A DNA stretch of 64,000 bases from Thermoplasmatales archaeon I-plasma (GTDB lineage Archaea; Thermoplasmatota; Thermoplasmata; Thermoplasmatales; GCA-001856825), in assembly GCA_001856825.1 (NCBI GenBank), contig ATMD01000004.1, forward strand, positions 1 through 64,000. Direction: 5' to 3'. The notes beneath the pieces are model-generated. The model had not been told where the DNA came from and made no database searches. It saw only the letters and a program-made list of their open reading frames with translations. Shown here piece by piece: positions 1 through 64,000 of this stretch. Numbering within the stretch: position 1 is the stretch's first letter; every line of letters begins with the position of its first letter. A program made the position numbers and the translations under genes.

Positions 1-225
1 CACATTCTCGTTCACCCCATCCTGGTCTATCCTTGCAATAGGCCTCTCAGTATTGATTGAGTTAGGTGAACCCTTCACAAACAAGCACCCCTGCCTTTCC
101 TTCCTTTCCTTAAATTTCAAAATCCAACCAGATTCGGGGGCGGGACTCTGCGGTTCAATAATACCACCGGTGAAACCATTAAGCGAAACTTTTTCATCGC
201 CCTTAATCAATTTTTCAGCGCTCAT
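1..225 (-). CDS. Unknown protein, N-terminal part (runs off left edge)
   Basis: An ATG at 225 follows a GGAG ribosome-binding site (TAAAGGAGAGAGACT) and opens a frame that is uninterrupted to the window edge (75 residues visible). The visible part is polar, with a lysine-rich patch around residues 38-46. No domain was recognised. Its start overlaps the stop of the preceding zinc-finger gene as ATGA, so the two are probably translated together. Confidence 0.6.
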   Translation of the reverse strand, partial: MSAEKLIKGDEKVSLNGFTGGIIEPQSPAPESGWILKFKERKERQGCLFVKGSPNSINTERPIARIDQDGVNENV

Positions 226-359
226 AGTCTCTCTCCTTTACCAACAACCTTCACAACCAGGTCACCGATCGTGAGCTTGTTCCTGTTGCATTCCCTAATA
301 TGCTCCTTGAACTCTTGATAATCTTCGAATGACCGGTCACAGTTTCTGCATCGCTTCAT
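222..359 (-). CDS. 45-residue C2HC zinc-finger protein
   Basis: Starting at the ATG at 359, the protein has a Cys-x2-Cys near its N terminus (CRNC) and a His-x4-Cys about 15 residues later (HIREC). This is the layout of a single C2H2/C2HC finger, and a basic C-terminal half follows. It ends in an ATGA overlap with the next gene. Tiny one-finger proteins of this kind are common in archaeal viruses and plasmids, usually as DNA-binding regulators; that role is inferred here. Confidence 0.65.
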   Translation of the reverse strand: MKRCRNCDRSFEDYQEFKEHIRECNRNKLTIGDLVVKVVGKGERL

Positions 360-363
360 GCTC

Positions 364-507
364 TTACCTCAATAAACGATTCATCGCACAATTAGCACAC
401 AGGGGAGGGCTTTTTCGACCTCCAGAATCCGACTCAACGTAGGCTACCGCTACCTTGACTGTCTGACAGTCAAAACACATTCCGTTTACGAGCACAAAAT
501 GATTCAA
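364..507 (-). CDS. 47-residue zinc-ribbon protein, TTG start
   Basis: The frame opens at a TTG whose last bases overlap the stop of the CCA-adding enzyme gene (TTGA). It encodes CFDC and, about 25 residues later, CANC, a four-cysteine zinc-binding unit. An internal ATG six codons before the first CxxC is weaker. Its position between the CCA-adding enzyme and another zinc finger in one run of overlapping genes argues for real expression. Function unknown. Confidence 0.6.
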   Translation of the reverse strand: MNHFVLVNGMCFDCQTVKVAVAYVESDSGGRKSPPLCANCAMNRLLR

Positions 508-1811
508 TTTTCCACTTCCTTTAAGACCTTACTTGCGTCCTCTATCCATATGGACCTGACTGAATCTTTCCTCCTTTCGGGAGGAAGTTCCATGAGCCTT
601 CCAGGTCTTGGCCTCTCCACTTCATAGAGCCTCCTCATCAGCTCTGGGGAAGGAGGTGCGTGGCCATCTGCTTTGGAGAGAGTCGCAAGGTCGAGCAACC
701 ACTGAAGAGGTATATGTTGCAGCCTCGCGTCCACTATATGCTTAGCGATCGTGGACGGTCTCTGGTTGTTCACACCTACAAACCTCATGTGACCTGCTAT
801 CAGGAACATTATGTGATTCTCTCTCTCCCTGCTGAAATGGAAATTCCTGATGATAGGGCCCGCGAACGCCTTCGAGAACTTCGGATGATCATGAAAAGTG
901 ATTTTATTTCCATCAACGGCCATTGACGTTATCTTTCCCGAATCATGATACACCGCAGCCAGTTTCACCTCGAAGGGGACGAGTTCACCCGAAGACCATT
1001 CGTTGCCTTCGATGTACCTCAGCATATCTCTTGTGTGTTGCAGCAGAGATTCACCGTAATGATGCCCCCTGGAATCATGCTTTACTCCTTCCCACTGCGA
1101 GACATCAATTCCAAAAATCACATCAGCGGCCCCGATAGAGATTACTCCATCGAAGAACTTCTTGAAGGAAGGAGAGGCCTTTACCATCTCGTCACGTACC
1201 CTTTCCCTGCTCACAAGCCCCAGCCGCTGTGCGTTTCTACAAATAGCTTCAAACGTATTCGGTTCCATCCGGAAACCCATGACAGAGGCAAATCTCACAG
1301 CTCTCAGGATCCTGAGGGGGTCTTCCTCAATTCTCTTATCGGGATTTCCCACGAACTTGATAATGCCGTTCCTCAGGTCCTTCTCCCCTCCGAATGCATC
1401 CAGAAGATTCTGCTGACCTCCGTTCAACCCCAATGCCATGGAATTGATAGTGAAATCTCTCCTCGACAGGTCCCTGGATATTTCACCCACTTCATATTCT
1501 ACGGGGTCGTCCGCTGGACCTTGATATATTTCGCCTCTCGGCACCGTAACATCCACTACCAGCTTTGGGTCATGGTCAAGAACGACCTTGGCGGTCTTGT
1601 AAGGGATTCCATCTCTCAGGACAACATACCGATGCTTTAGATGCTGAACCAGTTCCCTGAATTGAGGGGCTTCTACAACTATGTCGAGGTCTCCCCTATT
1701 CTTCCCCAGCAGAGTGTCCCTTACGACCCCGCCGACAGCGTAGACACTCCAATTCCTTCTCGAAATATACCTCACTAAATCTCTTTCCTGCTCATTCAGT
1801 TCTATTTCCAT
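504..1811 (-). CDS. cca: Class II (bacterial-type) CCA-adding tRNA nucleotidyltransferase / poly(A) polymerase family protein with HD domain
   Basis: At 435 residues it has the complete class II nucleotidyltransferase signature: the GG...RD motif (GGVVRD, residues 27-32), the catalytic DLD (41-43), RRDFTINSMAL, and the tRNA-binding neck motif DPLRILRAVRFA. A C-terminal HD-type domain (HTRDML, YHDSGK, AGHM) follows, as in bacterial CCA enzymes with phosphohydrolase activity. The expected reaction is adding or repairing the 3' CCA of tRNAs using CTP and ATP. Archaea normally use the unrelated class I enzyme, so this copy was probably acquired. It overlaps a small membrane-protein gene upstream and a zinc-ribbon gene downstream. 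Poly(A) polymerase activity cannot be excluded from sequence. Confidence 0.88.
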   Translation of the reverse strand: MEIELNEQERDLVRYISRRNWSVYAVGGVVRDTLLGKNRGDLDIVVEAPQFRELVQHLKHRYVVLRDGIPYKTAKVVLDHDPKLVVDVTVPRGEIYQGPADDPVEYEVGEISRDLSRRDFTINSMALGLNGGQQNLLDAFGGEKDLRNGIIKFVGNPDKRIEEDPLRILRAVRFASVMGFRMEPNTFEAICRNAQRLGLVSRERVRDEMVKASPSFKKFFDGVISIGAADVIFGIDVSQWEGVKHDSRGHHYGESLLQHTRDMLRYIEGNEWSSGELVPFEVKLAAVYHDSGKITSMAVDGNKITFHDHPKFSKAFAGPIIRNFHFSRERENHIMFLIAGHMRFVGVNNQRPSTIAKHIVDARLQHIPLQWLLDLATLSKADGHAPPSPELMRRLYEVERPRPGRLMELPPERRKDSVRSIWIEDASKVLKEVEN

Positions 1812-2017
1812 CGCACTCCCTCCATGTCTGCATCAGAAGGCGGTCTGTCTCTCAACAGGAAAGCAAGACCCATGAAGGTGGCGGTAAATGCTACTACCGC
1901 AACCCATATGTTCACACTCAGAGTTCTGGGCAGTACTCCCGTTCCCATGCCAAACACTAACAGCAGGAACCCTGCGAACACGATCACCCAAGATACCGAA
2001 ACTATCAGACTTTTCAT
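1802..2017 (-). CDS. Small two-helix membrane protein
   Basis: This 71-residue protein has two strongly hydrophobic segments (about residues 4-27 and 36-56) and an acidic/basic tail. Its 3' end overlaps the start of the CCA enzyme by 10 bases, and it starts just after the next membrane protein gene. No family recognised. A holin-like or membrane-remodelling role would fit a viral element but is speculation. Confidence 0.6.
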   Translation of the reverse strand: MKSLIVSVSWVIVFAGFLLLVFGMGTGVLPRTLSVNIWVAVVAFTATFMGLAFLLRDRPPSDADMEGVRWK

Positions 2018-2021
2018 GTTC

Positions 2022-2255
2022 CTACACTCTCTCCGCTTTCATTTGCACCCGTCTTTTGATAGACCATATCAACGCTTCGTTCGCGGTTTTTACCGTGAAC
2101 ATGATCGTTCCTGCTGCAAGGGCAATTTCAGCTATATTGAACACAGTTCCAGTCCATGAGCTTGAGCCGCCGACACCGACTCCTATACACAGGACGATGA
2201 TCGTTACGATCACCGATCCACAAATCCGCAAAACCATTGAAACACCGACGTTCAT
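2022..2255 (-). CDS. Small two-helix membrane protein
   Basis: A 77-residue protein with two hydrophobic segments (about residues 5-30 and 38-60) and a basic C terminus. Its ATG overlaps the stop of a 37-residue upstream gene (ATGA). It resembles its downstream neighbour in size and topology but not clearly in sequence. Function unknown. Confidence 0.6.
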   Translation of the reverse strand: MNVGVSMVLRICGSVIVTIIVLCIGVGVGGSSSWTGTVFNIAEIALAAGTIMFTVKTANEALIWSIKRRVQMKAERV

Positions 2256-2365
2256 GCCATCCCACCGGTTATGTTATCAATGATATCGCTCATTGTTCCA
2301 GTCTCACCATTGAACGGAATGCAGAGGCACCCGTCCATCGTCTCACACTCGGTTGTCGTTTTCAT
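2252..2365 (-). CDS. 37-residue Cys-containing peptide, first gene of operon
   Basis: The ATG at 2365 opens a 37-residue frame with a CLC motif near residues 13-15 and ends by ATGA overlap with the membrane-protein gene. It is the first gene in the run that includes the CCA enzyme. The overlap is the main evidence for reality; no function can be assigned. Confidence 0.45.
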   Translation of the reverse strand: MKTTTECETMDGCLCIPFNGETGTMSDIIDNITGGMA

Positions 2366-2925
2366 GTTTAACACAACCCTACACCTTCCTAACGGGATGC
2401 CTATTTACGAAACGGAACGGCATCCAGTGAGGAAGAATATTTCGACCGGTTTGCCTGCACGCTTCACAGCTTGCAAGCTCCAAACAAAACCACAAAAGCA
2501 AAACAAGGGGCGCACGGTCAACCCTCTGGACTTACCCAGAGAGCATCCATCTCATAATACAAGATAGAATCATCAGGGGTTGCACCCATAGAACGGAGTT
2601 GAGTTGCCTCTTAACCGTTCAAAACAAACAAATATGGCCATCAGCCGTTCCGTGGTCCGAATAGTGGAACGCCACTCCCCGAGTTCGTCGATCTACGAAC
2701 TCATAAATAACAGGGTAAGGATAGTAATCTACAAGAATAGGAGCGAGGAGTGAAATGGACGCTATGGTCCATATTGAACCATCCTCGCAAACGAAGAGAT
2801 GAGGTTTCCTTCATCTCTTCTATTTCATCTTCTAGCCACGAAACGTTTCCACCCCCGCCAACTTGGAGGCTGACCTTCGGGGGCATAAAAATATTCGAAT
2901 CAATAGAATAAAATATCGGGCACCG
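2366..2925. other. Gene-free, hairpin-rich intergenic region
   Basis: No convincing gene lies here. Three strong inverted repeats are present: GGATGCC/GGCATCC (2395-2401 with 2419-2425); alternative hairpins at 2646-2676 (CGTTCC/GGAACG, or AGTGG-AACG-CCACT); and a perfect 10-bp stem GAAGAGATGA/TCATCTCTTC (2793-2802 with 2811-2820). It separates two minus-strand operons, so it may hold a terminator, a promoter, a small RNA or an origin-like site. A 61-codon frame at 2701-2886 has mixed coding character and is not called. Confidence 0.5.
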
Positions 2926-3201
2926 TCAATCGGGGGGCGGAATGAGCCATGCGTCGGTGGAAAGGTCGTATTTCTTCACCGCAAGTATTTGGTTCAGCTC
3001 AAGGTCGACTGTATAATAGCCTTCAATCGTAACCACTTCCGGGTAATTTCTATCAGGCTTGAAATTGTAAATACGACCCATGAGAATTCCATGCTCGGTA
3101 AAAAATACACCGAAGTTGTCCAGCCCAAGCTCGTCCACTATTCCTTGCGCGAAGATGGCGTTCTGAGCGGCTCCGCCAAAGATGAATGGTTTATTTTGCA
3201 T
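2926..3201 (-). CDS. Unknown 91-residue protein
   Basis: Start chosen at the ATG at 3201, which overlaps the end of the upstream gene by 11 bases; an in-frame start at 3261 would overlap more. The protein is of mixed alpha/beta character with glycine-rich FIFGGAAQNA near its N terminus and ends in a run of prolines and an aspartate. It is the last gene of the 6082-2926 operon. No family recognised. Confidence 0.6.
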   Translation of the reverse strand: MQNKPFIFGGAAQNAIFAQGIVDELGLDNFGVFFTEHGILMGRIYNFKPDRNYPEVVTIEGYYTVDLELNQILAVKKYDLSTDAWLIPPPD

Positions 3202-3403
3202 TCCTATCGCCTTTCCTGAATTCATCAATGATTTCGTCTGCCAGCATCTGCGTTTCCTCATCGTCCGCCTTCTTCCGCTCTTCCTCGATTATGTCATCAA
3301 TGTCAGAGAATGAGTCTATTCCGTTGACCGTGCCGTTGTAGTAGTCATCCAAGTCCTGCCTGTCCACCGATATCTTCATGACCGGCATATGTCTGATCTT
3401 CAT
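3191..3403 (-). CDS. Unknown acidic 70-residue protein
   Basis: A short basic N terminus is followed by an Asp/Glu-rich, probably helical region (DIDDIIEEERKK). It lies 12 bases downstream of the previous gene and overlaps the next. Acidic small proteins of this type can be DNA mimics or antitoxin-like partners, but nothing in the sequence identifies a role. Confidence 0.55.
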   Translation of the reverse strand: MKIRHMPVMKISVDRQDLDDYYNGTVNGIDSFSDIDDIIEEERKKADDEETQMLADEIIDEFRKGDRNAK

Positions 3404-3415
3404 CGCAACTCGCCT

Positions 3416-3961
3416 TCAGTGCCCACCCATTCCTATTCCGTGAAGATAACCGCCGTATGCATAATAGCCGCCCCACTTTCGGTTCTCTTCGTCCGGAAGC
3501 GCAATCCTGACCGCTATGCAATAGTATACCCCGTTGTCGTAAACCCACAGGCTTTCTGCACCCCAGTGTGGCGTTATAGTAAATCTCTTGCTGTTTATCT
3601 CTCTGCTCTCTGTCAGCTTCCCGTTTATGAAATCAATGGCGATTTTACTGAAATCCTCTTTCACTTCAGGTACGAGACCATCCCCGATCGTATACATCCT
3701 AAACGGGACGAGAGCATTACCGCGCGCGAAAAACCCACCCCATTTATGGTCAGGGAGGTCGGATGGCAACATCACTGCCGCTTCGTACTGTGAATTCCTG
3801 TCAGGCTCGATGGTAAGCGTATGACATGCACTATGCGTCGCTACCCAGATATTACTACCTTCCCACCGACTGTCGAACATCTCAGGTTCCTTGCCACCCA
3901 TGAATTCGAAAATTGCGTCCTTATATTGCTCCAGGAAATCCTTGGGGTTCATGAATTTCAT
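3416..3961 (-). CDS. Unknown 181-residue protein with repeated Lys-Trp-Gly-Gly turns
   Basis: The protein contains two similar segments, HKWGGFFARG (about residues 72-81) and RKWGGYYAYGG (about 161-171), each after a hydrophobic strand and a charged turn. This suggests an internal duplication of a beta-rich domain. The C terminus is Gly/His-rich. One base separates it from the upstream gene. The repeat layout could suit a structural or cell-surface protein; no family recognised. Confidence 0.6.
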   Translation of the reverse strand: MKFMNPKDFLEQYKDAIFEFMGGKEPEMFDSRWEGSNIWVATHSACHTLTIEPDRNSQYEAAVMLPSDLPDHKWGGFFARGNALVPFRMYTIGDGLVPEVKEDFSKIAIDFINGKLTESREINSKRFTITPHWGAESLWVYDNGVYYCIAVRIALPDEENRKWGGYYAYGGYLHGIGMGGH

Positions 3962-3962
3962 A

Positions 3963-4664
3963 CTACTGCACCCCGTCCAACGCTATCTGCAGCACGTCTT
4001 CCGAGCTGAGTTTAAGGCCTTCTCCTGGGAAAAGAGTAGTTCCGTTCCATGGGCATCCATGGTGCTCGATGTGGTGGAGACGTTCGAGGTTTGCGGTAAG
4101 AGATATCTTTGCAGCAGCTCTCAGTTGCTCGAAATCGACCCTGATATCATCCACACGCTTCTCCGCATAAACATCGTCTTCTGCAACCCTCTGCCTGTAA
4201 TCCTTTTCCGTGAAGATGGCGAAGTCTTCCTCACCATTGTGGTATCCCCTAGCTTCTCGGTATGCCTTCACTTCCCCCAGAATGGTGTCCCTCTCGAACC
4301 TCAGCCTTTCAACGTTCCTGCGGTTTGTCTCCTGCACCTTGACGGTCTGTTCTCTCCATTCCCTTTCTGCTTCCTCTATACTAGAAACATAAGCAGCGAT
4401 TGCCTCCCTTACTCTCTCCTGGTCCCTGACAGGCTCCCTGTATCTCAGGGAGGTCATTATTTCCCAAGGGGGGCTGTTGCTCAGGACATCAAGCTGTATT
4501 TCCTCCCATGAAAGTATGGAGACGCCAAGGAGCTTGTCCTTGCTTGGATGCCACATGTAGACAGTGCCGTAGAGGTCAAGGGGGACTTTGGAATCCCCGA
4601 TGAGAAAAGTTATCCCCCTATGGTAGGCAGGGTTTATTGAGTTCAGTGCACCCATACTTATCAC
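3963..4664 (-). CDS. Unknown protein with central coiled coil
   Basis: A 233-residue protein with a beta-rich N-terminal region to about residue 75, then a long charged helical stretch (roughly 78-200) rich in Arg and Glu that reads as a coiled coil. An alternative start at Met-4 is possible. It overlaps the upstream gene by ATGA, inside an operon of unknown proteins. A structural or scaffold role is conceivable; there is no family evidence. Confidence 0.6.
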   Translation of the reverse strand: MISMGALNSINPAYHRGITFLIGDSKVPLDLYGTVYMWHPSKDKLLGVSILSWEEIQLDVLSNSPPWEIMTSLRYREPVRDQERVREAIAAYVSSIEEAEREWREQTVKVQETNRRNVERLRFERDTILGEVKAYREARGYHNGEEDFAIFTEKDYRQRVAEDDVYAEKRVDDIRVDFEQLRAAAKISLTANLERLHHIEHHGCPWNGTTLFPGEGLKLSSEDVLQIALDGVQ

Positions 4665-4927
4665 TCATAGAAGTAAACCGCGCAGTCGCGACCGCTTCCG
4701 CTCTGGCTGTGATTGTGTTCCACAACTCCGTTCTCATAGAAAATAACCACGTGGTTTTCCGAGTCGGCACCCGCTTTCTGGAGATTACCAAGTCTACCGA
4801 GATCCTTGGCAGTTGCTGTATCTCTGCTGCTCAACGGGCGGAAAGATCCAAACGCTCTAAACGCCTGTCCTCCGAGGTCTTTCTCGTAGAGGGGGATATC
4901 CAGTGCCAATTCCTGCATAAACCTCAC
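4661..4927 (-). CDS. Unknown 88-residue protein
   Basis: Overlaps both neighbours by four bases, which supports translation. The C-terminal third is a predicted beta hairpin (VVIFYENGVVEHNH). No signal peptide, membrane helix or known motif was found. Confidence 0.55.
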   Translation of the reverse strand: MRFMQELALDIPLYEKDLGGQAFRAFGSFRPLSSRDTATAKDLGRLGNLQKAGADSENHVVIFYENGVVEHNHSQSGSGRDCAVYFYE

Positions 4928-5889
4928 ACTCCCTTGCCGTTGATTATCTCATTCATGAGCTCTTTGCTTTTAGGGTCTTTGACGGAATTCTTCATATTGA
5001 AGTTCTGCCATGACTGATCCTCATCGGTTTTCTTTTCTTTCACCATGGCGAGGATATACCTCTTCGCTCGCGATGTCTGTCTGCCATTTTCATAGACTCT
5101 CTTCCTCATGAGTATCATCCTGTTCAGCCTATCCCACACGGATGATGGGTAGGAAGATTCACCGGGCTTGATGTCTGTAACGTAGAATACGCCACGGCTT
5201 ATAAATCCGTAAAGAATTCCACTGTTGACCGGTTGGCTGGGAAGTTTCCTCTTATCGAAGAACACTTTACTCTCATCTATTTCCTGAGCTTCGGTGCCCC
5301 AGAACACAAGCTTTCCATCAACAGCTTTGAGCTGCCCTTTTCCGGAGAAGAATCCCTCAGGCCATTGGACAGAGAAACTGCTCTTTGCGTCAAAAAACTT
5401 CGCAAGAAAGAGCCTGTTTCCCCTCTTGGTAACAACAAGACGCCCCTTTACGGGGAATGGGGCAACCTGTGGGAAATTGTCGGGCGTGACAAGCTTTCCC
5501 CACTGCTTCAGAGGGAGATGGTAAGGAGGGCCATGTCTTCTTGAAAGAAGGATCATGGATTCACCGTCCTTAATGGTGAGCACCCCACCAACGAAGTGCG
5601 GCATGCCATCGAAGTTTGGATCTTCTTCGGGGTACACGACTGCTCTTAGGTCAGCCACTACCTCTACCGCTTTTCTCTCGTCCTTGTAATCGTCCTTAAC
5701 GACGGTGACGAGAGCATCGATCACCTTCTCGTACGCTTCGTTGCTCTCCTTCCTCTTCTCCGGGGTATATTCCCTTACTACTTTCTGACTCGCTACCTTC
5801 CCGGCTGCTTCCATACCGTTCCTTAAGTCGCTCACCTGAGCAACCTCTCTTCCATCTAAGACGTTCTGTTCTGCGGGCATTTCACTCAT
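4924..5889 (-). CDS. Unknown 321-residue protein, largest of the element's unknown operon
   Basis: A charged helical N-terminal region of about 85 residues precedes a beta-rich core (about 95-230) and a basic C-terminal region with KRYILAMVKEKK. No transmembrane segment or known catalytic motif was seen. It overlaps the first gene of the operon by eight bases and the next gene by four. Size and position make it the best candidate for a major structural or DNA-bound product, but this is inference from layout only. Confidence 0.6.
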   Translation of the reverse strand: MSEMPAEQNVLDGREVAQVSDLRNGMEAAGKVASQKVVREYTPEKRKESNEAYEKVIDALVTVVKDDYKDERKAVEVVADLRAVVYPEEDPNFDGMPHFVGGVLTIKDGESMILLSRRHGPPYHLPLKQWGKLVTPDNFPQVAPFPVKGRLVVTKRGNRLFLAKFFDAKSSFSVQWPEGFFSGKGQLKAVDGKLVFWGTEAQEIDESKVFFDKRKLPSQPVNSGILYGFISRGVFYVTDIKPGESSYPSSVWDRLNRMILMRKRVYENGRQTSRAKRYILAMVKEKKTDEDQSWQNFNMKNSVKDPKSKELMNEIINGKGV

Positions 5890-6082
5890 TCCTCCTATTC
5901 TTCATCATGATAATGTCTCCGTCTTCTGTTGTATAAATCACATCATCCCCTTTGAAAATCTTGGACGTGATTACCACTACGACTTGAGCGTTCTCGTAGC
6001 TCCCGACGACGTTTGAGACCCCATTTCCTAGGAGCTCTGGGGTTGCCTCAAAACCTTTAAATGCTCCATTTATGTTCTGCAT
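5882..6082 (-). CDS. Unknown 66-residue protein, first gene of 6.1-2.9 kb operon
   Basis: A compact beta-rich protein: alternating hydrophobic strands (AQVVVVITSKIF, DVIYTTEDGDIIMM) suggest a small barrel. It overlaps the large 321-residue gene that follows. No family recognised. Confidence 0.55.
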   Translation of the reverse strand: MQNINGAFKGFEATPELLGNGVSNVVGSYENAQVVVVITSKIFKGDDVIYTTEDGDIIMMKNRRNE

Positions 6083-6363
6083 TGTTATCAGCTCGTGTTT
6101 GATAACGCAGGGAAGACGAGTGATGTGTTCACTCCCTTCCCAATCGAGATATTATTTTTCAGAACCAGTGCAAATCCCGCAAACAAAGTTATCCATTGTA
6201 TCAGCGTCCCAACAAAAACTCTGGGAACGTGTTGATTGAAAAAACTTATACCGGCTCAGAGTGCTTTCGCACATCACCATCCCGTCCCATTGAAGGTGAA
6301 GGACCGGTTCGGATGGCATATCATAAATTGAAAAAAATCAGCCTGTTTAGCAATTTGAGTTTA

Positions 6364-6573
6364 TCATGCTTTGACTGGATGTGCAACGTTGTATTTGTAA
6401 ACAAATCCCACAATATACAGTAAAAATATCAGGTCTAGGACAGCTACCACGTTTGCAATTATTTTGACCGATATCGGGACGATACTGCTTACCGTAGCGT
6501 ATGCATAGAATACCAATTGTGAGCCTGCTATGAAGATGCTAAACAGAATCGGAAGTCTGAGATTCTTATCCAT
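6364..6573 (-). CDS. Small two-helix membrane protein
   Basis: A 69-residue protein with hydrophobic segments at about residues 8-28 and 35-60 and a basic tail. It stands alone on the minus strand. The 280 bases between it and the 6082 gene hold no convincing gene. Function unknown. Confidence 0.5.
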   Translation of the reverse strand: MDKNLRLPILFSIFIAGSQLVFYAYATVSSIVPISVKIIANVVAVLDLIFLLYIVGFVYKYNVAHPVKA

Positions 6574-6599
6574 TTTTTGTCACCTTTTAAATTAATCTG

Positions 6600-6791
6600 G
6601 GGTTTGGAACTTCCCTGGCAGGAAATACACAGTAGACCTCTAAGAAAAGGGAGAGGTACATTAAAAATAAATAGGAAAGAAATTTCGACAAATTTAGCCA
6701 TTCTTTCGAATGTTGCCACCCTTTCTCCACGTTGAGGAATTGCCAGAATGAAAGGGGCAAAAAATATAAAAAAATCAAGAGTAAGAGGTCT
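6600..6791 (-). repeat. Degenerate repeat copy A, 3' of the nuclease gene
   Basis: Read on the minus strand, one frame starting at 6791 gives PLT...APF...IPQRGERV followed by a hydrophobic stretch. Copy B on the other side of the nuclease gives PLT...SPF...IPHRGERV in the same order. The DNA is also visibly similar. It begins exactly at the nuclease stop codon. It is probably a remnant of a small membrane-protein gene or of flanking DNA carried with the nuclease; no start codon lies at the beginning of the frame. Confidence 0.5.
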
Positions 6792-7291
6792 CAGACCACT
6801 GAAGCAATGGCTGTAGCAACATCCCTGATGCCGATGGCTGGCACGTACCTGTAACCAATCTTCTTTGACAAGTCCTTCCCTTGAGCCACCTGCCAGTCGT
6901 AGTTATCGCGAATGGCAAGCTTGACCTCAAGGAGTACTGTCTCCTTGGGACCAAAAATCAGGAAATCCACCTCGGACTTCCCTGCCCTGACATTGGGGGC
7001 AAACTTGATTCCCAATGCCTCAAGAAGAGACCTGACGACCTCCTCAAAATCATGTCCGTTTCTAGAACCTCCCTCTCTGTAACCATAGTCATGAAATACA
7101 TTATTCAGATATGAAAAAATTTCAGCTGCAAGGGTGCTTCCAAATTCCTTTACCGACCGCTTAAAGACTGCAGAGTTTCTCAACCCTTCAGAGACCAAGG
7201 GGGGGTAGACATGATCCGACCCTGACCCACCCTGAGAAAGTTTTAAATCCTCAGAGTAGATGGTATTAACTGGTGATATGAGTTCTGGCAT
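6791..7291 (-). CDS. PD-(D/E)XK-fold nuclease
   Basis: A 166-residue protein whose C-terminal half has the restriction-endonuclease core: a helix with Glu (GHDFEEVVRSLLEALGI), then SEVDFLIFG, then LLEVKLA, giving the E...D...ExK constellation typical of Holliday-junction-resolvase or restriction-like enzymes. The expected chemistry is Mg-dependent DNA cleavage. The N-terminal 45 residues are unrelated and polar. A small frame (copy B) ends four bases upstream, and both flanks carry related repeat sequence. Whether it acts in recombination, defence or as a toxin cannot be told. Confidence 0.7.
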   Translation of the reverse strand: MPELISPVNTIYSEDLKLSQGGSGSDHVYPPLVSEGLRNSAVFKRSVKEFGSTLAAEIFSYLNNVFHDYGYREGGSRNGHDFEEVVRSLLEALGIKFAPNVRAGKSEVDFLIFGPKETVLLEVKLAIRDNYDWQVAQGKDLSKKIGYRYVPAIGIRDVATAIASVV

Positions 7292-7295
7292 ATCA

Positions 7296-7482
7296 TCACT
7301 TCTTCCCTTTTCTTTTTTTTGAGCTAAGATTCAAAAAACATAATCCTTCCAGGGCAAGAAGAATTATGTAAAAAATCTGGACATGTTGGCCGTTCTTTTG
7401 AACGTTCACTCTCTCACCGCGATGAGGTATGTCCTGAGAGAGAAATGGAGATAAAATAACAAACAATTTTGTCAGTGGAATT
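7296..7482 (-). repeat. Degenerate repeat copy B / possible small membrane-protein frame upstream of nuclease
   Basis: An open minus-strand frame (possible TTG start at 7466, stop at 7296-7298) encodes a 56-residue protein with IPHRGERVNVQ and a hydrophobic C-terminal half. It matches copy A (IPQRGERV) and ends four bases before the nuclease ATG. Both copies can also fold with the arms in the same place: CTCTCTCA/TGAGAGAG here (7409-7416, 7435-7442) and CCCTTTC/GAAAGGG in copy A (6719-6725, 6750-6756). Coding remnant and structured RNA are both possible. Confidence 0.45.
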
Positions 7483-7996
7483 TAACAAAAAACTTATTCC
7501 GTTCACTTATCCCCATCATTTCCAAGCTTCAACAGCAACTTCCGCAAGCAATGAGTATAGTGAAAAAGAAACATAGTAAATTGTCTCGCCAACCGCTAAT
7601 TTCCAATGCCCAGAAACACAGAGAAACAACAATTTATAAAAATCTAACCAAAACTATTCCCATCGATTTCGTTTGTCCGTAATTCACTGATTATTTCCAA
7701 TTCTTCTGTTATGCCAACCTGACGCGGACACGTTTTTCGCTATATTCCACTTCGATCACATCGAGATTTTCCTCCGAAGTAGAGTTATAGATTTTATTAG
7801 GCCAGATGTGATTAGAGATTAGTGATTAGAAATACTAAGCCAATATATAAGGTTTATGGGAAAATGCACCGTCTATTTCTCACCTATCGTTCAACAAGAA
7901 GGAACGCTTCAGAAGGAGCACTTTCCAGCGATATCATATTATGGATAAATATATAAAAAAGAAAAATGATAGTTGGCAATAAATATAAGATTAAAT
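7483..7996. other. Gene-poor region with a probable gene remnant
   Basis: No intact gene is supported. A minus-strand open frame at 7709-7825 lacks a start codon but reads like a protein C terminus (YNSTSEENLDVIEVEYSEK...) ending in TAA. At 7894-7911 an 18-base sequence is identical to part of the winged-helix gene near 17562-17579 and encodes EAFLLVE in both places. TATA-like AT-rich runs occur at about 7628-7640 and 7845-7855. The region appears to be built of decayed sequences. Confidence 0.4.
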
Positions 7997-8272
7997 TTAT
8001 TTATCTCCATTTTCCATCTTCTCTGTTTTCTTTTCGGTAATCTTTTTTGGTCTGATATCTTCGAAGAATTCCAACAGGTCCGGACACTTCTTTGCAACCT
8101 CTCCAAAGAAAGCTAATCTAACTTTGGACTTTGATGCTGATAGAAGTTCATTTACCGAAGTGATGTAAACCTTTGGCAGTGCCTTATCAGACGTTGCTTC
8201 CCTGACCAGTTTCATCTCTTCAACGGCAGACCTGGCTTCGTCCTCTGAAGAAAAATTATCCACGCTCGACAT
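7997..8272 (-). CDS. Unknown charged 91-residue protein
   Basis: Start at the ATG at 8272, preceded on the minus strand by an AT-rich TATA-like stretch. The protein is soluble, mostly helical, with an acidic N terminus and a Lys-rich tail (KKITEKKTEKMENGDK). No recognised domain. It ends at a clear gap, so it is probably transcribed alone. Confidence 0.5.
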   Translation of the reverse strand: MSSVDNFSSEDEARSAVEEMKLVREATSDKALPKVYITSVNELLSASKSKVRLAFFGEVAKKCPDLLEFFEDIRPKKITEKKTEKMENGDK

Positions 8273-8308
8273 ATATATACCTCTATACGATTTATCAGGG
8301 CACTGTTA

Positions 8309-8911
8309 TTAAGGTTTTTCATGCTCCGTATCATGGATGCTATCAGACGGTTCTGCCACCTGCTCTTCAATGGAAGACAATGAGGAACAGTCGTCTAATG
8401 ATTGGAAGTCGTTTGACGGTACCTTTTTCCTGAGAATCACTCCTGCGAAAAACATTCCGATACCCATAAGGAAAAGGATCGCTCCTGACCCCACTGCTAT
8501 TGAATAGCTGAAGACGCTGTTGAAAGACGGGGAGGTCGTTACGGAGACCCGAGTGTTGATGGATGATGAATTGAAACTTATTATGGAGTAGTTGCCTGAA
8601 AGTCCGCTCCATGTTTCAGTGGTCAGACCCACCGCTGAGTTATCAGCTATTGGAGACACTTTATAATCGTTGACCGAAGACCTTGAAACTTCATGCACCA
8701 TTGATGATGGAACCATGTAAATTGGCGCCTGGGATTCCACAGTTACTGTATCGGAGGAAACGAAAAAGAATGAAGGGGAGGAGTACTCACCTCCACCTGA
8801 CGAACGGACGCCTGCTGTTGTGAAGTTGGAAAGGAGAGGAACGGCCAGAGCCATGAGTACCATGCCAATAATCACCGCAAGTACTCCAGCGGCCATCACA
8901 TTCTTCCTCAT
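8309..8911 (-). CDS. Membrane-anchored surface protein with two transmembrane segments
   Basis: A 200-residue protein with an N-terminal hydrophobic helix (about 7-27), a Ser/Thr-rich external domain with several Asn-x-Ser/Thr sites, a second helix (about 142-164) and an acidic cytoplasmic tail. Topology suggests an extracytoplasmic loop anchored at both ends. It is divergent from the helix-turn-helix/peptidase operon at 9011, with the promoters back to back. No family recognised. Confidence 0.6.
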   Translation of the reverse strand: MRKNVMAAGVLAVIIGMVLMALAVPLLSNFTTAGVRSSGGGEYSSPSFFFVSSDTVTVESQAPIYMVPSSMVHEVSRSSVNDYKVSPIADNSAVGLTTETWSGLSGNYSIISFNSSSINTRVSVTTSPSFNSVFSYSIAVGSGAILFLMGIGMFFAGVILRKKVPSNDFQSLDDCSSLSSIEEQVAEPSDSIHDTEHEKP

Positions 8912-9010
8912 ATCAGCATATGATTGGGCAAGAGAATATAATAGTTTTGAATGAGCGACCGTTCAATCGTACTCTAAGAATGTTTTTATATTGAACAGCA
9001 TGATATCTTT

Positions 9011-9304
9011 GTGGCATTTTCTCCCCTTGTCAGGTCGGACCCTAATGTGTTCCAGACGTTCTTCAAAGAGAATGAAAAAAGGATACTGAAAGCCATGGAA
9101 AAGATATCTAGAGATGCGAGCATAAAGGGGGTTTATAATGCGTTGTGCTACGATAAGGAATTAAAGATAGGCATTGACCGACTTGGGATGAACAGGAAGG
9201 CACTGTCCGTCTGGTTGAATGAGCAGTGGAAAGCGGGGAAAGTAGATATCATTGGCAAAGCAAATAGAGAAGTGAGATACAGAATAAGAAAGGAGAGCGC
9301 TTAA
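9011..9304 (+). CDS. Small winged-helix-like DNA-binding protein
   Basis: A GTG start at 9011 follows a TATA-like TTTTTATATT about 25 bases upstream, fitting a leaderless transcript. The 97-residue basic protein has helical segments with a plausible helix-turn-helix around residues 55-75 (IGIDRLGMNRKALSVWL) and a terminal wing-like strand. It lies six bases before the prepilin peptidase gene and may regulate it. The assignment is by pattern only. Confidence 0.5.
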   Translation: MAFSPLVRSDPNVFQTFFKENEKRILKAMEKISRDASIKGVYNALCYDKELKIGIDRLGMNRKALSVWLNEQWKAGKVDIIGKANREVRYRIRKESA

Positions 9305-9309
9305 ACTGT

Positions 9310-9963
9310 ATGATGCTGCTGTCGGGCAACCCTGCATTACTTATACCATTGCTTGCCCTGTTGATTTATTCTTCTTATAGTGATATAAGAACGAGGAAAT
9401 CAGGGACAGTGTATTTTCTTGCCGTGGACATATTTCTCTTTGGGTTCTATCTTTATTTCGATACTATACTGACGTTCTTCATAGTGCCGTTGCTGTTTGA
9501 GTATTTTCTAAAAGAAAGAGAGTCACTGATCCCATATGCTCTTGTTTTCATTCCCCTGATTCACGCTCCAAGTGCCGTGGCAGTATCTATGGCCATAACC
9601 ATATTACTGGTTAAGATTGCTTTCCCTCGTCTGGGAATGGGGAGCGGTGACATGAAGATTATGCAGACCGTTGCAATAGCCGTACCCACATACGCCAGAT
9701 TCCCCTTAATGTATTCCATCGCTTCCCCGGGATTGGTTGTAATTGCCATTGCTGCTGGGTCAATGCTCGTTACCCTTGGCATAATGAAATCGACAATTGC
9801 AAAGGGGGTAGAAGGGTGGCCACGGAACGTCCCTTCGGGGAGGGTAAAAACAGAAGACGGCTACAAGTATCGAGTGAAGGGAGAAACTGCCAGTTATCTA
9901 GGACCGTTCGTTCCCTGCATAACGATTGGTTACACAGTCCTTTTACTGCTTCTGTTGGTTTAG
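9310..9963 (+). CDS. Type IV prepilin / preflagellin peptidase (A24 family aspartic protease)
   Basis: A 217-residue polytopic membrane protein with both catalytic aspartates of the A24 family: D25 in SYSDIRTRK at the end of helix 1 and D114 in the GMGSGDMK (GxGD) motif. These enzymes cut the signal of archaeal pilins and archaellins at the cytoplasmic face of the membrane. The natural substrates would be pilin-like proteins such as that at 56.2-57.0 kb. It sits far from the pilus assembly genes, in an operon with a small helix-turn-helix protein. Confidence 0.85.
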   Translation: MMLLSGNPALLIPLLALLIYSSYSDIRTRKSGTVYFLAVDIFLFGFYLYFDTILTFFIVPLLFEYFLKERESLIPYALVFIPLIHAPSAVAVSMAITILLVKIAFPRLGMGSGDMKIMQTVAIAVPTYARFPLMYSIASPGLVVIAIAAGSMLVTLGIMKSTIAKGVEGWPRNVPSGRVKTEDGYKYRVKGETASYLGPFVPCITIGYTVLLLLLLV

Positions 9964-9993
9964 GGCAGTCTTTATGCCCAATATTTCATGAGA

Positions 9994-10007
9994 AGTATTA
10001 TATTTTA
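9994..10007 (+). promoter_or_regulatory. TATA-like promoter element
   Basis: An AT-rich TATTATATTTTA element lies 26-37 bases upstream of the ATG at 10033, the spacing expected for an archaeal TATA box driving a leaderless transcript. No Shine-Dalgarno sequence precedes the ATG. A second TATA-like run at 10016-10025 is too close to the start. Confidence 0.4.
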
Positions 10008-10032
10008 GTAGTGGGATTATTATATAGAGCAA

Positions 10033-10554
10033 ATGAGCCTCCTATATGAGAAGAAAGCAGATTATGCCAATTGGAGGGCAATCGTAATGAGAAGTGCTAG
10101 AGACAGGACTCCAGTCCGCGCTTTTGCGGAAGTTGAAGGGAAGGAAAGCGTTACAATCCTATGTCCTGAGGATGGAAGGGTTGTAAAAAGACTAATGCCA
10201 ACTGAAAGGTGGGTAGATCCTGCCAAAGACAATGTAGACAATCTTGAAACGTTCTGCATATACGGTCACTTGATGAGTTTCAGGGGGATGGTAAGAGTCG
10301 GTGACGTCCTCGACGTGGGAGAAGGAGGCACATCCTGGGATAAGACCATTAGGTATGGAGTAGTCGACGAGTGGGGGGATGTCGTATACCTAATCAATGG
10401 AAGCGAGAAGGATATAATGGAAGCGTTACAAGAAGTGTCGAAAATAGTGTTAACCACCGAGGAAGAAAATAAGATAAAGGTGGATCAATATCTCCATGAT
10501 GACCCTGAATATGATTATATGTTCAAGAAGGTCATGGGATATCCCGCCAAATAG
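10033..10554 (+). CDS. Unknown 173-residue soluble protein
   Basis: The protein has mixed alpha/beta composition with a central beta-rich part (about 35-130) and an acidic C-terminal helix region. No signal peptide, cysteine motif or recognised domain. It has its own likely promoter and converges with the surface-protein gene at 10564, ten bases away. Ends with TAG. Confidence 0.55.
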   Translation: MSLLYEKKADYANWRAIVMRSARDRTPVRAFAEVEGKESVTILCPEDGRVVKRLMPTERWVDPAKDNVDNLETFCIYGHLMSFRGMVRVGDVLDVGEGGTSWDKTIRYGVVDEWGDVVYLINGSEKDIMEALQEVSKIVLTTEEENKIKVDQYLHDDPEYDYMFKKVMGYPAK

Positions 10555-10563
10555 TCGTTCCGC

Positions 10564-11139
10564 CTATTTTGTAGACATGACATCGATTTCGTCCGTCACG
10601 ATTGACCCGATGTTGGCTACTTTTACTGTACCAAAAATATAGAAGAAGTAAGTCTTGTAATGTCCTGCGGATAGAAACACGTTATGGGCAGGGAACGACG
10701 CTATGAAATATGTAAATCCCCTGAACGACGCATTGGTTGTTTCGGAGGTGGAATTGAGTATTGATGCAGTACTGCGTATCCCGTTCAAAGATTCGTTGAA
10801 CATCGATAGTGAAATTGAAGGACTTGAAACGACCAAGCTCATTATCATCAGGTACCCATGGGTGGTTGCATTGCCCGTCAAATTGTAGTAAGTAACTACA
10901 TAGGTTTGGTTGCTTGAGTGGGCGGTCCACGCGGTCAGGTTATTCCCAGTACTCGATATCATCTCTGCCAGGGGTACGGTGGCAGCTCTTTCGGGGTGAG
11001 TCGCATAATCAGGTGTATAAATATAATAAAAGACCAATACCCCAGCCACTACAACAATCACGACCACGATCACCGCTACTATGGTCAACATCAACCGCCT
11101 ATGATGTTTAATGGCTACAAGCCCTTTACTCTTATCCAT
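10564..11139 (-). CDS. Membrane-anchored surface protein (intact member of a paralogous family)
   Basis: 191 residues: a basic N terminus (IKHHRR), one strong transmembrane helix (about 16-40), then an external Ser/Thr/Asn-rich beta domain with many N-glycosylation-type sites. The domain shares a pattern (VVTYYN..., S-SP-S--LS-FN, G-----F---F, then a short C-terminal D-EID-M-like end) with frames at 30721-31299 and 41684-42091. This is the only copy in the window with the anchor intact. Function unknown; a cell-surface role is inferred. Confidence 0.65.
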   Translation of the reverse strand: MDKSKGLVAIKHHRRLMLTIVAVIVVVIVVVAGVLVFYYIYTPDYATHPERAATVPLAEMISSTGNNLTAWTAHSSNQTYVVTYYNLTGNATTHGYLMIMSLVVSSPSISLSMFNESLNGIRSTASILNSTSETTNASFRGFTYFIASFPAHNVFLSAGHYKTYFFYIFGTVKVANIGSIVTDEIDVMSTK

Positions 11140-11275
11140 TGATATCTGATATGTGATTTATTATTAATAACTTCTGGGACAGCGTCGAGGATTGTAGATA
11201 TCTGAGCGAGGAAACCACTGAGCTTGTGATGGGGAGGATGTTAAAAGGTTCGCACACGCCGCCGATCGATATTGC

Positions 11276-12190
11276 TTAGAGCCCGCAGTAGCCTGCCTGC
11301 TCACACGCCATTTCCTCACCCTCGTCTTTCCCATTGACAGCAAACCATGACTGATCCTTCCACCTCCCCCTTATCTCCCTCAAGGTCCCCCCCGCCGGCC
11401 TAAGTCCATAGGTGGGGAAGTTCAAGTCTGCCTCTTCCAGCTTAATGGCGTCGTCGAAGAGATCCTGATGCTTCCTCATCAATTTTACCCATTGAGTCTT
11501 GGACTGGAACGGACAAAAATAGCAACCGCTCTTGGGAGGGACCGAATACCCCCTCTGCCTGATGTACACAATACAATCCTGCCTCGTCATCTTAAGGCCT
11601 ATCAATGGATATTTCACAACATACTCCGAGTGGTGAGGTTTATATATCCTGTCCATCTCATCAGCACTCAATCCGATCAGAGCAATCGGTTGTTCGACGT
11701 ATTCCCCGTTTTTCTTCGAAGAGACGATATACTGCTGTATCGGAACCAGCTTACTTATTGATGTGCACCACCTCGAGCTGGGATTGACACTTGGCACAAT
11801 CCTTCTCTTGACTATAGTGTCCCTCAGGGAAGTAACCATCACTCTTGGTATTTTCATCTTCTGCTCCTCTTCCCGTCTCTTTATTGTTCTTTTATTCCTG
11901 GAAAGTTTCTTTGTATTTTCAAACATCTTCTTATATTCCAGAGTCTCCTCCGGATTCAACCTAGATATATCCGAAACAATTTTTTTCATCCGGACGGTGA
12001 CAAACTTAATTTTCATCTTCTTACAGATCGGTTTTACTACCTTTTCTAGGTGTTCATAAGTTTCTGGATGTTCAGCTCCTGTATCGGCAAAGACTAATTC
12101 ATCTAGCCGTGATATCTTCCCTTCCTCCGCCAGCAAAAGCAAACAGAATGTTTGAACCCCTCCACCATAACTCAAGAAAGTAGATTTCAT
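11276..12190 (-). CDS. PP-loop ATPase of the PAPS-reductase/DndC-like superfamily
   Basis: 304 residues with the N-terminal PP-loop (SYGGGVQTFCLL, residues 7-18), a FADTGAE strand after it, RWCTSISK in the middle and a SGCYFCPFQ cysteine motif near residue 223. This matches phage- and plasmid-borne adenine-nucleotide alpha-hydrolase/PAPS reductase-like proteins. Such enzymes activate a substrate by adenylation, often for sulfur transfer to nucleic acids. The paired cysteines could carry sulfur or a metal cluster. No DNA phosphorothioation partner genes are nearby, so the substrate is unknown. It follows a 42-residue gene by ATGA overlap. Confidence 0.7.
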   Translation of the reverse strand: MKSTFLSYGGGVQTFCLLLLAEEGKISRLDELVFADTGAEHPETYEHLEKVVKPICKKMKIKFVTVRMKKIVSDISRLNPEETLEYKKMFENTKKLSRNKRTIKRREEEQKMKIPRVMVTSLRDTIVKRRIVPSVNPSSRWCTSISKLVPIQQYIVSSKKNGEYVEQPIALIGLSADEMDRIYKPHHSEYVVKYPLIGLKMTRQDCIVYIRQRGYSVPPKSGCYFCPFQSKTQWVKLMRKHQDLFDDAIKLEEADLNFPTYGLRPAGGTLREIRGRWKDQSWFAVNGKDEGEEMACEQAGYCGL

Positions 12191-12315
12191 TTCAGAGCCG
12201 CACTCCGCTCCTTCATATGGACATTGTTGCCGGCTCTATATATGACGGTCTTCGCAATGATGGTACCATGAGGTGTGAATTTGCCCATTCCACTACTTAC
12301 TATGCCGACTTTCAT
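12187..12315 (-). CDS. 42-residue protein coupled to the PP-loop gene
   Basis: An ATG at 12315 is preceded by GGAGATAAAAAT, a good ribosome-binding site, and the frame ends by ATGA overlap with the PP-loop gene. The protein is basic, with a Gly-rich N-terminal segment (MKVGIVSSGMGKF). It starts four bases after the end of the phosphatase gene, giving a three-gene operon. Function unknown. Confidence 0.6.
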   Translation of the reverse strand: MKVGIVSSGMGKFTPHGTIIAKTVIYRAGNNVHMKERSAALK

Positions 12316-12319
12316 ATTT

Positions 12320-12700
12320 TTATCTCCATTCGAAGTGTTCAAATGTCTGTGGATGTTTTTTCTTCACGAATGCGTAAGCCTTCTCGAAGTTGATGTCGTG
12401 ACCCTGAATGGCTTTCGCAACGATGTACGGACTCCTGTCAATTCCGGCGTCGCAATGAACCAACACCTTCTTTCCATATCCTAAAAGATGTGCGATCAGT
12501 TTTCTTCCAGTCCTGACCATGAAAGCGTCCATATCCTTTATTTTACCATTGTACTCTTTCCTCCAGTGGTTGTATATCGGAATGAGGAAATTGTCCCTGT
12601 CTATGGCCTCGTCAGCAACGGATACTACAATGAAACTATCGTCTGCCTTCTCTGCATCTTCCCTGTCTCCAAGCCAGAGATTGGGTATTATCTCATCCAT
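12320..12700 (-). CDS. Dual-specificity protein phosphatase
   Basis: 126 residues with the signature HCx5R active site (VHCDAGIDRSP; nucleophile C83, phosphate-binding R89) and the PNLWLGD opening typical of small dual-specificity phosphatases. It should remove phosphate from protein or other phosphorylated substrates. First gene of an operon with a 42-residue protein and the PP-loop enzyme. Host signalling interference or processing of a cyclic/phosphorylated intermediate are possible roles, both inferred. Confidence 0.8.
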   Translation of the reverse strand: MDEIIPNLWLGDREDAEKADDSFIVVSVADEAIDRDNFLIPIYNHWRKEYNGKIKDMDAFMVRTGRKLIAHLLGYGKKVLVHCDAGIDRSPYIVAKAIQGHDINFEKAYAFVKKKHPQTFEHFEWR

Positions 12701-12855
12701 TATTTCCTCACTACTCCTTTTTCATCCTTGAAATGCATATGAAACTAACTGGGATTTCTATATAATACTTTCTTGGTAGCGCCCGAGCGTTCTCAACTCA
12801 AGTGCATTCTCTACCGGATCCAAAGTTATAAATTCAACCCCCGGAATGTTTAAAA

Positions 12856-13974
12856 GTGAAGATACTCCTGGTCGAGCCTGATTATTACACCAGATACCCT
12901 CCTTTAGGCCTTCTGAAGATCGGCAAGGTGGAGGAAAGGAAATGGAACGAGGTCCGGCTGGTTCGCGGGCTACAGGATATCCATGGGTTTGAGCCTCAGA
13001 GGATAATGATAACCTCACTCTTCACTTTCGCATGGAAGCCCGTCCATAATGCCGTCGAATATTATCACAAGTTGTTTCCCATCGCTGAAATAACGTTAGG
13101 GGGCATCTACGCAACACTGATGACAAATAATATCAAGGAAGCGTTCCCCTTCGTCAGCGTTCATTCTGGGCTCGTTCCGGAGGCGGAAAGTGTACTTCCT
13201 GCTTACCATCTTTTGAAACAAGTTGACAAGTGGAAGGATTGGAGCAAATCCATAGTCTTCACCACCAGAGGGTGTATTAGGAAGTGCCCTTTCTGTGTCG
13301 TCCCCAGAATAGAAGGTAAGATGAAGGAACCCAAATTCTCGATCCTTCCATTTATTCACCCCGACCACAAAGACGTTGTGATATGGGATAACAACTTCCT
13401 TGCATCGCCGTATGCCAAAGACATACTCACCGAACTCGGGGACGGAGGATACAAAGTGGACTTCAACCAGGGACTTGACGCGAGATTGATGACCGAGGAA
13501 TTTGCGGACCTCCTTGCAGACATCAGGTCCGATACGATCCATATGGCGTATGACTGGCCCTGGGAAGGCCCCTACGTATCCAAGGCAATAGATTTGCTTG
13601 CTTCAGCCGGTTATAGGAGGAAGGACCTGATCTTTTACTTGCTGTACAACTTCTATGATTTCAAGTACCAAAAAGGAGACACCCCGACGGATTACTTTCA
13701 TAGGATTCGAGATCTTGCTGAATGGGGAGCCTCCGCGTATCCCATGAGATTCATCCCTTTAGACTCCCTCACTCGCAACGGCTTCATATCCCCTCTCTGG
13801 ACAGTTGAGCAACTGGAGATGATAGCAGACTTCAGGAGAGTGATGGGATATGCGGGCACATTGGTTCCACACGGTGGTATCGTCAATAAAATCCTTGCCT
13901 CCAGCGATTTTGAGGAGGCAATGGAATTGCTGCCTGAGAAAGATGAGAAGATTATTATAAAAATTACACACTAA
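12856..13974 (+). CDS. Radical SAM protein with a possible N-terminal B12-binding-like domain
   Basis: A GTG start at 12856 opens a 372-residue protein with the radical SAM cluster motif CIRKCPFC (Cx3Cx2C) near residue 140. The N-terminal part (KILLVEPDYYTRYPPLGLL, LGGIYATL) resembles the cobalamin-binding-domain layout of methylthiotransferase-like radical SAM enzymes, although no DxHxxG base-off motif was seen. It is divergent from the phosphatase operon and convergent with the zinc/basic-protein operon. Substrate unknown. A [4Fe-4S] cluster and S-adenosylmethionine use are expected. Confidence 0.8.
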   Translation: MKILLVEPDYYTRYPPLGLLKIGKVEERKWNEVRLVRGLQDIHGFEPQRIMITSLFTFAWKPVHNAVEYYHKLFPIAEITLGGIYATLMTNNIKEAFPFVSVHSGLVPEAESVLPAYHLLKQVDKWKDWSKSIVFTTRGCIRKCPFCVVPRIEGKMKEPKFSILPFIHPDHKDVVIWDNNFLASPYAKDILTELGDGGYKVDFNQGLDARLMTEEFADLLADIRSDTIHMAYDWPWEGPYVSKAIDLLASAGYRRKDLIFYLLYNFYDFKYQKGDTPTDYFHRIRDLAEWGASAYPMRFIPLDSLTRNGFISPLWTVEQLEMIADFRRVMGYAGTLVPHGGIVNKILASSDFEEAMELLPEKDEKIIIKITH

Positions 13975-14473
13975 CCCTATCTGGTTGTTTTTTCTCCTTA
14001 GATCCTCTTTTCTTCTGAAAGACTACAGGAGCAGTGGGGTTGCTCATCTTATTGATGAGTTTATCGAGCATCAATACGAGATGAGGATTCCATGGAAGCA
14101 TTCCCGTATCCTTAGATTTCCTTCCATTCTCACCTATCTTCTTGACAGGTTTTGCTCCATGGAGTATCAAATCCAACAGAAGCTTGACTCGTGGATCTTG
14201 GCCATACTCAGTCTCTACTCCTTCCAACCATTTCTTGGGATCCGCCTTAATGTGGTCGGGCCACCGCGTCACCAAGTCTCTTTCCATCCACGCCACCCTC
14301 TCCTCGCTGGTGGTGAAACGGGGAAGTTTCCCACGCCTTGCAGTTCTCCGGCGTGAAGGCTCGGGAGAATCTCTCTTCCCATGCTTCGACGGTTTCTGCA
14401 AGTTTTCAGGTATCGAGACTGTTCCAGAAACCCGATTGAAATCTGAAAGAGTATGCTGATTATTCCGGATCAT
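13964..14473 (-). CDS. Unknown basic protein, possible nucleic-acid binder
   Basis: 169 residues, very rich in Lys and Arg, with an Arg-rich stretch at about residues 40-48 and a Lys-rich C terminus. A central helical part (EERVAWMERDLVTRWPDHIKA) precedes a glycine/lysine linker. The ends overlap neighbouring genes (10 bases with the convergent radical SAM gene, 14 with the upstream gene). No known domain. Confidence 0.55.
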   Translation of the reverse strand: MIRNNQHTLSDFNRVSGTVSIPENLQKPSKHGKRDSPEPSRRRTARRGKLPRFTTSEERVAWMERDLVTRWPDHIKADPKKWLEGVETEYGQDPRVKLLLDLILHGAKPVKKIGENGRKSKDTGMLPWNPHLVLMLDKLINKMSNPTAPVVFQKKRGSKEKKQPDRVSV

Positions 14474-15065
14474 TCGATTTTACCACCTTTCTATCTGAAA
14501 CCGCCCGCCAACTTATGACGTGGTAAGCTTCTTTCCTGTCCGTCTTATGTTTTATTGAGATACGACCTGCTTCCGGCCAGTCTTTCGCGATAAGCTTCTC
14601 ACCGCAAACCCTGCATACAGACTCGTAGTGAAATTCAAGCTTCCAGAATACGTATGTCGTCCAGCGCATCATTGTAGGTCTCTTGATTGATGGTTCCCTG
14701 ATGCGCTTGAGGTAAAATCTATTATCACTCTTGACCGCCAGTTCCATCTGCCCCCACTGATTAACCCTCTCTTTCCTCCTGTACGAGAACATGTAATCGA
14801 AAAGACCCAGTTTCTCACACTTCTCTGCAACAGTGAACAGGTAGTTGACGTCCTTGATTGAGACCTTACCTAGCCCATGGTCCTGCATGAATTCTATGAT
14901 AACACTGCCGATTTTCTTGTATTCCTCGGTGAAGTCCAGCTTGAGCTCGTGACCATCTATGAATCCGGGGTCCTTCAAGTACCTGTCTGCCTCCGCCACT
15001 GTAAGAAGATGATTATATTTGTCGTTGTAGAGATGGGCGGGTCTCCCACAGGTTGCACATCTCAT
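14460..15065 (-). CDS. Unknown protein with two CxxC zinc-binding half-sites
   Basis: 201 residues with CATC at the N terminus (residues 3-6) and CRVC at about residues 152-155. Together they could form one zinc site bracketing the fold, or two half sites. The middle is mixed helical with many Lys and Arg. It lies in the long minus-strand operon 17683-13964. Nucleic-acid binding is plausible but unproven. Confidence 0.55.
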   Translation of the reverse strand: MRCATCGRPAHLYNDKYNHLLTVAEADRYLKDPGFIDGHELKLDFTEEYKKIGSVIIEFMQDHGLGKVSIKDVNYLFTVAEKCEKLGLFDYMFSYRRKERVNQWGQMELAVKSDNRFYLKRIREPSIKRPTMMRWTTYVFWKLEFHYESVCRVCGEKLIAKDWPEAGRISIKHKTDRKEAYHVISWRAVSDRKVVKSNDPE

Positions 15066-15132
15066 AGTTTTTACCTGCCCTCCTTCAACTCGACTTTCAA
15101 TCTCTGTTCCAGTTCTACCACTTTACCTGAGT

Positions 15133-15351
15133 TCACCTTGAGCATGCCACCCCTCCGGGTGCCTCAATGTCCGTTCCGCATTTAAGGCATGAAAAATACA
15201 TCTGCGTGACGAATCTTGAACTGTACCCGTGCCGATAATCAGATTGCCATGATTTGCAGTGTGGGCAGTAGAATGTCCAGATGTCCTTCTGCCTGTCCGT
15301 TTGATGAGGTTGTTTGAATAACTTACCGAAATTGACAATTAAACTACTCAT
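15133..15351 (-). CDS. 72-residue zinc-ribbon protein
   Basis: Two CxxC knuckles (CPHC at about 29-32, CLKC at about 55-58) flank a beta segment, the classic zinc-ribbon layout. It overlaps the preceding 35-residue frame at its start. Between its end and the next gene (15066-15145) a 24-codon frame (ATG at 15145, in ATGA-style overlap) may encode a tiny helical peptide, which is not called. Confidence 0.65.
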   Translation of the reverse strand: MSSLIVNFGKLFKQPHQTDRQKDIWTFYCPHCKSWQSDYRHGYSSRFVTQMYFSCLKCGTDIEAPGGVACSR

Positions 15352-15451
15352 TTTTCAATTCGCCTTTCCCTTCTGTTCCATAATTCGTAAACCCCGACTC
15401 CGAGAATGTACGAGACAGTGAGGGGGAAGAAGCTACCTTAACGAACTTCAT
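15344..15451 (-). CDS. Possible 35-residue peptide
   Basis: Its ATG (15449-15451) overlaps the stop of the ATP-grasp gene as ATGA, and its end overlaps the start of the zinc-ribbon gene by eight bases. It is Ser/Gly/Glu-rich (SSPSLSRTFSESGF). Compact overlap on both sides supports it, but it is very short. In view of the ATP-grasp gene immediately upstream, it could be a peptide substrate; that is speculation. Confidence 0.4.
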   Translation of the reverse strand: MKFVKVASSPSLSRTFSESGFTNYGTEGKGELKNE

Positions 15452-16185
15452 TCGGAAACCTCCCTCATTGAATTCAGTTCTATCAAGTCTGAAGAATGTT
15501 CTGGATGGAATGACATCTCGGCTTGTGCCATATCTATCAGGAACCACCTGTAAGATTTGCTGTGACCACGATAGGCATACATGAAATCGACTGACCAGTT
15601 CTCCTCTTTCAGTGCGGGAGAAAAGTCATTTTCTATCTGCCCTATTATCTGAATTATCTCGCCTTTCGGTATGTCATAGAGCTTGGTCCATCTTTTCTCC
15701 CAGTCATCGGGAATGGTGAAAGAAGCCCAGTGGTCCCTTACAAATACTTCGTGCGCCCAATACCTGTGAACGCAGGTCACCTTCCCCTTTTCGACAAATA
15801 CCCGCAGCTCCCTTGCGATTGGCAAACCGTCAAAGGCCTTGAAATTCGAGAACGGCGTGAGCAATTCCCTGAAGACAAGGTGCTGAGGGAAGAGGTCAAC
15901 TGAGAAGTTGAAATCCAGGGTATTGTATATCTTTGACTTTATCTCCCTCTCGTTGTGGATAATGCATGACCGATTATATTCATGCTTATTGCTCGCTAGG
16001 TCTGTCCTGAAGAATACGGGATATTTCCCCTTCAGCTCTGCCTTTATCTTCTTCACCCAGTTCTCTGGCATCCCATCCATCCACTCAAGTAAGTCAGGAG
16101 GGGAGAGCGTGAAAGTGTTTGGCGTTTCAAAGTATTCCCTGACTTCAAGATACCAATAGAGGAGGGAATTGTGGTCAGTGGGCAA
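15448..16185 (-). CDS. ATP-grasp-like ligase, viral type (R2K-clade-like)
   Basis: 245 residues. The start is a TTG at 16185 preceded by GAGGTGAT. The fold is suggested by FFRTDLASNKH in the first half, RELRVFVEKGKV followed by RYW, VDFMYA and finally WFLIDMAQAEMSFH, the strand order and ID-x-A/N metal-site region of short phage ATP-grasp proteins. Such enzymes form amide-type bonds by acyl phosphate. No substrate is apparent. It lies in the same operon as DUF5131 and several small zinc proteins. Confidence 0.6.
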   Translation of the reverse strand: MPTDHNSLLYWYLEVREYFETPNTFTLSPPDLLEWMDGMPENWVKKIKAELKGKYPVFFRTDLASNKHEYNRSCIIHNEREIKSKIYNTLDFNFSVDLFPQHLVFRELLTPFSNFKAFDGLPIARELRVFVEKGKVTCVHRYWAHEVFVRDHWASFTIPDDWEKRWTKLYDIPKGEIIQIIGQIENDFSPALKEENWSVDFMYAYRGHSKSYRWFLIDMAQAEMSFHPEHSSDLIELNSMREVSE

Positions 16186-16191
16186 TGGATA

Positions 16192-16377
16192 TCACCTCTT
16201 GCCTCCCTGACCGTAATACACAATTCCTGCCTCCTCTACCATGAAAGTTTCTAAGAGCTTCTCCAGCTTTTTCTCACTTGCAGCTTCATTCTCTGGCTGA
16301 TATTCCATCCTGAACACTTTAATCCGGTGCTCGGAAGGTCTCGCCTCGCTCACCACAACAACAATAGCCACTCTCAC
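16192..16377 (-). CDS. Unknown 61-residue protein
   Basis: Begins by ATGA overlap with the DUF5131 gene and ends seven bases before the ATP-grasp start. A hydrophobic N-terminal strand (VAIVVVVSEA) precedes a helical charged middle and a Gly/Lys tail (GQGGKR). Too short for family assignment. Confidence 0.5.
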   Translation of the reverse strand: MRVAIVVVVSEARPSEHRIKVFRMEYQPENEAASEKKLEKLLETFMVEEAGIVYYGQGGKR

Positions 16378-17156
16378 ACCTCCGCGGGGAATTCCCTGAC
16401 AATCAGATCTTCTGGAACTCCTTCCAATGAGCCCGAATGCTGGCTTGAAGTTTGTTTGAAAAAGTACTTAACATTCTGGAGCTTGGCTTGGTCAAGCAAA
16501 TTGTACGCCCAATCAATGTCAAAAGGTCTCCTATTGTTTCCGCTCTCGGCGCCTACGATGATCCAATCTGTTCCCTTGAGGTCGACCTCACCAATATCCT
16601 CAAGAAGCGGCTCAAATGAAACAAATTTTATCCTCGCAGGAATCTTCCTGAGCACGTCCAGCCTGTTAACATAATCCGGACTTTCCACCGTTGCCCCCAA
16701 CCAGAGGTTGGAAGGGAAATTCCATAGACTTCTCTCGTTTCTTGCCCCGTAATAGCTCAATGCCTCTTCAGGTCTTTTTGTGAGCACCTGGAATGTATGC
16801 CACGGGGCAACTTCCATCCCGCTGAACACTTTATCCCTGAACCTGTCGGGAATATCAGGATGGAAAAGGTCAGTCATGTCACAGACAAATATCTTCGAGG
16901 GTTCTTCCAATCTTGACCATTCGAGGGGTTCACTTTCATAAAACTGCCATTCCCCCCAGTCAAGGCTTGTCTGGTTGTATAGCAGCCGGTTACCGTACCG
17001 AAAGTTTATCGCCTCGCTATAGCAGTTTGCACATCCTTTCGATACCTTGGTACAGAGCCATCCCTTCCTTGCCCTCTTCGTGGCGGGGTCTTCCTCTACA
17101 GTGAAATGTATGGGGTTGCTCGTCCACTGGGTCCATGCAATCGAAGTCCTCTGCAT
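16374..17156 (-). CDS. DUF5131 / phage Gp37-Gp68 family protein
   Basis: 260 residues with the family hallmark opening SIAWTQWTSNPIHF, then KVSKGCANCYSEA (with an upstream Cys, giving C-x5-C-x2-C), VCDMTDLFH, FQVLTKRPE, LWLGATVES, FVSFEPLLEDIG and DWIIVGAESG. The family is common in phages and plasmids and is related to radical SAM proteins such as spore photoproduct lyase by its cysteine triad; its reaction is not established. Here it stands between a winged-helix zinc protein and a 61-residue protein, upstream of an ATP-grasp gene. Confidence 0.88.
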   Translation of the reverse strand: MQRTSIAWTQWTSNPIHFTVEEDPATKRARKGWLCTKVSKGCANCYSEAINFRYGNRLLYNQTSLDWGEWQFYESEPLEWSRLEEPSKIFVCDMTDLFHPDIPDRFRDKVFSGMEVAPWHTFQVLTKRPEEALSYYGARNERSLWNFPSNLWLGATVESPDYVNRLDVLRKIPARIKFVSFEPLLEDIGEVDLKGTDWIIVGAESGNNRRPFDIDWAYNLLDQAKLQNVKYFFKQTSSQHSGSLEGVPEDLIVREFPAEV

Positions 17157-17161
17157 TTATT

Positions 17162-17683
17162 TCAGTTGCTCCCTCTCTTCCTGTAATTTGAACAGCTGCA
17201 GCGCCTGCAATGCCCTCCGTCGTCAAAGTCGTGGTTTCCCTTGCCGTGACCGCACCTGCAAAGCGACTCCATGACCGGTGTTGAAGCATGAACGGACAAA
17301 CCGGAAACTACCCGTAACCTGTTTCCGATACCATGGGAGACCCTCCAAAGAGCCGCAGAGCTTTCCACGGACTCCAAGAACGAGGGGCGCACCTTCAGAA
17401 GTATCTGACCGTTGCTAGTGACCTTCCATTCTGAATGCCTTCCATACGCCTTATAAAAATGTTTTAACTCTGCCATCGCCTGTTCTCTTGATATCCCAAC
17501 GCACCCGGATATTTCTTCCGGCGATACCCATAAAGGTATTTTATCCGCAATGTAAATTTCGACAAGAAGGAACGCTTCATCGTCTGGCATTTGAAATTCC
17601 ATCGACACTTCAGTCGTGCCCCGCCTTGAGCGGGACGGAGCATGAAAGTCCTCCTCTTTAACGATCGTATTATTGAATTCCAC
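17162..17683 (-). CDS. Winged-helix protein with C-terminal Cys/His zinc module
   Basis: 173 residues. A winged-helix region (about 45-100; LWVSPEEISGCVGISREQ is the recognition part) is followed by a linker and a C-terminal cysteine/histidine cluster (CRCGHGK...H...CRRCSC) that should bind zinc. It is the first gene of the 17683-13964 operon and is likely its regulator. The sequence for EAFLLVE is duplicated as an 18-base match at 7894-7911. Confidence 0.6.
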   Translation of the reverse strand: MEFNNTIVKEEDFHAPSRSRRGTTEVSMEFQMPDDEAFLLVEIYIADKIPLWVSPEEISGCVGISREQAMAELKHFYKAYGRHSEWKVTSNGQILLKVRPSFLESVESSAALWRVSHGIGNRLRVVSGLSVHASTPVMESLCRCGHGKGNHDFDDGGHCRRCSCSNYRKRGSN

Positions 17684-17861
17684 TATTTCACCGACAGTCG
17701 TATTTGTACCAACTTACATTAAGATATAAAACTATCGCTAGTCCGCTTTCCCATCATCCGCTCAAGACCGCCACAATTGGCGACACATTGAAAATATTGC
17801 ATAACACGGTCACATTCACACTCCATGAAAGGTTATTTATTTGGGTGCTTATTATAAAACA

Positions 17862-18035
17862 ATGACTTCATATCATCTAAGGTGCCCGAAGTGTAATGGA
17901 GAATTCGATTATGAACATAACCGGTTCACCAACATCGTCTCTATATTTCTCGGGCCAGACATGTTCCTTGCATCTTGCCCGCATTGCGGCAAGGTGTCCG
18001 GATACAAAGTAGTCATAGCGCATAATCGCATATAG
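17862..18035 (+). CDS. 57-residue zinc-ribbon protein
   Basis: Start chosen at the ATG at 17862; an in-frame start at 17841 would add seven residues. CPKC near the N terminus and CPHC about 35 residues later form a zinc ribbon around a hydrophobic strand. It is divergent from the winged-helix operon and has a TATA-like TTATTTATTT upstream (about 17831-17840). Confidence 0.6.
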   Translation: MTSYHLRCPKCNGEFDYEHNRFTNIVSIFLGPDMFLASCPHCGKVSGYKVVIAHNRI

Positions 18036-18129
18036 AACGGATGGGCCTGCTAAAACTATCATAACCGACAAACGAAAGTATTATATTATAATGGCAGATA
18101 GTCAATTAAGTGTTGGATAATCGGAGGCA

Positions 18130-18768
18130 GTGGAAGGATATCCTCCAACCTCTGGTAATATAGAACCCGTGAATAAGACTTCGGGAAATTTGTATGGTGG
18201 GGGCGAAAGACCTCGGCATTGGGATGCTGAGAAAACGGAAGTGAATCCGATGAGAATGAAAGAATTGTGTGATAAAATCAATAATATGCCAACATTGTTG
18301 GCTGTAGTTAATATTAACGGGTTCGAGAAAACGGTATGTAGCTGGGTACCGTATGATCACGGGAAAAAAGAGGTAACCCTTCTTGTGTACCATGGACCCT
18401 TGGACATTAGACGAACCTACATGGTCGAGGAGGGAAACGTAAAAGACCTCAGCAAGGAGTACGTGACCACAATCAGGTACAATGACAACATACGGGTCGG
18501 GAACGGAGTGACGGCGTACTTCACCGAGTATGACTTCATGGAACCGAAACAGCTGCCGGACTGGGCAGCTATGGTCTGGGTCAATAGGCAGAAAGTGAAC
18601 ATCAGGGAAGAAAGAGTCCTCGGGAAGGCGTTCATAGACCTCAATAGGAAAGTGCATGACGTTGAGCTGGAGATACGAGCCGGAGAAGTGGTCAAGAAAC
18701 TCGAGAACGAAGAACGGATCCGATACGTGAAGAGCCTGACAGACAAACACAAACCGAAGGTGAAATAG
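18130..18768 (+). CDS. Unknown 212-residue protein
   Basis: A GTG start at 18130 opens a soluble protein with a beta-rich central part (about 50-140) and a charged helical C terminus (VHDVELEIRAGEVVKKLENEE, cut here at 20 residues, spans about 178-197). It is followed after one base by a 63-residue gene. No family recognised. Confidence 0.55.
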   Translation: MEGYPPTSGNIEPVNKTSGNLYGGGERPRHWDAEKTEVNPMRMKELCDKINNMPTLLAVVNINGFEKTVCSWVPYDHGKKEVTLLVYHGPLDIRRTYMVEEGNVKDLSKEYVTTIRYNDNIRVGNGVTAYFTEYDFMEPKQLPDWAAMVWVNRQKVNIREERVLGKAFIDLNRKVHDVELEIRAGEVVKKLENEERIRYVKSLTDKHKPKVK

Positions 18769-18769
18769 G

Positions 18770-18961
18770 ATGGTCAAGCAGAAGGAATACGAAAAGCCTG
18801 CATTGGAGAAGAAGGAGCCTGAGGCAGAGTTCCCCATCGTGCACATTGTGTTCGACAGGGACGAGATAGGCAATCCGTCGTCGGAGGCGTGGTTAAGAAA
18901 CCCTGGGATTATCCGGGCGTTGATGAAACAGAACCCTCCGAAGAAGGGGCTCGGGGGATGA
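18770..18961 (+). CDS. 63-residue protein ending in Gly-Leu-Gly-Gly
   Basis: The gene starts one base after the stop of the 212-residue gene, so the two are coupled. It is charged at the N terminus (KEYEKPALEKKEPEAE), has a short hydrophobic strand (FPIVHIVFD) and ends KKGLGG. A Gly-Gly C terminus recalls conjugatable or sulfur-carrier peptides, but there is no evidence of a beta-grasp fold. It may simply be a small partner of the upstream protein. Confidence 0.5.
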   Translation: MVKQKEYEKPALEKKEPEAEFPIVHIVFDRDEIGNPSSEAWLRNPGIIRALMKQNPPKKGLGG

Positions 18962-18998
18962 GGGGCGGTTCTCCCCTCTCCTGAGCCGTCGTCCTATA

Positions 18999-19571
18999 TT
19001 ATAATCGTTTTATCCTGCCGGCGTAAAGGCTGAGTAGTTCCTTAAGGTAATCCGGAATCTTCTTCTCATACCCCTGCCTGATAAGGTAAGCGGGATGGGG
19101 TAGGCAGAAGACGGGAATCCCATTGTACGAGAGAATGCCCGCCACGGACTTCCCAAATAGCAGGTCGCCCTTCATCCTCCAGTAACCTATGCCAAGAATC
19201 CTCACCGGAGTCTTTCCGACAAGGATGAGGGCCGATGGCATGAGCTGAGATATCTCCCGGTCCAAGACAGGAAGACAAGCCTCCACCTGGGAAGGGGTGG
19301 GCGTATGGTTTTGCGGGGGGCGGTGCTTAACGATGTTCGTAACGGTGTATTCCCGGAGCCCCATGTATTCCAACCACATATCAAGGGTTTTCCCCGATCT
19401 TCCCACAAAAGGCACCCCCGTCTCAGCTTCCTTCTTGCCAGGAGCCTCCCCCACAATTAACACCTTTCCATTTCCCTTAAACCTCTGAAGGGCGTAACCT
19501 CGTCCCGTCAGTTCGCAGGCAGTGCAATGCCTTACCCTGTCTTCCAGTTGAGCGTAGGTAGGATGGGTCAT
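18999..19571 (-). CDS. udg: Family 4-type uracil-DNA glycosylase
   Basis: 190 residues with CTAC at residues 16-19, the family 4 motif GEAPGKKEAETGVPFVG (41-57), VKHRPP (82-86 region) and the second catalytic loop HPAYL. Family 4 enzymes bind a [4Fe-4S] cluster through four cysteines. Here the third ligand in the usual VKCRPP is His (H83), with C99 as the fourth, so the cluster may be altered. The protein should remove uracil from DNA arising by cytosine deamination. It lies close to the element's PCNA. Confidence 0.85.
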   Translation of the reverse strand: MTHPTYAQLEDRVRHCTACELTGRGYALQRFKGNGKVLIVGEAPGKKEAETGVPFVGRSGKTLDMWLEYMGLREYTVTNIVKHRPPQNHTPTPSQVEACLPVLDREISQLMPSALILVGKTPVRILGIGYWRMKGDLLFGKSVAGILSYNGIPVFCLPHPAYLIRQGYEKKIPDYLKELLSLYAGRIKRL

Positions 19572-19755
19572 CCCACAACCATGTCCCCGGTATTCGGCAC
19601 CGCAACTCTGTTCATATTCACAAGGAGTTATAAATAGAAGTAAGATAAAAGAATTTGGACACAGCGAAAAAATCTAAAAATCAAGCATTTCCAGTCCGTC
19701 TTACATATTCATATTATGAAATATTATCATCGTTGTGAAAATGAATTACTTGAGC

Positions 19756-20160
19756 TTATAACAGAAGGAGAGCCCGTTGTAACAACCGAACTTCAGAGAA
19801 GCGATCATCGCTCCTTTCCAATACGGACTTTCTGGCATTGATTGACTTTCTCAATTCGTTCCTTGCTCGTTCCTTTGCCTCCTCGAAATCTTTTCCGCCC
19901 ATTACGTTATAGACATAGAGCATATGCGCCAAGGGAGAGAAATATACACCTTCGGAAACAAGCATCCCACCATTCATATCGGCCCTTTTGGTAGAGAACG
20001 CAATCTTGTGAAACGAAACATAAACTTTCAGATTACCATCCTCTTCAACATCCGGAAGAACCCTGAGCACCAACCTTTCTTTAGAAATATTTTCCGTGCG
20101 GTTTTTAAATGACAATGGAACCCCTCCCGTCATCCATAAACATAGGTTTGATATACCCAT
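19756..20160 (-). CDS. Unknown 134-residue protein
   Basis: A soluble protein with a beta-rich first half (KVYVSFHKIAF) and a helical, basic second half (EEAKERARNELRKSINARK). It lies alone on the minus strand between UDG and a plus-strand gene. No family recognised. The 220 bases upstream of it (20161-20380) show no gene. Confidence 0.5.
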   Translation of the reverse strand: MGISNLCLWMTGGVPLSFKNRTENISKERLVLRVLPDVEEDGNLKVYVSFHKIAFSTKRADMNGGMLVSEGVYFSPLAHMLYVYNVMGGKDFEEAKERARNELRKSINARKSVLERSDDRFSEVRLLQRALLLL

Positions 20161-20386
20161 ACAGTAATTTAAATGTTTCTATGGTACGTATAATGATACT
20201 TTTTGACTATGGTGATGGATGTACCTTCTTGAGAAACGAGGTTGAGATTTTTTATATCAGACCAATATCATGAATAATATGCTTCAAACCTGGAGATTGA
20301 GATGTGTGCGCAGTCAAGCGGTTTCTCAGAAAGTTTTTATTGCCTAAAACATAAATCTTAATTATCCGAACATAGTCCGTTAATTG

Positions 20387-20821
20387 ATGGGACGATACAA
20401 GAACAAGATACGCGTTGACGGGATAACCGTGATCTTGGACCACAGAACCGATCTGCTCCTGAATTGGGAAAAGAAGATATACCTGCACTACGCGGTAGTC
20501 CATGAGTTCAGCCAGAAACTGAAGCGCCCTTTAAGGTTCCAGCTTGCCATTACATACAGATCGTTGAAGGACCCAAAAAAGAACTATTACTTCGCCAAGG
20601 TGATAGAAGTGACTGGTTTTGATGCTGCCATGAGGAAATACCTTGAAACAGCTCTGCCACAAAATGGGAACGCGGTGGAATTCACCACTGCCCTCGAACG
20701 GTTGATGCAGAATGTACCCACTAGGATGCGGAAAGCCACGATGAGGATAGCAAAAGACATCTGGAATAAAACCAAGCCGCCTCAGGGTCCGCCTGAAACG
20801 AAAGTTGAAACGGTGTCATAA
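20387..20821 (+). CDS. Unknown basic 144-residue protein
   Basis: Start at the ATG at 20387, with AT-rich ATAAATCTTAATT about 25 bases upstream. The protein has an N-terminal beta-rich half (RVDGITVILDHRTDLLLNWE) and a basic helical C-terminal half. It is convergent with the PCNA gene, and its replication-gene neighbourhood suggests a role in DNA metabolism, without sequence proof. Confidence 0.5.
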   Translation: MGRYKNKIRVDGITVILDHRTDLLLNWEKKIYLHYAVVHEFSQKLKRPLRFQLAITYRSLKDPKKNYYFAKVIEVTGFDAAMRKYLETALPQNGNAVEFTTALERLMQNVPTRMRKATMRIAKDIWNKTKPPQGPPETKVETVS

Positions 20822-20911
20822 GAATAAATTTGGTATTTCGCAGATCACCAACGGAGGGAAGACGGTGATTCGAAGAACTAGCGAAAGAATCCAGCATGGA
20901 AACGGCTGGGT

Positions 20912-21670
20912 TTAGCTGTCTGTTTCGGAGATCCTTGGAGCGACCACATAGGCGACTGAGATCTTTCCGCCCATGGTTTTTGCATCCATCTTAAATGGGT
21001 AATCTGTAGCGAGAGATATCTTGATATCACCGAAGTCTGAAACATTCTTGAGAAAGGACGAGACCAATTCCGTCGCGTGGGTGCTCTTTGCAAGTCCTTG
21101 GCCAACCAGCTCCTTCAACGAAGTCCTTGGTAAACTGGCTTCTATTGTTTCATCGACCACATCCCCGACAGCTTTCACAGTAAACGCATCAGGGAGGAGC
21201 AACATAGTCACCGTTTGTGATACCATCCGAGTTGCGTTTATAATTTTCATCAGTTCATTGGCTTCAAGAACCGCCCAGTTGTTGTGGGAGAGCGAAGGAA
21301 TCTTAGGCACGGTCAGGAGGCCGGGGTCTATCGCCGGCTGACTCATTCTCAGGCCAGCTGATTTAAAGGTGATCTTACCCTTTTCAATGGAAACTGATAC
21401 GACGTCTGACGGGGAGAACATCCTGATTGACCCCATAGCCTTTGTTACATCAATTCCAGTAGACTCCCCAACAGTACCATCCGTTATCCCATTATAGGTT
21501 TGAAATGCTTCTTTTGAAACCTCAAGACTCAGCATTGCTGTTCTTTCAGTGTTCATGGCCTTAACGCTGAGCCCACTTGAATTAAAGTTGAGAGCGACTT
21601 CTGTAGCGACTGAACCCATGGTTTCCAGGACCTTTCTGAGGGTTTTACTATCAATATCGAAATTTACCAT
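20912..21670 (-). CDS. pcn: PCNA-like sliding clamp encoded by the element
   Basis: 252 residues, the normal size for PCNA, with the two-domain pattern (SSGLSVKAMNTERTAMLSLEV in domain 1 and a conserved C-terminal FKMDAK...ISVAYVVAPRI). The usual archaeal C-terminal LAPRIE is changed to VAPRISETDS, and several surface regions diverge. It would encircle DNA and hold polymerases, ligase or nucleases through PIP boxes. The element location next to HTa and the integrase suggests a second clamp, separate from the host copy, which is not in this window. Confidence 0.85.
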   Translation of the reverse strand: MVNFDIDSKTLRKVLETMGSVATEVALNFNSSGLSVKAMNTERTAMLSLEVSKEAFQTYNGITDGTVGESTGIDVTKAMGSIRMFSPSDVVSVSIEKGKITFKSAGLRMSQPAIDPGLLTVPKIPSLSHNNWAVLEANELMKIINATRMVSQTVTMLLLPDAFTVKAVGDVVDETIEASLPRTSLKELVGQGLAKSTHATELVSSFLKNVSDFGDIKISLATDYPFKMDAKTMGGKISVAYVVAPRISETDS

Positions 21671-21781
21671 CGTATTATCAGATTATGCTGGAATAAAAAG
21701 GTTCCCGGAGGGCGAATGTTGTTGGCCCTTCCAGGCACGCAAATTAAAATCTGATCCAAAAAAAGAAAACGAGAATGATAA

Positions 21782-22051
21782 TTACTTGTATTTTACGCTG
21801 CCGGAAGCGGAGAAATGAAACTTGTTCTTGACTGGGACATTAATGATTGCCTTGGTTCTTGGGTTCTTGGCCTTTCTTGCCTTCGTCTTCCTTCTGGAAA
21901 AGATACCGAACCCTGCTAATCTGACTTTTTGGCCCCTATCAACGTTCTTCACTATGTCCTTCAGGGTTTCCCTTATGACTGATTCAGCAGCCTTCTGTGA
22001 TACCTTCGCCTTCCCTGCGACGTCCTTTGCTATCTCAATTATTCCAACCAT
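21782..22051 (-). CDS. HTa-type histone-like DNA-binding protein (HU family)
   Basis: 89 residues with the full HU/IHF fold signature: helices 1-2 (KDVAGKAKVSQKAAESVI), the glycine-rich turn VRLAGFGIF, and the basic DNA-binding arm ending in a short C-terminal helix. Thermoplasmata use such an HU-type protein (HTa) as their main chromatin protein. Presence on the element beside PCNA suggests the element packages or organises its own DNA. Probable single-gene transcript. Confidence 0.9.
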   Translation of the reverse strand: MVGIIEIAKDVAGKAKVSQKAAESVIRETLKDIVKNVDRGQKVRLAGFGIFSRRKTKARKAKNPRTKAIINVPVKNKFHFSASGSVKYK

Positions 22052-22124
22052 GAGATGAATATGAATTACGCACTACAAAAATTTAGCGATGGAACCATGG
22101 AATCAGACCATCAGCAATAGGACA

Positions 22125-22853
22125 CTATCGTTCTTCAGTATATTTATTCATCATGGACATGAACTGGCTAGTGTCCATCTGGTGTATCCTCTGGTAGATG
22201 AGGGTGATTGTAGGGTCGGAGTGACCCATCCACTGTTGGGCTATCTGCAGGGGAACTCCGTTCAGGGAGCATCTAACACCGAAGGTATGACGGAAGATAT
22301 GAGCATGGAGCTGATGTTTCTCCGAAACCCTGAGGCCGATAGCCTTTCCCACCCTCTTCAGGTACCAGTCGACAGACTGCCTGGTCACGGGGAAGAGGTA
22401 CTCCTTGGACCTTAGGGGTAACCCGGTCTCCAGGAGAAACTCGAGGAGCTGGGTGCGGAGGGCTGGAGGGAGGGGAATCGCCCTTACGGAGTCGTTCTTC
22501 TTCTTTTCAGTGTGGACATAGAGGTGGCCGAGGGGGCCGTCCTCCAAATGGAAGTCGAGGGGGCGGATTCCGTACTCGACCTTGAGGCGGGTATCATACC
22601 AGTGAACGACCTCTCCCACCCTCACACCCGTCTGCAGAAGGACCTGAAAAAGGAAGCGGTACCTCTTAACAGCCATGGCGCGACCAGGATGACCTTCGTC
22701 CAAATGCTTCCTGATCTGTGATGCGAGGTGATTCATTATCGCATCAACCTGATCGTCGGTCAGATACTCGATGCCTATCTTTTCTGAAAGGTTCCGGGTG
22801 ATTCTAATCTTGTTCTCCCTTGGGATTGATGGAAGCATAATTTGACAATTCAT
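22125..22853 (-). CDS. Tyrosine recombinase / integrase
   Basis: 242 residues with an N-terminal SAM-like core-binding region and a catalytic domain: Arg in TGVRVGEV, HIFRHTFG (HxxR), GHSD and the nucleophile Tyr in LIYQRI. This is the XerC/phage-integrase active site. It most likely integrates and excises the element. It sits at the right boundary, transcribed toward the element's interior. Confidence 0.9.
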   Translation of the reverse strand: MNCQIMLPSIPRENKIRITRNLSEKIGIEYLTDDQVDAIMNHLASQIRKHLDEGHPGRAMAVKRYRFLFQVLLQTGVRVGEVVHWYDTRLKVEYGIRPLDFHLEDGPLGHLYVHTEKKKNDSVRAIPLPPALRTQLLEFLLETGLPLRSKEYLFPVTRQSVDWYLKRVGKAIGLRVSEKHQLHAHIFRHTFGVRCSLNGVPLQIAQQWMGHSDPTITLIYQRIHQMDTSQFMSMMNKYTEER

Positions 22854-23142
22854 TGTTCTTTAAATACACATGCGTCGGTTCCAATTTTCAGTTCTTTCAT
22901 GAGAATTATATACGATGACCAAGAATGAGGAGAGTCGATTTGACAAAAGACCCGATATTGTCAAAGGTAGCACAATTCTATTTTAATTTCAAAGATAAGA
23001 CCACGGAATGTGGACGATGTCACAAGGTCTGAAGAAAGGGATAACGGAGGCAGAGAAGGGAAGTTTGAAGAACTTAGAAAGAACCTGTGAATCAAATCAT
23101 AAACACTCAGTCCACACGGCTTCATCTGGCTAAATTAGAGTT
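22854..23142. other. Intergenic boundary region right of the integrase
   Basis: About 290 bases without a supported gene. AT-rich TTTAAATACA at 22859-22868 is a probable TATA element for the integrase. A 23-codon plus-strand frame at 22916 has no supporting context. The element-host junction and attachment site probably lie here, but no tRNA or repeat could be recognised. Confidence 0.4.
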
Positions 23143-23634
23143 CTAGTAGCTGATTTCTCCTTTCTTATTCACAAAATCCAAATTTAGTACGCCCTTAATC
23201 GTTTCTAGAAAATCTATTCCAAGAAGGCATATCATCTTTGCAGACTGCGTGCCCCTTCTTTTATATATCCCTCGTCCTGTTTCAACTTTTTTGGAAATTT
23301 CTGAAGGCATTACATTTATCTTCGGGAGATTCACGGTTTCTGGACCTACGTTTGTAAAGACTGTAAAGGTCACGTTTGTCAAGAAATGTCCTTGTGTAAA
23401 CCCGCCTACTCCCGCCAATTGTTGGGTGGGCAGAGAATTGTAATCAATACCTAATTTTGAGATTTCACCGTCTGTTACAGCTGAAATTCCAGATCCTGTG
23501 TCCAGATAAAACATAGCTTTAATAAAAGGAGGAGTCGCAGGAGTCTTAACAGCACTAGGTACCTTTATTCCAACTAGAACAGGCAGCCTAAATAATCTCG
23601 TTGACTGGTCCCATTCGAGACTTATGATTGGCAT
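23143..23634 (-). CDS. Retropepsin-like aspartic protease
   Basis: 163 residues with the single-domain retropepsin features: FYLDTGSGIS (catalytic D45, DTGS loop), the following turn GGFTQGHF, and the conserved C-terminal LLGIDFLE. Such archaeal proteins would work as dimers. The gene lies six bases after a DUF5678-like protein, a pairing known in many archaea and suspected to be a toxin-antitoxin-like or regulatory unit. Peptidase activity and target are not shown by the sequence. Confidence 0.8.
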   Translation of the reverse strand: MPIISLEWDQSTRLFRLPVLVGIKVPSAVKTPATPPFIKAMFYLDTGSGISAVTDGEISKLGIDYNSLPTQQLAGVGGFTQGHFLTNVTFTVFTNVGPETVNLPKINVMPSEISKKVETGRGIYKRRGTQSAKMICLLGIDFLETIKGVLNLDFVNKKGEISY

Positions 23635-23640
23635 GAATCT

Positions 23641-23895
23641 TCATAAGATCCATATTAGGTTTTCAGGTGTTATAAGGTCTATGAAAACTCCTTTTATAGC
23701 CCCGAATTTCTCAGTCAATTCTTCTTTGTTCAAAGAGTATCCTAATATCTTGCCTTCTGCTATTGCCACAAAATAACCTACGTGACTCTTCAATTCCTGA
23801 TAAATACTGTTTGCATATCTGGCATTTTTTGCATATTCCGTGAAATCTTCTAATACCTCTGGAGGAATCTGCATCGTCATTTTACTCAAATTCAA
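23641..23895 (-). CDS. DUF5678-like small protein, partner of retropepsin
   Basis: 84 residues. An N-terminal helix region is followed by the strand pattern VGYFVAIAEGKILGYSLN and another helix, as in DUF5678 proteins that precede retropepsin-like genes in archaea. Expressed in one unit with the protease (six-base gap). No catalytic motif; an inhibitor or regulator role is inferred from context. Confidence 0.6.
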   Translation of the reverse strand: MNLSKMTMQIPPEVLEDFTEYAKNARYANSIYQELKSHVGYFVAIAEGKILGYSLNKEELTEKFGAIKGVFIDLITPENLIWIL

Positions 23896-23965
23896 CTACT
23901 ATATATTAACCTTTACTTGCTGTTAAGGGCCTCTATTAACTTCTTTGGGGGCAGGACCTTAGGAT

Positions 23966-24304
23966 TCAAACCTGAATAAGCCTGTAATTTATGTTTCTCT
24001 TTTTGCACCACTCTCTTGCTGCGTCTGCTTTCAACTTGGTGATTTTATTATCGATCATGTGAGCCCCTTTTATTTCGACTATTTCCTGCTTACCATCTGT
24101 GTATTCAACCAAGAAGTCCGGGGTGTAATGTGCAAGTCTTCCGTCGAGGTTGAAATACGGTATTCTTATGCCATGATTCTTGGTCCATTTGCTTACCTTG
24201 TCATTTTTCTCCAGTTCTTCCATGAAAAATCTCTCCTGGTCGCTCTGGTAGAATTCGACCGACCACGCACTTTTCTTGGGATTCAAAAAAGGTTTATCAC
24301 TCAT
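23966..24304 (-). CDS. Type III restriction nuclease domain as a separate protein
   Basis: 112 residues containing the PD-(D/E)XK core: YTPDFLVEYTDGKQEIVEIKG (D and E-x-K). In type III Res proteins this nuclease is the C-terminal domain of the helicase subunit. Here it is a separate gene whose ATG overlaps the helicase stop as ATGA, so the two probably assemble after coupled translation. The clean overlap argues against a simple frameshift. Confidence 0.75.
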   Translation of the reverse strand: MSDKPFLNPKKSAWSVEFYQSDQERFFMEELEKNDKVSKWTKNHGIRIPYFNLDGRLAHYTPDFLVEYTDGKQEIVEIKGAHMIDNKITKLKADAAREWCKKRNINYRLIQV

Positions 24305-26319
24305 TGTTTCACCTCAGAAAAAATTCCCTTGATTATTCCTTTAGTAAACTTCTCTTTTACTGATGGCAGGAAGTAATATGCCATATTGAGTTCATCCTGG
24401 GAAACTTCCGATATGCTAAGATTTCTGAAAAATTTCTTTGAGATGTGATCCATCAATACATCATACAATCTGGAAGTTTTTGCGATGTCTAGAGAATTTT
24501 CTTCTATCAATCCTTTTGCCAGTGAAACCACTTCGTCCTTGAAACTTTCTATCGATATTCGTTTCTCACTTTCTCCCTTGAAGTATCTGTCATCTGTTGG
24601 TTTGGTTATTTCTGTTCCCGTCTTCCCCCTACCTATATACTTCTTTTTTATATTTTCCAGTATCACGGCTTCTATCTGCAGCCTATCTGGGTACTCATAA
24701 GTAGAGCCATCCAAGACCTCCTTCCAATTGAGTATGGGTCCTTCGGATGTGAGATTAGCCTTTATAGCCTCCAATTTCTGCTTGAAATCCTTATCCTCAA
24801 CGGGTTCGTTAATCTTTATCAATTTATCCGGATTAACGAGCTTCTGCAAATATTCCGTCTTAGGCGGAAGGGGCTCCTCCTCTATCACATCCGTAGGTAA
24901 AATGCCCTGCCTTATTCTTGAAACATTCATCATTCTCCAGAGCCAGCCATGGTCCAACTTGGGGTGATCAATTACGTGAAGAATCTCTGGGTCAGGGCTC
25001 TTCTTGTTGACTTTTCTCAGACCCCTCCCTATTATCTGTTTCCCAAATACTGGAGATATTATCCTCCTTAGCAGCAGAATGACGGACACCTCGGAAACAT
25101 CCCATCCCTCACGCAGCATAAATACGCTCACCACAGCATCGTATGGACTGTCAAGATGCCCTATCTTCTTGGCCTCCTCCCTGTTCTCATCTGGAGAATC
25201 TTCTGTAACTACCAATGCCCTTAAATCAAATTCCCTCTCTATGAAATCTTTTGCAGTCTTTGCCTCTTCTATTCCCATAGTGACAACAAATAAAAGGGGC
25301 TTGTACTTTCCTCCTGCTTCTTGTCTCTTAGCCCTCAGAGCATTGACGGCAATAGAAAGCAGCATTCTCATTGGAGCTGGGTCCATTACCCATTGGAAAG
25401 GTTTGACTCTCCTTTCAGCGTCCTCAAATTCCTTGTCCATTTCCGAGATTCTTTTCTTCTCATTCGTCTTTGCGTTTGTATATGTTATTTCAACGATTCT
25501 TGCGTCCGGTTGGAGGACAACTATGTTCTTGATTAATGGTCTCGGGGCATCCATGGCATCCGTGATGTCGAAGGAATAGATCAACCTTGAATCGGGATAA
25601 GTGTTGTCCGCTCTTTCTGGTGTTGCGGTTGTATCCAATCGGAAAAGTGTATTGTTCCTTAGAATCGACAGTATGTGAGTGAACTCATCAGCTACCGTAT
25701 TGTGTGCTTCGTCATTGAATATTGCAATGCGCGGGAAATTCTCCTTCAGGAAACCCAGATTCCTTGCGGTGTTTGTACCACCAGTGTAGAGTTCCTGGAC
25801 ATTTGTGAGTATTATATCGGCAGTGATCATTCCCTGCGGCCCGGAACCACTTTCTATAAGAACCGTGGATATGGATTTGTTTAGATTTTCGTCTGGGGAT
25901 ATGGACCACTTCTCAAATATTGTCCTGCCATCTCCCGAAGATCTCAGGAAATCGTCCTGAAGCCTGTCCCTCACAATCAAGTTTGGAGTGATTATAAGAA
26001 ACCTGTCGAACTGGTCACCGTAAGCATACTTGAGCCACGCTATTACAGATGCGATGATTAGGCTCTTTCCTCCGCCTGTCACTATTCTCAACAGGTATTT
26101 AGATTCCAAAGCACGGTCCTTGACTTCATAGAGAAATATGATTCTCAGGATAGCCTCCTTCTGGTGTTGCCACAGTTCGTCCCCTTCCCTCCGCTCCAGG
26201 AGATGCTCAATAAATTCGACGGTCTTCTGGGAACAGTTGGGATAATGGGACATCTGCCAATCCTTGAATTCTTGTTCGAACTCCATGAATGAATCCGGCA
26301 TTGTGATGTTCTGGGGCAC
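24301..26319 (-). CDS. res: Type III restriction enzyme Res helicase/translocase subunit (lacking nuclease domain)
   Basis: 672 residues with SF2 motifs: Walker A TGGGKS (81-86), DEAH-like FNDEAHN, TATPERA, MLREGWDVSEV and motif VI IIGRGLRK. It should hydrolyse ATP to move along or search DNA after the Mod subunit recognises its site. It is shorter than typical Res because the nuclease is encoded by the following overlapping gene. It directly follows mod with no gap. Confidence 0.85.
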   Translation of the reverse strand: MPQNITMPDSFMEFEQEFKDWQMSHYPNCSQKTVEFIEHLLERREGDELWQHQKEAILRIIFLYEVKDRALESKYLLRIVTGGGKSLIIASVIAWLKYAYGDQFDRFLIITPNLIVRDRLQDDFLRSSGDGRTIFEKWSISPDENLNKSISTVLIESGSGPQGMITADIILTNVQELYTGGTNTARNLGFLKENFPRIAIFNDEAHNTVADEFTHILSILRNNTLFRLDTTATPERADNTYPDSRLIYSFDITDAMDAPRPLIKNIVVLQPDARIVEITYTNAKTNEKKRISEMDKEFEDAERRVKPFQWVMDPAPMRMLLSIAVNALRAKRQEAGGKYKPLLFVVTMGIEEAKTAKDFIEREFDLRALVVTEDSPDENREEAKKIGHLDSPYDAVVSVFMLREGWDVSEVSVILLLRRIISPVFGKQIIGRGLRKVNKKSPDPEILHVIDHPKLDHGWLWRMMNVSRIRQGILPTDVIEEEPLPPKTEYLQKLVNPDKLIKINEPVEDKDFKQKLEAIKANLTSEGPILNWKEVLDGSTYEYPDRLQIEAVILENIKKKYIGRGKTGTEITKPTDDRYFKGESEKRISIESFKDEVVSLAKGLIEENSLDIAKTSRLYDVLMDHISKKFFRNLSISEVSQDELNMAYYFLPSVKEKFTKGIIKGIFSEVKQ

Positions 26320-28341
26320 CTATTCCACCTCTATCTCTTTTACTATCATGGTTTCCCCTCCCTGGTCGTCCTCCACCTTGAAGGCCACTGTTTTTTTGCC
26401 GCCCGAGTCAAATTTATAGGAGACTAGAAGGGGACTTGATGGATTCCCTTTCGACAGGAATGCGTATCCCGAGGTCGGCACAAAGGCCTTGTTGTAGTCA
26501 AAATCCGCCTGGATGTTTATTATTTTTCCATTGTTCAGGGATGCAGACTCCGAAAAATCAAAATCGTACTCGAGGGAGACTTTTTTCCTGATTTTCAACC
26601 TGACAACGGGAGGCATGATGAATCTCAAGAATGTTTCGTATTCTGGGTGCTTTGATGTCACGTGCTCTCTGAATGCGTCCGACCCTATGTTTACCAAATC
26701 TATCGTCACGAAATCTATGCCTGCCCCCAACTTAGCAAGCATTTCCTTTGCCTGTTTTGCCTTCTCAGAAAATTGCCATCCAACCATTATCCCCCTTTTT
26801 CTATTTTCATAGTTTTCATTTAGGTATTGTGCAAAGTCTAACACATTGTCATCTGTAACGAACTCATTATTATCTTCAGGTCCTACCCAGACAGGAATTC
26901 CGTTCTTGAGACCAGAAATCTTTGGATCTGATATCTTCTGAGCTCCAAATGCCTTCACTATGAATGCCTCAAATTCCTCCTGCGATAAATCAGATAAGGA
27001 AGGAATGTCATAATAACCCCAAGATAATACTTGGATATTAGGAGTTCTTTCCGGAACGATCCAACCCTGCCCTTCACCTTTCAACAATTTCAGAATACGC
27101 CCTTTTGTGATTTCGACTGCTATCCTTGAAATATCGCTTGCTATCCAGCGTCTGCCTAACCTTTGAGCTACCGAAGGTGTTGTTCCACCACCACAGAAGA
27201 AATCTGCAACTACATCTCCTTCATTCGATGAAGCTCTTATTATACGTTCAAGCAAGGTTTCTGGTTTTTGGGTTGGATAACCTATTGATTCATTAGATGT
27301 TGACGTTATAACATTAATATCGTCCCAGAGATTTGAAATCGCTTCTCCTTCGTATTCATCTAAGTATTTTTTATATCTTGGAAGCCCAGATTTTGTCCAG
27401 TATATTATAAGTGGGTTCCTCTTCAGATTTTCGTCCAAAGTTTCTTGATTCCAGGCAAATCTTTTTCCCAGCGGGAGTTTCAGTTCCCTGTCTGGAAATT
27501 TCAAATAACTAGGCTCATTCCCAGCCAGAACAAGAGGCTGAGTTTCGAAATATCTTCCAGTTTCCTTTTCAAATTTGCTAAATTTGCCATTAAGAAAATC
27601 TACATCGTCGCTTTTCCTATGTTGCAGGTTGAAGTTGTGATTGTTATTCCTGGAATAAAACAATATTGAATCTGTCTTCTGTGAGAAATTCTTCAACCCC
27701 CCACTGGCTCCACTAACCATCACGTGTCTTTTCCAAATTATTTCATTTTGGAAATTATCATATCTAAAAATCTTATCCATTTCAACTTTCACATAATGCG
27801 ATGCATGCCAGTCAAGATGAGCATATATAGAACCTGTTGGTTTAAGAAGCCTTTTCATCTCTAGAAGTCGTGCATTAAGCCATACGAGGTAACCAGGCAT
27901 TCCATCTTCCCATATGTCGCTGAATGACCTGACTTCATTCTGGTCCCCGAATATAACGTTATAATTTCGTCCGGAAAAGAATGGAGGGTCAATGTAAATC
28001 AGGTCGATGCTTTCAGAAGGCAAACTTCTCATAATGTGAAGGTTGTCGCCCCAGAAGAGCTTGTTAGGTTCTAATTCGGGAGTCCCGAAGGATATCTCCT
28101 CTATTTTCTGGAAGGGTAAGTCTATCCTTGGGAACTTGTCCCTATATTCTCTGCCCTTTGTATAACCAAGAGGGAGCTCGTCGACTGGAACATTGCCAAA
28201 TCTTTTTGGGACCTTGAAGAATTCCTTCTGCTCGGATATCTCTATATTGGGGCCTTCCTCTTGTTCCTGCCCCACAATATTATCTACCACACTCTCAAGT
28301 GTAATGTCGTCCACCTTTGACTGCTTGGAATCTTTCACCAT
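26320..28341 (-). CDS. mod: Type III restriction-modification Mod subunit (N6-adenine DNA methyltransferase)
   Basis: 673 residues. The catalytic DPPF (118-121) precedes the SAM-binding FFCGGGTT, the beta-class order of type III Mod proteins. The intervening region is the likely target-recognition domain, and a beta-rich C-terminal extension follows. It should methylate adenine on one strand of a short asymmetric site and guide Res. Recognition sequence unknown. First large gene of the unit mod-res-nuclease. Confidence 0.9.
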   Translation of the reverse strand: MVKDSKQSKVDDITLESVVDNIVGQEQEEGPNIEISEQKEFFKVPKRFGNVPVDELPLGYTKGREYRDKFPRIDLPFQKIEEISFGTPELEPNKLFWGDNLHIMRSLPSESIDLIYIDPPFFSGRNYNVIFGDQNEVRSFSDIWEDGMPGYLVWLNARLLEMKRLLKPTGSIYAHLDWHASHYVKVEMDKIFRYDNFQNEIIWKRHVMVSGASGGLKNFSQKTDSILFYSRNNNHNFNLQHRKSDDVDFLNGKFSKFEKETGRYFETQPLVLAGNEPSYLKFPDRELKLPLGKRFAWNQETLDENLKRNPLIIYWTKSGLPRYKKYLDEYEGEAISNLWDDINVITSTSNESIGYPTQKPETLLERIIRASSNEGDVVADFFCGGGTTPSVAQRLGRRWIASDISRIAVEITKGRILKLLKGEGQGWIVPERTPNIQVLSWGYYDIPSLSDLSQEEFEAFIVKAFGAQKISDPKISGLKNGIPVWVGPEDNNEFVTDDNVLDFAQYLNENYENRKRGIMVGWQFSEKAKQAKEMLAKLGAGIDFVTIDLVNIGSDAFREHVTSKHPEYETFLRFIMPPVVRLKIRKKVSLEYDFDFSESASLNNGKIINIQADFDYNKAFVPTSGYAFLSKGNPSSPLLVSYKFDSGGKKTVAFKVEDDQGGETMIVKEIEVE

Positions 28342-28342
28342 C

Positions 28343-28561
28343 TCAGTTACACCTCTTTAAACAATCCACTGATTTATCAGGAACGTATACAATATAATAC
28401 TTTTGATAGGGAATGCTGTGGAGAAATGAGAGGATTCCTGATTTTTGCTCTGGAATCTCTTCAGATATATCCTTGTATTCATCCAAATGTCTTCTATCTC
28501 CTTTCATCAAGGAATCAATGTGATATTTTATGGCGATGTCTTTGCTTCTTTCATGTGCCAT
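28343..28561 (-). CDS. Unknown 72-residue protein upstream of mod
   Basis: A charged helical first half (KDIAIKYHIDSLMKGDRRHL) and a beta-rich second half (YQKYYIVYVPDKS). It ends one base before mod and starts two bases after the ATPase remnant, so it is in the same transcript. It may be a controller or an unrelated passenger; no family recognised. Confidence 0.5.
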   Translation of the reverse strand: MAHERSKDIAIKYHIDSLMKGDRRHLDEYKDISEEIPEQKSGILSFLHSIPYQKYYIVYVPDKSVDCLKRCN

Positions 28562-28563
28562 AT

Positions 28564-29112
28564 TTAAAATTCCCTCCTCTTAACAGTTGCCTTGGATTTT
28601 CTTAAATACTCCTCAACCATCGGGTCAGAAATCACATACATTCCGTTTACATCCTTCTCAACATATTCCAATCGCATAAGCATTTGCAAATTCCTTGAAA
28701 GGGGAGCATTGCGCATTTTGAAACGGTCCTGCAGCTCGGAGAAACGTCTTCCACCGTCCCCTATCTCCTTCAGGATCCCCAGTTCCCTCTCCCACCCCAT
28801 CGCCACCTTTGACGCATTCTCCAGCTCCTCCCCCACGATCCTCATCGCCTGTGTTCTGACTGTCCGAAGCGCTTTCTTTGTATCCCCTGAAATGGCGTAC
28901 TGGTGACCGAAAAGGGTGAGCCACCCCGGCATACCCCCGAGCTTGCCTGCCACTTCAGCCATTTCCTCTCCCCTGAACGGTATTCCGTTCTGCCTGCACC
29001 CCTCCCTCAGGAAGTTGATGCTTGTTGAGGAGTCCATCCACTTTCCAACCCGCATCTGCGTTAACGACCTCCCGTACAGAGGATTCCTGACGCCAGGGTC
29101 TATGATGCTCAC
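28564..29112 (-). pseudogene. 5'-truncated archaeal ATPase (ATPase_2/DUF234-like), C-terminal part
   Basis: The 182-residue frame begins with IIDPGVRNPLYGRSLTQMRV, which in archaeal STAND-like ATPases (PF01637 type) follows the Walker A and B segments, and continues through the lid and winged-helix region (LSRNLQMLMRLEYVEKD). No P-loop is found upstream. It is therefore a fragment, though a GTG at 29112 could still express it. It may mark an old insertion junction. Confidence 0.65.
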
Positions 29113-29321
29113 GGATTATTCCTGAGTTGCTTGTGTAAAAATGATCATCAAACTATCATTAGAGAATTGTTCTAGAAAAAGCAACGTAAATAACTTTTGT
29201 TTTGTGTCTAAATTAAGAATTTCAAAATCTAAAAAATCCTTCTGACGGGTGATCAAATCATTCAATTCAACATGTTATTCCCTTGCACAATACTTAAATC
29301 AATGTTTTGAATTCATATTCA

Positions 29322-29530
29322 GTGAAATTTACAGTTATACTTGAACCACAGAAAGATGGGGGGTTTACAGTGAGTGTACCGGAACTCCCTGGTTGCATCT
29401 CTGAAGGGGGGATAGAGAAGAAGCCCTCAAAAATATCAAGGAAGCAATAGAATTATATTTGGAAGTTTTAAAAGAAGACGGAAAACCTATACCCCAGGAT
29501 GTTGGCGAGGAAGTTCTTCTGGATGTCTAA
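29322..29530 (+). pseudogene. hicB: hicB antitoxin gene with frameshift in a G6 tract
   Basis: A GTG start, 22 bases after TATA-like TACTTAAATC, opens VKFTVILEPQKDGGFTVSVPELPGC, the HicB partial RNase-H fold. At the G-run 29406-29411 the frame is lost. Restoring one G gives EGGDREEALKNIKEAIELYLEV... and an intact end at the hicA start. One base is thus missing: a true mutation, slippage-prone phase variation, or a sequencing error in a homopolymer. Confidence 0.8.
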
Positions 29531-29744
29531 ACTTCCAGTTGTATCTGGAGAAGTTGTAATAAAAGCACTCTCCAAAAGAGGTTTCATTTTCAGAAAAGGA
29601 AAAGGTGATCACGTTATAATCTAGAGCAAAGATGGATACAGAAACATAGTTGTACCATTGCATAAAGAACTGAAGCCCGGAACCTTAAGAGCAATTATTA
29701 AACAATCCGGTCTAACTGTAGAAGAGTTTGTGAATCTATTATGA
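29523..29744 (+). pseudogene. hicA: hicA toxin gene with in-frame TAG
   Basis: Overlapping hicB by eight bases, the frame reads as HicA (SKLPVVSGEVVIKALSKRGF, RKGKGDHVII) with the catalytic His present. TAG replaces codon 34 and the frame then continues to the normal HicA end (VPLHKELKPGTLRAIIKQSG, EEFVNLL). The mRNA interferase would be cut at half length. Together with the broken hicB this suggests the module is dead. Confidence 0.8.
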
Positions 29745-29997
29745 TGAAGTCAGCCGAAATATTATTGGAATCCACTTAATTAAATAATCGAATCCCTACC
29801 TATCCGATAGACAATAGGATTTGCTTAAAAGATTAAACGGGCTCGGTCGGGCCCATAATCATTGTAAACGTTATTTAGGGCGTCAGTAATTGAAACTCAA
29901 AATAGCCTGAACCTCAATCGTGCACTAAGTTTTGACTGACAGGAGTTTAAATCAATCTACTCAATCACACAGCGTAATTCTAGTTGATTCTCATTAT
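29745..29997. other. Intergenic, no gene seen
   Basis: AT-rich, with a short GC-rich inverted repeat GGGCTCGGTCGGGCCC near 29838-29853 that could form a small hairpin on either strand and might terminate hicBA transcription. No open frame of interest. Confidence 0.3.
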
Positions 29998-30450
29998 TTA
30001 TTTAGGATTGCCAAAAGCCCCAAGCTGCTGAAAGAGCCCTAGCCAGTCCCTCGTCACCCATCCTTCTACTATCCTGCCATCTTTCAACCTGAATATCTCG
30101 TTCTGAAGCCAGGAGATTTTCCTGCCTGTGGGTGGTATACCTAGGAAATGGCCGGTATGGTTGCCAGTTATGCGTATGCAATCCGCCACCATGTCACCTT
30201 TTGCAAACAGCTGGACCAAATCAACTTCTACATCAGAGAACGCATATGCCAAGCTTGCAAATCTAGTAAGTAGGCCCTCCCTCCCCTTAGATGTTGGGTC
30301 GTGATTCGCAACATAGTTCTCGTCATAATAATCTGGCGCGCTCTCTCTGATGCGAAACAACCATTCTTCAGCACTTTTCCCTCCACCCTTTAGAACATCG
30401 TTCACCCAGCTTCTCACCAACCTTTCATTTAAGTCTTCAACAGATGACAT
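29998..30450 (-). CDS. SnoaL-like/ester-cyclase (NTF2-fold) protein
   Basis: Start chosen at the ATG at 30450 (an upstream in-frame start at 30477 would add nine residues). The 150-residue protein has the ester cyclase pattern: DYYDENYVANHDP, GREGLLTRFASL, GDMVADCIRITGNHTGHFLGIPPTGR and a final FRLKDGRIVEGWVTRD. These NTF2-fold proteins act on small hydrophobic ketones or esters, or merely bind ligands; the substrate is unknown. Stands alone. Confidence 0.75.
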   Translation of the reverse strand: MSSVEDLNERLVRSWVNDVLKGGGKSAEEWLFRIRESAPDYYDENYVANHDPTSKGREGLLTRFASLAYAFSDVEVDLVQLFAKGDMVADCIRITGNHTGHFLGIPPTGRKISWLQNEIFRLKDGRIVEGWVTRDWLGLFQQLGAFGNPK

Positions 30451-30720
30451 TCTTAACACTCCTATGATCGATAGCAATGGAGCATTTACCCTTATTCTTA
30501 TCTGTTAGTACTTTAATATTCGCACTCTTGGTCATATTGCTCCTCCTTTATTTGGGCGTAAAACTCCTCCCTCTTGCATAAAATCATACTTCGAATAGGA
30601 TTAAGTACGCTCGTTTTACGGCGAAAGCGTAAAACTCGATTTAGGATTACTGAAGGAAACCTAATTAAAAATACGATTGCGAACATAATTATGTCTTTCG
30701 TATTCAGTACATAATAGTTA

Positions 30721-31299
30721 TTACGTCATAGCCAGAATCTGCCCATCAATAAGGGAAGTGTAGCTTGAAAGAGGGATGTTAGCATCATAAATGGTGAAGA
30801 CATAAGACCCTGAATAGCCAACGATGGCAACGGTGGTGCCATTGAGTTTCTTAATTGATGCGTTTTGAGTAAGGAAGAAGTAGTTGAAGCCGTCATATGG
30901 GCTATTCTTGAGGATGTAAACTCCAGGTCCGGGAATCACGAAGATTTGCACCGCTGAATGATATGTGCTATTGTAGAATGACAGGGATGAAGATGGAGAG
31001 GAAAATTCCAGGGAAGTAATTATAACGAAACCACCAGTAGATTTTTCATTGAAGTATGCTGCTCCTCCTTTCGTTACATTCAGGAATTCCTTTCCGACGG
31101 TTGCATTGTCATAAGTAACTACGAGCTTCTTTTTCGCTAGACTGTCAACAAACGATGCTGTCACTATGGCTACATGTGTCGAACGGTGGCTTGTTACTTA
31201 AAGTGCACCTACAACCCCCGCTATCACAACGACAAGAATCACCATGACGATAAGGGCCATACTTTTCCTGTTCCTGGGTTTCCTTGGCCGATTTTAAAT
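30721..31299 (-). pseudogene. Decayed membrane-anchored surface protein of the 10.6-kb family
   Basis: The open 148-codon part (GTG 31164 to TAA 30721) matches the external domain of the protein at 10564-11139. In the same frame upstream lie a basic stretch (RPRKPRNRKS) and a perfect hydrophobic helix (MALIVMVILVVVIAG, 31201-31260). TAA at 31198-31200 cuts helix from domain, and another TAA precedes the basic stretch. So the anchor is present but disconnected. The C terminus (SGSYVF...SLIDGQILAM) also matches 41684-42091. Confidence 0.75.
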
Positions 31300-31833
31300 G
31301 TCGTCCTCGGTAGGATGCTCAGGATTACGTGCTACGCGAGAACGATCCTCAGGGTAAACCTTTCGTCCCATATTTCAATACCCAGCTTTACAATGAAATT
31401 TATATATAATACCAATGAAGAAAACTTCCTGGTTTTAATTAGTGAATATCCCTTGTTAACTATCACCGTACCTCCGTCTAGCCATTACAGCTATGTCTCA
31501 CCAAAATTTAGGGTTTTGTAAGGCATGATCTGTTATCCTCCTATAAGGAACAGGAAAATAATAAATCGAGTCAGACGTTTGTGAGTATAGAGATCATAAA
31601 AAGATTCAATATCCGTAGCCAATAATATAAATTTGATCACTGTCCCGTAATAAGTGCGAATCTGGAAAAGTCTATAGTAATTCCCACTCCTGGCATTTTG
31701 GAAATTCAATGAACCGTTCCAGCTTTAACTAGACATCAGTGATTCATTTCCTTCTCATCCTTATGTTGAAAACTTTGAATTATCCCATAATTCCTGAAGA
31801 AAATTGCATATATTCATTTGAAATTCAGGAACC
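31300..31833. other. Intergenic, no supported gene
   Basis: Mostly AT-rich DNA between the surface-protein remnant and the MFS gene. Short frames on both strands lack coding character. TATA-like TTTATATATAATACC occurs around 31398-31412 and GCATATATTC around 31807-31816, the latter a likely promoter for the MFS gene. Confidence 0.4.
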
Positions 31834-33003
31834 TTGGTAAAGAGCAGGAAATTCGGAGGAACACTTGCAGTTGCATTTTCCACATTCATCGCCTTCATGG
31901 GTATTGGGGTGGTCGATCCTCTTCTCCCATTGATCGGAAAACAGATGGGGGCATCTCCCTTCCAAGTGGAATGGCTTTTTACAAGCTACATAGCAGTGAT
32001 GTCCCTTTCAATGTTCATTTCAGGATATTTTTCTACTAGATTCGGAAGTAAAAGAACTCTGATTACTGGCCTTCTCATCGTTGTTGTATTTTCCACGTTA
32101 TCTGGACTTTCCCCTAATATTTCGATATTTGCAGTATTCCGAGGAGGTTGGGGCATGGGAAACGCCTTCTTCACTTCAACCGCGCTCTCCATTATAGTGG
32201 GTATATCTGCTGGTAAACTAGAGAGGTCAATAACGATTTATGAGGCTGCCCTTGGCCTGGGAATAGCCTCTGGACCGCTTCTTGGCGGCTTTTTGGGCAC
32301 ATTTGACTGGCGCTATCCCTTTTTTGGCACAGCTACTTTGATGGCCATAGGATTCATAGTTACCATGGCATTTGTTGGTGAACCTAAAAACAGGGAAAAG
32401 CGCAGAACGCCTATTGAGATTATTGAGGCTCTACGAAACCCGGGAGTGAGGATAAATTCATTAATTGCCCTAGGGTACAACTTTGGATTCTTCACAATAC
32501 TAGCATACACTCCACTTACCCTCTTTGGGCTTACCACCTTTCAGCTAGGTATCACCTATTTTTTCTGGGGGACTCTGGTCGCTTTCTCTTCTGTCATTCT
32601 GGTTCCCAGACTCATTAAGGTGATCGAAAGAATGAGGCTTCTTGAAATAAATCTTTTAATTTTTGCTCTCCTCTTTGTTATTATGGGGGAATACCCAACT
32701 TACAGACTTATCGCTGTTGTGTTATCTGGCATTCTCTGCGGTATTTCCAACGCTTCATTCACTTCACTTGCAATGGAAGTGTCACCATTTTCAAGGTCCG
32801 TATCATCGGCTGCATATAATTTTCTGAGATGGGCTGGAGCCGCAATTGCACCAATTCTTGCAGGAATTCTTGGACAAATATACGGGTTCTCCTTCCCGTT
32901 TTATGTTGTCGCTCCCGTAATTCTGATAGCCAGTGCATCACTATTTATTTATGCACCGAGATTGAGATCGGCAGTCACCACAAACGCTTCAAAAATAGAA
33001 TGA
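31834..33003 (+). CDS. Major facilitator superfamily transporter
   Basis: 389 residues, 11-12 transmembrane helices. Start is a TTG (LVKSRKFGG...). The loop 2-3 MFS motif appears in degenerate form after helix 2 (GYFSTRFGSKRTL) and a proline/glycine-rich helix 5 (ALGLGIASGPLLGGFLG) is typical of drug:H+ antiporters. A cytoplasmic loop (EPKNREKRRTPIE) divides the halves. Substrate cannot be told; efflux of drugs or organic compounds is most likely. Confidence 0.85.
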   Translation: MVKSRKFGGTLAVAFSTFIAFMGIGVVDPLLPLIGKQMGASPFQVEWLFTSYIAVMSLSMFISGYFSTRFGSKRTLITGLLIVVVFSTLSGLSPNISIFAVFRGGWGMGNAFFTSTALSIIVGISAGKLERSITIYEAALGLGIASGPLLGGFLGTFDWRYPFFGTATLMAIGFIVTMAFVGEPKNREKRRTPIEIIEALRNPGVRINSLIALGYNFGFFTILAYTPLTLFGLTTFQLGITYFFWGTLVAFSSVILVPRLIKVIERMRLLEINLLIFALLFVIMGEYPTYRLIAVVLSGILCGISNASFTSLAMEVSPFSRSVSSAAYNFLRWAGAAIAPILAGILGQIYGFSFPFYVVAPVILIASASLFIYAPRLRSAVTTNASKIE

Positions 33004-33227
33004 TTCCAGTAATGCAAGTTCAGTTCTTGGATATGTTTGGACAAATACATTTGATTCAAGGCTAATTTTCATTTGAGTGTTCTTTGCCCTTTCATTCCTA
33101 GGTATACAATATCGGTGCACGTAAAAGTGTTAATTTACCTTAACAACCATTGCATATACTTAATGGCTGGGTATTTGTAGCTATGGGAATAAGTCAATTA
33201 TTATAATAGGTTCAATGTTTTAGAGTT

Positions 33228-34214
33228 GTGAAGAAAACACCGACGGACAGTGCGGTAGGAAAGGTGCTGGCATATGACACTACGTTGGTAACTAAAACCA
33301 AATCTTCGACGTTGCTCAACCGTGGGCACAAAATCACAAAGAAGGATGTAGACCTTTTAAAGAGTTCTGGTGTCTATACAGTCTGGACAGATGAAGATAG
33401 GGGTAATCTGGTTTACGAATGGGATATATCTGCTGAGATTGCTGAGAAAATATCTGATGGAACCACTGATGTCGTGAAGGGGAAACACGGCATAGCATTT
33501 CTTGTATCAAAGGCACCGGGAATCATCAGAACGGAAGTGAAGAATATGACAATGTTCAATCTCAACCAAAAGGTTCTACTCATCACAAAGAAAGGCGGCT
33601 CTGCCGTTGGGAAGGGGGAGATAGTAGCAGCGATTGATGTCGTCCCACTTGCGATCAGCAAAAGACAAATGAGGAACATTTCACAAATTGCTAAGAGGGG
33701 AATGATAAGAGTGTCACCATTCGAGTTCTATAAAGTAGGCTTGGTCATAACAGGAACGGAAATTTTTGAGAAAAGAAAAAAGGATCAATATTTCAACATT
33801 ATAAAAAAGAAGTGCCGAAAATATGGGTGGGAGATAGTCTACAAGGAAATCGTACCTGACAACGAGGAACTGGAAACAAATGCAATTAAGAATGCACGAC
33901 GGACAGGAGCTGAGGGAATCATAGTAACGGGCGGCATGTCTGTTGACCCTACAGATCGAACTCCGGACGCTATCCGGAAGGTAGGGGCCAAGGTGATTGC
34001 GTACGGGATACCTATGAAACCGACCACGATGACAATCGTATCTGTATGGGATGGGATTCCACTTTTCGGCATTTCAGCAGGAGGTATAAGGTACAGCGAA
34101 TTCAATTCCATAGATTTGATTTTCACAAGAATGATGGCAGGGGAGATACCCTCCAGAAAGGAAATTGCGGAATTGGGGGACGGAGGAATCTTCTGGAATT
34201 ACGACATTCACTGA
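33228..34214 (+). CDS. Molybdopterin-binding (MoCF/MoeA-like) protein
   Basis: A GTG start; 328 residues. The C-terminal half has the MoCF_biosynth domain: VGLVITGTEIF, then VTGGMSVDPTDRTPDAI (the pterin-binding G-G-x-S and DxTP motifs) and GIPLFGISAGG. The N-terminal half resembles the beta-rich MoeA-type domains. It probably handles molybdopterin during cofactor delivery, and could serve the molybdenum hydroxylase genes at 42-47.6 kb. It is not a full-length MoeA, so catalysis of molybdate insertion is uncertain. Confidence 0.75.
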   Translation: MKKTPTDSAVGKVLAYDTTLVTKTKSSTLLNRGHKITKKDVDLLKSSGVYTVWTDEDRGNLVYEWDISAEIAEKISDGTTDVVKGKHGIAFLVSKAPGIIRTEVKNMTMFNLNQKVLLITKKGGSAVGKGEIVAAIDVVPLAISKRQMRNISQIAKRGMIRVSPFEFYKVGLVITGTEIFEKRKKDQYFNIIKKKCRKYGWEIVYKEIVPDNEELETNAIKNARRTGAEGIIVTGGMSVDPTDRTPDAIRKVGAKVIAYGIPMKPTTMTIVSVWDGIPLFGISAGGIRYSEFNSIDLIFTRMMAGEIPSRKEIAELGDGGIFWNYDIH

Positions 34215-34819
34215 ACTGGTTTCAAAACGAGCAGTTATAGTTAAACACGAACTTGATTATTCTTAATTTCTAAAAAGAAGAGGAAGAGTGACTAGATGTC
34301 TGTAATCCACTTCTCCTTGAGCTGATTCTTCACTTCCTTTCTAATGTATCTCACCCCCTACTTGACCTTTCCCCGTATAACTGCCTTTGAAAGTCGTTGC
34401 TTCATAGAGACAGACCTTACTGCTCCTTATCTGCTTCCTTATGTGTGTCACGTAGTAAGAACGCTGCTGCAACAGCATAATATTATCTGCTACCAGAATT
34501 GATAAAATATAGGGTCAACGGAAAGGTGTAGTAGTACTAAAGGGCAATGTCAGGATAGAAATCCGCTACTTCCTTTTCGCATACAGGCAGTTGATAGAGG
34601 CAATACGGCATCTCTTCTATGACACGGAAAGGAGTTTCAGGAGGTTTCTCATAGAGCTGAGTGATGCATGCACAACTATGGTGGCCAATGAGGAGTGATA
34701 GGAAAGGAACCGCAGACAGGACTGAATTGATTCTGTATGCAGATGGCCAACCATTTCATATCTCTCAGCATTAATAGCCTTAGCTGCCAATGTAATTTAC
34801 TCAGCTCAGAGATTCTAAT
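34215..34819. other. Region with coding-like fragments, probably decayed genes
   Basis: Two interrupted frames look like former genes. On the plus strand, about 34513-34700, an open stretch reads GNVRIEIRYFLFAYRQLIE...RSFRRFLIELSDAC before TGA. On the minus strand, about 34482-34292, RSYYVTHIRKQIRSS...GKGQ shifts frame and ends with RKEVKNQLKEKWITDI. Neither has a start and neither could be assigned to a family; an old insertion sequence is a possibility. Confidence 0.35.
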
Positions 34820-35101
34820 TTAGAAGAACCCCTTTTTCTTTGTGAAGAAATTCCCTACCTCAAATGCATTTATTTCCCAGGTTGGTTTAAGCGAGCCCGC
34901 TACCTGCATCAGATGATCCAGTGAATCTACATTCCATAAGCATACTGCATGATTTTTACCCTTTGCTAAATCTATAGACTGAAGCTCAAGTCCTTGAGGA
35001 AGTTTCTTCTCCTTTGCCATATCTGTTACTTTCTTTGCAAATTCCATTACTTGGTTAGCTTGATCATCTTTCCAAGTATGGATAACTACCACAGTTGTCA
35101 T
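34820..35101 (-). CDS. Unknown 93-residue protein
   Basis: Opens with a strand (TTVVVIHTW), a long helix, then a second strand pair (HAVCLWNVDSLDHL), a pattern like small dimeric ferredoxin-fold (alpha/beta barrel) proteins. The C terminus ends KKKGFF. It has its own promoter region and no operon partners. Fold assignment is inference. Confidence 0.55.
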   Translation of the reverse strand: MTTVVVIHTWKDDQANQVMEFAKKVTDMAKEKKLPQGLELQSIDLAKGKNHAVCLWNVDSLDHLMQVAGSLKPTWEINAFEVGNFFTKKKGFF

Positions 35102-35670
35102 ATATTAATATCAGCACTAGATATTAAAAGTGCTCGTCGTTGTGAAGTAGAATACTTTCTCCCTAAATGATTCTCTAAACTTGCAATCAGTCTAAAAATA
35201 TTCTCTACCAACTTAGAGATTCTGAAAAATATGTTGACCACGTCAGTTGGAGCTATTATCAGTGCCGAACACTGATTGCTATAGCAATCAAATCTTTGAA
35301 AGGATACAGGCTGCCTGTGGAAAGCATACGCAGCAATATGAGAATAGGGAAGAAGTGATCAAGGAACGGAAGACCATATTCCAGATCAAAACAATTTTCT
35401 ATAGTGGTCGTGTCTTCGTTATCACTGTCCCAAGGTAGAAGAGCAAGAACACGTTCGTGTGTCTTGGTCACGACCTCATATGCCCGATAAAGGAGAAAAC
35501 GAAGGAGATGATAGCGTGAGTTATGGAAATTTCAAATAGAATGGGTGTGAAATGGGGATAGTAAGATATATTAGAACTATTTCCGACTAAATTGACTATG
35601 AATTCGATGTAACTTTCCTGAAAGATCACTCAAGAGTAAATAAATAATATGCTGACAGACATGGTATAGC
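35102..35670. other. Region without an intact gene; coding-like remnant
   Basis: A plus-strand frame at about 35238-35350 (YYQCRTLIAIAIKSLKGYRL...) stops at TGA, and an overlapping frame continues as EEVIKERKTIFQIKTIFYSG. This looks like frame-shifted protein sequence, but the family is not recognisable. AT-rich AGTAAATAAATAATATG at about 35636-35652 is a likely promoter for the downstream flavoprotein. Confidence 0.35.
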
Positions 35671-36894
35671 ATGAAAAAAATAGTAATAATTGGAGGCGGG
35701 TTTGCGGGCCTTAGGGCTCTTTACAGGATCATGAAAGCACTTGGGAATATGGTAGATGTAACACTCCTTGACCGGTCAGAATTCAGTATAGAAAAACCTT
35801 CATTGCCTGAGGTAGCCCTTGCAGGAAAGGAACCTTCCAAGGTCAGGATTCCGTTGAAACAGCCGGTGGAAAGTAAGGGCGCGAGATTTGTAATGGATAA
35901 TGCGATGAAAATTGATCCAGTGAATAAAGTTGTCATGACAGATGGTGGAGCTAAAATCGACTATGATATCCTTCTTATAGCCACAGGTGCAGTGAAAGAT
36001 TATGATTCCATTAGCGGATTCAGGGATTATGGTTTTTCTATCTGCGACGATTTTCAAGCTGAGCGCCTTGCAAAGCGATTGGAAAACTTCGAGGGGGGTA
36101 AGGTTGTAATTGGTTCAGCTCGTACAGAATGGGACCAAGATAGCACACGCATCAAGCTGGACGCCCCCTGCGAAGGTCCTATTGGTGAAGTTATGTTCAT
36201 GATTGATACATATTTAAATGAGAGGGGAATCAGGGGAAAATCAACCATCACGGTATTCACACCGGGGGCAGTATTCTTTGACGATGTCGGTGAAAGCGTC
36301 CACGCAGAGTTAGCCCCATTCATCAGAGAACACAAAATTTCGGTTCTCACAAATAAGATCATCACAGCAATTGATGATCACGCTGTTCTTTTTAGCGACG
36401 GTACCAATCTTGAAAGCGATTTGACCATAATTATTCCCCCTTACAGGGGACCTGATGTTATCTCCGTATCGCGGCTCGGGGACAGCCATGGCTTCATAAG
36501 AACGAACGATGAGATGCGACACACAGAGTATGGGGACATTTTTGTAATTGGGGACGTTAACGCTGGATCAATGCCAAAACTGGGACACATAGCCATAATG
36601 CAAGCTGACGTCGCAGCGGCAGCAATAATAAAGGAGTTAACTGGACAAGGTAAGGTACCGAAACCCAAACCTGAGATATTTTGCATAATGAACCGGGGAA
36701 GCGACGGAGCAACTGTTATACTTTCAGATACACTGTTCGGGGGGAGCCGGGACATTGCATATAGCGGAAGATTGGCACCTACCTTTAAGTGGGGATTTGA
36801 TTCATATTATTTCTACACACATGGACATATGCCCCCTGAAATTTTTCAGGAGCCTGTCGAGTGGCTTGTGAAGTTACTGAAAACAAACGAATGA
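35671..36894 (+). CDS. FAD-dependent oxidoreductase, sulfide:quinone oxidoreductase-like
   Basis: 407 residues. The N-terminal dinucleotide-binding GGGFAGLRAL follows the start at once, a second nucleotide-contact DILLIATGA lies mid-protein, and the C-terminal FAD motif is YGDIFVIGDVNA. The C-terminal region (FKWGFDSYYFYTHGHM) resembles membrane-associated SQR/NDH-2 proteins. Only one cysteine pair region could support sulfur redox chemistry (CDDF, DAPCEG), so sulfide oxidation is probable, not proven. The neighbourhood (thiosulfate-type transporter, DsrE, TauE) supports sulfur metabolism. Confidence 0.75.
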   Translation: MKKIVIIGGGFAGLRALYRIMKALGNMVDVTLLDRSEFSIEKPSLPEVALAGKEPSKVRIPLKQPVESKGARFVMDNAMKIDPVNKVVMTDGGAKIDYDILLIATGAVKDYDSISGFRDYGFSICDDFQAERLAKRLENFEGGKVVIGSARTEWDQDSTRIKLDAPCEGPIGEVMFMIDTYLNERGIRGKSTITVFTPGAVFFDDVGESVHAELAPFIREHKISVLTNKIITAIDDHAVLFSDGTNLESDLTIIIPPYRGPDVISVSRLGDSHGFIRTNDEMRHTEYGDIFVIGDVNAGSMPKLGHIAIMQADVAAAAIIKELTGQGKVPKPKPEIFCIMNRGSDGATVILSDTLFGGSRDIAYSGRLAPTFKWGFDSYYFYTHGHMPPEIFQEPVEWLVKLLKTNE

Positions 36895-37191
36895 AAGATT
36901 CTATGCCCTGACCAATTTATTTTTTATGGATGAAAGAATTTCAGGATTGACTCCTTGTCATTTCTAATTTCAGAGTGAACGTTATAAGCCATTACGTCCT
37001 CTATTAAATGCCCACCCTCGGCGATTATTATTCTCCAGATACCTTCCATAGACGGAACAGGTAAACCTATACACCACCGCCCTGGTAATTATACCAATAA
37101 AAGGAAGATGGACATGCTTCATGACACAATGGAATCGCTACTCCGGATGATCCCTGAAAATCAGTGGTGGAAAAGCAGAACGAAAGGGCTT

Positions 37192-37839
37192 TTATTGTAC
37201 AATCAAAGCGCGGAAATTCTCCAGTGACCTTCCAAATTCTGACAATGAGAATTTGTATGAATGATGTCCAGTTGCATCGTCCATTCTATTTACTATTTCC
37301 ATTGAAATCAAATTTTTCAACCTCCTGGACACAGTGGATTTATCAATCCTGTTTGAAGCAGCTAATTGCCTTATAGTGTTCTTTCCACTGGATATATCCT
37401 TTATCAGATTAAAATAGACAGGGTCAAAGACATCCATTTTCTGTACTTTTTTAGGAGAGACCACAATTGTTCGGTTCGTCTCCCTTTCATAAATAACCAT
37501 GGAGATGTTACGTTCCACAGCATATATAGCCAAAGCAGCCATTCCAATGCCAGACCCACACGAGATATTTACCCAGGAAGGAGACCCCCTTTGCGCACAT
37601 AAAGATTTGACGGCAAATAAAATTTGAAAAAAATTAGTGATATCGTTTACGTAAATCAGGTCAATTTTAGTGTTTACCAAATCAAGAACTTCCCTTATTT
37701 TACTTTCCACTTGATCATAGCCAGAATTTTTATTTAAGATGACAATAAGCCTATCCACTTTTGGAACATCCGAGAGAAACGGCTTTATTACATAATCTTC
37801 ATCTCTGTTGAATATGGTAATTGCATAAGTGTTTTCCAC
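37192..37839 (-). CDS. CARF-like ligand-sensing transcription regulator with C-terminal winged helix-turn-helix
   Basis: 215 residues. The N-terminal Rossmann-like domain has the CARF-type elements RLIVILNK (strand 1) and VNISCGSGIGMAALAIYAVER, similar to the nucleotide-binding NxSxGxxxM loop of Csa3/DUF6293 proteins. The C-terminal MarR/ArsR-like HTH is NTIRQLAASNRIDKSTVSRRL. CARF domains bind cyclic oligoadenylates or other nucleotides. No CRISPR genes are in the window. It is divergent from the YeeE/YedE gene, which it may control. Confidence 0.7.
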   Translation of the reverse strand: MENTYAITIFNRDEDYVIKPFLSDVPKVDRLIVILNKNSGYDQVESKIREVLDLVNTKIDLIYVNDITNFFQILFAVKSLCAQRGSPSWVNISCGSGIGMAALAIYAVERNISMVIYERETNRTIVVSPKKVQKMDVFDPVYFNLIKDISSGKNTIRQLAASNRIDKSTVSRRLKNLISMEIVNRMDDATGHHSYKFSLSEFGRSLENFRALIVQ

Positions 37840-38015
37840 AATTATTAATGTCGTTTAATATAAAATATTTATCTGATTGTTCAATTTGGTCTGCATTCAT
37901 ATTGCACAATTCGGTTATTTTCCTGCATCAATGCATAATTTCCATTTATTTCTGCCTCGAAAAATAAATAGATTTTTGTCGTTTCAAAAGATGCAAATTT
38001 TGGTGACAAATAATC
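37840..38015. promoter_or_regulatory. Divergent promoter region between the CARF regulator and the YeeE gene
   Basis: TATA-like TTTTATATTAA (minus strand, about 37856-37866) serves the regulator, and AAAAATAAATAG (about 37961-37972) serves the transporter. Two partial direct repeats, ATTGTTCAATTTGGT (37876-37890) and ATTGCACAATTCGGT (37902-37916), lie between them at a two-turn spacing and are candidate binding sites for the regulator. TGTCGTTT occurs near both starts. Confidence 0.4.
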
Positions 38016-39413
38016 ATGTCCGAATCCGTTCATGAAATGACTAAAGAGGATAAGGATTTCAAAAGGGACAAATCGATCTTTTGGAAATCCGTATATGCCC
38101 TTCTGATTCTAGCTATCTCACTATTCATAGGGGGGATAGTGATGCAATACGTTTTCCATCAAACCAAGGCACCCCTACTGCTGGGTCTGATCGTTGCTCT
38201 CCCACTTGCAATTCCACTTGAACTCTGGAATTTCACTGATCCTGATACTCTATTCAGAGTCATGGCCTTTCAGGACAGATTTTTGATGGTATGCTTTGGA
38301 TTTGCTATTGGGGTCGGAGCTATATTGCTATACGCCGTCGCATTAATTACTCACCCTAACTTTGGAATAAAAGATTTCTTCGTTCCTGGAATCGTCATAG
38401 GCGGTATAATATTTGGTGCAGGAGTCGGGCTTGCAGGATACTTCCCAGGAACCATATGGATAGCGCTAGGTACGGGAAGGAGAGATGCAATATACGCAGC
38501 GCTAGGAGGACTGTTAGGGGCATTTTCGTGGTCTGTAATATTTAGTGGAGTCAGAGGATTCTTCTGGAACACCCTCAATTTCGGTCCAATAACGTGGGCC
38601 TCAATATTCGGCATAAAGGCCAAGGTCGATGTCTTCTTTGTGAGCCTAATCTTCGGGATCATTCTCATTGCCGTATTTCTGTTGCTTCCTAGATATCCCA
38701 GAACAAAGGTAAAAAATTCATGCGGGTATCATATGTTTGGAAAGGGGGAAAAGACAATAACCTTTGATGCAGTAATAAAGGAGGATTTCGAAAAATATCC
38801 GAAAGCCAACAAGTATCTTACCAGATTGATTAACGAGAGCAGCGTAGAAAATGCAAGAATGACGATACCATTGGGCATGGCATTTACCATAACGGCAGTA
38901 GCGGTCATAATACTTCATCAGATATTCGGGGAGTCAACAACGTTCTCCTGGATAGGGGCACAACTATCCTATATGGTAAATTCTACTTGGGCTGCTTCCA
39001 ACTCTTACTTCCAACTTTTCGGGGGGATGCACATCATCAACGGGGTTCCGGTGAACAAACCTTTCAGTGAAATAGGATGGGAACCGTTCACAGACCTGAG
39101 TTCTCTGTTGGGTGGACTCATTTCTTCGGTTCTTATATCGAGAAGATTTATGGGATTCAAGAAGCAGGTACCAAATGCGTGGAAACATAGCCACAATCCG
39201 AGATACAGACCGATCGGCTCATTCGTCGGGGCATTCATGGTATTGTTCGGCGCGAGAATGGCTAATGGATGTGCCTCAGGGCACATACTGAGCGGTGACA
39301 TACAGATGGCAGTTTCCAGCTTCGTATTCATGATGTTCGTCCTAATCAGCGCCTGGATCATGCTCAGGTTCTTCTACCACCTGAAAATAAACGCGTGGGG
39401 ATACACTAGGTGA
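38016..39413 (+). CDS. YeeE/YedE-family sulfur (thiosulfate) transporter
   Basis: 465 residues and about ten transmembrane helices, with the family's conserved cysteine motif GARMANGCASGHILSG near the C terminus and a related half earlier (VGLAGYFPGTIWIALGTG). In bacteria YeeE takes up thiosulfate by relaying it along cysteine sites. A long cytoplasmic loop (about 235-290) separates the halves. The downstream DsrE-like and TauE/SafE genes form a sulfur uptake/relay operon with it. Confidence 0.85.
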   Translation: MSESVHEMTKEDKDFKRDKSIFWKSVYALLILAISLFIGGIVMQYVFHQTKAPLLLGLIVALPLAIPLELWNFTDPDTLFRVMAFQDRFLMVCFGFAIGVGAILLYAVALITHPNFGIKDFFVPGIVIGGIIFGAGVGLAGYFPGTIWIALGTGRRDAIYAALGGLLGAFSWSVIFSGVRGFFWNTLNFGPITWASIFGIKAKVDVFFVSLIFGIILIAVFLLLPRYPRTKVKNSCGYHMFGKGEKTITFDAVIKEDFEKYPKANKYLTRLINESSVENARMTIPLGMAFTITAVAVIILHQIFGESTTFSWIGAQLSYMVNSTWAASNSYFQLFGGMHIINGVPVNKPFSEIGWEPFTDLSSLLGGLISSVLISRRFMGFKKQVPNAWKHSHNPRYRPIGSFVGAFMVLFGARMANGCASGHILSGDIQMAVSSFVFMMFVLISAWIMLRFFYHLKINAWGYTR

Positions 39414-39480
39414 GGGTGACCAAGTTGAAAGAACTCAAATGCATCTATCGCAATGAGCTTCAATTGGAGGTCGATTAGTA

Positions 39481-39828
39481 ATGGCAAAAATTCTGGTGAT
39501 GCTAATAACAGGGAAGGACAACATTAACACTGAAATGATCTCGTTTAATTTTGCGGCAAATTCAGTAAAAAATGCAAAAGCCAACGTAGAGTTCCTCTTC
39601 CTCGGAAGGGGCGTCCAAGCTGCGGACAAAAGGCAGAAAAATTCACCGCAATTTGAGGAACAGGTCTATGAACTGTTGAAGTTAGGGATAAAGGTAAAGA
39701 TATGCAAGGTAAGTATGGCAGGAGAGGGAATGACTGAAGCAGACATATTCCCGGGTATCGAGATGGTTTTAGGAGGAGTTGAAGTAAACAGTAAAGTAGA
39801 AAACGGATATTCAGTGATAACGTTCTGA
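39481..39828 (+). CDS. DsrE-family sulfur relay protein
   Basis: 115 residues of DsrE/F-like alpha/beta fold: VMLITGKDN, FLFLGRGVQAA and the KICKVSM segment carrying the single Cys expected to bear a persulfide. GGAGG lies ahead of its ATG. It probably accepts sulfur from the imported compound. Between it and the YeeE gene a 20-codon GTG frame overlaps nothing and is not called. Confidence 0.8.
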   Translation: MAKILVMLITGKDNINTEMISFNFAANSVKNAKANVEFLFLGRGVQAADKRQKNSPQFEEQVYELLKLGIKVKICKVSMAGEGMTEADIFPGIEMVLGGVEVNSKVENGYSVITF

Positions 39829-39833
39829 TTTTA

Positions 39834-40622
39834 ATGTTTGGAATCACAGACCTGCAAATAGTACTGTCTATAATTTCAGGATTACTCGTAGGCTTTAGTT
39901 TAGGTCTAATAGGGGGCGGAGGATCTATACTCGCTATTCCTCTACTAATCTATTTCGTTGGATACGATCATCCCCATCTTGTGATAGGTACGACAGCGCT
40001 CGCAGTGGGCATCAATGCGTATCTAAATCTCATACCGCATACCCTGAAGAAGAACGTGAACTACAAAACCGGAACATTATTCACAATACCCGGAGTAGCT
40101 GGCGTTCTTGCAGGGTCTGAGCTTGGCCTCCTAACTCCTGGGACTTTCTTGCTCTTCTTTTTCGGTTTCCTCATGATTGGCATAGCAATATATATGCTAA
40201 GAAGAAAGTGCGTGGACATTTCAGAGAAGGAACGCAAGGTATCTAAATCGTACGGAATACTAGTACTGACTGGCGTTGCGGTTGGGTTTGCCTCAGGGTA
40301 TTTCGGTATAGGGGGTGGGTTCCTAATAGTCCCCGGCCTTCTCTTTGGTGGAGGACTGAACATTATTCAAGCAGTAGGTACATCCCTAATGTCAGTAGGT
40401 ACGTTCGGCATTGTTACGGCAGCCAGATACGCGATAAGTGGAGATGTCAACATCATCATATCTGCATTGTTCATCGTAGGTGGAGTTTTGGGAGGATGGG
40501 TAGGCGCCAGGTACGCAAGCAGAGTTCCAAAGCGCAGGCTGACACAGATATTTGCAATAATAGTGATCGTGGTTGCGGTATACATAATATACCAAAACTA
40601 TGGAGTAGTTCTTCACTTATGA
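39834..40622 (+). CDS. TauE/SafE-family sulfite/sulfonate exporter
   Basis: 262 residues, eight or so helices. Each half carries the glycine-rich family motif: LIGGGGSILAIPLL near the N terminus and FGIGGGFLIVPGLL in the second half. Six bases separate it from the DsrE gene, so both are co-transcribed. TauE/SafE proteins export sulfite or sulfoacetate; here it could remove the sulfite left from thiosulfate use. Confidence 0.85.
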   Translation: MFGITDLQIVLSIISGLLVGFSLGLIGGGGSILAIPLLIYFVGYDHPHLVIGTTALAVGINAYLNLIPHTLKKNVNYKTGTLFTIPGVAGVLAGSELGLLTPGTFLLFFFGFLMIGIAIYMLRRKCVDISEKERKVSKSYGILVLTGVAVGFASGYFGIGGGFLIVPGLLFGGGLNIIQAVGTSLMSVGTFGIVTAARYAISGDVNIIISALFIVGGVLGGWVGARYASRVPKRRLTQIFAIIVIVVAVYIIYQNYGVVLHL

Positions 40623-40950
40623 CAATTTCATAACTTGTATCAAATGGGGGTTTTCGGTACAGTTCACCGTTGGTTTCCATTCTCACCCGCAAGACGAAAG
40701 TATCAAAGCTGACTTCGCCCTCTGGAACCAATCAACTTTTCTTTAATTGTAAAGTTTTAGGCGTTTGCATTTCTATTGGCAAAAAGTCTACTAACATATG
40801 CAAGTATGGTAAAAGAACCGGTCCTAATTGCCTCTATTCCATAGACAGCTTTCTGCATTCATCTCAGCCTCAATCCGTTAAATCATTCTCAAGCATCTAT
40901 TTGTGAGCCCAAATAAATAATTTTAAATTTGTCCATCTGCTCACAGCATT
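40623..40950. other. Intergenic, possible terminator
   Basis: An imperfect hairpin AACTTT...AAAGTT at about 40735-40757, in a T-rich context, may end the sulfur operon. No gene is supported; a 78-codon plus frame lacks coding character. AT-rich AAATAAATAATTTTAAAT (40911-40928) is a probable promoter for the stress protein. Confidence 0.35.
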
Positions 40951-41424
40951 ATGAGAAATAACAGTAGCACTGAAAAAGATAAGAGTGAATTCGTTCCAAA
41001 GAAGATAGTTGTTGCATTTGACACATCATTGCATTCAATACACGCGTTGAAAGCTGCTATCTCTATCTCCGAGAAGTACCGTTCAGAAATAACTGTTATT
41101 CACTGCGTTGAATACCCCGTTGTAAATTATGGGGAAGTATACTACAACTGGGATGAGTTTTATGATGCGGATAAGAGAAATGTAACTAAGGCATCTGAGC
41201 CACTGATGAAGGAAGCCAGGAGGAGGAAAGTGAAGATTGAAATTGTATATACGGAAGGAACTACTTCTGTGGCTGAGTCACTTTTATTAGAATCCAAGAA
41301 AATCAAACCTGACATGATAGTAATGGGGTCCCGGGGACTCGGAGGTTTCAAGAGTCTTTTGTTAGGAAGTGTATCAAATGCAGTTGTAACCCACTCTACG
41401 GTTCCAGTGCTGATAATAAAGTAA
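40951..41424 (+). CDS. Universal stress protein (UspA family)
   Basis: 157 residues: KKIVVAFDTSLHSIHALKAA opens the Usp fold, and the ATP-binding motif GSRGLGGFKSLLLGSVSNAV (G-x2-G-x9-G-S) is complete. ATP-binding Usp proteins act as stress or regulatory switches. A 16-residue charged N-terminal extension precedes the domain. Stands alone. Confidence 0.9.
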   Translation: MRNNSSTEKDKSEFVPKKIVVAFDTSLHSIHALKAAISISEKYRSEITVIHCVEYPVVNYGEVYYNWDEFYDADKRNVTKASEPLMKEARRRKVKIEIVYTEGTTSVAESLLLESKKIKPDMIVMGSRGLGGFKSLLLGSVSNAVVTHSTVPVLIIK

Positions 41425-41683
41425 ATCTCATCTAAATGCGTTTAGCTCATACTCATTTTCATGTTCAATATAAGGTTAAATATTTCACTCTGTAATTACG
41501 CAATCACTTTTCCTGGTTTTTTATAATAATGGTTATCGTCCATAACTGGTCAGTCTCCTGTGCTTGATTAAGGTACTTTTTCAAACCTGAGGTCAGAATC
41601 AGGAATATTCATGGTGTGGTATCTGGGTCATGGTTCTATTTCTTGCAAAACCTTCATTGTATCAGAAGGAAATAAATTCAGAC
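41425..41683. other. Intergenic, nothing seen
   Basis: AT-rich, no open frame with coding character and no clear hairpin. Confidence 0.3.
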
Positions 41684-42091
41684 TCATCCAACCATTAACT
41701 GAATCTCGCTATCTATAAGGGTATTGTAGTTGGAATTTAGCAGGTTTACTTCCTCGATTGCAAAGAAGAAAGATCCCGAATAACCTGCGGATATCCATTG
41801 ATAGAAACTCGAATGAGTGTCGTTAGTAAAAGCAGAAAAGTATGCAAAAACGTCATAGGAACCGTTGTGACTATTTACGCTGTGGTTTGAAGAGCCATGG
41901 AATAGCAGGGCAGATTGATACATAGAGCTGTAAATGAACTTGGCGAAATGTGGTGGGGCGAGTTCATGTGAAAAAATGGTTACTGATCCAAAGAGGTTGT
42001 ACGTCGCTGTTTCTGCTGCTGTTAAATTATACATTGCAAGACTGATTTCAGTTCCATTAATGCAAATTATGTAGCCAGAGGTGCTGTTCAT
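41684..42091 (-). pseudogene. N-terminally truncated surface protein of the 10.6-kb family
   Basis: 135 codons from an ATG, but the domain similarity begins before it: the in-frame upstream codons read VLVGKQLEAHY, matching AKKKLVVTYDN of the copy at 30.7 kb. A stop (TAA) ends that frame about 90 bases further upstream, and no transmembrane anchor is present. C-terminal similarity (AGYSGSFFF, TLIDSEIQLM) to YSGSYVF and SLIDGQILAM is strong. Either an exported fragment or, more likely, a decayed gene. Confidence 0.6.
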
Positions 42092-42215
42092 ATAATGCGC
42101 TTCTAACTGTTTTCCTACAAGGACGCTTATTGCGTGCTCGAAAACAATGCCAACATGGATGGAACGCTGTTATGTCAGTAAATGTAAAGAGTTGGTCACT
42201 GGAATTAAAAGGATG

Positions 42216-43094
42216 TCACTCTTTCTTGCCTTTCCTTCTCTCTGCTACGATCTCGGAAACTATGCTCAGCGATATTTCCTGAGGCGTGACCGCCCCAATG
42301 TCCAGTCCAATAGGTGCGTGGATAGACTTCAGGAACTCTTTGCTTATCCCCTTAGACTCAAGGGCTTCGAAGTCCTCCCTTATCCTCTTCTTGCTTGCAA
42401 GTAGGCCGATGTATCTTACCTTGTGTCTGGAAACTGCTTCGATGACCTGTACGTCCTTTGAACCCTTTGTAAGCACTACTACAAAATCTTCATCGTTGAA
42501 GTTGAAGTCAGCAATTGGTGCATTCAGGGGATCGACAACCTCGTCAGGTTTTGAATTTAGCATAGGATTTGGATCTATGACTATGACATCCATTCCTATT
42601 GATTTCCCCAGGGAAACCAGGGAATCCTCGATCTCATCCCTTCCACCCTGTCCTATTATGACCAATCTTTCGTTTCTCTTGAAAGGTTCTAAGAAGATGT
42701 CCATGACCCCACCACAGTTGGTCTCAACGTGGATTTCGTCATCGCTGCCTTTAGACATTCCCAAAATTGTGTCCTTTGCATCTTCCAGAAACACCTTGAT
42801 CGTCTTAGCATCCCCCTTCTTAAGTGCATCCATTGCCCTCTCGATTATCGCGGAATCAGGGCAAGCGCCTCCAAGTGTTCCGTAAATAATCTTGCCATCG
42901 CTTGATATTACTTCCTTGAAACCTGGTTTTCCAATGGAAGAACCTGAGACTCTCACAACAGTTGCTACTACAAACTCCTCTCCCCTATTGACTAGTTCAG
43001 ATACTATTTGTGGATACTCTCGATTGTTCACCGTGCTGAAGAAGTTGTATGAATATATATGACTTTCCGAGACACAACTTAGCTCACAACACAC
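42216..43094 (-). CDS. XdhC/CoxI-family molybdenum-enzyme maturation factor
   Basis: 292 residues. N-terminal XdhC domain: ATVVRVSGSSIGKPG, YGTLGGACPD and VETNCGGVMDIFLEP. C-terminal Rossmann part: LVIIGQGGRDE, IDPNP, and PIGLDIGAVTPQEISLSI near the end. These proteins bind the molybdenum cofactor and help insert it, sulfurated, into xanthine-dehydrogenase-family enzymes. It is divergent from coxG (36 bases between starts). The first 20 residues may not be translated. Confidence 0.88.
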   Translation of the reverse strand: MCCELSCVSESHIYSYNFFSTVNNREYPQIVSELVNRGEEFVVATVVRVSGSSIGKPGFKEVISSDGKIIYGTLGGACPDSAIIERAMDALKKGDAKTIKVFLEDAKDTILGMSKGSDDEIHVETNCGGVMDIFLEPFKRNERLVIIGQGGRDEIEDSLVSLGKSIGMDVIVIDPNPMLNSKPDEVVDPLNAPIADFNFNDEDFVVVLTKGSKDVQVIEAVSRHKVRYIGLLASKKRIREDFEALESKGISKEFLKSIHAPIGLDIGAVTPQEISLSIVSEIVAERRKGKKE

Positions 43095-43129
43095 AAGATT
43101 AAAGGAATCGTTTTCATTACATCGTCTAT

Positions 43130-43570
43130 ATGGAGTTCAAAGGACAATTCGACGTCAAAGCGGACAGGCACACAGTATTCTCCTTCATTTCCGACATCGA
43201 GAAAATTACTTCCCTGATCCCTGACGTTCAGTCAAGAGAGAAAGTGAACGAAACGTCTTCGAAATTGATAGTTAAGGCAGGACAGTCTGCAATCAAGGGC
43301 AAGTTTAACCTACTACTGGAAATATTGAAGAAGGTGGAAGACCAATCCATTGAGATTTCTGCAAAAGGCTCAGGTGCAACTGGGTCCCTCGACATCAAGG
43401 CACGATATGACATATCATCCAATTCCCCGGATTCCACTACCGTGAACTGGATCGTCGATTTTACGATAGGGGGGATGGTTGCAACTATGGGATCGAGAAT
43501 CATCAACAACACTGCTGAAAAGTACATATCCGTCTTGACGGAGTCATTCAGAAAGGCATTTGAAAGATGA
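43130..43570 (+). CDS. coxG: CoxG-like SRPBCC protein
   Basis: 146 residues, with the CoxG/SRPBCC start (FDVKADRHTVFSFISDIEKI...LIPDV), the central beta curve (TGSLDIKARYDI) and TVNWIVDFTIGGMVATMGSRII ahead of the C-terminal helix. CoxG proteins are tied to membrane attachment or cofactor handling of CO-dehydrogenase-type enzymes. It overlaps the next gene by four bases. Confidence 0.85.
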   Translation: MEFKGQFDVKADRHTVFSFISDIEKITSLIPDVQSREKVNETSSKLIVKAGQSAIKGKFNLLLEILKKVEDQSIEISAKGSGATGSLDIKARYDISSNSPDSTTVNWIVDFTIGGMVATMGSRIINNTAEKYISVLTESFRKAFER

Positions 43571-44172
43571 ATGGAAGAATGGGTGGGAATAGGGTAGCAG
43601 CTGTTCTGCTCGCAGCTGGAAAGTCAAAGCGTTTTGGCTCGAACAAGCTCCTTCATATGCTCGGGGGGAAGAGGCTGATAGAGTGGTCGCTTGAACCTTT
43701 GATAGATAGCCACCCCTGGAAAATTGCGATAGTAATATCAGAAGAAGATGAGTTTCATGATGTTCTTCCCGAAGATATAATCAGGATAGTCAACAGGTCC
43801 GCTGAAGGCGGAATAGGAACATCGATCTCGTTAGCCACAAGGAATCTTGAAAATGAAGTTGACGGAATACTATTCACTCTAGCTGACCAACCACTCCTCA
43901 ATAAATCAGATATATCTGCTATTCTTTCAGAATTTTATAGGAACGGAAACAGCATAATAGCCTGTTCGAGCGATGATGAAGTGCGCAATCCAATCCTCTT
44001 CCCCGCCATGTTTTTCAATGAACTAAAAGAGCTGAACGATGACAAGGGGGCGAGGCAGATAGCCCTGAGGCATCCTGACGTACTGCTGAAACTTCCAACT
44101 GGCGCCTCTCATCTCATTGACGTTGATACTGTGGAAGACCTGAAAAGGGTTGAGAAGCTGCTCGGGAATTAG
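43567..44172 (+). CDS. MocA-type molybdopterin nucleotidyltransferase (NTP_transf_3)
   Basis: 201 residues with the nucleotidyltransferase P-loop LLAAGKSKRFGSNKLL, the conserved FTLADQP metal site, EGGIGTSISLA and NPILFP. This matches MocA/MobA-like enzymes that convert molybdopterin to its cytosine dinucleotide, the form used by CO dehydrogenase and related hydroxylases. Overlaps coxG, and faces coxL tail to tail with seven bases between stops. Confidence 0.85.
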   Translation: MNGRMGGNRVAAVLLAAGKSKRFGSNKLLHMLGGKRLIEWSLEPLIDSHPWKIAIVISEEDEFHDVLPEDIIRIVNRSAEGGIGTSISLATRNLENEVDGILFTLADQPLLNKSDISAILSEFYRNGNSIIACSSDDEVRNPILFPAMFFNELKELNDDKGARQIALRHPDVLLKLPTGASHLIDVDTVEDLKRVEKLLGN

Positions 44173-44179
44173 GCGAAAA

Positions 44180-46228
44180 TTATTGAATCAATTCCTCAGG
44201 TGTGACGGGCGTCTTCCGCAACCTCTTCCCGCTCGCCTTTTCGATTGCCCTGATGAGGGCAGTTGGTACGCCTATGGTAGGTGATTCTCCTAAGCCCTTT
44301 GCTCCATGTGGAAGGGACGACCGATGTTCAGCTATCTTAACGGTGAAATTTGGAAGGTCCTCTGCCAGGGGTACCCCAGCGTCTGAAATGCTTGATGTTA
44401 TGAGTTGACCGTCCTCGTTGTAGTACAACCCCTCGTGAAGTGTCTGGCCAATCCCTTGCGCCATTCCTCCCTGGATCTGTCCTATGACCATGTCCCTGTT
44501 CAGTGCACGGCCAACGTCGTAATATGCCGCACACTTCTTGATCTTTACGTTTCCCAGCTTCCCAATCTCGACCGTTGCTAGATTGGCGCCAAACGAGTTA
44601 AGAGACATCTTCTGTTCTTCATAAACAAACTCGTCATAACTTCCAGATAACAAGAGCTCTGGAGAATAATTTCCGTTTTCCTCCTCCACCTTCTTCTTTA
44701 TCTTCCTGCACGCTGCAACTATTGCTGCACCAGCGGCTATTGCAGACCTGCTTCCCCAGGAACCAACACCGTCCAATGTCATCCCTGTATCTCCCCTGAA
44801 GAGGGTCACGATGTTTTCTGGAACGCCAAGCTCCTCATTTACTAGCTTTCTGGCGAAATTCTCATGCCCCTGTCCGTGGCTGTTTCCACCGAGCCATACC
44901 TTTACCATTCCATCCTTCACTATGATCCTTGCGCTTTCCCCTGGGTACACAGCTGGTACAAGAACAAAAAATGAGAGACCAACCCCATTTGTTAGCTTTA
45001 CCTCCCTCCTGTATTCAAGTTCCCTTACTGCGCTCTCGAAAAATGGCTTGGCTGGCTCAATCTTCATGCCAAGGGGCGATGTGAACGCTTTGTCGCTCAT
45101 GTTGGCCAACCTAACGTCAACAGGGTCCATTTTCAGCTCATCGGCCAGGAGGTCGACCATCCTCTCGATGAAGAAGGAAGCCTCGGGTCTCCCTGCCCCC
45201 CTGTATGGTCCCTGAGGCACCTTGTTTGTCAGTACGGACCTTCCAATGACGTACCCGTTCTCAATGGAATACGGTCCTGTCATCATCATTGCTATGAATC
45301 CTGCGGAGAAAGAGGCAATTCCGGTACCATACGCACCTGCATCCACCAGTACATCGCCCTTCAGGCCCGTGATTCTTCCATCCCTCTCTGCAAAAATCTT
45401 CACTTTCCCCCTTACCCCCCTCCCCGGGTTGGTTGACGATAAATGTTCCCTTCTAGTCTCTATCCATTTGACTGGCCTCCCGTATTTCATGGACGCATAA
45501 GATGCCATCACGTATTCGGGATATAGACCACCCTTAGACCCGAATGCCCCTCCCGTATCAGTCTGCATTACCCTTATAGCATCTGGCCTGAGATCCAGGG
45601 ATTCCACCAGACCGTCCTTGATGCTGTGGACAGACTGCGTTGATACCCAGACATTCAGCATCCCATCAGAATAACTTGCTACAATTCCCCTGGGTTCAAT
45701 TGGATTCGTTGCCACCCTCTCATTCTCAAGCGTATCCTCCAAGACGATTGGCGAATCGGGATCTTTGAAATCTGAACCCCTGCTGCTCTGGACTAGTATA
45801 TTGCTCTTCATCCCACTGTGAATCGGAGGGAACTTGAGAGCATCGTCCATAGTCACCACTGGTTTCATCGGCTCATAGTCCACTTCTACAGTCTCAAGCA
45901 GGTCCGTTGCCTTGTACCTGTCGTCCCCGAAAACCGCAGCAACGGGTTCGCCGACATAATTTACATACCCAGTAGCAAAAACGGGCTGTATTGAAACACT
46001 CTGGCTCGGGTCTGCCCCTTCGCCAACAGAAGCCATCTTTGCCTTTAACTCACTGCCATTGAGGCCTCCCTTGATGCTCAATATACGGGCTCTTGCGTAT
46101 GGACTTCTCAATACTGACATAAATAGGGTGCCAGGCAAGTTCAAATCATCGACAAAGTGACCCTTGCCCTTGACGAATACTGATGAATCGTACGCAAGGT
46201 CACCCTCTTTCCAGTTTAGAACTGTCAT
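44180..46228 (-). CDS. coxL: CoxL-like large subunit of a molybdenum hydroxylase (form II type)
   Basis: Start chosen at the ATG at 46228 just after coxS; a longer frame to 46327 overlaps it. The 682-residue protein has the fold's markers: GKGHFVDDLNLPG, LRSPYARARI, GGAFGSKGG, GRPVKWIETRREH, GSWGSRSA and KGLGESPTIG. The active-site loop reads PYRGAGRPEA, the form II pattern, without the cysteine of true CO dehydrogenases (AYxCSFR). So the substrate may be an aldehyde, purine or other compound rather than CO. Shorter than the usual 750-800 residues. Confidence 0.88.
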   Translation of the reverse strand: MTVLNWKEGDLAYDSSVFVKGKGHFVDDLNLPGTLFMSVLRSPYARARILSIKGGLNGSELKAKMASVGEGADPSQSVSIQPVFATGYVNYVGEPVAAVFGDDRYKATDLLETVEVDYEPMKPVVTMDDALKFPPIHSGMKSNILVQSSRGSDFKDPDSPIVLEDTLENERVATNPIEPRGIVASYSDGMLNVWVSTQSVHSIKDGLVESLDLRPDAIRVMQTDTGGAFGSKGGLYPEYVMASYASMKYGRPVKWIETRREHLSSTNPGRGVRGKVKIFAERDGRITGLKGDVLVDAGAYGTGIASFSAGFIAMMMTGPYSIENGYVIGRSVLTNKVPQGPYRGAGRPEASFFIERMVDLLADELKMDPVDVRLANMSDKAFTSPLGMKIEPAKPFFESAVRELEYRREVKLTNGVGLSFFVLVPAVYPGESARIIVKDGMVKVWLGGNSHGQGHENFARKLVNEELGVPENIVTLFRGDTGMTLDGVGSWGSRSAIAAGAAIVAACRKIKKKVEEENGNYSPELLLSGSYDEFVYEEQKMSLNSFGANLATVEIGKLGNVKIKKCAAYYDVGRALNRDMVIGQIQGGMAQGIGQTLHEGLYYNEDGQLITSSISDAGVPLAEDLPNFTVKIAEHRSSLPHGAKGLGESPTIGVPTALIRAIEKASGKRLRKTPVTPEELIQ

Positions 46229-46230
46229 GT

Positions 46231-46737
46231 CTACCTCACCCTGATCTCCTGCTCCCCTTTTTGCTCTTCCTTCAGCAGTTGTGCCCCGTACTTTACAGAC
46301 TCCACTATGCTCTGGTATCCAGTACACCTGCAGAGGTTACCTGATATAGCCTTTCTAATCTCTTCCTCAGTTGGATTCTTGTTCTTGCTGAGGAGCCAGA
46401 ATGATGTGAGGATCATTCCGGATGTGCAGTACCCGCATTGAAGTCCATGCTTCTGAATGAATGCTCTTTGCAGGGGGTGCATCTCATCGCCACTCGAAAT
46501 GCCTTCAATGGTAGTGACTTCCCTGCCATCTGCCTGTACTACAAGCATCGTGCAGGACTTTACCGCCTTGCCGTTCAGTAGTACCGTACAGGCGCCACAG
46601 TTTGATGTGTCGCATCCAACGTGCGTACCTGTCAGTCCCATGTCTTCCCTTAGGAAGTGAACAAGCAATTTTCTTGGTTCAACCTCCGCATCTATCTCCT
46701 TTCCATTTATTGTCAATTTTATTTTACTCATACTCAT
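46231..46737 (-). CDS. coxS: CoxS-like small subunit with two [2Fe-2S] clusters
   Basis: 168 residues. Plant-ferredoxin-type cluster ligands GCDTSNCGACTVLLNG plus a later Cys, and the second helical cluster CGYCTSG...CRCTGY. It passes electrons from the molybdenum centre to the FAD subunit. It begins directly after coxM with no gap and is followed by coxL, the standard M-S-L order. Confidence 0.92.
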   Translation of the reverse strand: MSMSKIKLTINGKEIDAEVEPRKLLVHFLREDMGLTGTHVGCDTSNCGACTVLLNGKAVKSCTMLVVQADGREVTTIEGISSGDEMHPLQRAFIQKHGLQCGYCTSGMILTSFWLLSKNKNPTEEEIRKAISGNLCRCTGYQSIVESVKYGAQLLKEEQKGEQEIRVR

Positions 46738-47610
46738 CTATCTCACCATTGCCCTCTCGTAAGATGTGTTGATTGCCTCAACTGCAATTTTATTGAGCAC
46801 CTTCTTCTTGTAATCTGCTGATCCGTAAAAATCAGATGTTGGATCTGATTCGGAGACTATTATATTGGCCGCCTCACTTGCAACTGAATCATTGATCCTC
46901 TTCCCTTCCAAGAACCTCTCACCCTTCTCTGCTCTCAGAGGTCTTGGGCCAACGGAAGTGAGGCCAATGCCAGCCCTCCTTACCTTTTCTTCCTTGTCTA
47001 TACTAAGGTGGACTGCTATGGCCGCAACCGAAAAGTCACCGGCATTTTTCTTCTGCTTGATGTAACAGCCTCCAGAACTGCCATCAAACACCGGTACCAT
47101 GATTTTGCTCAATATCTCCCCCTCCTGCAAGAGGGTAGTGAAAGAATCTGTGATGAATGAGCTAGCTTCAACAACCCTCTTACCTTGCTTCCCCGTTATT
47201 TCGAGTTTTCCATCGAGGGCCATTATGACTGCTGGCATGTCGTTCGACGGATCACCGTGGGAGATGTTGCCACCTATAGTTCCCCTGTTCCTAACAAGTG
47301 GGTCTGCTATTTGTGCAGCAGCTTCCCGCAAAATCCTGTACCTCTCCTTGATGAGTTCGCTGTCTTCTATCTCGCTTAATGTAGTAAGGGCACCTATCTC
47401 TAGGAACTTCCCCTTCTCTTCTATATAATCAAGACCTTGGATCCTCGATATGTCTATTACATATGGGAATGAAGCCATCCTAAGTTTCAGGAGCGGAATC
47501 AGGCTCTGCCCCCCTGCCATTATCTTTGCTTCTTCACCAAATTTCGTCAGGAGGTCTATGGCTTCTTCCATTCTCTTCGGAGCAAAATATTCGAACGACG
47601 ATGGATGCAC
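46738..47610 (-). CDS. coxM: CoxM-like FAD-binding medium subunit
   Basis: 290 residues with the two FAD motifs of the family: AGGQSLIPLLKLRM near residue 32 and GTIGGNISHGDPSNDMPA near residue 110, then the C-terminal CO_deh_flav_C domain (GIGLTSVGPRPLRAEK). First gene of the coxMSL operon. TATA-like AATATTGTATATAAG lies upstream at about 47622-47636. Confidence 0.92.
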   Translation of the reverse strand: MHPSSFEYFAPKRMEEAIDLLTKFGEEAKIMAGGQSLIPLLKLRMASFPYVIDISRIQGLDYIEEKGKFLEIGALTTLSEIEDSELIKERYRILREAAAQIADPLVRNRGTIGGNISHGDPSNDMPAVIMALDGKLEITGKQGKRVVEASSFITDSFTTLLQEGEILSKIMVPVFDGSSGGCYIKQKKNAGDFSVAAIAVHLSIDKEEKVRRAGIGLTSVGPRPLRAEKGERFLEGKRINDSVASEAANIIVSESDPTSDFYGSADYKKKVLNKIAVEAINTSYERAMVR

Positions 47611-47876
47611 GCCTGTTTAGCTAAATATTGTATATAAGAATTAAGAGACAATGGCATTGAATTATCTGAAGGGACTCACATTACTCGTCCACTCATGCCT
47701 TCCATATACTCATAATGCCTCCCTATCCTTATCTGGTTTCTTTCATGTCAGATTGCAACTCAAAATGAAACTGGACTACTTGGATGGCTCCTGAACATGA
47801 TGGAACGAGCTGAATGAAGAAATATCCGGGTTCAAGATACATTTCTAAGAATGGTTCTGCCAAAGAACAATGCATT

Positions 47877-48641
47877 TCAGATTGCATTGACTGCAAAACC
47901 TATCAGGAATCCGAGAATTATTCCCAGATAGACAAGCGAGCCCGACTTTGATGAATCTGCCTGCTTGAACAAGTTTCTAAGCATCGGTATTATCACATAA
48001 ATGATTGCTCCGATAGCCAGGCCGTCAAACATGATGTTGAGGTAGGGATTCACGTAGTAATAACCGATGAGACTGCCGGCAATTGTCGGGAATCCGCCGA
48101 TGAAATACAGTCCTGCCAGGTACATTACTCTCGGTCTTTCGAATCCTATGAAAGGCGACACTATGGGGAAACCTTCAGTGAAGTTCTGGAGCACGAAACC
48201 TACGAGTATCACCAGGAATAGACCGGTCAGTCCTACAACGTACGCGGACCCAAAGACAAGCCCCTCGGTCAGGTTCTGGAGGCCCATGCCAATTGCTACA
48301 ATTAGTGCTACCCTCCTCGGTATGAAGTGATCCCTATGCCCATACTTCATCCTCGGATTTTCAATGAAATACAGGATACTGAAGAGGCTTCCGACAGACA
48401 ATATGAAAATTATCGTTGACAAAGGGTCAGCAATGTATGACCCATTGGAATATATCTGAGAAGAGACATCGGAAAATATATCGCCTGCAAGGAACACGAG
48501 GATTCCGACAGCAAACGAAACGAGGAGAACAGATGTCTTAGCATCAATCTTGTTCCTCATTATAATAGGGAAGGAAAGGTAGATTGAAAACCCCATGACG
48601 AGTGCCAATCCTAACATATCGTAGAACGACCCGCTGACCAA
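47877..48641 (-). CDS. ZIP-family metal transporter
   Basis: 254 residues, eight transmembrane helices. The metal-site helices are GMGLQNLTEGLVFG and VLQNFTEGFPI, in which Gln stands where many ZIPs have His (HNxxEG); GufA-like ZIPs also use QN. It imports a divalent metal, probably zinc, manganese or iron. A DtxR-type palindrome sits 50 bases upstream of the start, so metal-dependent repression is likely. Confidence 0.82.
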   Translation of the reverse strand: MVSGSFYDMLGLALVMGFSIYLSFPIIMRNKIDAKTSVLLVSFAVGILVFLAGDIFSDVSSQIYSNGSYIADPLSTIIFILSVGSLFSILYFIENPRMKYGHRDHFIPRRVALIVAIGMGLQNLTEGLVFGSAYVVGLTGLFLVILVGFVLQNFTEGFPIVSPFIGFERPRVMYLAGLYFIGGFPTIAGSLIGYYYVNPYLNIMFDGLAIGAIIYVIIPMLRNLFKQADSSKSGSLVYLGIILGFLIGFAVNAI

Positions 48642-48690
48642 TCTATATTCCCCTCTTTCCTGCAGCTTCGACTGAAAGGTCTTTAAGCAT

Positions 48691-48708
48691 AATTAGGTTA
48701 CCCTAATT
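48691..48708. promoter_or_regulatory. Metal-regulator (DtxR/MntR-type) operator palindrome
   Basis: AATTAGG-TTAC-CCTAATT has 7-bp perfect arms around a 4-base spacer and resembles the TTAGGTTA.../...CCTAA operators of DtxR/IdeR-type archaeal and bacterial repressors. It overlaps the promoter of the ZIP transporter (start 48641), about 50-67 bases upstream. No other copy was noticed in the window. Confidence 0.6.
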
Positions 48709-48823
48709 TCTCTAGGCGTCATAAAATATAATCTTTATCTCGCAAAATCATTGACAATAAGAGTCAAATCCTGAACTACAAGGAAACTAATTACTACTCC
48801 TTTGTAATGCAAGTCCGATAGAG

Positions 48824-50479
48824 ATGACAAGAGAAATCCATTCCCCAAGAGGGAGTAAACTGAACACTAAAGGATGGGGTCAGGAAGCCGCTCTTAGGCT
48901 TCTAATGAATAACCTGGACCCTATGGTTGCAAAGGATCCACAGAATCTTATTGTTTACGGTGGAAAGGGAAAGGCTGCTAGGAACTGGGATGCATTTGAT
49001 AAGATTGTTGAATCCCTCAAATCGCTCGAAAACGATGAAACACTGCTTATTCAATCAGGTAAACCCGTTGGAATTTTCAAGACAACTGAAGATTCCCCCA
49101 GAGTCCTCATAGTGAATGCTCAGATTGTACCAAGGTGGGCAACTGACGACATTTTCTGGGACCTCGAGGCAAAGGGGTTGACCATGTATGGGCAGATGAC
49201 AGCTGGATCATGGGTCTATATTGGAACCCAGGGCGTACTTCAGGGCACATATGAAACTTTATCAGCACTTGCCAAGAAGGAGTACGGTACGTACTCCCTG
49301 AAAGGGAAGTGGGTGTTGTCATCTGGACTGGGAGAGATGGGTGGAGCCCAACCGCTTGCCATCAAGATGAATGAAGGCGTTGCTCTGGTGGTTGAGGTTG
49401 ATAAAGAGAAAATCAACAGGCGTCTCAGGGACAAATATCTTGACGAGTGGACAGATTCCTTGGACCGAGCACTTGAACTGAAAGATGATGCAATCAGATC
49501 TGGGAAGGCAGTTTCGATAGGCCTTCTGGGTAACGCTGCGACGGTTTATGACGAACTTGTAAGAAAAAAGATTGTTCCAGATGTAGTCACGGATCAGACG
49601 GCTGCGCACGACCTCAATTTAGGGTATATACCTGAAGGGTTCGATGTCACTGGAGCATACGCTTACAGGGACAAAAACCCACAGGACTACAAGAAGAAGG
49701 TATATGCTTCCATAGTCAAGGAAGTGAAGGCGATACTGTGGTTCAAGGAAAGAGGTTCCAAGGTTTTCGATTACGGCAACAATCTCAGGACAAGGGCAAA
49801 GGAAGGCGGGTATGACAGGGCATTTGAGATACCGGGGTACGTGCCAGGTTACCTCAGGGACCTTTTCACCATAGGGTCAGGGCCATTCAGGTGGCTTGCT
49901 CTTTCAGGGGAGCCTAAGGATATATATGCGATTGATGACAGGATTATAGAGAATTTCAAGGACGATGAGCATCTCGTGAAATGGATAAAGCTTGCGAAAT
50001 CAATGGTTCATTTCCAGGGTTTGCCCGCGAGGATCTGCTATGCCAAATATGGGCAGAGAGAACAGCTTGGCCTGATGATGAACGACATGGTGAAGAATGG
50101 GGAAGTTTCTGCACCGATAGCAATTGGGAGGGACCACCACGATACAGGGTCCGTTGCATCCCCATACAGGGAGACAGAAGCTATGAAGGATGGCAGCGAC
50201 GCGATAGCGGACTGGCCTATACTTAATGCATTGCTGAATGCAGTTTCAGGTGCAACATGGGTCAGCGTACATCACGGAGGAGGAACTGGTATTGGCAATA
50301 GCATACATTCCGGTTTGGTAATAGTCGCAGATGGAACAAGGAGCGCTGAGGAGAAGATAAAGAGGGTCCTGAATGCAGACCCAGGAAGCGGAGTGATCAG
50401 GCACGCAGATGCAGGTTACCAGAGTTCCATTGATGTTATAAGGCAAGGAGTAAAATTCAGGACGCCCTACTTCAAGTGA
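48824..50479 (+). CDS. hutU: Urocanate hydratase
   Basis: 551 residues, full length for urocanase. The NAD-binding region ([20 protein letters not shown]), [19 protein letters not shown] with the conserved Cys, [17 protein letters not shown] and [15 protein letters not shown] are all present. It converts urocanate to imidazolonepropionate in histidine breakdown. The other hut genes are not next to it. It has its own promoter (AT-rich around 48745) and no operon partner. Confidence 0.95.
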
Positions 50480-50517
50480 ACAACCGGAAATAGGTAAGTT
50501 TCTAAGACTTACCGTTT

Positions 50518-51746
<1,229 letters not shown>

Positions 51747-52972
51747 AATGGAAGTGATGTGTGTTTTGTCCCGTAATATAGTTACTAATTGGTAATTCCT
51801 AGGTTTGGTATTTACCACATTATTCCTTGGAGATGGTGGGAACATGTCACACACCTTCAGACCGTCCGAGAGATTTTTTGATGGGGAAGGTGCCTACTTG
51901 TCCTAACCGATCTTAGTTTTGGCTTTTTAGTAATTTGGAATAACTATTATCCACTTGTTTGACAACAGAGCACAGTGTGCAGTACTTACCAAAATATATA
52001 GATGAATCTGAGCTTTCTTTGCACCTATTCGTCATTAAGAATTTTTGGTCTTGCCTCCATATTCCATATAACCAGATATACTCTCTGAAACTTGCTTTGA
52101 ATGTCATACTGGGGATGGAGATGTGTATCGCTACTTTGCGATAGACAAGGGCATGGTGTTGAAGAGGCACAGGGAAGGAGGTGTTGTTGGAAACAGCGGT
52201 GACAAGTACGTTTACAAAGTAATGAAATGTATCGTTGAAAGACATGCTAAGTTCAAGGTCACCTTGTGCACTGTTGCTTGAAACTTTTATCCACCTGGTA
52301 ATGATGACATATGAACCGCATTCAAACTATACATTGAAGATATCGTTCTTGTAGAAAACCCAGCTCACGTTTCCTGTTGCGACATTTCCCTGAAGGAACA
52401 TGAAATTTACTTCTGCAGGAAGAGGCCAATGTGGGGAGCGGCCTATTACAGTGGATTGAGAAAGTTTGCCGATAAAGAATTCAGAGTCTGGTAAAGTTGC
52501 TTCTGATAGCATACCTGAGGAGCTCATACACTACAACAAGCATAAACTGCGTAATCTTGTAGTGATTGTTGCAATCTACATAGTTCTCCAGATGATATTC
52601 ATCGTCTTGCTTTTTCATCCGTAAAGAGCCTTTACCTAGCTGTATCCGAGGGACCTATAGGCGCTCCATGGCCACAAAGATGCGAAAGAACATCTTTCCT
52701 GGAAGGCTTTTGGAGACGGAATTCGTAATGGATGTATCGGACCTAAAGCGAATGCGATTGGTATAAGTCCCGACCGGTCCATTCTGAATTTTTCCTGCTT
52801 CCAAATGCAAAGGAAATGATTTTTTGCTGAACGATTCCTATTCAGATACCGTTAACTATAAAGGGTAAGCGCCATAACTTCCAGCACGTTTGTGAGCCCA
52901 CCCTCAATAAACAACCTTTTACCCTTCTTCTTTGTGGTTTTGTGTAAGGGGTCTCCATGGAATATACATTAC
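51747..52972. other. Gene-poor region with remnants and a possible small membrane protein
   Basis: A 58-codon coding-like stretch without start reads CFECHTGDGDVYRYFAIDKG...ERHAKFKVTLCTVA (about 52077-52281). A minus frame at 52327-52527 (STVIGRSPHWPLPAEVNFMF...) has protein-like composition but no family. These look like decayed genes. One better candidate, 52466-52624, is listed separately. The rest is AT-rich with no gene seen. Confidence 0.4.
52466..52624 (+). CDS. Possible 52-residue tail-anchored membrane protein
   Basis: A TTG-started frame with a polar N-terminal part (NSESGKVASDS), a basic patch (HYNKHKLR) and a C-terminal hydrophobic helix (NLVVIVAIYIVLQMIFIVLL). The layout resembles tail-anchored proteins such as the Sec beta subunit, but the sequence is not recognisably one. 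It overlaps the minus frame at 52327-52527. Confidence 0.3.
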   Translation: MPIKNSESGKVASDSIPEELIHYNKHKLRNLVVIVAIYIVLQMIFIVLLFHP

Positions 52973-53425
52973 TTATCTATGAACTTGGCTCATTATGTGG
53001 GATCTTCCGGAAGACCGTGAAACAAATCCAAGATAGATCATATATACTATATAGACAATAAGAGAAATCACGAAACCGTAAATGAACACTCCAGAACTTG
53101 TGTTTCTGGATGTTCCAAAATAAAGTGCAATCACTATAATAAAAACCCCAATCGTACCTAATAGTGCTCCTATTAGGAAAGGCAACAATGACTGGTCAAT
53201 AATCAATGGCAAACCATCTTCTTCCCCCTTTTTTATGAGAAAACTCTGCTTTGTCTTGCAATTTGGGCAGATGAATGTCCAGTTCGGTCCAACCCTAACG
53301 GCACTTGCAGAACCCCACTTGGAATGCCTAAAATTGAACTTGTAGTGGCAATTGGGGCATTCAGTATGTGAAGTTACCCATGACCTGTGACCGCGGGATT
53401 CATTTGTCATAGTCATTTTCGTCAC
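52973..53425 (-). CDS. Zinc-ribbon membrane protein
   Basis: 150 residues. An N-terminal zinc ribbon (CPNC near residue 23, CPNC near residue 53) is followed by two transmembrane helices (about 76-102 and 112-133) and a short polar tail. The cytoplasmic ribbon and two-helix anchor are a common archaeal design of unknown function. Start could be Met-1, -4 or -6. Confidence 0.65.
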   Translation of the reverse strand: MTKMTMTNESRGHRSWVTSHTECPNCHYKFNFRHSKWGSASAVRVGPNWTFICPNCKTKQSFLIKKGEEDGLPLIIDQSLLPFLIGALLGTIGVFIIVIALYFGTSRNTSSGVFIYGFVISLIVYIVYMIYLGFVSRSSGRSHIMSQVHR

Positions 53426-53533
53426 TCATTAATCTTATACGCGATAATGATAAGGATTTACTCTAAAGGACACAGAGTTACCGTATTCTCAAAAATTATT
53501 ATTAAATCCAAACACTCCCATCCTAACCAGTTG

Positions 53534-53785
53534 TCAATAAACGTTCTTTCTGTGTCCAATCTTGATAACTACAACTATTAGCTCGCTGTTCTTTATTTGA
53601 TAAATTGCCCTATAGCCCCCAATCCTCAGGCTCCAGAGTCCCGTAAGTATTGAGGTCAGAGGTTTTCCGCTCTCGGGTTCCTTTTCAAGTTTGCGAAGTG
53701 ATTTGATTATCCTGTTCCTTATTTGCTTGTCACATTTCTTGATAAACTTCTCAGATTCCGCTGTGAGGACTATGTCAAACGACAA
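53534..53785 (-). CDS. relE: RelE-family toxin
   Basis: 83 residues with the RelE pattern: AESEKFIKKCDKQIRNRI, EKEPESGKPLT, GLWSLRIGGYRAIYQI and the terminal IGHRKNVY. It is expected to cut ribosome-bound mRNA. It lies two bases after the antitoxin gene. All key regions are intact, so the pair appears functional. Confidence 0.85.
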   Translation of the reverse strand: MSFDIVLTAESEKFIKKCDKQIRNRIIKSLRKLEKEPESGKPLTSILTGLWSLRIGGYRAIYQIKNSELIVVVIKIGHRKNVY

Positions 53786-53787
53786 TA

Positions 53788-54048
53788 CTATTCAAGCTCC
53801 CTGCTGATTTTATCGAGAGGCTTTGTCTTTCCTGCCTTAATGTCTTCAAGTCCTCGAGCAATTCCCCTCATTATTTCCGGGTCAGAAAGAATGTCGAGTG
53901 TTTCTATCAGTGATTCCCTGCTGGCAACATCTGGTGAATATGAGTCTATCAATCTTGAAATCAAGTCGTTGTAGGATTCTCTTGGATGTATTTTTAAGTG
54001 GTTAAGCCTCTCTTTGAGTTCATTGTCAATTTGAACTGTTGTTACCAT
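53788..54048 (-). CDS. relB: RelB/ribbon-helix-helix-type antitoxin
   Basis: Start chosen at the ATG at 54048 (MVTTVQIDNELKERL), which gives the typical ribbon-helix-helix opening; an earlier start at 54081 adds a poor leader. The 86-residue protein continues with an acidic linker and a Lys-rich tail that would wrap RelE. Direct repeats TAGGTAGCAA (54049-54070) lie just at its promoter and may be its operator. Confidence 0.75.
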   Translation of the reverse strand: MVTTVQIDNELKERLNHLKIHPRESYNDLISRLIDSYSPDVASRESLIETLDILSDPEIMRGIARGLEDIKAGKTKPLDKISRELE

Positions 54049-54070
54049 AGGTAGCAATAGGTAGCAATAG

Positions 54071-54181
54071 TTAATAAACATTATGGAAAATGTAAGTTGT
54101 AAAAGCTGGATTGGAATTAGATAACTTCATTCTGCCCATGTCCATAACCGCCGAACCGCAGTTCTAGCACTTCGCCTCCAT
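54071..54181 (-). pseudogene. Zinc-ribbon fragment interrupted by TAG
   Basis: From an ATG at 54181 the frame reads MEAKC, TAG, NCGSAVMDMG and continues to TAA at 54071. The interrupted CxNCG is the first knuckle of a zinc ribbon. The second knuckle is missing. Probably a fragment of a decayed gene. Confidence 0.4.
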
Positions 54182-54361
54182 GGATGCGAATTATGTCTAC
54201 AGTATAAGCGTTAGCACTCAACCGTTGTGCGAAATGATCCCCCGTCTGTGTTGGTTAGCTACAGTACTTCAAGGCATCCGGGCCATGTGGTCAGTTCAAA
54301 CTGTGAATTGACATTCTCGTTTGACGGGAAATTATTAAATGGGTCTTGAGATTATGACGTT

Positions 54362-54808
54362 ATGTTGGACAGCGATGCATCTACAGCAAAAACATTGACA
54401 CTTGTTGCCATAATACTCCAAGTGGTTTTCTTCGTGATTGGAATATTTGAGGTCATTGCATTAGTCGTGCTATTTTCCTTCAGGCCCAGCGTAACGACTT
54501 CCACCGGAACAACAGTGACAAGCCAGGTCGCGCCTATTAGTGGACTCGCCATCATTTCCCTTGTGTTCTCATTCGCATTGTTGATAGGTATAGTCTGGAT
54601 AATTCTCGACTACTTGCTAATATACAAGAAACTTAAGACAGAGAGGGTGAAGGAAGCGGAGACTCCAGCCATAGTGCTCGGGATAATACAACTCATATTT
54701 GGCGGATTGATTCCTGGAATACTGCTCATAATTGCGTACGTTAAGATAAGAGATTCAGAGAACAGAAGAAGATATATGCCAGAGGGGCAGCAGGGTACTC
54801 CCCCGTAG
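54362..54808 (+). CDS. Four-helix membrane protein, DUF4064-like
   Basis: 148 residues with four hydrophobic segments (about 10-36, 58-84, 103-120 and an adjoining half-helix) and a Gly/Pro-rich tail. The arrangement resembles DUF4064-type small membrane proteins. GTTATG at the start follows an AT-rich stretch. Function unknown. Confidence 0.55.
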   Translation: MLDSDASTAKTLTLVAIILQVVFFVIGIFEVIALVVLFSFRPSVTTSTGTTVTSQVAPISGLAIISLVFSFALLIGIVWIILDYLLIYKKLKTERVKEAETPAIVLGIIQLIFGGLIPGILLIIAYVKIRDSENRRRYMPEGQQGTPP

Positions 54809-54836
54809 TCCAGTGCATGGATCCTACACTTAATCC

Positions 54837-55013
54837 TTACAGACCCGACGAAGGTGATTTTGGAGAAACAGTCAGTGTAACTTTGAGCTTGATAGAGTAA
54901 ACGACTGCAGCCATAACGGCAACAGCTATTATACAGTAGAAAAGTGCAACTGTGAAATGCTCTGCAGCCGGAAGCTCGATGAATGCCTTTGATTGTAATG
55001 ATGATACAATCAA
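54837..55013 (-). CDS. Possible 58-residue single-pass membrane protein or remnant
   Basis: A TTG at 55013 has AGGAGG a few bases upstream and opens LIVSSLQSKAFIELPAAEHF, then a transmembrane helix (VALFYCIIAVAVMAAVV) and a basic/Ser-rich tail. The same frame continues 13 codons upstream of the TTG to a stop, and the sequence resembles the end of a transporter. Real small gene and transporter remnant are both possible. Confidence 0.35.
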   Translation of the reverse strand: MIVSSLQSKAFIELPAAEHFTVALFYCIIAVAVMAAVVYSIKLKVTLTVSPKSPSSGL

Positions 55014-55092
55014 CTTTCCTCCTGTGCCTACCGGATGATAAACACCATAATAAGGTACGAATTATTTATATAGAAGAGATAACTCGCATTTA

Positions 55093-55677
55093 ATGAATTT
55101 CATATCAAGGCTTGACAATTTGGGACAGCACAATGTGAGCAATGCGATAAACTCACCATCAATCAAAACAAGAATGAACTTTTCTTTAGAACTTAACAGA
55201 CTTGGTGATTCCAACGGTCACAATACAGATTATAATTCCATATTTTCTCTTGTCAGAAAAGCGGTAAAATCCACTATCAGAAAGGAAAGAGTAGGGCTTG
55301 GCCTGGCGCTTGCAGACCTACCGGCACAGCTTGGGGCGTTTTGGGAAGTGGGAGGAAACTACATTGTGATGAACAGAAATCTTCTGGATGCACTCAAGGT
55401 TGCCAATCGCTCTGATACAGAAGTGAATTCGTTCGTCTTCGTTATCTTGATGCATGAATATCTCCACTCACTTGGTGTTTTGGATGAGAACAGGGCAAGG
55501 GAAATGACTGCCAGAATTTGTGCGACGATATTCGAGGAAGGGCATCCGGCATTTGAAATTGGTACCAAAGATCCGTGGCAGGTTTATCCATTTCTCATGA
55601 AAATACCAAATGGAAATGGTGGGAACCTGAAATTCATAACCAATTTTGATTCCGATGCCGTATCATACATAATGTGA
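55093..55677 (+). CDS. Putative zinc metalloprotease (HExxH)
   Basis: 194 residues with HEYLHSLG (H121, E122, H125) in a hydrophobic helix (FVFVILMHEYLHSLGVLDEN), the zinc-binding HExxHxxG pattern of gluzincin/metzincin-like proteases; the following Glu/Asp residues could supply the third ligand. No signal peptide, so it should be cytoplasmic. TATA-like AATTATTTATATAG (55058-55071) lies about 25 bases upstream, a leaderless promoter. Confidence 0.7.
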   Translation: MNFISRLDNLGQHNVSNAINSPSIKTRMNFSLELNRLGDSNGHNTDYNSIFSLVRKAVKSTIRKERVGLGLALADLPAQLGAFWEVGGNYIVMNRNLLDALKVANRSDTEVNSFVFVILMHEYLHSLGVLDENRAREMTARICATIFEEGHPAFEIGTKDPWQVYPFLMKIPNGNGGNLKFITNFDSDAVSYIM

Positions 55678-56152
55678 CCTTTGAATAAATGCATAGTCCA
55701 TCTTCGATCAACAAAAGTCAATGATAATCCTCACTACTGCATTCAGATGCCGGCAAATGCTACCTTTGCAACTTGTATAGGCTATTTCTTCCTGTTATTG
55801 ATGGACTGTCCTGAGAAGCAATGGAAACATCTGTTGTAATGAATAACGGTAGTTGTAAAGAAGTGATTGATTTAGTCAGGGGAAATATCGTGAAAAATTT
55901 GATGTTGATGAATATCAATGAGAACAATGCCGCACCTACCTAGTTCTATGGTGGACTGCTCGTGAAGACCAAGTTTGTTGTTTCTACTGGACCGTATCCA
56001 CCTAAAGACATTCCCTTATTAATCGGCTTATCCTGCTTATGAGATTAACAATGAACCATCTGAAAGCCAGCTTTGACTTCAGGGGCAGAATTTATCCCAT
56101 GAAATGACAGGCAATTCAATGTAATCGCATATGTAGAACTCAAAAAGAACGG
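55678..56152. other. Gene-poor region with one interrupted frame
   Basis: Apart from the remnant at 55821-56042, no gene or structure stands out. It separates the metalloprotease from the end of the pilus operon and may contain that operon's terminator, which was not identified. Confidence 0.35.
55821..56042 (+). pseudogene. 73-codon frame interrupted by TAG, unknown protein
   Basis: ATG at 55821 opens METSVVMNNGSCKEVIDLV..., TAG occurs at 55941-55943, and the frame then continues FYGGLLVKTKFVVSTGPYPP to TGA. Protein-like composition on both sides suggests one gene cut by a nonsense mutation. Family unknown. Confidence 0.35.
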
Positions 56153-56995
56153 TTAACCATTCGCAGATACCATAACGCTGACTTCCGTCACTTGCAGTGC
56201 GATTGGAATAGAAGTTGAATATAAGGAAATATAGTCATATCCTGCCGTACTGGCAACATACGATAGATGCAGGTTGTGAATTGGTGAGAGTTCCTGTTTG
56301 AGCACATTATAGAGCCTTTCACCTGAATTTGAAGAGCAGGTTATCGTCAGGTTACCGGCCATAAGAATTGAAATTTTTGACAATGCTGTGAGACCAAGGC
56401 TAAATGGAGACTGAGTGGAAATGTTAAATGGCCCTCCCATGAGATTGAAAAGGTTCATTGTAAGATTAATTGAGCCGTTGGATGGAGGATTAACCTGAAC
56501 AAGGTTGGACTCAAAGGTGGTATTAATAGGAGGATTGCTTCCCACCTGCTCGTAGAAGACAGTTGAAAACTCATAAGAGTATGCCTCATCAACAAAATAT
56601 CTGTTGTTTGTTACTACTGTCAGAACTCCCCCGGAACTGATTTTCTCTGTTGAGTTGCTGATTGAGAGGAATCCGCTAGACGCACCATTTGAAGAAGACA
56701 AGCTGAGTTCACCAACTGTAGGACTGGAGAAAAGTGGAATGTAACTCGACTGAAGATTGAAGGCAACTGAAGATGAAGAACCTTGCTGGTAGCTGGATGA
56801 CAACTGGCTCAAGGTGCTGGTCAACTGTACCATTTCATTTTGTACACTTGACGAATATTGCTCCTCGTATGACCTCATTTCTGCAGGTACATAGCTTGTT
56901 ATGAAGAGGCTCAGAAGGAATACGAATATTAGTATGGCGAAAATTGCGCCGACCGCGGTAGCGACACCTTCTTCCTCATATCTCACCGGCTTCAT
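56153..56995 (-). CDS. Type IV pilin-like secreted protein
   Basis: Start chosen at the ATG at 56995, right after the ATPase stop; a longer frame to 57049 overlaps that gene more. The 280-residue protein has the archaeal pilin layout: short charged leader (KPVRYEEEG), then VATAVGAIFAILIFVFLLS, then a long Ser/Gln-rich extracellular domain. Cleavage by the prepilin peptidase would be after the Gly. Probably the structural or adhesive subunit of the pilus made by the upstream genes. Confidence 0.7.
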   Translation of the reverse strand: MKPVRYEEEGVATAVGAIFAILIFVFLLSLFITSYVPAEMRSYEEQYSSSVQNEMVQLTSTLSQLSSSYQQGSSSSVAFNLQSSYIPLFSSPTVGELSLSSSNGASSGFLSISNSTEKISSGGVLTVVTNNRYFVDEAYSYEFSTVFYEQVGSNPPINTTFESNLVQVNPPSNGSINLTMNLFNLMGGPFNISTQSPFSLGLTALSKISILMAGNLTITCSSNSGERLYNVLKQELSPIHNLHLSYVASTAGYDYISLYSTSIPIALQVTEVSVMVSANG

Positions 56996-56996
56996 C

Positions 56997-58586
56997 TCAT
57001 TCACCACCACTGCCTGATTCCGGGCGAGCAGCGTGCGGAGATGACCCATATGCCAACCCGTTTATCATATCTGAGAACTTGTATATGTCCAACCGTGCCC
57101 CGTCCTTTATTTCTTCAAGAACCTTCTTCTTTCTATCCATAATGCTGTTCAGTTGTTCCGTAGTCATGTTCTCTGATCTTAGGACCCTGTCGTGCAGGTA
57201 TGAGTGGCCACTGTACAGGAACCGGTCCGTATTTTGGTCCCAGTCGAACACTGTATTGGTTATTACTTCGTTTGTCTGTTTTTCGACCCCAACAACTTCA
57301 ACTACCTTCTGTATCCGCCTGGCGTTCCTTCCGCCGGCTTTCACTATTCCCTGCAGCAATATTATGTTGAGAGATGAAATCATCGATCTTGGAATGTTCA
57401 ATGGTTCACCCTCCAGCCTATGAATGAACGACGGTATGTCGTTGGAATGGAATGTACTGATTGCGGTGTGGCCAACTGCCATCGACTGGAAAACAGTGTA
57501 GGCCTCCCTTCCCCTTACCTCTCCTACGATGATATAATCAGGGCGCTGCCTTAAACTGTTAACAAGAAGGTCGAACATGCTCACCTCTCCAATCCTTTTC
57601 CCAGTAGCGGGGTTAACGTCCCCTGTCCCCTGCCTTGTAAGAGTCTGGACCCAGTTCTCGTGAGGTATATTCAACTCCTTTGTATCTTCTATGCTCACGA
57701 TCTTCTTGTCAGTCGGGATGAAGGAGAGAATTGCATTTAGGGTTGTTGTTTTCCCGGAAGCCGTCCCTCCGACGATAAAAATGTTCTGCCCCACCTCAAG
57801 TGCGTGCCAGATATATGCGGCAATGTCAGCACTCATCGTTCCTAGCTTGATAAGGTCTATTGGAGTGAACGGGTCATTTCTGAACCTCCTTATGGTGAAT
57901 GTTGACCCATTCTTTGTGACCTCCCTTCCAAGCGTAGCCTGGATCCTGGAACCGTCAGGAAGCGAGCAGTCAACCATGGGAACTGCTATGGAAATGTGCT
58001 TCCCTGAGCGTTGTACAATTAACCTGACGAAGTCATCCAAATCTTGCTCTGTTTCAAAAATCATGCTTGTTGCAATGGAGCCAAACTTTCTGTGAACAAC
58101 GTAAATAGGAGTGTTTGGGCCGACGCAAGAAATGTCTTCTATCGTCTCGTCCAGTAGAGGAACCTGAATCTTACCAAAACCCTCGAGCTCCCTGTAGAAG
58201 TAATAGAAAGCCTTCTCGAGCTCTATATCGGGAATGTTGGATTTTGACAGTACTTTGAATTGTTCCAGTGATTTCCTCATGACCGCTATCCTTTCTTCCT
58301 TATTTTCTGGAAATGCATTTACTGAAGCCAAAAAATAATTTCTTGCATTGGAAATGAATGAGATGGTTTCCTTTCCCAAGATTGGCTCTACTGCAACATA
58401 AGAATACATTCCAGTCCCCCTTTCCTTCAGGATCCTTGCTGAACTGAAGGGAGGTTCTATCTGATACTCTTCCACGATATCCTGGTATTCAGCTAAAGGT
58501 TCCGCCTTGCATAACTCCTCGTGAGTGAATTTACTATCAAGCTTGTATTTGGTCTGCGATGATTGGGACGAATACACCATTGCCAT
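56997..58586 (-). CDS. Type IV pilus / type II secretion ATPase (GspE/VirB11-like), second copy
   Basis: 529 residues. Walker A GGTASGKTTTLNAI, the Asp box (VSIEDTKELNIPH), Walker B (DYIIVGEVRG) and the His box (AISTFHSN) are all intact. It powers pilus assembly from the cytoplasmic face of the membrane. It pairs with the GspF-like protein two bases upstream and precedes the pilin. Clear paralogue of the ATPase at 60338-61897. Confidence 0.9.
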   Translation of the reverse strand: MAMVYSSQSSQTKYKLDSKFTHEELCKAEPLAEYQDIVEEYQIEPPFSSARILKERGTGMYSYVAVEPILGKETISFISNARNYFLASVNAFPENKEERIAVMRKSLEQFKVLSKSNIPDIELEKAFYYFYRELEGFGKIQVPLLDETIEDISCVGPNTPIYVVHRKFGSIATSMIFETEQDLDDFVRLIVQRSGKHISIAVPMVDCSLPDGSRIQATLGREVTKNGSTFTIRRFRNDPFTPIDLIKLGTMSADIAAYIWHALEVGQNIFIVGGTASGKTTTLNAILSFIPTDKKIVSIEDTKELNIPHENWVQTLTRQGTGDVNPATGKRIGEVSMFDLLVNSLRQRPDYIIVGEVRGREAYTVFQSMAVGHTAISTFHSNDIPSFIHRLEGEPLNIPRSMISSLNIILLQGIVKAGGRNARRIQKVVEVVGVEKQTNEVITNTVFDWDQNTDRFLYSGHSYLHDRVLRSENMTTEQLNSIMDRKKKVLEEIKDGARLDIYKFSDMINGLAYGSSPHAARPESGSGGE

Positions 58587-58588
58587 AG

Positions 58589-59422
58589 CTAAATACCTCC
58601 CACCAGTAGAAGAACTACATACCCTGCTGATGCCAGGATAGCAGCATAGAGCATTCCACTGAGATATCTCCCGTCTCCCAGCACGCCTGACATAAACCCG
58701 CTTCCGATACCCTGTATTATCACTACCCCTGTCAGGATGTTCTCGATCTCAGGGATGGACGTAAGATTGAGGAGATATAACGATGACGCTGTATTTCCAG
58801 GAACTAGTTGCTGTGCCATCTTCGGGAAGAACTGCAAGTCAAGGATCACGACAGTGAGGAGAAATACTACGTAGGATATCACTATTATAATTATGTAGCT
58901 CCTCAGTTGGGAATATTTTTCACTCGTAAGGAACTGGGTTTCCTTGGACGTGTTTGCTATCAGGTTCAGGACTTCAGACAGGTTTCCTCCCGACCTGTTG
59001 CATTCAATCACAGTGCTTATAAGCTTGACAACAAATGGGGTATTGTTCCTTGCTGCAAATTGCGACAGCGCTTCGTCGACCGATATTCCCCACCTGATCT
59101 GCAATGCCACCTTCTTTACTTCCCCGCTCAGGATTCCGTACTGGCCTTCAGAGGCTACAGTTATGGAATCTGCAAGGTTCGTGCCAAATTTAGATGCCTC
59201 TGCCACATCCCTGATGAAGTCTGGAAGCCTGCTTTCTATGGCTTTTATCCTCCTCCTCTTAAGGAGGTCATCAAGCCCTGGGGGCACCAAGATCAGGACT
59301 GTGCCAAGAACAATGAAATCGAACGAGAGCGAATAATTGCCTGAAAATCGTACGTGGAAGTACAGGGCAATAATAAGTGAAGCAACGCCAAGTGAAACAC
59401 CAGATAGAGAGAGCCTGTTCAA
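58589..59422 (-). CDS. GspF/TadC-like pilus membrane platform protein
   Basis: 277 residues with two N-terminal helices, the GspF domain (RLPDFIRDVAEASKFGTNLADSI..., ECNRSGGNLSEVL) and three C-terminal helices. It overlaps the next upstream gene by four bases. It likely forms the membrane platform together with the TadB-like protein or on its own with the second ATPase. Confidence 0.85.
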   Translation of the reverse strand: MNRLSLSGVSLGVASLIIALYFHVRFSGNYSLSFDFIVLGTVLILVPPGLDDLLKRRRIKAIESRLPDFIRDVAEASKFGTNLADSITVASEGQYGILSGEVKKVALQIRWGISVDEALSQFAARNNTPFVVKLISTVIECNRSGGNLSEVLNLIANTSKETQFLTSEKYSQLRSYIIIIVISYVVFLLTVVILDLQFFPKMAQQLVPGNTASSLYLLNLTSIPEIENILTGVVIIQGIGSGFMSGVLGDGRYLSGMLYAAILASAGYVVLLLVGGI

Positions 59423-60345
59423 GATATATTCACCTCCTTGTTCACACTTGAGATTACCAGCACGAACGCAGCTATCATCACTGGAAGCACAAGGAATGAG
59501 AAGACAAGCAGGAATGAAATCGTTGCACCGCTCGCATTTCTTGCAATTACGGACATCACGGCCAGGATCACGATCAGGAAGAGGGGAAAGGCAACGCCTA
59601 TGGTTACGTAGGTTTCAGCGAAGACTGAAACGCTCTCTGAATTCTTCTTCAGGGATACTCTCAGCATATTCTGGTATTCCATTGCCTTGTTTACGAAGTA
59701 CGGCTTCAACCTGGCACCGGCCGCGGATGCAGTGACCGCACCCTGAAGGAATTTCTGCCATTCTACCGATGGACTCTTCCTGGCAACTTCTTCTATTGCA
59801 CTGAATATGTCCATTCCCATGAGTTCCGTGCGATTAGCTATCTTGGAAGCTTCCCTGCTGACTTCCCCGTATTCATTCATACTCGAAAGCTTCACCATTA
59901 TCGTGTTTATGGGGACATCTGCATTTGACATCGCCGATATGAATGCCAGCGCCGACCCAAGGTTCTCATCAATCTTCTTCCCCCTCGAGGATGACCTCAT
60001 TTGTGGCAGATATAGCCCAATTCCAATGACAAGAATGATTGATGTTGGTAAAGCTAGTGCAACGACAGGAGGGTGAAATTTCAGGAGATAAGCAGTCAGC
60101 GCTACAATCGCAAAAACTATGCCGACGATGAGACCTAAAAAAAAGACCTCGCTTGTGTATGCTGCAGACGACAAGTCCATATCTGCCCTGTCGAGTTGCA
60201 TTTGCAAATTTTCAAGGAAACCTGACTTTTTGTCTTCAAGAAAAAGGGAAAATATCCTTTCTGAAGTCTTCCTGAATGCGCTCCTCTCTTTCGACAAGCT
60301 TTCACCGCTGGATATGGAAACATCTTGATTCGGCGGATCAGGCAT
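59419..60345 (-). CDS. GspF/TadB-like pilus membrane platform protein
   Basis: 308 residues. A charged cytoplasmic N-terminal part (about 1-60) is followed by two helices, the GspF core (GSALAFISAMSNADVPINTI...) and two C-terminal helices. It overlaps the first ATPase gene by eight bases and the TadC-like gene by four, so the set is translationally coupled. Confidence 0.85.
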   Translation of the reverse strand: MPDPPNQDVSISSGESLSKERSAFRKTSERIFSLFLEDKKSGFLENLQMQLDRADMDLSSAAYTSEVFFLGLIVGIVFAIVALTAYLLKFHPPVVALALPTSIILVIGIGLYLPQMRSSSRGKKIDENLGSALAFISAMSNADVPINTIMVKLSSMNEYGEVSREASKIANRTELMGMDIFSAIEEVARKSPSVEWQKFLQGAVTASAAGARLKPYFVNKAMEYQNMLRVSLKKNSESVSVFAETYVTIGVAFPLFLIVILAVMSVIARNASGATISFLLVFSFLVLPVMIAAFVLVISSVNKEVNIS

Positions 60346-61897
60346 CTGGTCCCCCCTCTCTTTTCATTCCCCCTGCTAACTCCGAGTAGGCCTTCTCGGA
60401 ATCAAGCGAGTACTGTATTAGGTACTTCCACAGTTCGCTGTACCCACCCAAGTTATGTTCAGCGAGGAAACTGATTATCTCATTTCTCTGCCTGAAGTCA
60501 TCCATCAATCCTTCAAGGAATACTGACTCCCCTGTCATGACTAGCATGTTTTTGGATTGGTCCCATGCGAATATTGTGTTGAACGTGATCTCATTAGTAT
60601 CAGGATCCATCTGGCCAATCTCTGAGACGTCCGTTATCCTCCTCCTTGACGTTCCACCGATCCTTACAATGGACTCTTTTACAACTATGTTTATGGAAGG
60701 AATCATTGTCCTAGGTATATTGAGCGGCTGGTTCTCGAGCCTTGTTATCATGTTCTCTACTGATTCTGCATGCATTGTTGTTAATGTTGTCTGTCCCATT
60801 GTCATCGCCTGGAAGAGGTTATAAGCTTCCTTCCCCCTTACTTCCCCTACAAGCATGTAATCCGGCCTCTGCCTAAGTGAACTCATCAGCAGGTCGAACA
60901 TGTCTATTTCCCCCGCAGACTTTCCGGAGATAAACCTCCCCTCTCCCACCCCTGCCCTCGTCACTGCTGCGATCCAGTTCCTGTGTGGAATGTTTATCTC
61001 CTTTGTATCCTCGATGCTCACGATCTTGGATGATGGAGGAATGAACAGGGAGATGGCATTGAGCGTAGACGTTTTCCCTACACCCGTTCCCCCTGTGATG
61101 ATTATGTTCTTTCCATGCTCTATAGCAAGCCAGAGGTAGGCCATTAGATCTGAAGACGCTGTTCCCGTTACAACAAGGTCTATTGGCGTTAGCGGCGTGT
61201 GCTTGAATAATCGTATTGAAAATGTACCGCCCCTTGGTGTCACTTCATTGCCGAATGTGGCATTTATCCTGTTACCCTCCGGGGAGGTTGCATCCAGTAT
61301 CGGGTCTGAAATGGATATCTGCTTGTTCCCCTTCTGGGCAAGGAGCACTATGAAATTGTTAAGCTCCCTGTCGCTGTCGAATTTCACATTTGTCTTCATG
61401 TTCTGGTACTTTCTGTGATAGACGTATATTGGGATCATTACGCCATCACACGAAATGTCCTCTATGTTGCTGTCTTCCATTATCGGGTCTATCTTGCCAT
61501 ATCCCATGAACTCCCTTTTGAATAGGTATTGTAAGTGGTCTATGGTTTCCCTGCTTACGCTTCTTCCACTGCCGAGAAAATATTTTTCAATCTCCTTTCT
61601 CAGATGGACATCTGTATTCTTCCTATCGGTAGACGCTGGAATCTCACCAAGTGCCTTTAGCAATGCTTTCCTAAGTTCCTCCATTTCCTCTTTCTCTTCA
61701 TTCCCCAGTTCAGCATCCACTAAATTGTAAAGCATTCTCGCACTGGCACGATGCCTGCTTATCTCCACCATAACGTACGGATTGATGGAATATGTTTCTA
61801 CCGGCTCCAGGTCTGCATCGCCCTTCGCAGCGCTACTACCCCCTTTGGAATCGTCATCGTGAAAAGAATTCTTGCCGTCTGGAGGAAAGCGGTCCAC
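60338..61897 (-). CDS. Type IV pilus / type II secretion ATPase, first copy
   Basis: 519 residues with a low-complexity N-terminal part (about 1-35), then GspE motifs: Walker A GGTGVGKTSTLNAI, VSIEDTKEINIPH, YMLVGEVRGKEA and TLTTMHAES. The sequence follows the second ATPase closely but with a distinct N terminus. First gene of the five-gene pilus operon, 39 bases downstream of polB. Confidence 0.9.
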   Translation of the reverse strand: MDRFPPDGKNSFHDDDSKGGSSAAKGDADLEPVETYSINPYVMVEISRHRASARMLYNLVDAELGNEEKEEMEELRKALLKALGEIPASTDRKNTDVHLRKEIEKYFLGSGRSVSRETIDHLQYLFKREFMGYGKIDPIMEDSNIEDISCDGVMIPIYVYHRKYQNMKTNVKFDSDRELNNFIVLLAQKGNKQISISDPILDATSPEGNRINATFGNEVTPRGGTFSIRLFKHTPLTPIDLVVTGTASSDLMAYLWLAIEHGKNIIITGGTGVGKTSTLNAISLFIPPSSKIVSIEDTKEINIPHRNWIAAVTRAGVGEGRFISGKSAGEIDMFDLLMSSLRQRPDYMLVGEVRGKEAYNLFQAMTMGQTTLTTMHAESVENMITRLENQPLNIPRTMIPSINIVVKESIVRIGGTSRRRITDVSEIGQMDPDTNEITFNTIFAWDQSKNMLVMTGESVFLEGLMDDFRQRNEIISFLAEHNLGGYSELWKYLIQYSLDSEKAYSELAGGMKREGGPDA

Positions 61898-61936
61898 AGT
61901 GTTTATTTACACTTAGAATAAATATTGTTTCACTGA

Positions 61937-64000
61937 TCAGAAGAAATCCTCTAGAGTGCTCTTTCTCCTTACATCTGCAGTTTTCAGAGACGATTCATCC
62001 ACATTGAATACCTCAGTTATCCTTGAAAGGGTCTGTGCAACCCTGTCGGCGTAATACTCGTAATCCGGCTTGTATTCAAAAGGGACGTTCGGAATGTAAG
62101 GCTCGACCACTTGCGGCCTCTTCTTGCTGTCCACGACAATCCATGAAACCTTCATCCCCGGAATGAACTCCCTTCCCATCTTCATCAGTTTCCTTGCAGC
62201 CTGCACGTTTGCCAGGGAATCCATTTCCTTGTAGAATTCGAAATCCTTTACTGACCTGGATATCACGAGCTTGTCTGCCTCAACCCTTCCTTCCCTAACG
62301 TCCGAAATTATTTCCTTTGCCCTCCTGAGTGCACCGTTTACATCCCTGTCCAGTATGTGATTGAATATCTCCATCAGCGCATCGGACTGAAGGTCGAATG
62401 AATCCGTCCTCCTTATCTCATAACCCCTGACTACCATGTTCCCGGCTTCCTGCTTGGGGTACAATATCTTGCCCGCATACCTCTTCTTTGCACCGTGTGA
62501 AAACAGGGGGTCGAGGACCCTCTCCACTTCAATGATGATGCCAAGCTTCCTGAATATCTCCTCCTTCAACCCGTTCGAGAGCTGCAACGCTTCATCCACG
62601 GTCGCTTTCCCCGTCTTTATGAATATTGAATCAGTGTCCCCATAAACGACCTGTATCCCGTTGTTCGTGAAATCTGATATTATACCCTTTATCGTATCCC
62701 TCGCGAATGCGGTTATGCTTGAACCTATGTTCTGGTCGGTGAACCGGTAAAAGCTTGATGCGAAAACGCCGTAAAATGAATTCATCAGGATCTTTACCTG
62801 GCTCTGCATGCTGTCCAGGTATCTTCTCTTGTCAGGTTCCTTTTCCTTCTTCATCAAGTCCTTATATCCGTCCCTTGTCTTCATCAGTTTTTCCAGGAGC
62901 TCTGGTATCAACCCCCTCTTCACGGATGGACTCAGGAACCTTGTGCCGTTTGGTGATATGATCTCCCCTTCAGGAGACATTGTTGTGAAACAGATGTTGT
63001 ATTTTATCATGAGACTTGGGTACATGCTCTTGAAGTCCATTACTGCAACCATATCATAGAGACCAGGCTCAATGGAATGTACGTACCCCCCTTCGATCTT
63101 TTCTGCATTCTGGTTTACAAAATTGTTCATCGGGACAGCTATCTTCCTCCTGTCAGCCTCCCTTATGACTAGGGAATCGATGAGCGTGGAATTCCCTGAA
63201 TTGAATACGTCATCAAGGGGTATCATTGCGACTGTGCTCATGTTCTCGTACTTCTCAATTACATCGATCTTCTCAAGTATCTTCAGGGCAAGAAGGGAAT
63301 CCCTTATGCAGTACTTTATCACCCTGTCCCTGTCACGCACCCACTCCTGCTCAATGCTCAGCCTGTCTACATCTCCCTTTGCCTCTCCGAGGAGTTCCTG
63401 GGAAACATATGCGAGTGTCTCCTGTTTCGGATGGATCTCGCGCTTCACGTTCCACCAGGCATCTGCAACTACCCTGCCGTGTATTCTCCAGAACTGGTCC
63501 TGTATTCTCTGTGGACTGCTCAGGTCCCTGCCAAGGTACATTGATATGTTTTCCTTGGTAGCAAGTTTTTCTAGGAATGGCAGGTCGTAGCCATCGATGT
63601 TATACCCTGTTATAATATCTGGGTCTTCGTCTCTGACTGTCTTGAGGAATTTTTCAAGTATGTCCCTCGGCTCCCCGAAGATAGCCCCTTCCCCATACTT
63701 GCCCTTGAAACTAGTGCTATAGCCTATTACATAGAGCTTCTGGTCTTTTATGCTGTTCTCAATGTCGAAGCTGAGAATCTTTATCGGCGGGAGAAAGTCT
63801 GCCGTCCTCTCGAGTGTATCTGCTATTACAACATGGTCCACCGAGAATCTGTCGCTCTCTATCTCAGCTCCTTTGAACTTGATGCAGCTCCCAAGGTCAA
63901 GGTCGTAGAAGAACCTGAAGTGAAAGGGTATATCCGCCGCAAGGACCCTGTTTGCTTCCGATATGTACTTCCTGAATTCAGGGACCCTCCATGGCGATTT
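61937..64000 (-). CDS. polB: Family B DNA polymerase (PolB), 3' part; gene continues past right edge
   Basis: The frame is open to the window edge, and the upstream codons encode PolB-like N-terminal sequence (PWRVPEFRKYISEA). Exonuclease motifs: SFDIENS, GYNIDGYDLPF, YCIRDSL. Polymerase motifs: DFKSMYPSLM, KILMNSFYGV, YGDTDSIF. The C terminus ends KSTLEDFF, a PCNA-interacting box. It is the host replicative or repair polymerase, in the same orientation as the pilus operon. An internal GTG at 63841 is not the true start. Confidence 0.93.
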   Translation of the reverse strand, partial: KSPWRVPEFRKYISEANRVLAADIPFHFRFFYDLDLGSCIKFKGAEIESDRFSVDHVVIADTLERTADFLPPIKILSFDIENSIKDQKLYVIGYSTSFKGKYGEGAIFGEPRDILEKFLKTVRDEDPDIITGYNIDGYDLPFLEKLATKENISMYLGRDLSSPQRIQDQFWRIHGRVVADAWWNVKREIHPKQETLAYVSQELLGEAKGDVDRLSIEQEWVRDRDRVIKYCIRDSLLALKILEKIDVIEKYENMSTVAMIPLDDVFNSGNSTLIDSLVIREADRRKIAVPMNNFVNQNAEKIEGGYVHSIEPGLYDMVAVMDFKSMYPSLMIKYNICFTTMSPEGEIISPNGTRFLSPSVKRGLIPELLEKLMKTRDGYKDLMKKEKEPDKRRYLDSMQSQVKILMNSFYGVFASSFYRFTDQNIGSSITAFARDTIKGIISDFTNNGIQVVYGDTDSIFIKTGKATVDEALQLSNGLKEEIFRKLGIIIEVERVLDPLFSHGAKKRYAGKILYPKQEAGNMVVRGYEIRRTDSFDLQSDALMEIFNHILDRDVNGALRRAKEIISDVREGRVEADKLVISRSVKDFEFYKEMDSLANVQAARKLMKMGREFIPGMKVSWIVVDSKKRPQVVEPYIPNVPFEYKPDYEYYADRVAQTLSRITEVFNVDESSLKTADVRRKSTLEDFF

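Follow-up and report, generated by a model that had tools for sequence, protein, structure and literature searches.

A virus-type class II nucleotidyltransferase with an HD domain in an integrated element of a Thermoplasmatales archaeon

A minus-strand gene at positions 504 to 1811 of the archaeal DNA analyzed here encodes a 435-residue protein, P0001. This protein is a virus-type nucleotidyltransferase of class II, well formed and equipped with an HD domain, and its gene belongs to an archaeal mobile element. Our preferred reading, to which we give a probability of about 0.6, is that P0001 is an accessory protein of an integrated virus-like element and repairs RNA 3' ends, mainly those of tRNAs. 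The HD domain would remove 2',3'-cyclic or 3' phosphates from RNA ends, and the polymerase head would then add back C and A residues. The main substrates would be host or element tRNAs left with damaged or incomplete 3' ends during activity of the element, and P0001 would work in parallel with the class I enzyme of the host. We infer these enzymatic activities, tRNA as the substrate, and repair as the benefit; counted in their favor are the intact catalytic residues, the class II fold, the viral relatives, and the separate class I gene of the host, together with the RNA-repair or tRNA settings of the class II genes in two archaeal viruses, Acidianus tailed spindle virus (ATSV) and halovirus HGTV-1. 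The initial annotation of this DNA, which had proposed much of this interpretation, is partly supported as a whole.

The open reading frame begins with ATG and contains no internal stop. In Pfam, P0001 matched PolyA_pol at 2.2e-22 (80.2 bits, above the cut-off of 23) and PolyA_pol_RNAbd at 8.6e-9; the HD match was weak (0.043, under the cut-off). PHROG 2244, "tRNA nucleotidyltransferase," matched at 1.8e-53. We aligned P0001 with 35 viral relatives, and all invariant columns of this 36-protein alignment are present in it. The polymerase head keeps GG..RD, D41/D43, R117-R118-D119, and E163-D164..R167, and the HD domain keeps the metal ligands H259, H289-D290, H309 (near-invariant), H341, and D382. 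All 46 PDB matches of the AlphaFold model (pLDDT 86) at an E value of ≤0.001 are class II CCA- or A-adding enzymes or bacterial PAP. The PolyA_pol head, the motifs (DxD of motif A, RRD, and EDxxR), and the fold thus each place P0001 in the class II superfamily, and the original description of a bacterial-type class II enzyme with all motifs plus an HD domain is confirmed by Pfam, the alignment, and the fold. An HD domain is ordinary in one branch of class II enzymes. On the strength of these residues, catalysis by P0001 should be intact. None of the NCBIfam CCA equivalog cut-offs was reached by P0001 (TIGR02692 scored 153.2 against a cut-off of 438.8, and the others scored lower).

The stretch of DNA analyzed, here called the window, covers the initial 64 kb of a contig of 567,734 bases in a 1.69-Mb archaeal genome that is 93% complete. 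The contig starts inside the element, whose other end lies off the contig. The element runs from the contig start to a tyrosine recombinase (integrase) at 22125 to 22853 on the minus strand, which marks its right edge, with phage-type genes in between; the placement of the gene in an archaeal mobile element therefore stands. Besides P0001, the minus strand encodes a phage-type PAPS-reductase/SspD-like protein (11276 to 12190), a dual-specificity phosphatase (12320 to 12700), a DUF5131 protein (16374 to 17156), a uracil-DNA glycosylase (UDG) superfamily protein (18999 to 19571), an archaeal-type PCNA-like sliding clamp (20912 to 21670), and an HU-family DNA-binding protein (21782 to 22051), and the plus strand encodes a radical SAM protein (12856 to 13974; PHROG 9298). 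No capsid or packaging gene was recognized in the part of the element on the contig, and we therefore leave its kind wide: it may be a virus, a provirus remnant, or another integrated element. No tRNA gene was found within the window. Among 117 genomes of the order, DNA comparison recovered relatives of single element genes only, and the element PCNA has no relatives in IMG/VR. Attempts to extend the element failed, as no contig end overlaps the start of the window, and the end of host contig C2, considered as a continuation, differs in composition.

Several other features of this genome were recorded. Within the element, a 22-nt direct repeat, TTCAACAAGAAGGAACGCTTCA, occurs at 7890 to 7911 and 17558 to 17579 (21 of 22 positions identical, 9.7 kb apart), the first copy lying in the non-coding stretch before the second of the ribozyme candidates described below. 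A stretch adjoining the integrase (23058 to 23945), with an open reading frame for a retropepsin-like aspartyl protease, is duplicated at positions 15693 to 16580 of contig C2 with 89% identity. Also adjoining the element, on the minus strand, is a locus resembling type III restriction-modification systems that includes a TnsA-like nuclease (23966 to 28341); a sister genome has DNA 74% identical to part of this locus. Host contigs C5 and C6 are plasmid-like elements related to each other that encode ParA, HerA-like, and recombinase proteins, and positions 1 to 40 of host contig C1 resemble a cloning-vector polylinker.

The host has its own class I CCA enzyme, encoded on contig C1 by an intact frame of 444 codons, which scores 321.5 bits against TIGR03671. 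The search for a class I gene elsewhere in the genome, proposed at the outset, was thus successful, and the class II gene of the element is additional to it. Bacterial contamination or misassembly, a reading that the bacterial type of the enzyme might invite and that had been named as grounds for refutation, is rejected on contig continuity and codon usage, and we regard its probability as negligible. P0001 shares a 568-kb contig with host genes, which from about 31.8 kb onward match sister genomes of the genus; 37 of the 41 arginine codons in its gene are AGA or AGG, the same usage as in host and element genes; and the PCNA on the same element is of archaeal type.

Two features set P0001 apart from its relatives. 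The C-terminal motif GxDLxxxGxxPGxxIGxIL, carried by nearly all relatives, is absent from P0001 in the alignment, and residues 401 to 423 are modeled with a pLDDT under 50. A frameshift hiding the tail was considered and rejected, since the downstream frames encode none. In the flexible loop, most relatives place a basic residue ahead of the proline, as in RxP or SKP, whereas P0001 has GPADDP. These two features, along with the lack of a tRNA in the window and the unreached NCBIfam equivalogs, count against the repair reading. In class II enzymes, the flexible loop contacts the 3' region of the tRNA, whose acceptor and T stems are recognized by the body and tail (PMC3925840). Judged by its sequence, then, P0001 may choose substrates different from those of its relatives, and the missing tail motif and acidic loop weaken the case for plain CCA addition. 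An enzyme that tails mRNA or small RNA ends, or that has a narrow substrate range and makes only partial (CC or A) additions, would account for both features, and the ATSV relative is also annotated as a poly-A polymerase. However, EDxxR is intact in P0001, and the loop-bearing stretch between motifs A and B is of normal length (72 residues against a median of 68), unlike in CC-adding enzymes, which have a loop deletion. RNA tailing, offered initially alongside tRNA repair, is thus kept as a possible but rather unlikely rival, and RNA repair is the best reading. The lost tail motif, which no downstream frame restores, and the long branch of P0001 in our tree could also mark a decaying passenger gene without function, but the open frame and the full set of catalytic residues in two domains make this very unlikely.

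Homologues of P0001 are rare among related archaea and frequent among viruses. They occur in 2 of 400 genomes of the class and in 2 of 117 genomes of the order, the latter being the host and one metagenome-assembled genome with a doubtful match; the other 115 have none. That match, which adjoins a signal-peptidase-like gene on a contig of 3.3 kb in a genome with a class I gene elsewhere, looks like bacterial contamination. Relatives were found in 390 phage records and 92 plasmid-collection records, as well as in at least 594 IMG/VR contigs; a single-sequence scan of IMG/VR with P0001 gave no match, and the best segments reached 41% identity to P0001. The initial annotation had called for a phylogeny. 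In a 57-row tree, ATSV is the sister of P0001 (support 91/93), with a long-branch warning (P0001 branch length of 1.7); approximately unbiased (AU) tests on this set did not reject placing P0001 with an archaeal chromosomal clade (P = 0.149) or with a Clostridia/phage clade (P = 0.132). In an earlier 27-row set, P0001 stood alone, and a topology joining it to ATSV was not rejected (P = 0.348). The best viral fold match in BFVD is A0A125SJA9 (450 residues, E value of 2.0e-24, TM score of 0.76; the next match was at 6.7e-17), which by its length is probably ATSV gp83.

The archaeal chromosomal clade bears on the premise that archaea carry class I enzymes, which holds for the host and fails elsewhere in its phylum. 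A class II gene is present in 126 of 390 sampled genomes of the phylum, nearly all in two families, f49 and f57, that are probably Poseidoniia by our inference. None of the 20 genomes tested from these families had a class I match, and class I therefore appears to have been replaced by class II in them, so that the rule breaks down across two families of a single phylum. As in P0001, these are class II enzymes in archaea. They differ from it in lacking an HD domain, in occupying a conserved chromosomal neighborhood, with a divergent ParB-like gene beside and an acyl-CoA dehydrogenase-like gene nearby (L167 to L172 and L175), and in standing in for class I, and they do not group with P0001. The trees give no support to an origin of P0001 from these genes, although the AU test (P = 0.149) does not reject it, and the occurrence of the same gene in a conserved chromosomal context across related archaea, which had been named as a second refutation, was not found. 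Two further class II genes in archaeal bins (L173 and L174) lie on contigs that look phage derived; in the tree, their products fall among phage proteins, and both genomes keep class I.

The element also contains two HDV-like ribozyme candidates, 5 to 6 kb upstream of the P0001 gene and on the same strand. Candidate 1 (6684 to 6756, minus strand) matches RF02682 at 38.9 bits (E value of 7.1e-6 for the genome), and candidate 2 (7377 to 7442, minus strand) at 34.8 bits (E value of 6.4e-5); both matches are full length, and both are under the gathering threshold of 44. P1 to P4, the P2 pseudoknot, and the catalytic C, which in candidate 1 lies in GGCUAA, are present in both. P2 has five pairs in candidate 1 and six in candidate 2 (GGACAU/AUGUCC), and it lies outside RF02682 scoring. 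Paired changes between the copies number two in P1, one in P3, and one in P4. No other RF02682 match at an E value of ≤0.05 occurs in the 117 genomes of the order. Between the candidates lies a 166-residue PD-(D/E)XK-like nuclease candidate (6791 to 7291, minus strand), whose MTES_1575, NERD, and Mrr matches are all under cut-off and for which no relatives were found in phages or IMG/VR; candidate 1 begins 34 nt after its stop, and candidate 2 is upstream of it. A terminator-like hairpin followed by a T run (7338 to 7369, minus strand) comes just after candidate 2, and the number of such hairpins in the region is not above that in shuffles. Upstream of candidate 2, a tRNA-like RNA was sought, but Rfam gave no match, and the folding was on a par with that of shuffles (z = −0.12). 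Since the scores are under cut-off and J1.1/4 of candidate 2 is two bases short, we treat self-cleavage by both copies as a candidate activity only. Cleavage at both sites could set free an RNA of 686 nt bearing a 5'-OH and a 2',3'-cyclic phosphate.

P0001 might act as a partner of these ribozymes, with its HD domain clearing the 2',3'-cyclic phosphate ends of cut transcripts and its head extending them. In the CCA enzyme of E. coli, the HD domain has both 2',3'-cyclic phosphodiesterase and phosphatase activity, which is compatible with such a role, as are the strand, proximity, and rarity of the candidates. Trimming of tRNA trailers is the role proposed for the HDV-like theta ribozymes of phages, and a tRNA adenylyltransferase is found in 20.6% of theta-ribozyme phage genomes against 0.08% of all phages (PMC10879173). 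However, our candidates flank a protein gene with no tRNA beside them and score under threshold, and a search of 40 virus records retrieved via their class II loci gave no RF02682 match at an E value of ≤0.05, a weak negative because the control genomes were silent as well. Because no tRNA was found in the window, we offer the link to P0001 only as a hypothesis and judge it unlikely. In its broadest form, the element would be an RNA 3'-end processing module in which ribozymes cut transcripts, the tail-less class II HD enzyme heals and tails the cyclic-phosphate ends, and the 686-nt RNA would be fit for circularization by host RtcB; this, too, seems to us improbable. The candidates resemble gut-phage theta ribozymes and the Faecalibacterium prausnitzii HDV-like ribozyme (RF02682) in their HDV-like fold and non-coding position. 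They differ in belonging to an archaeal element, in having P4, which theta ribozymes lack, and in lying beside a protein gene rather than adjoining a tRNA. No report of an HDV-like ribozyme from a mobile element of archaea was found in the literature searched, and the association of a class II gene with HDV-like ribozyme candidates in one element has so far been reported for phages.

Class II enzymes were already known in viruses, including archaeal ones, and P0001 adds a third archaeal virus-type case, in a host lineage that keeps class I and so allows both classes to be compared in one cell. Its closest known counterparts include bacterial, phage, and archaeal viral enzymes. Bacterial and phage class II CCA enzymes with an HD domain (TIGR02692, PHROG 2244) share its domain order and catalytic motifs; they are about 33% identical to it or less over the full length, the TIGR02692 cut-off is far off, and P0001 is without the tail motif. 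Phage enzymes of this type are predicted to restore tRNA CCA ends (PMC7824862, a jumbo-phage review). The initial annotation knew of no well-described archaeal virus example, but two exist. The tRNA nucleotidyltransferase of HGTV-1 (NC_021328, gene 242) is likewise a class II enzyme of an archaeal virus in an RNA-repair context, as HGTV-1 also encodes two RNA ligases and RtcB. It is 30% identical to P0001 over 289 residues, Pfam detects no HD domain in it, and HGTV-1 is a tailed virus with 36 tRNAs (PMC8651126), whereas the window yielded none. ATSV gp83 (NC_029316, Bicaudaviridae), annotated as "tRNA nucleotidyltransferase" or "poly-A polymerase," combines a class II head with an HD domain in an archaeal virus, has IMG/VR relatives that are 90 to 93% identical, and sits three genes away from gp80, a HAD phosphatase of the PNKP type. 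ATSV also resembles the element in having a PAPS-reductase-type gene and an integrase nearby, although neither is close to the element's own (E values of 2e-4 and 0.021, respectively). At 32% identity, and with a tail-type motif that P0001 lacks, gp83 is nearest to P0001 by the tree and probably by structure too.
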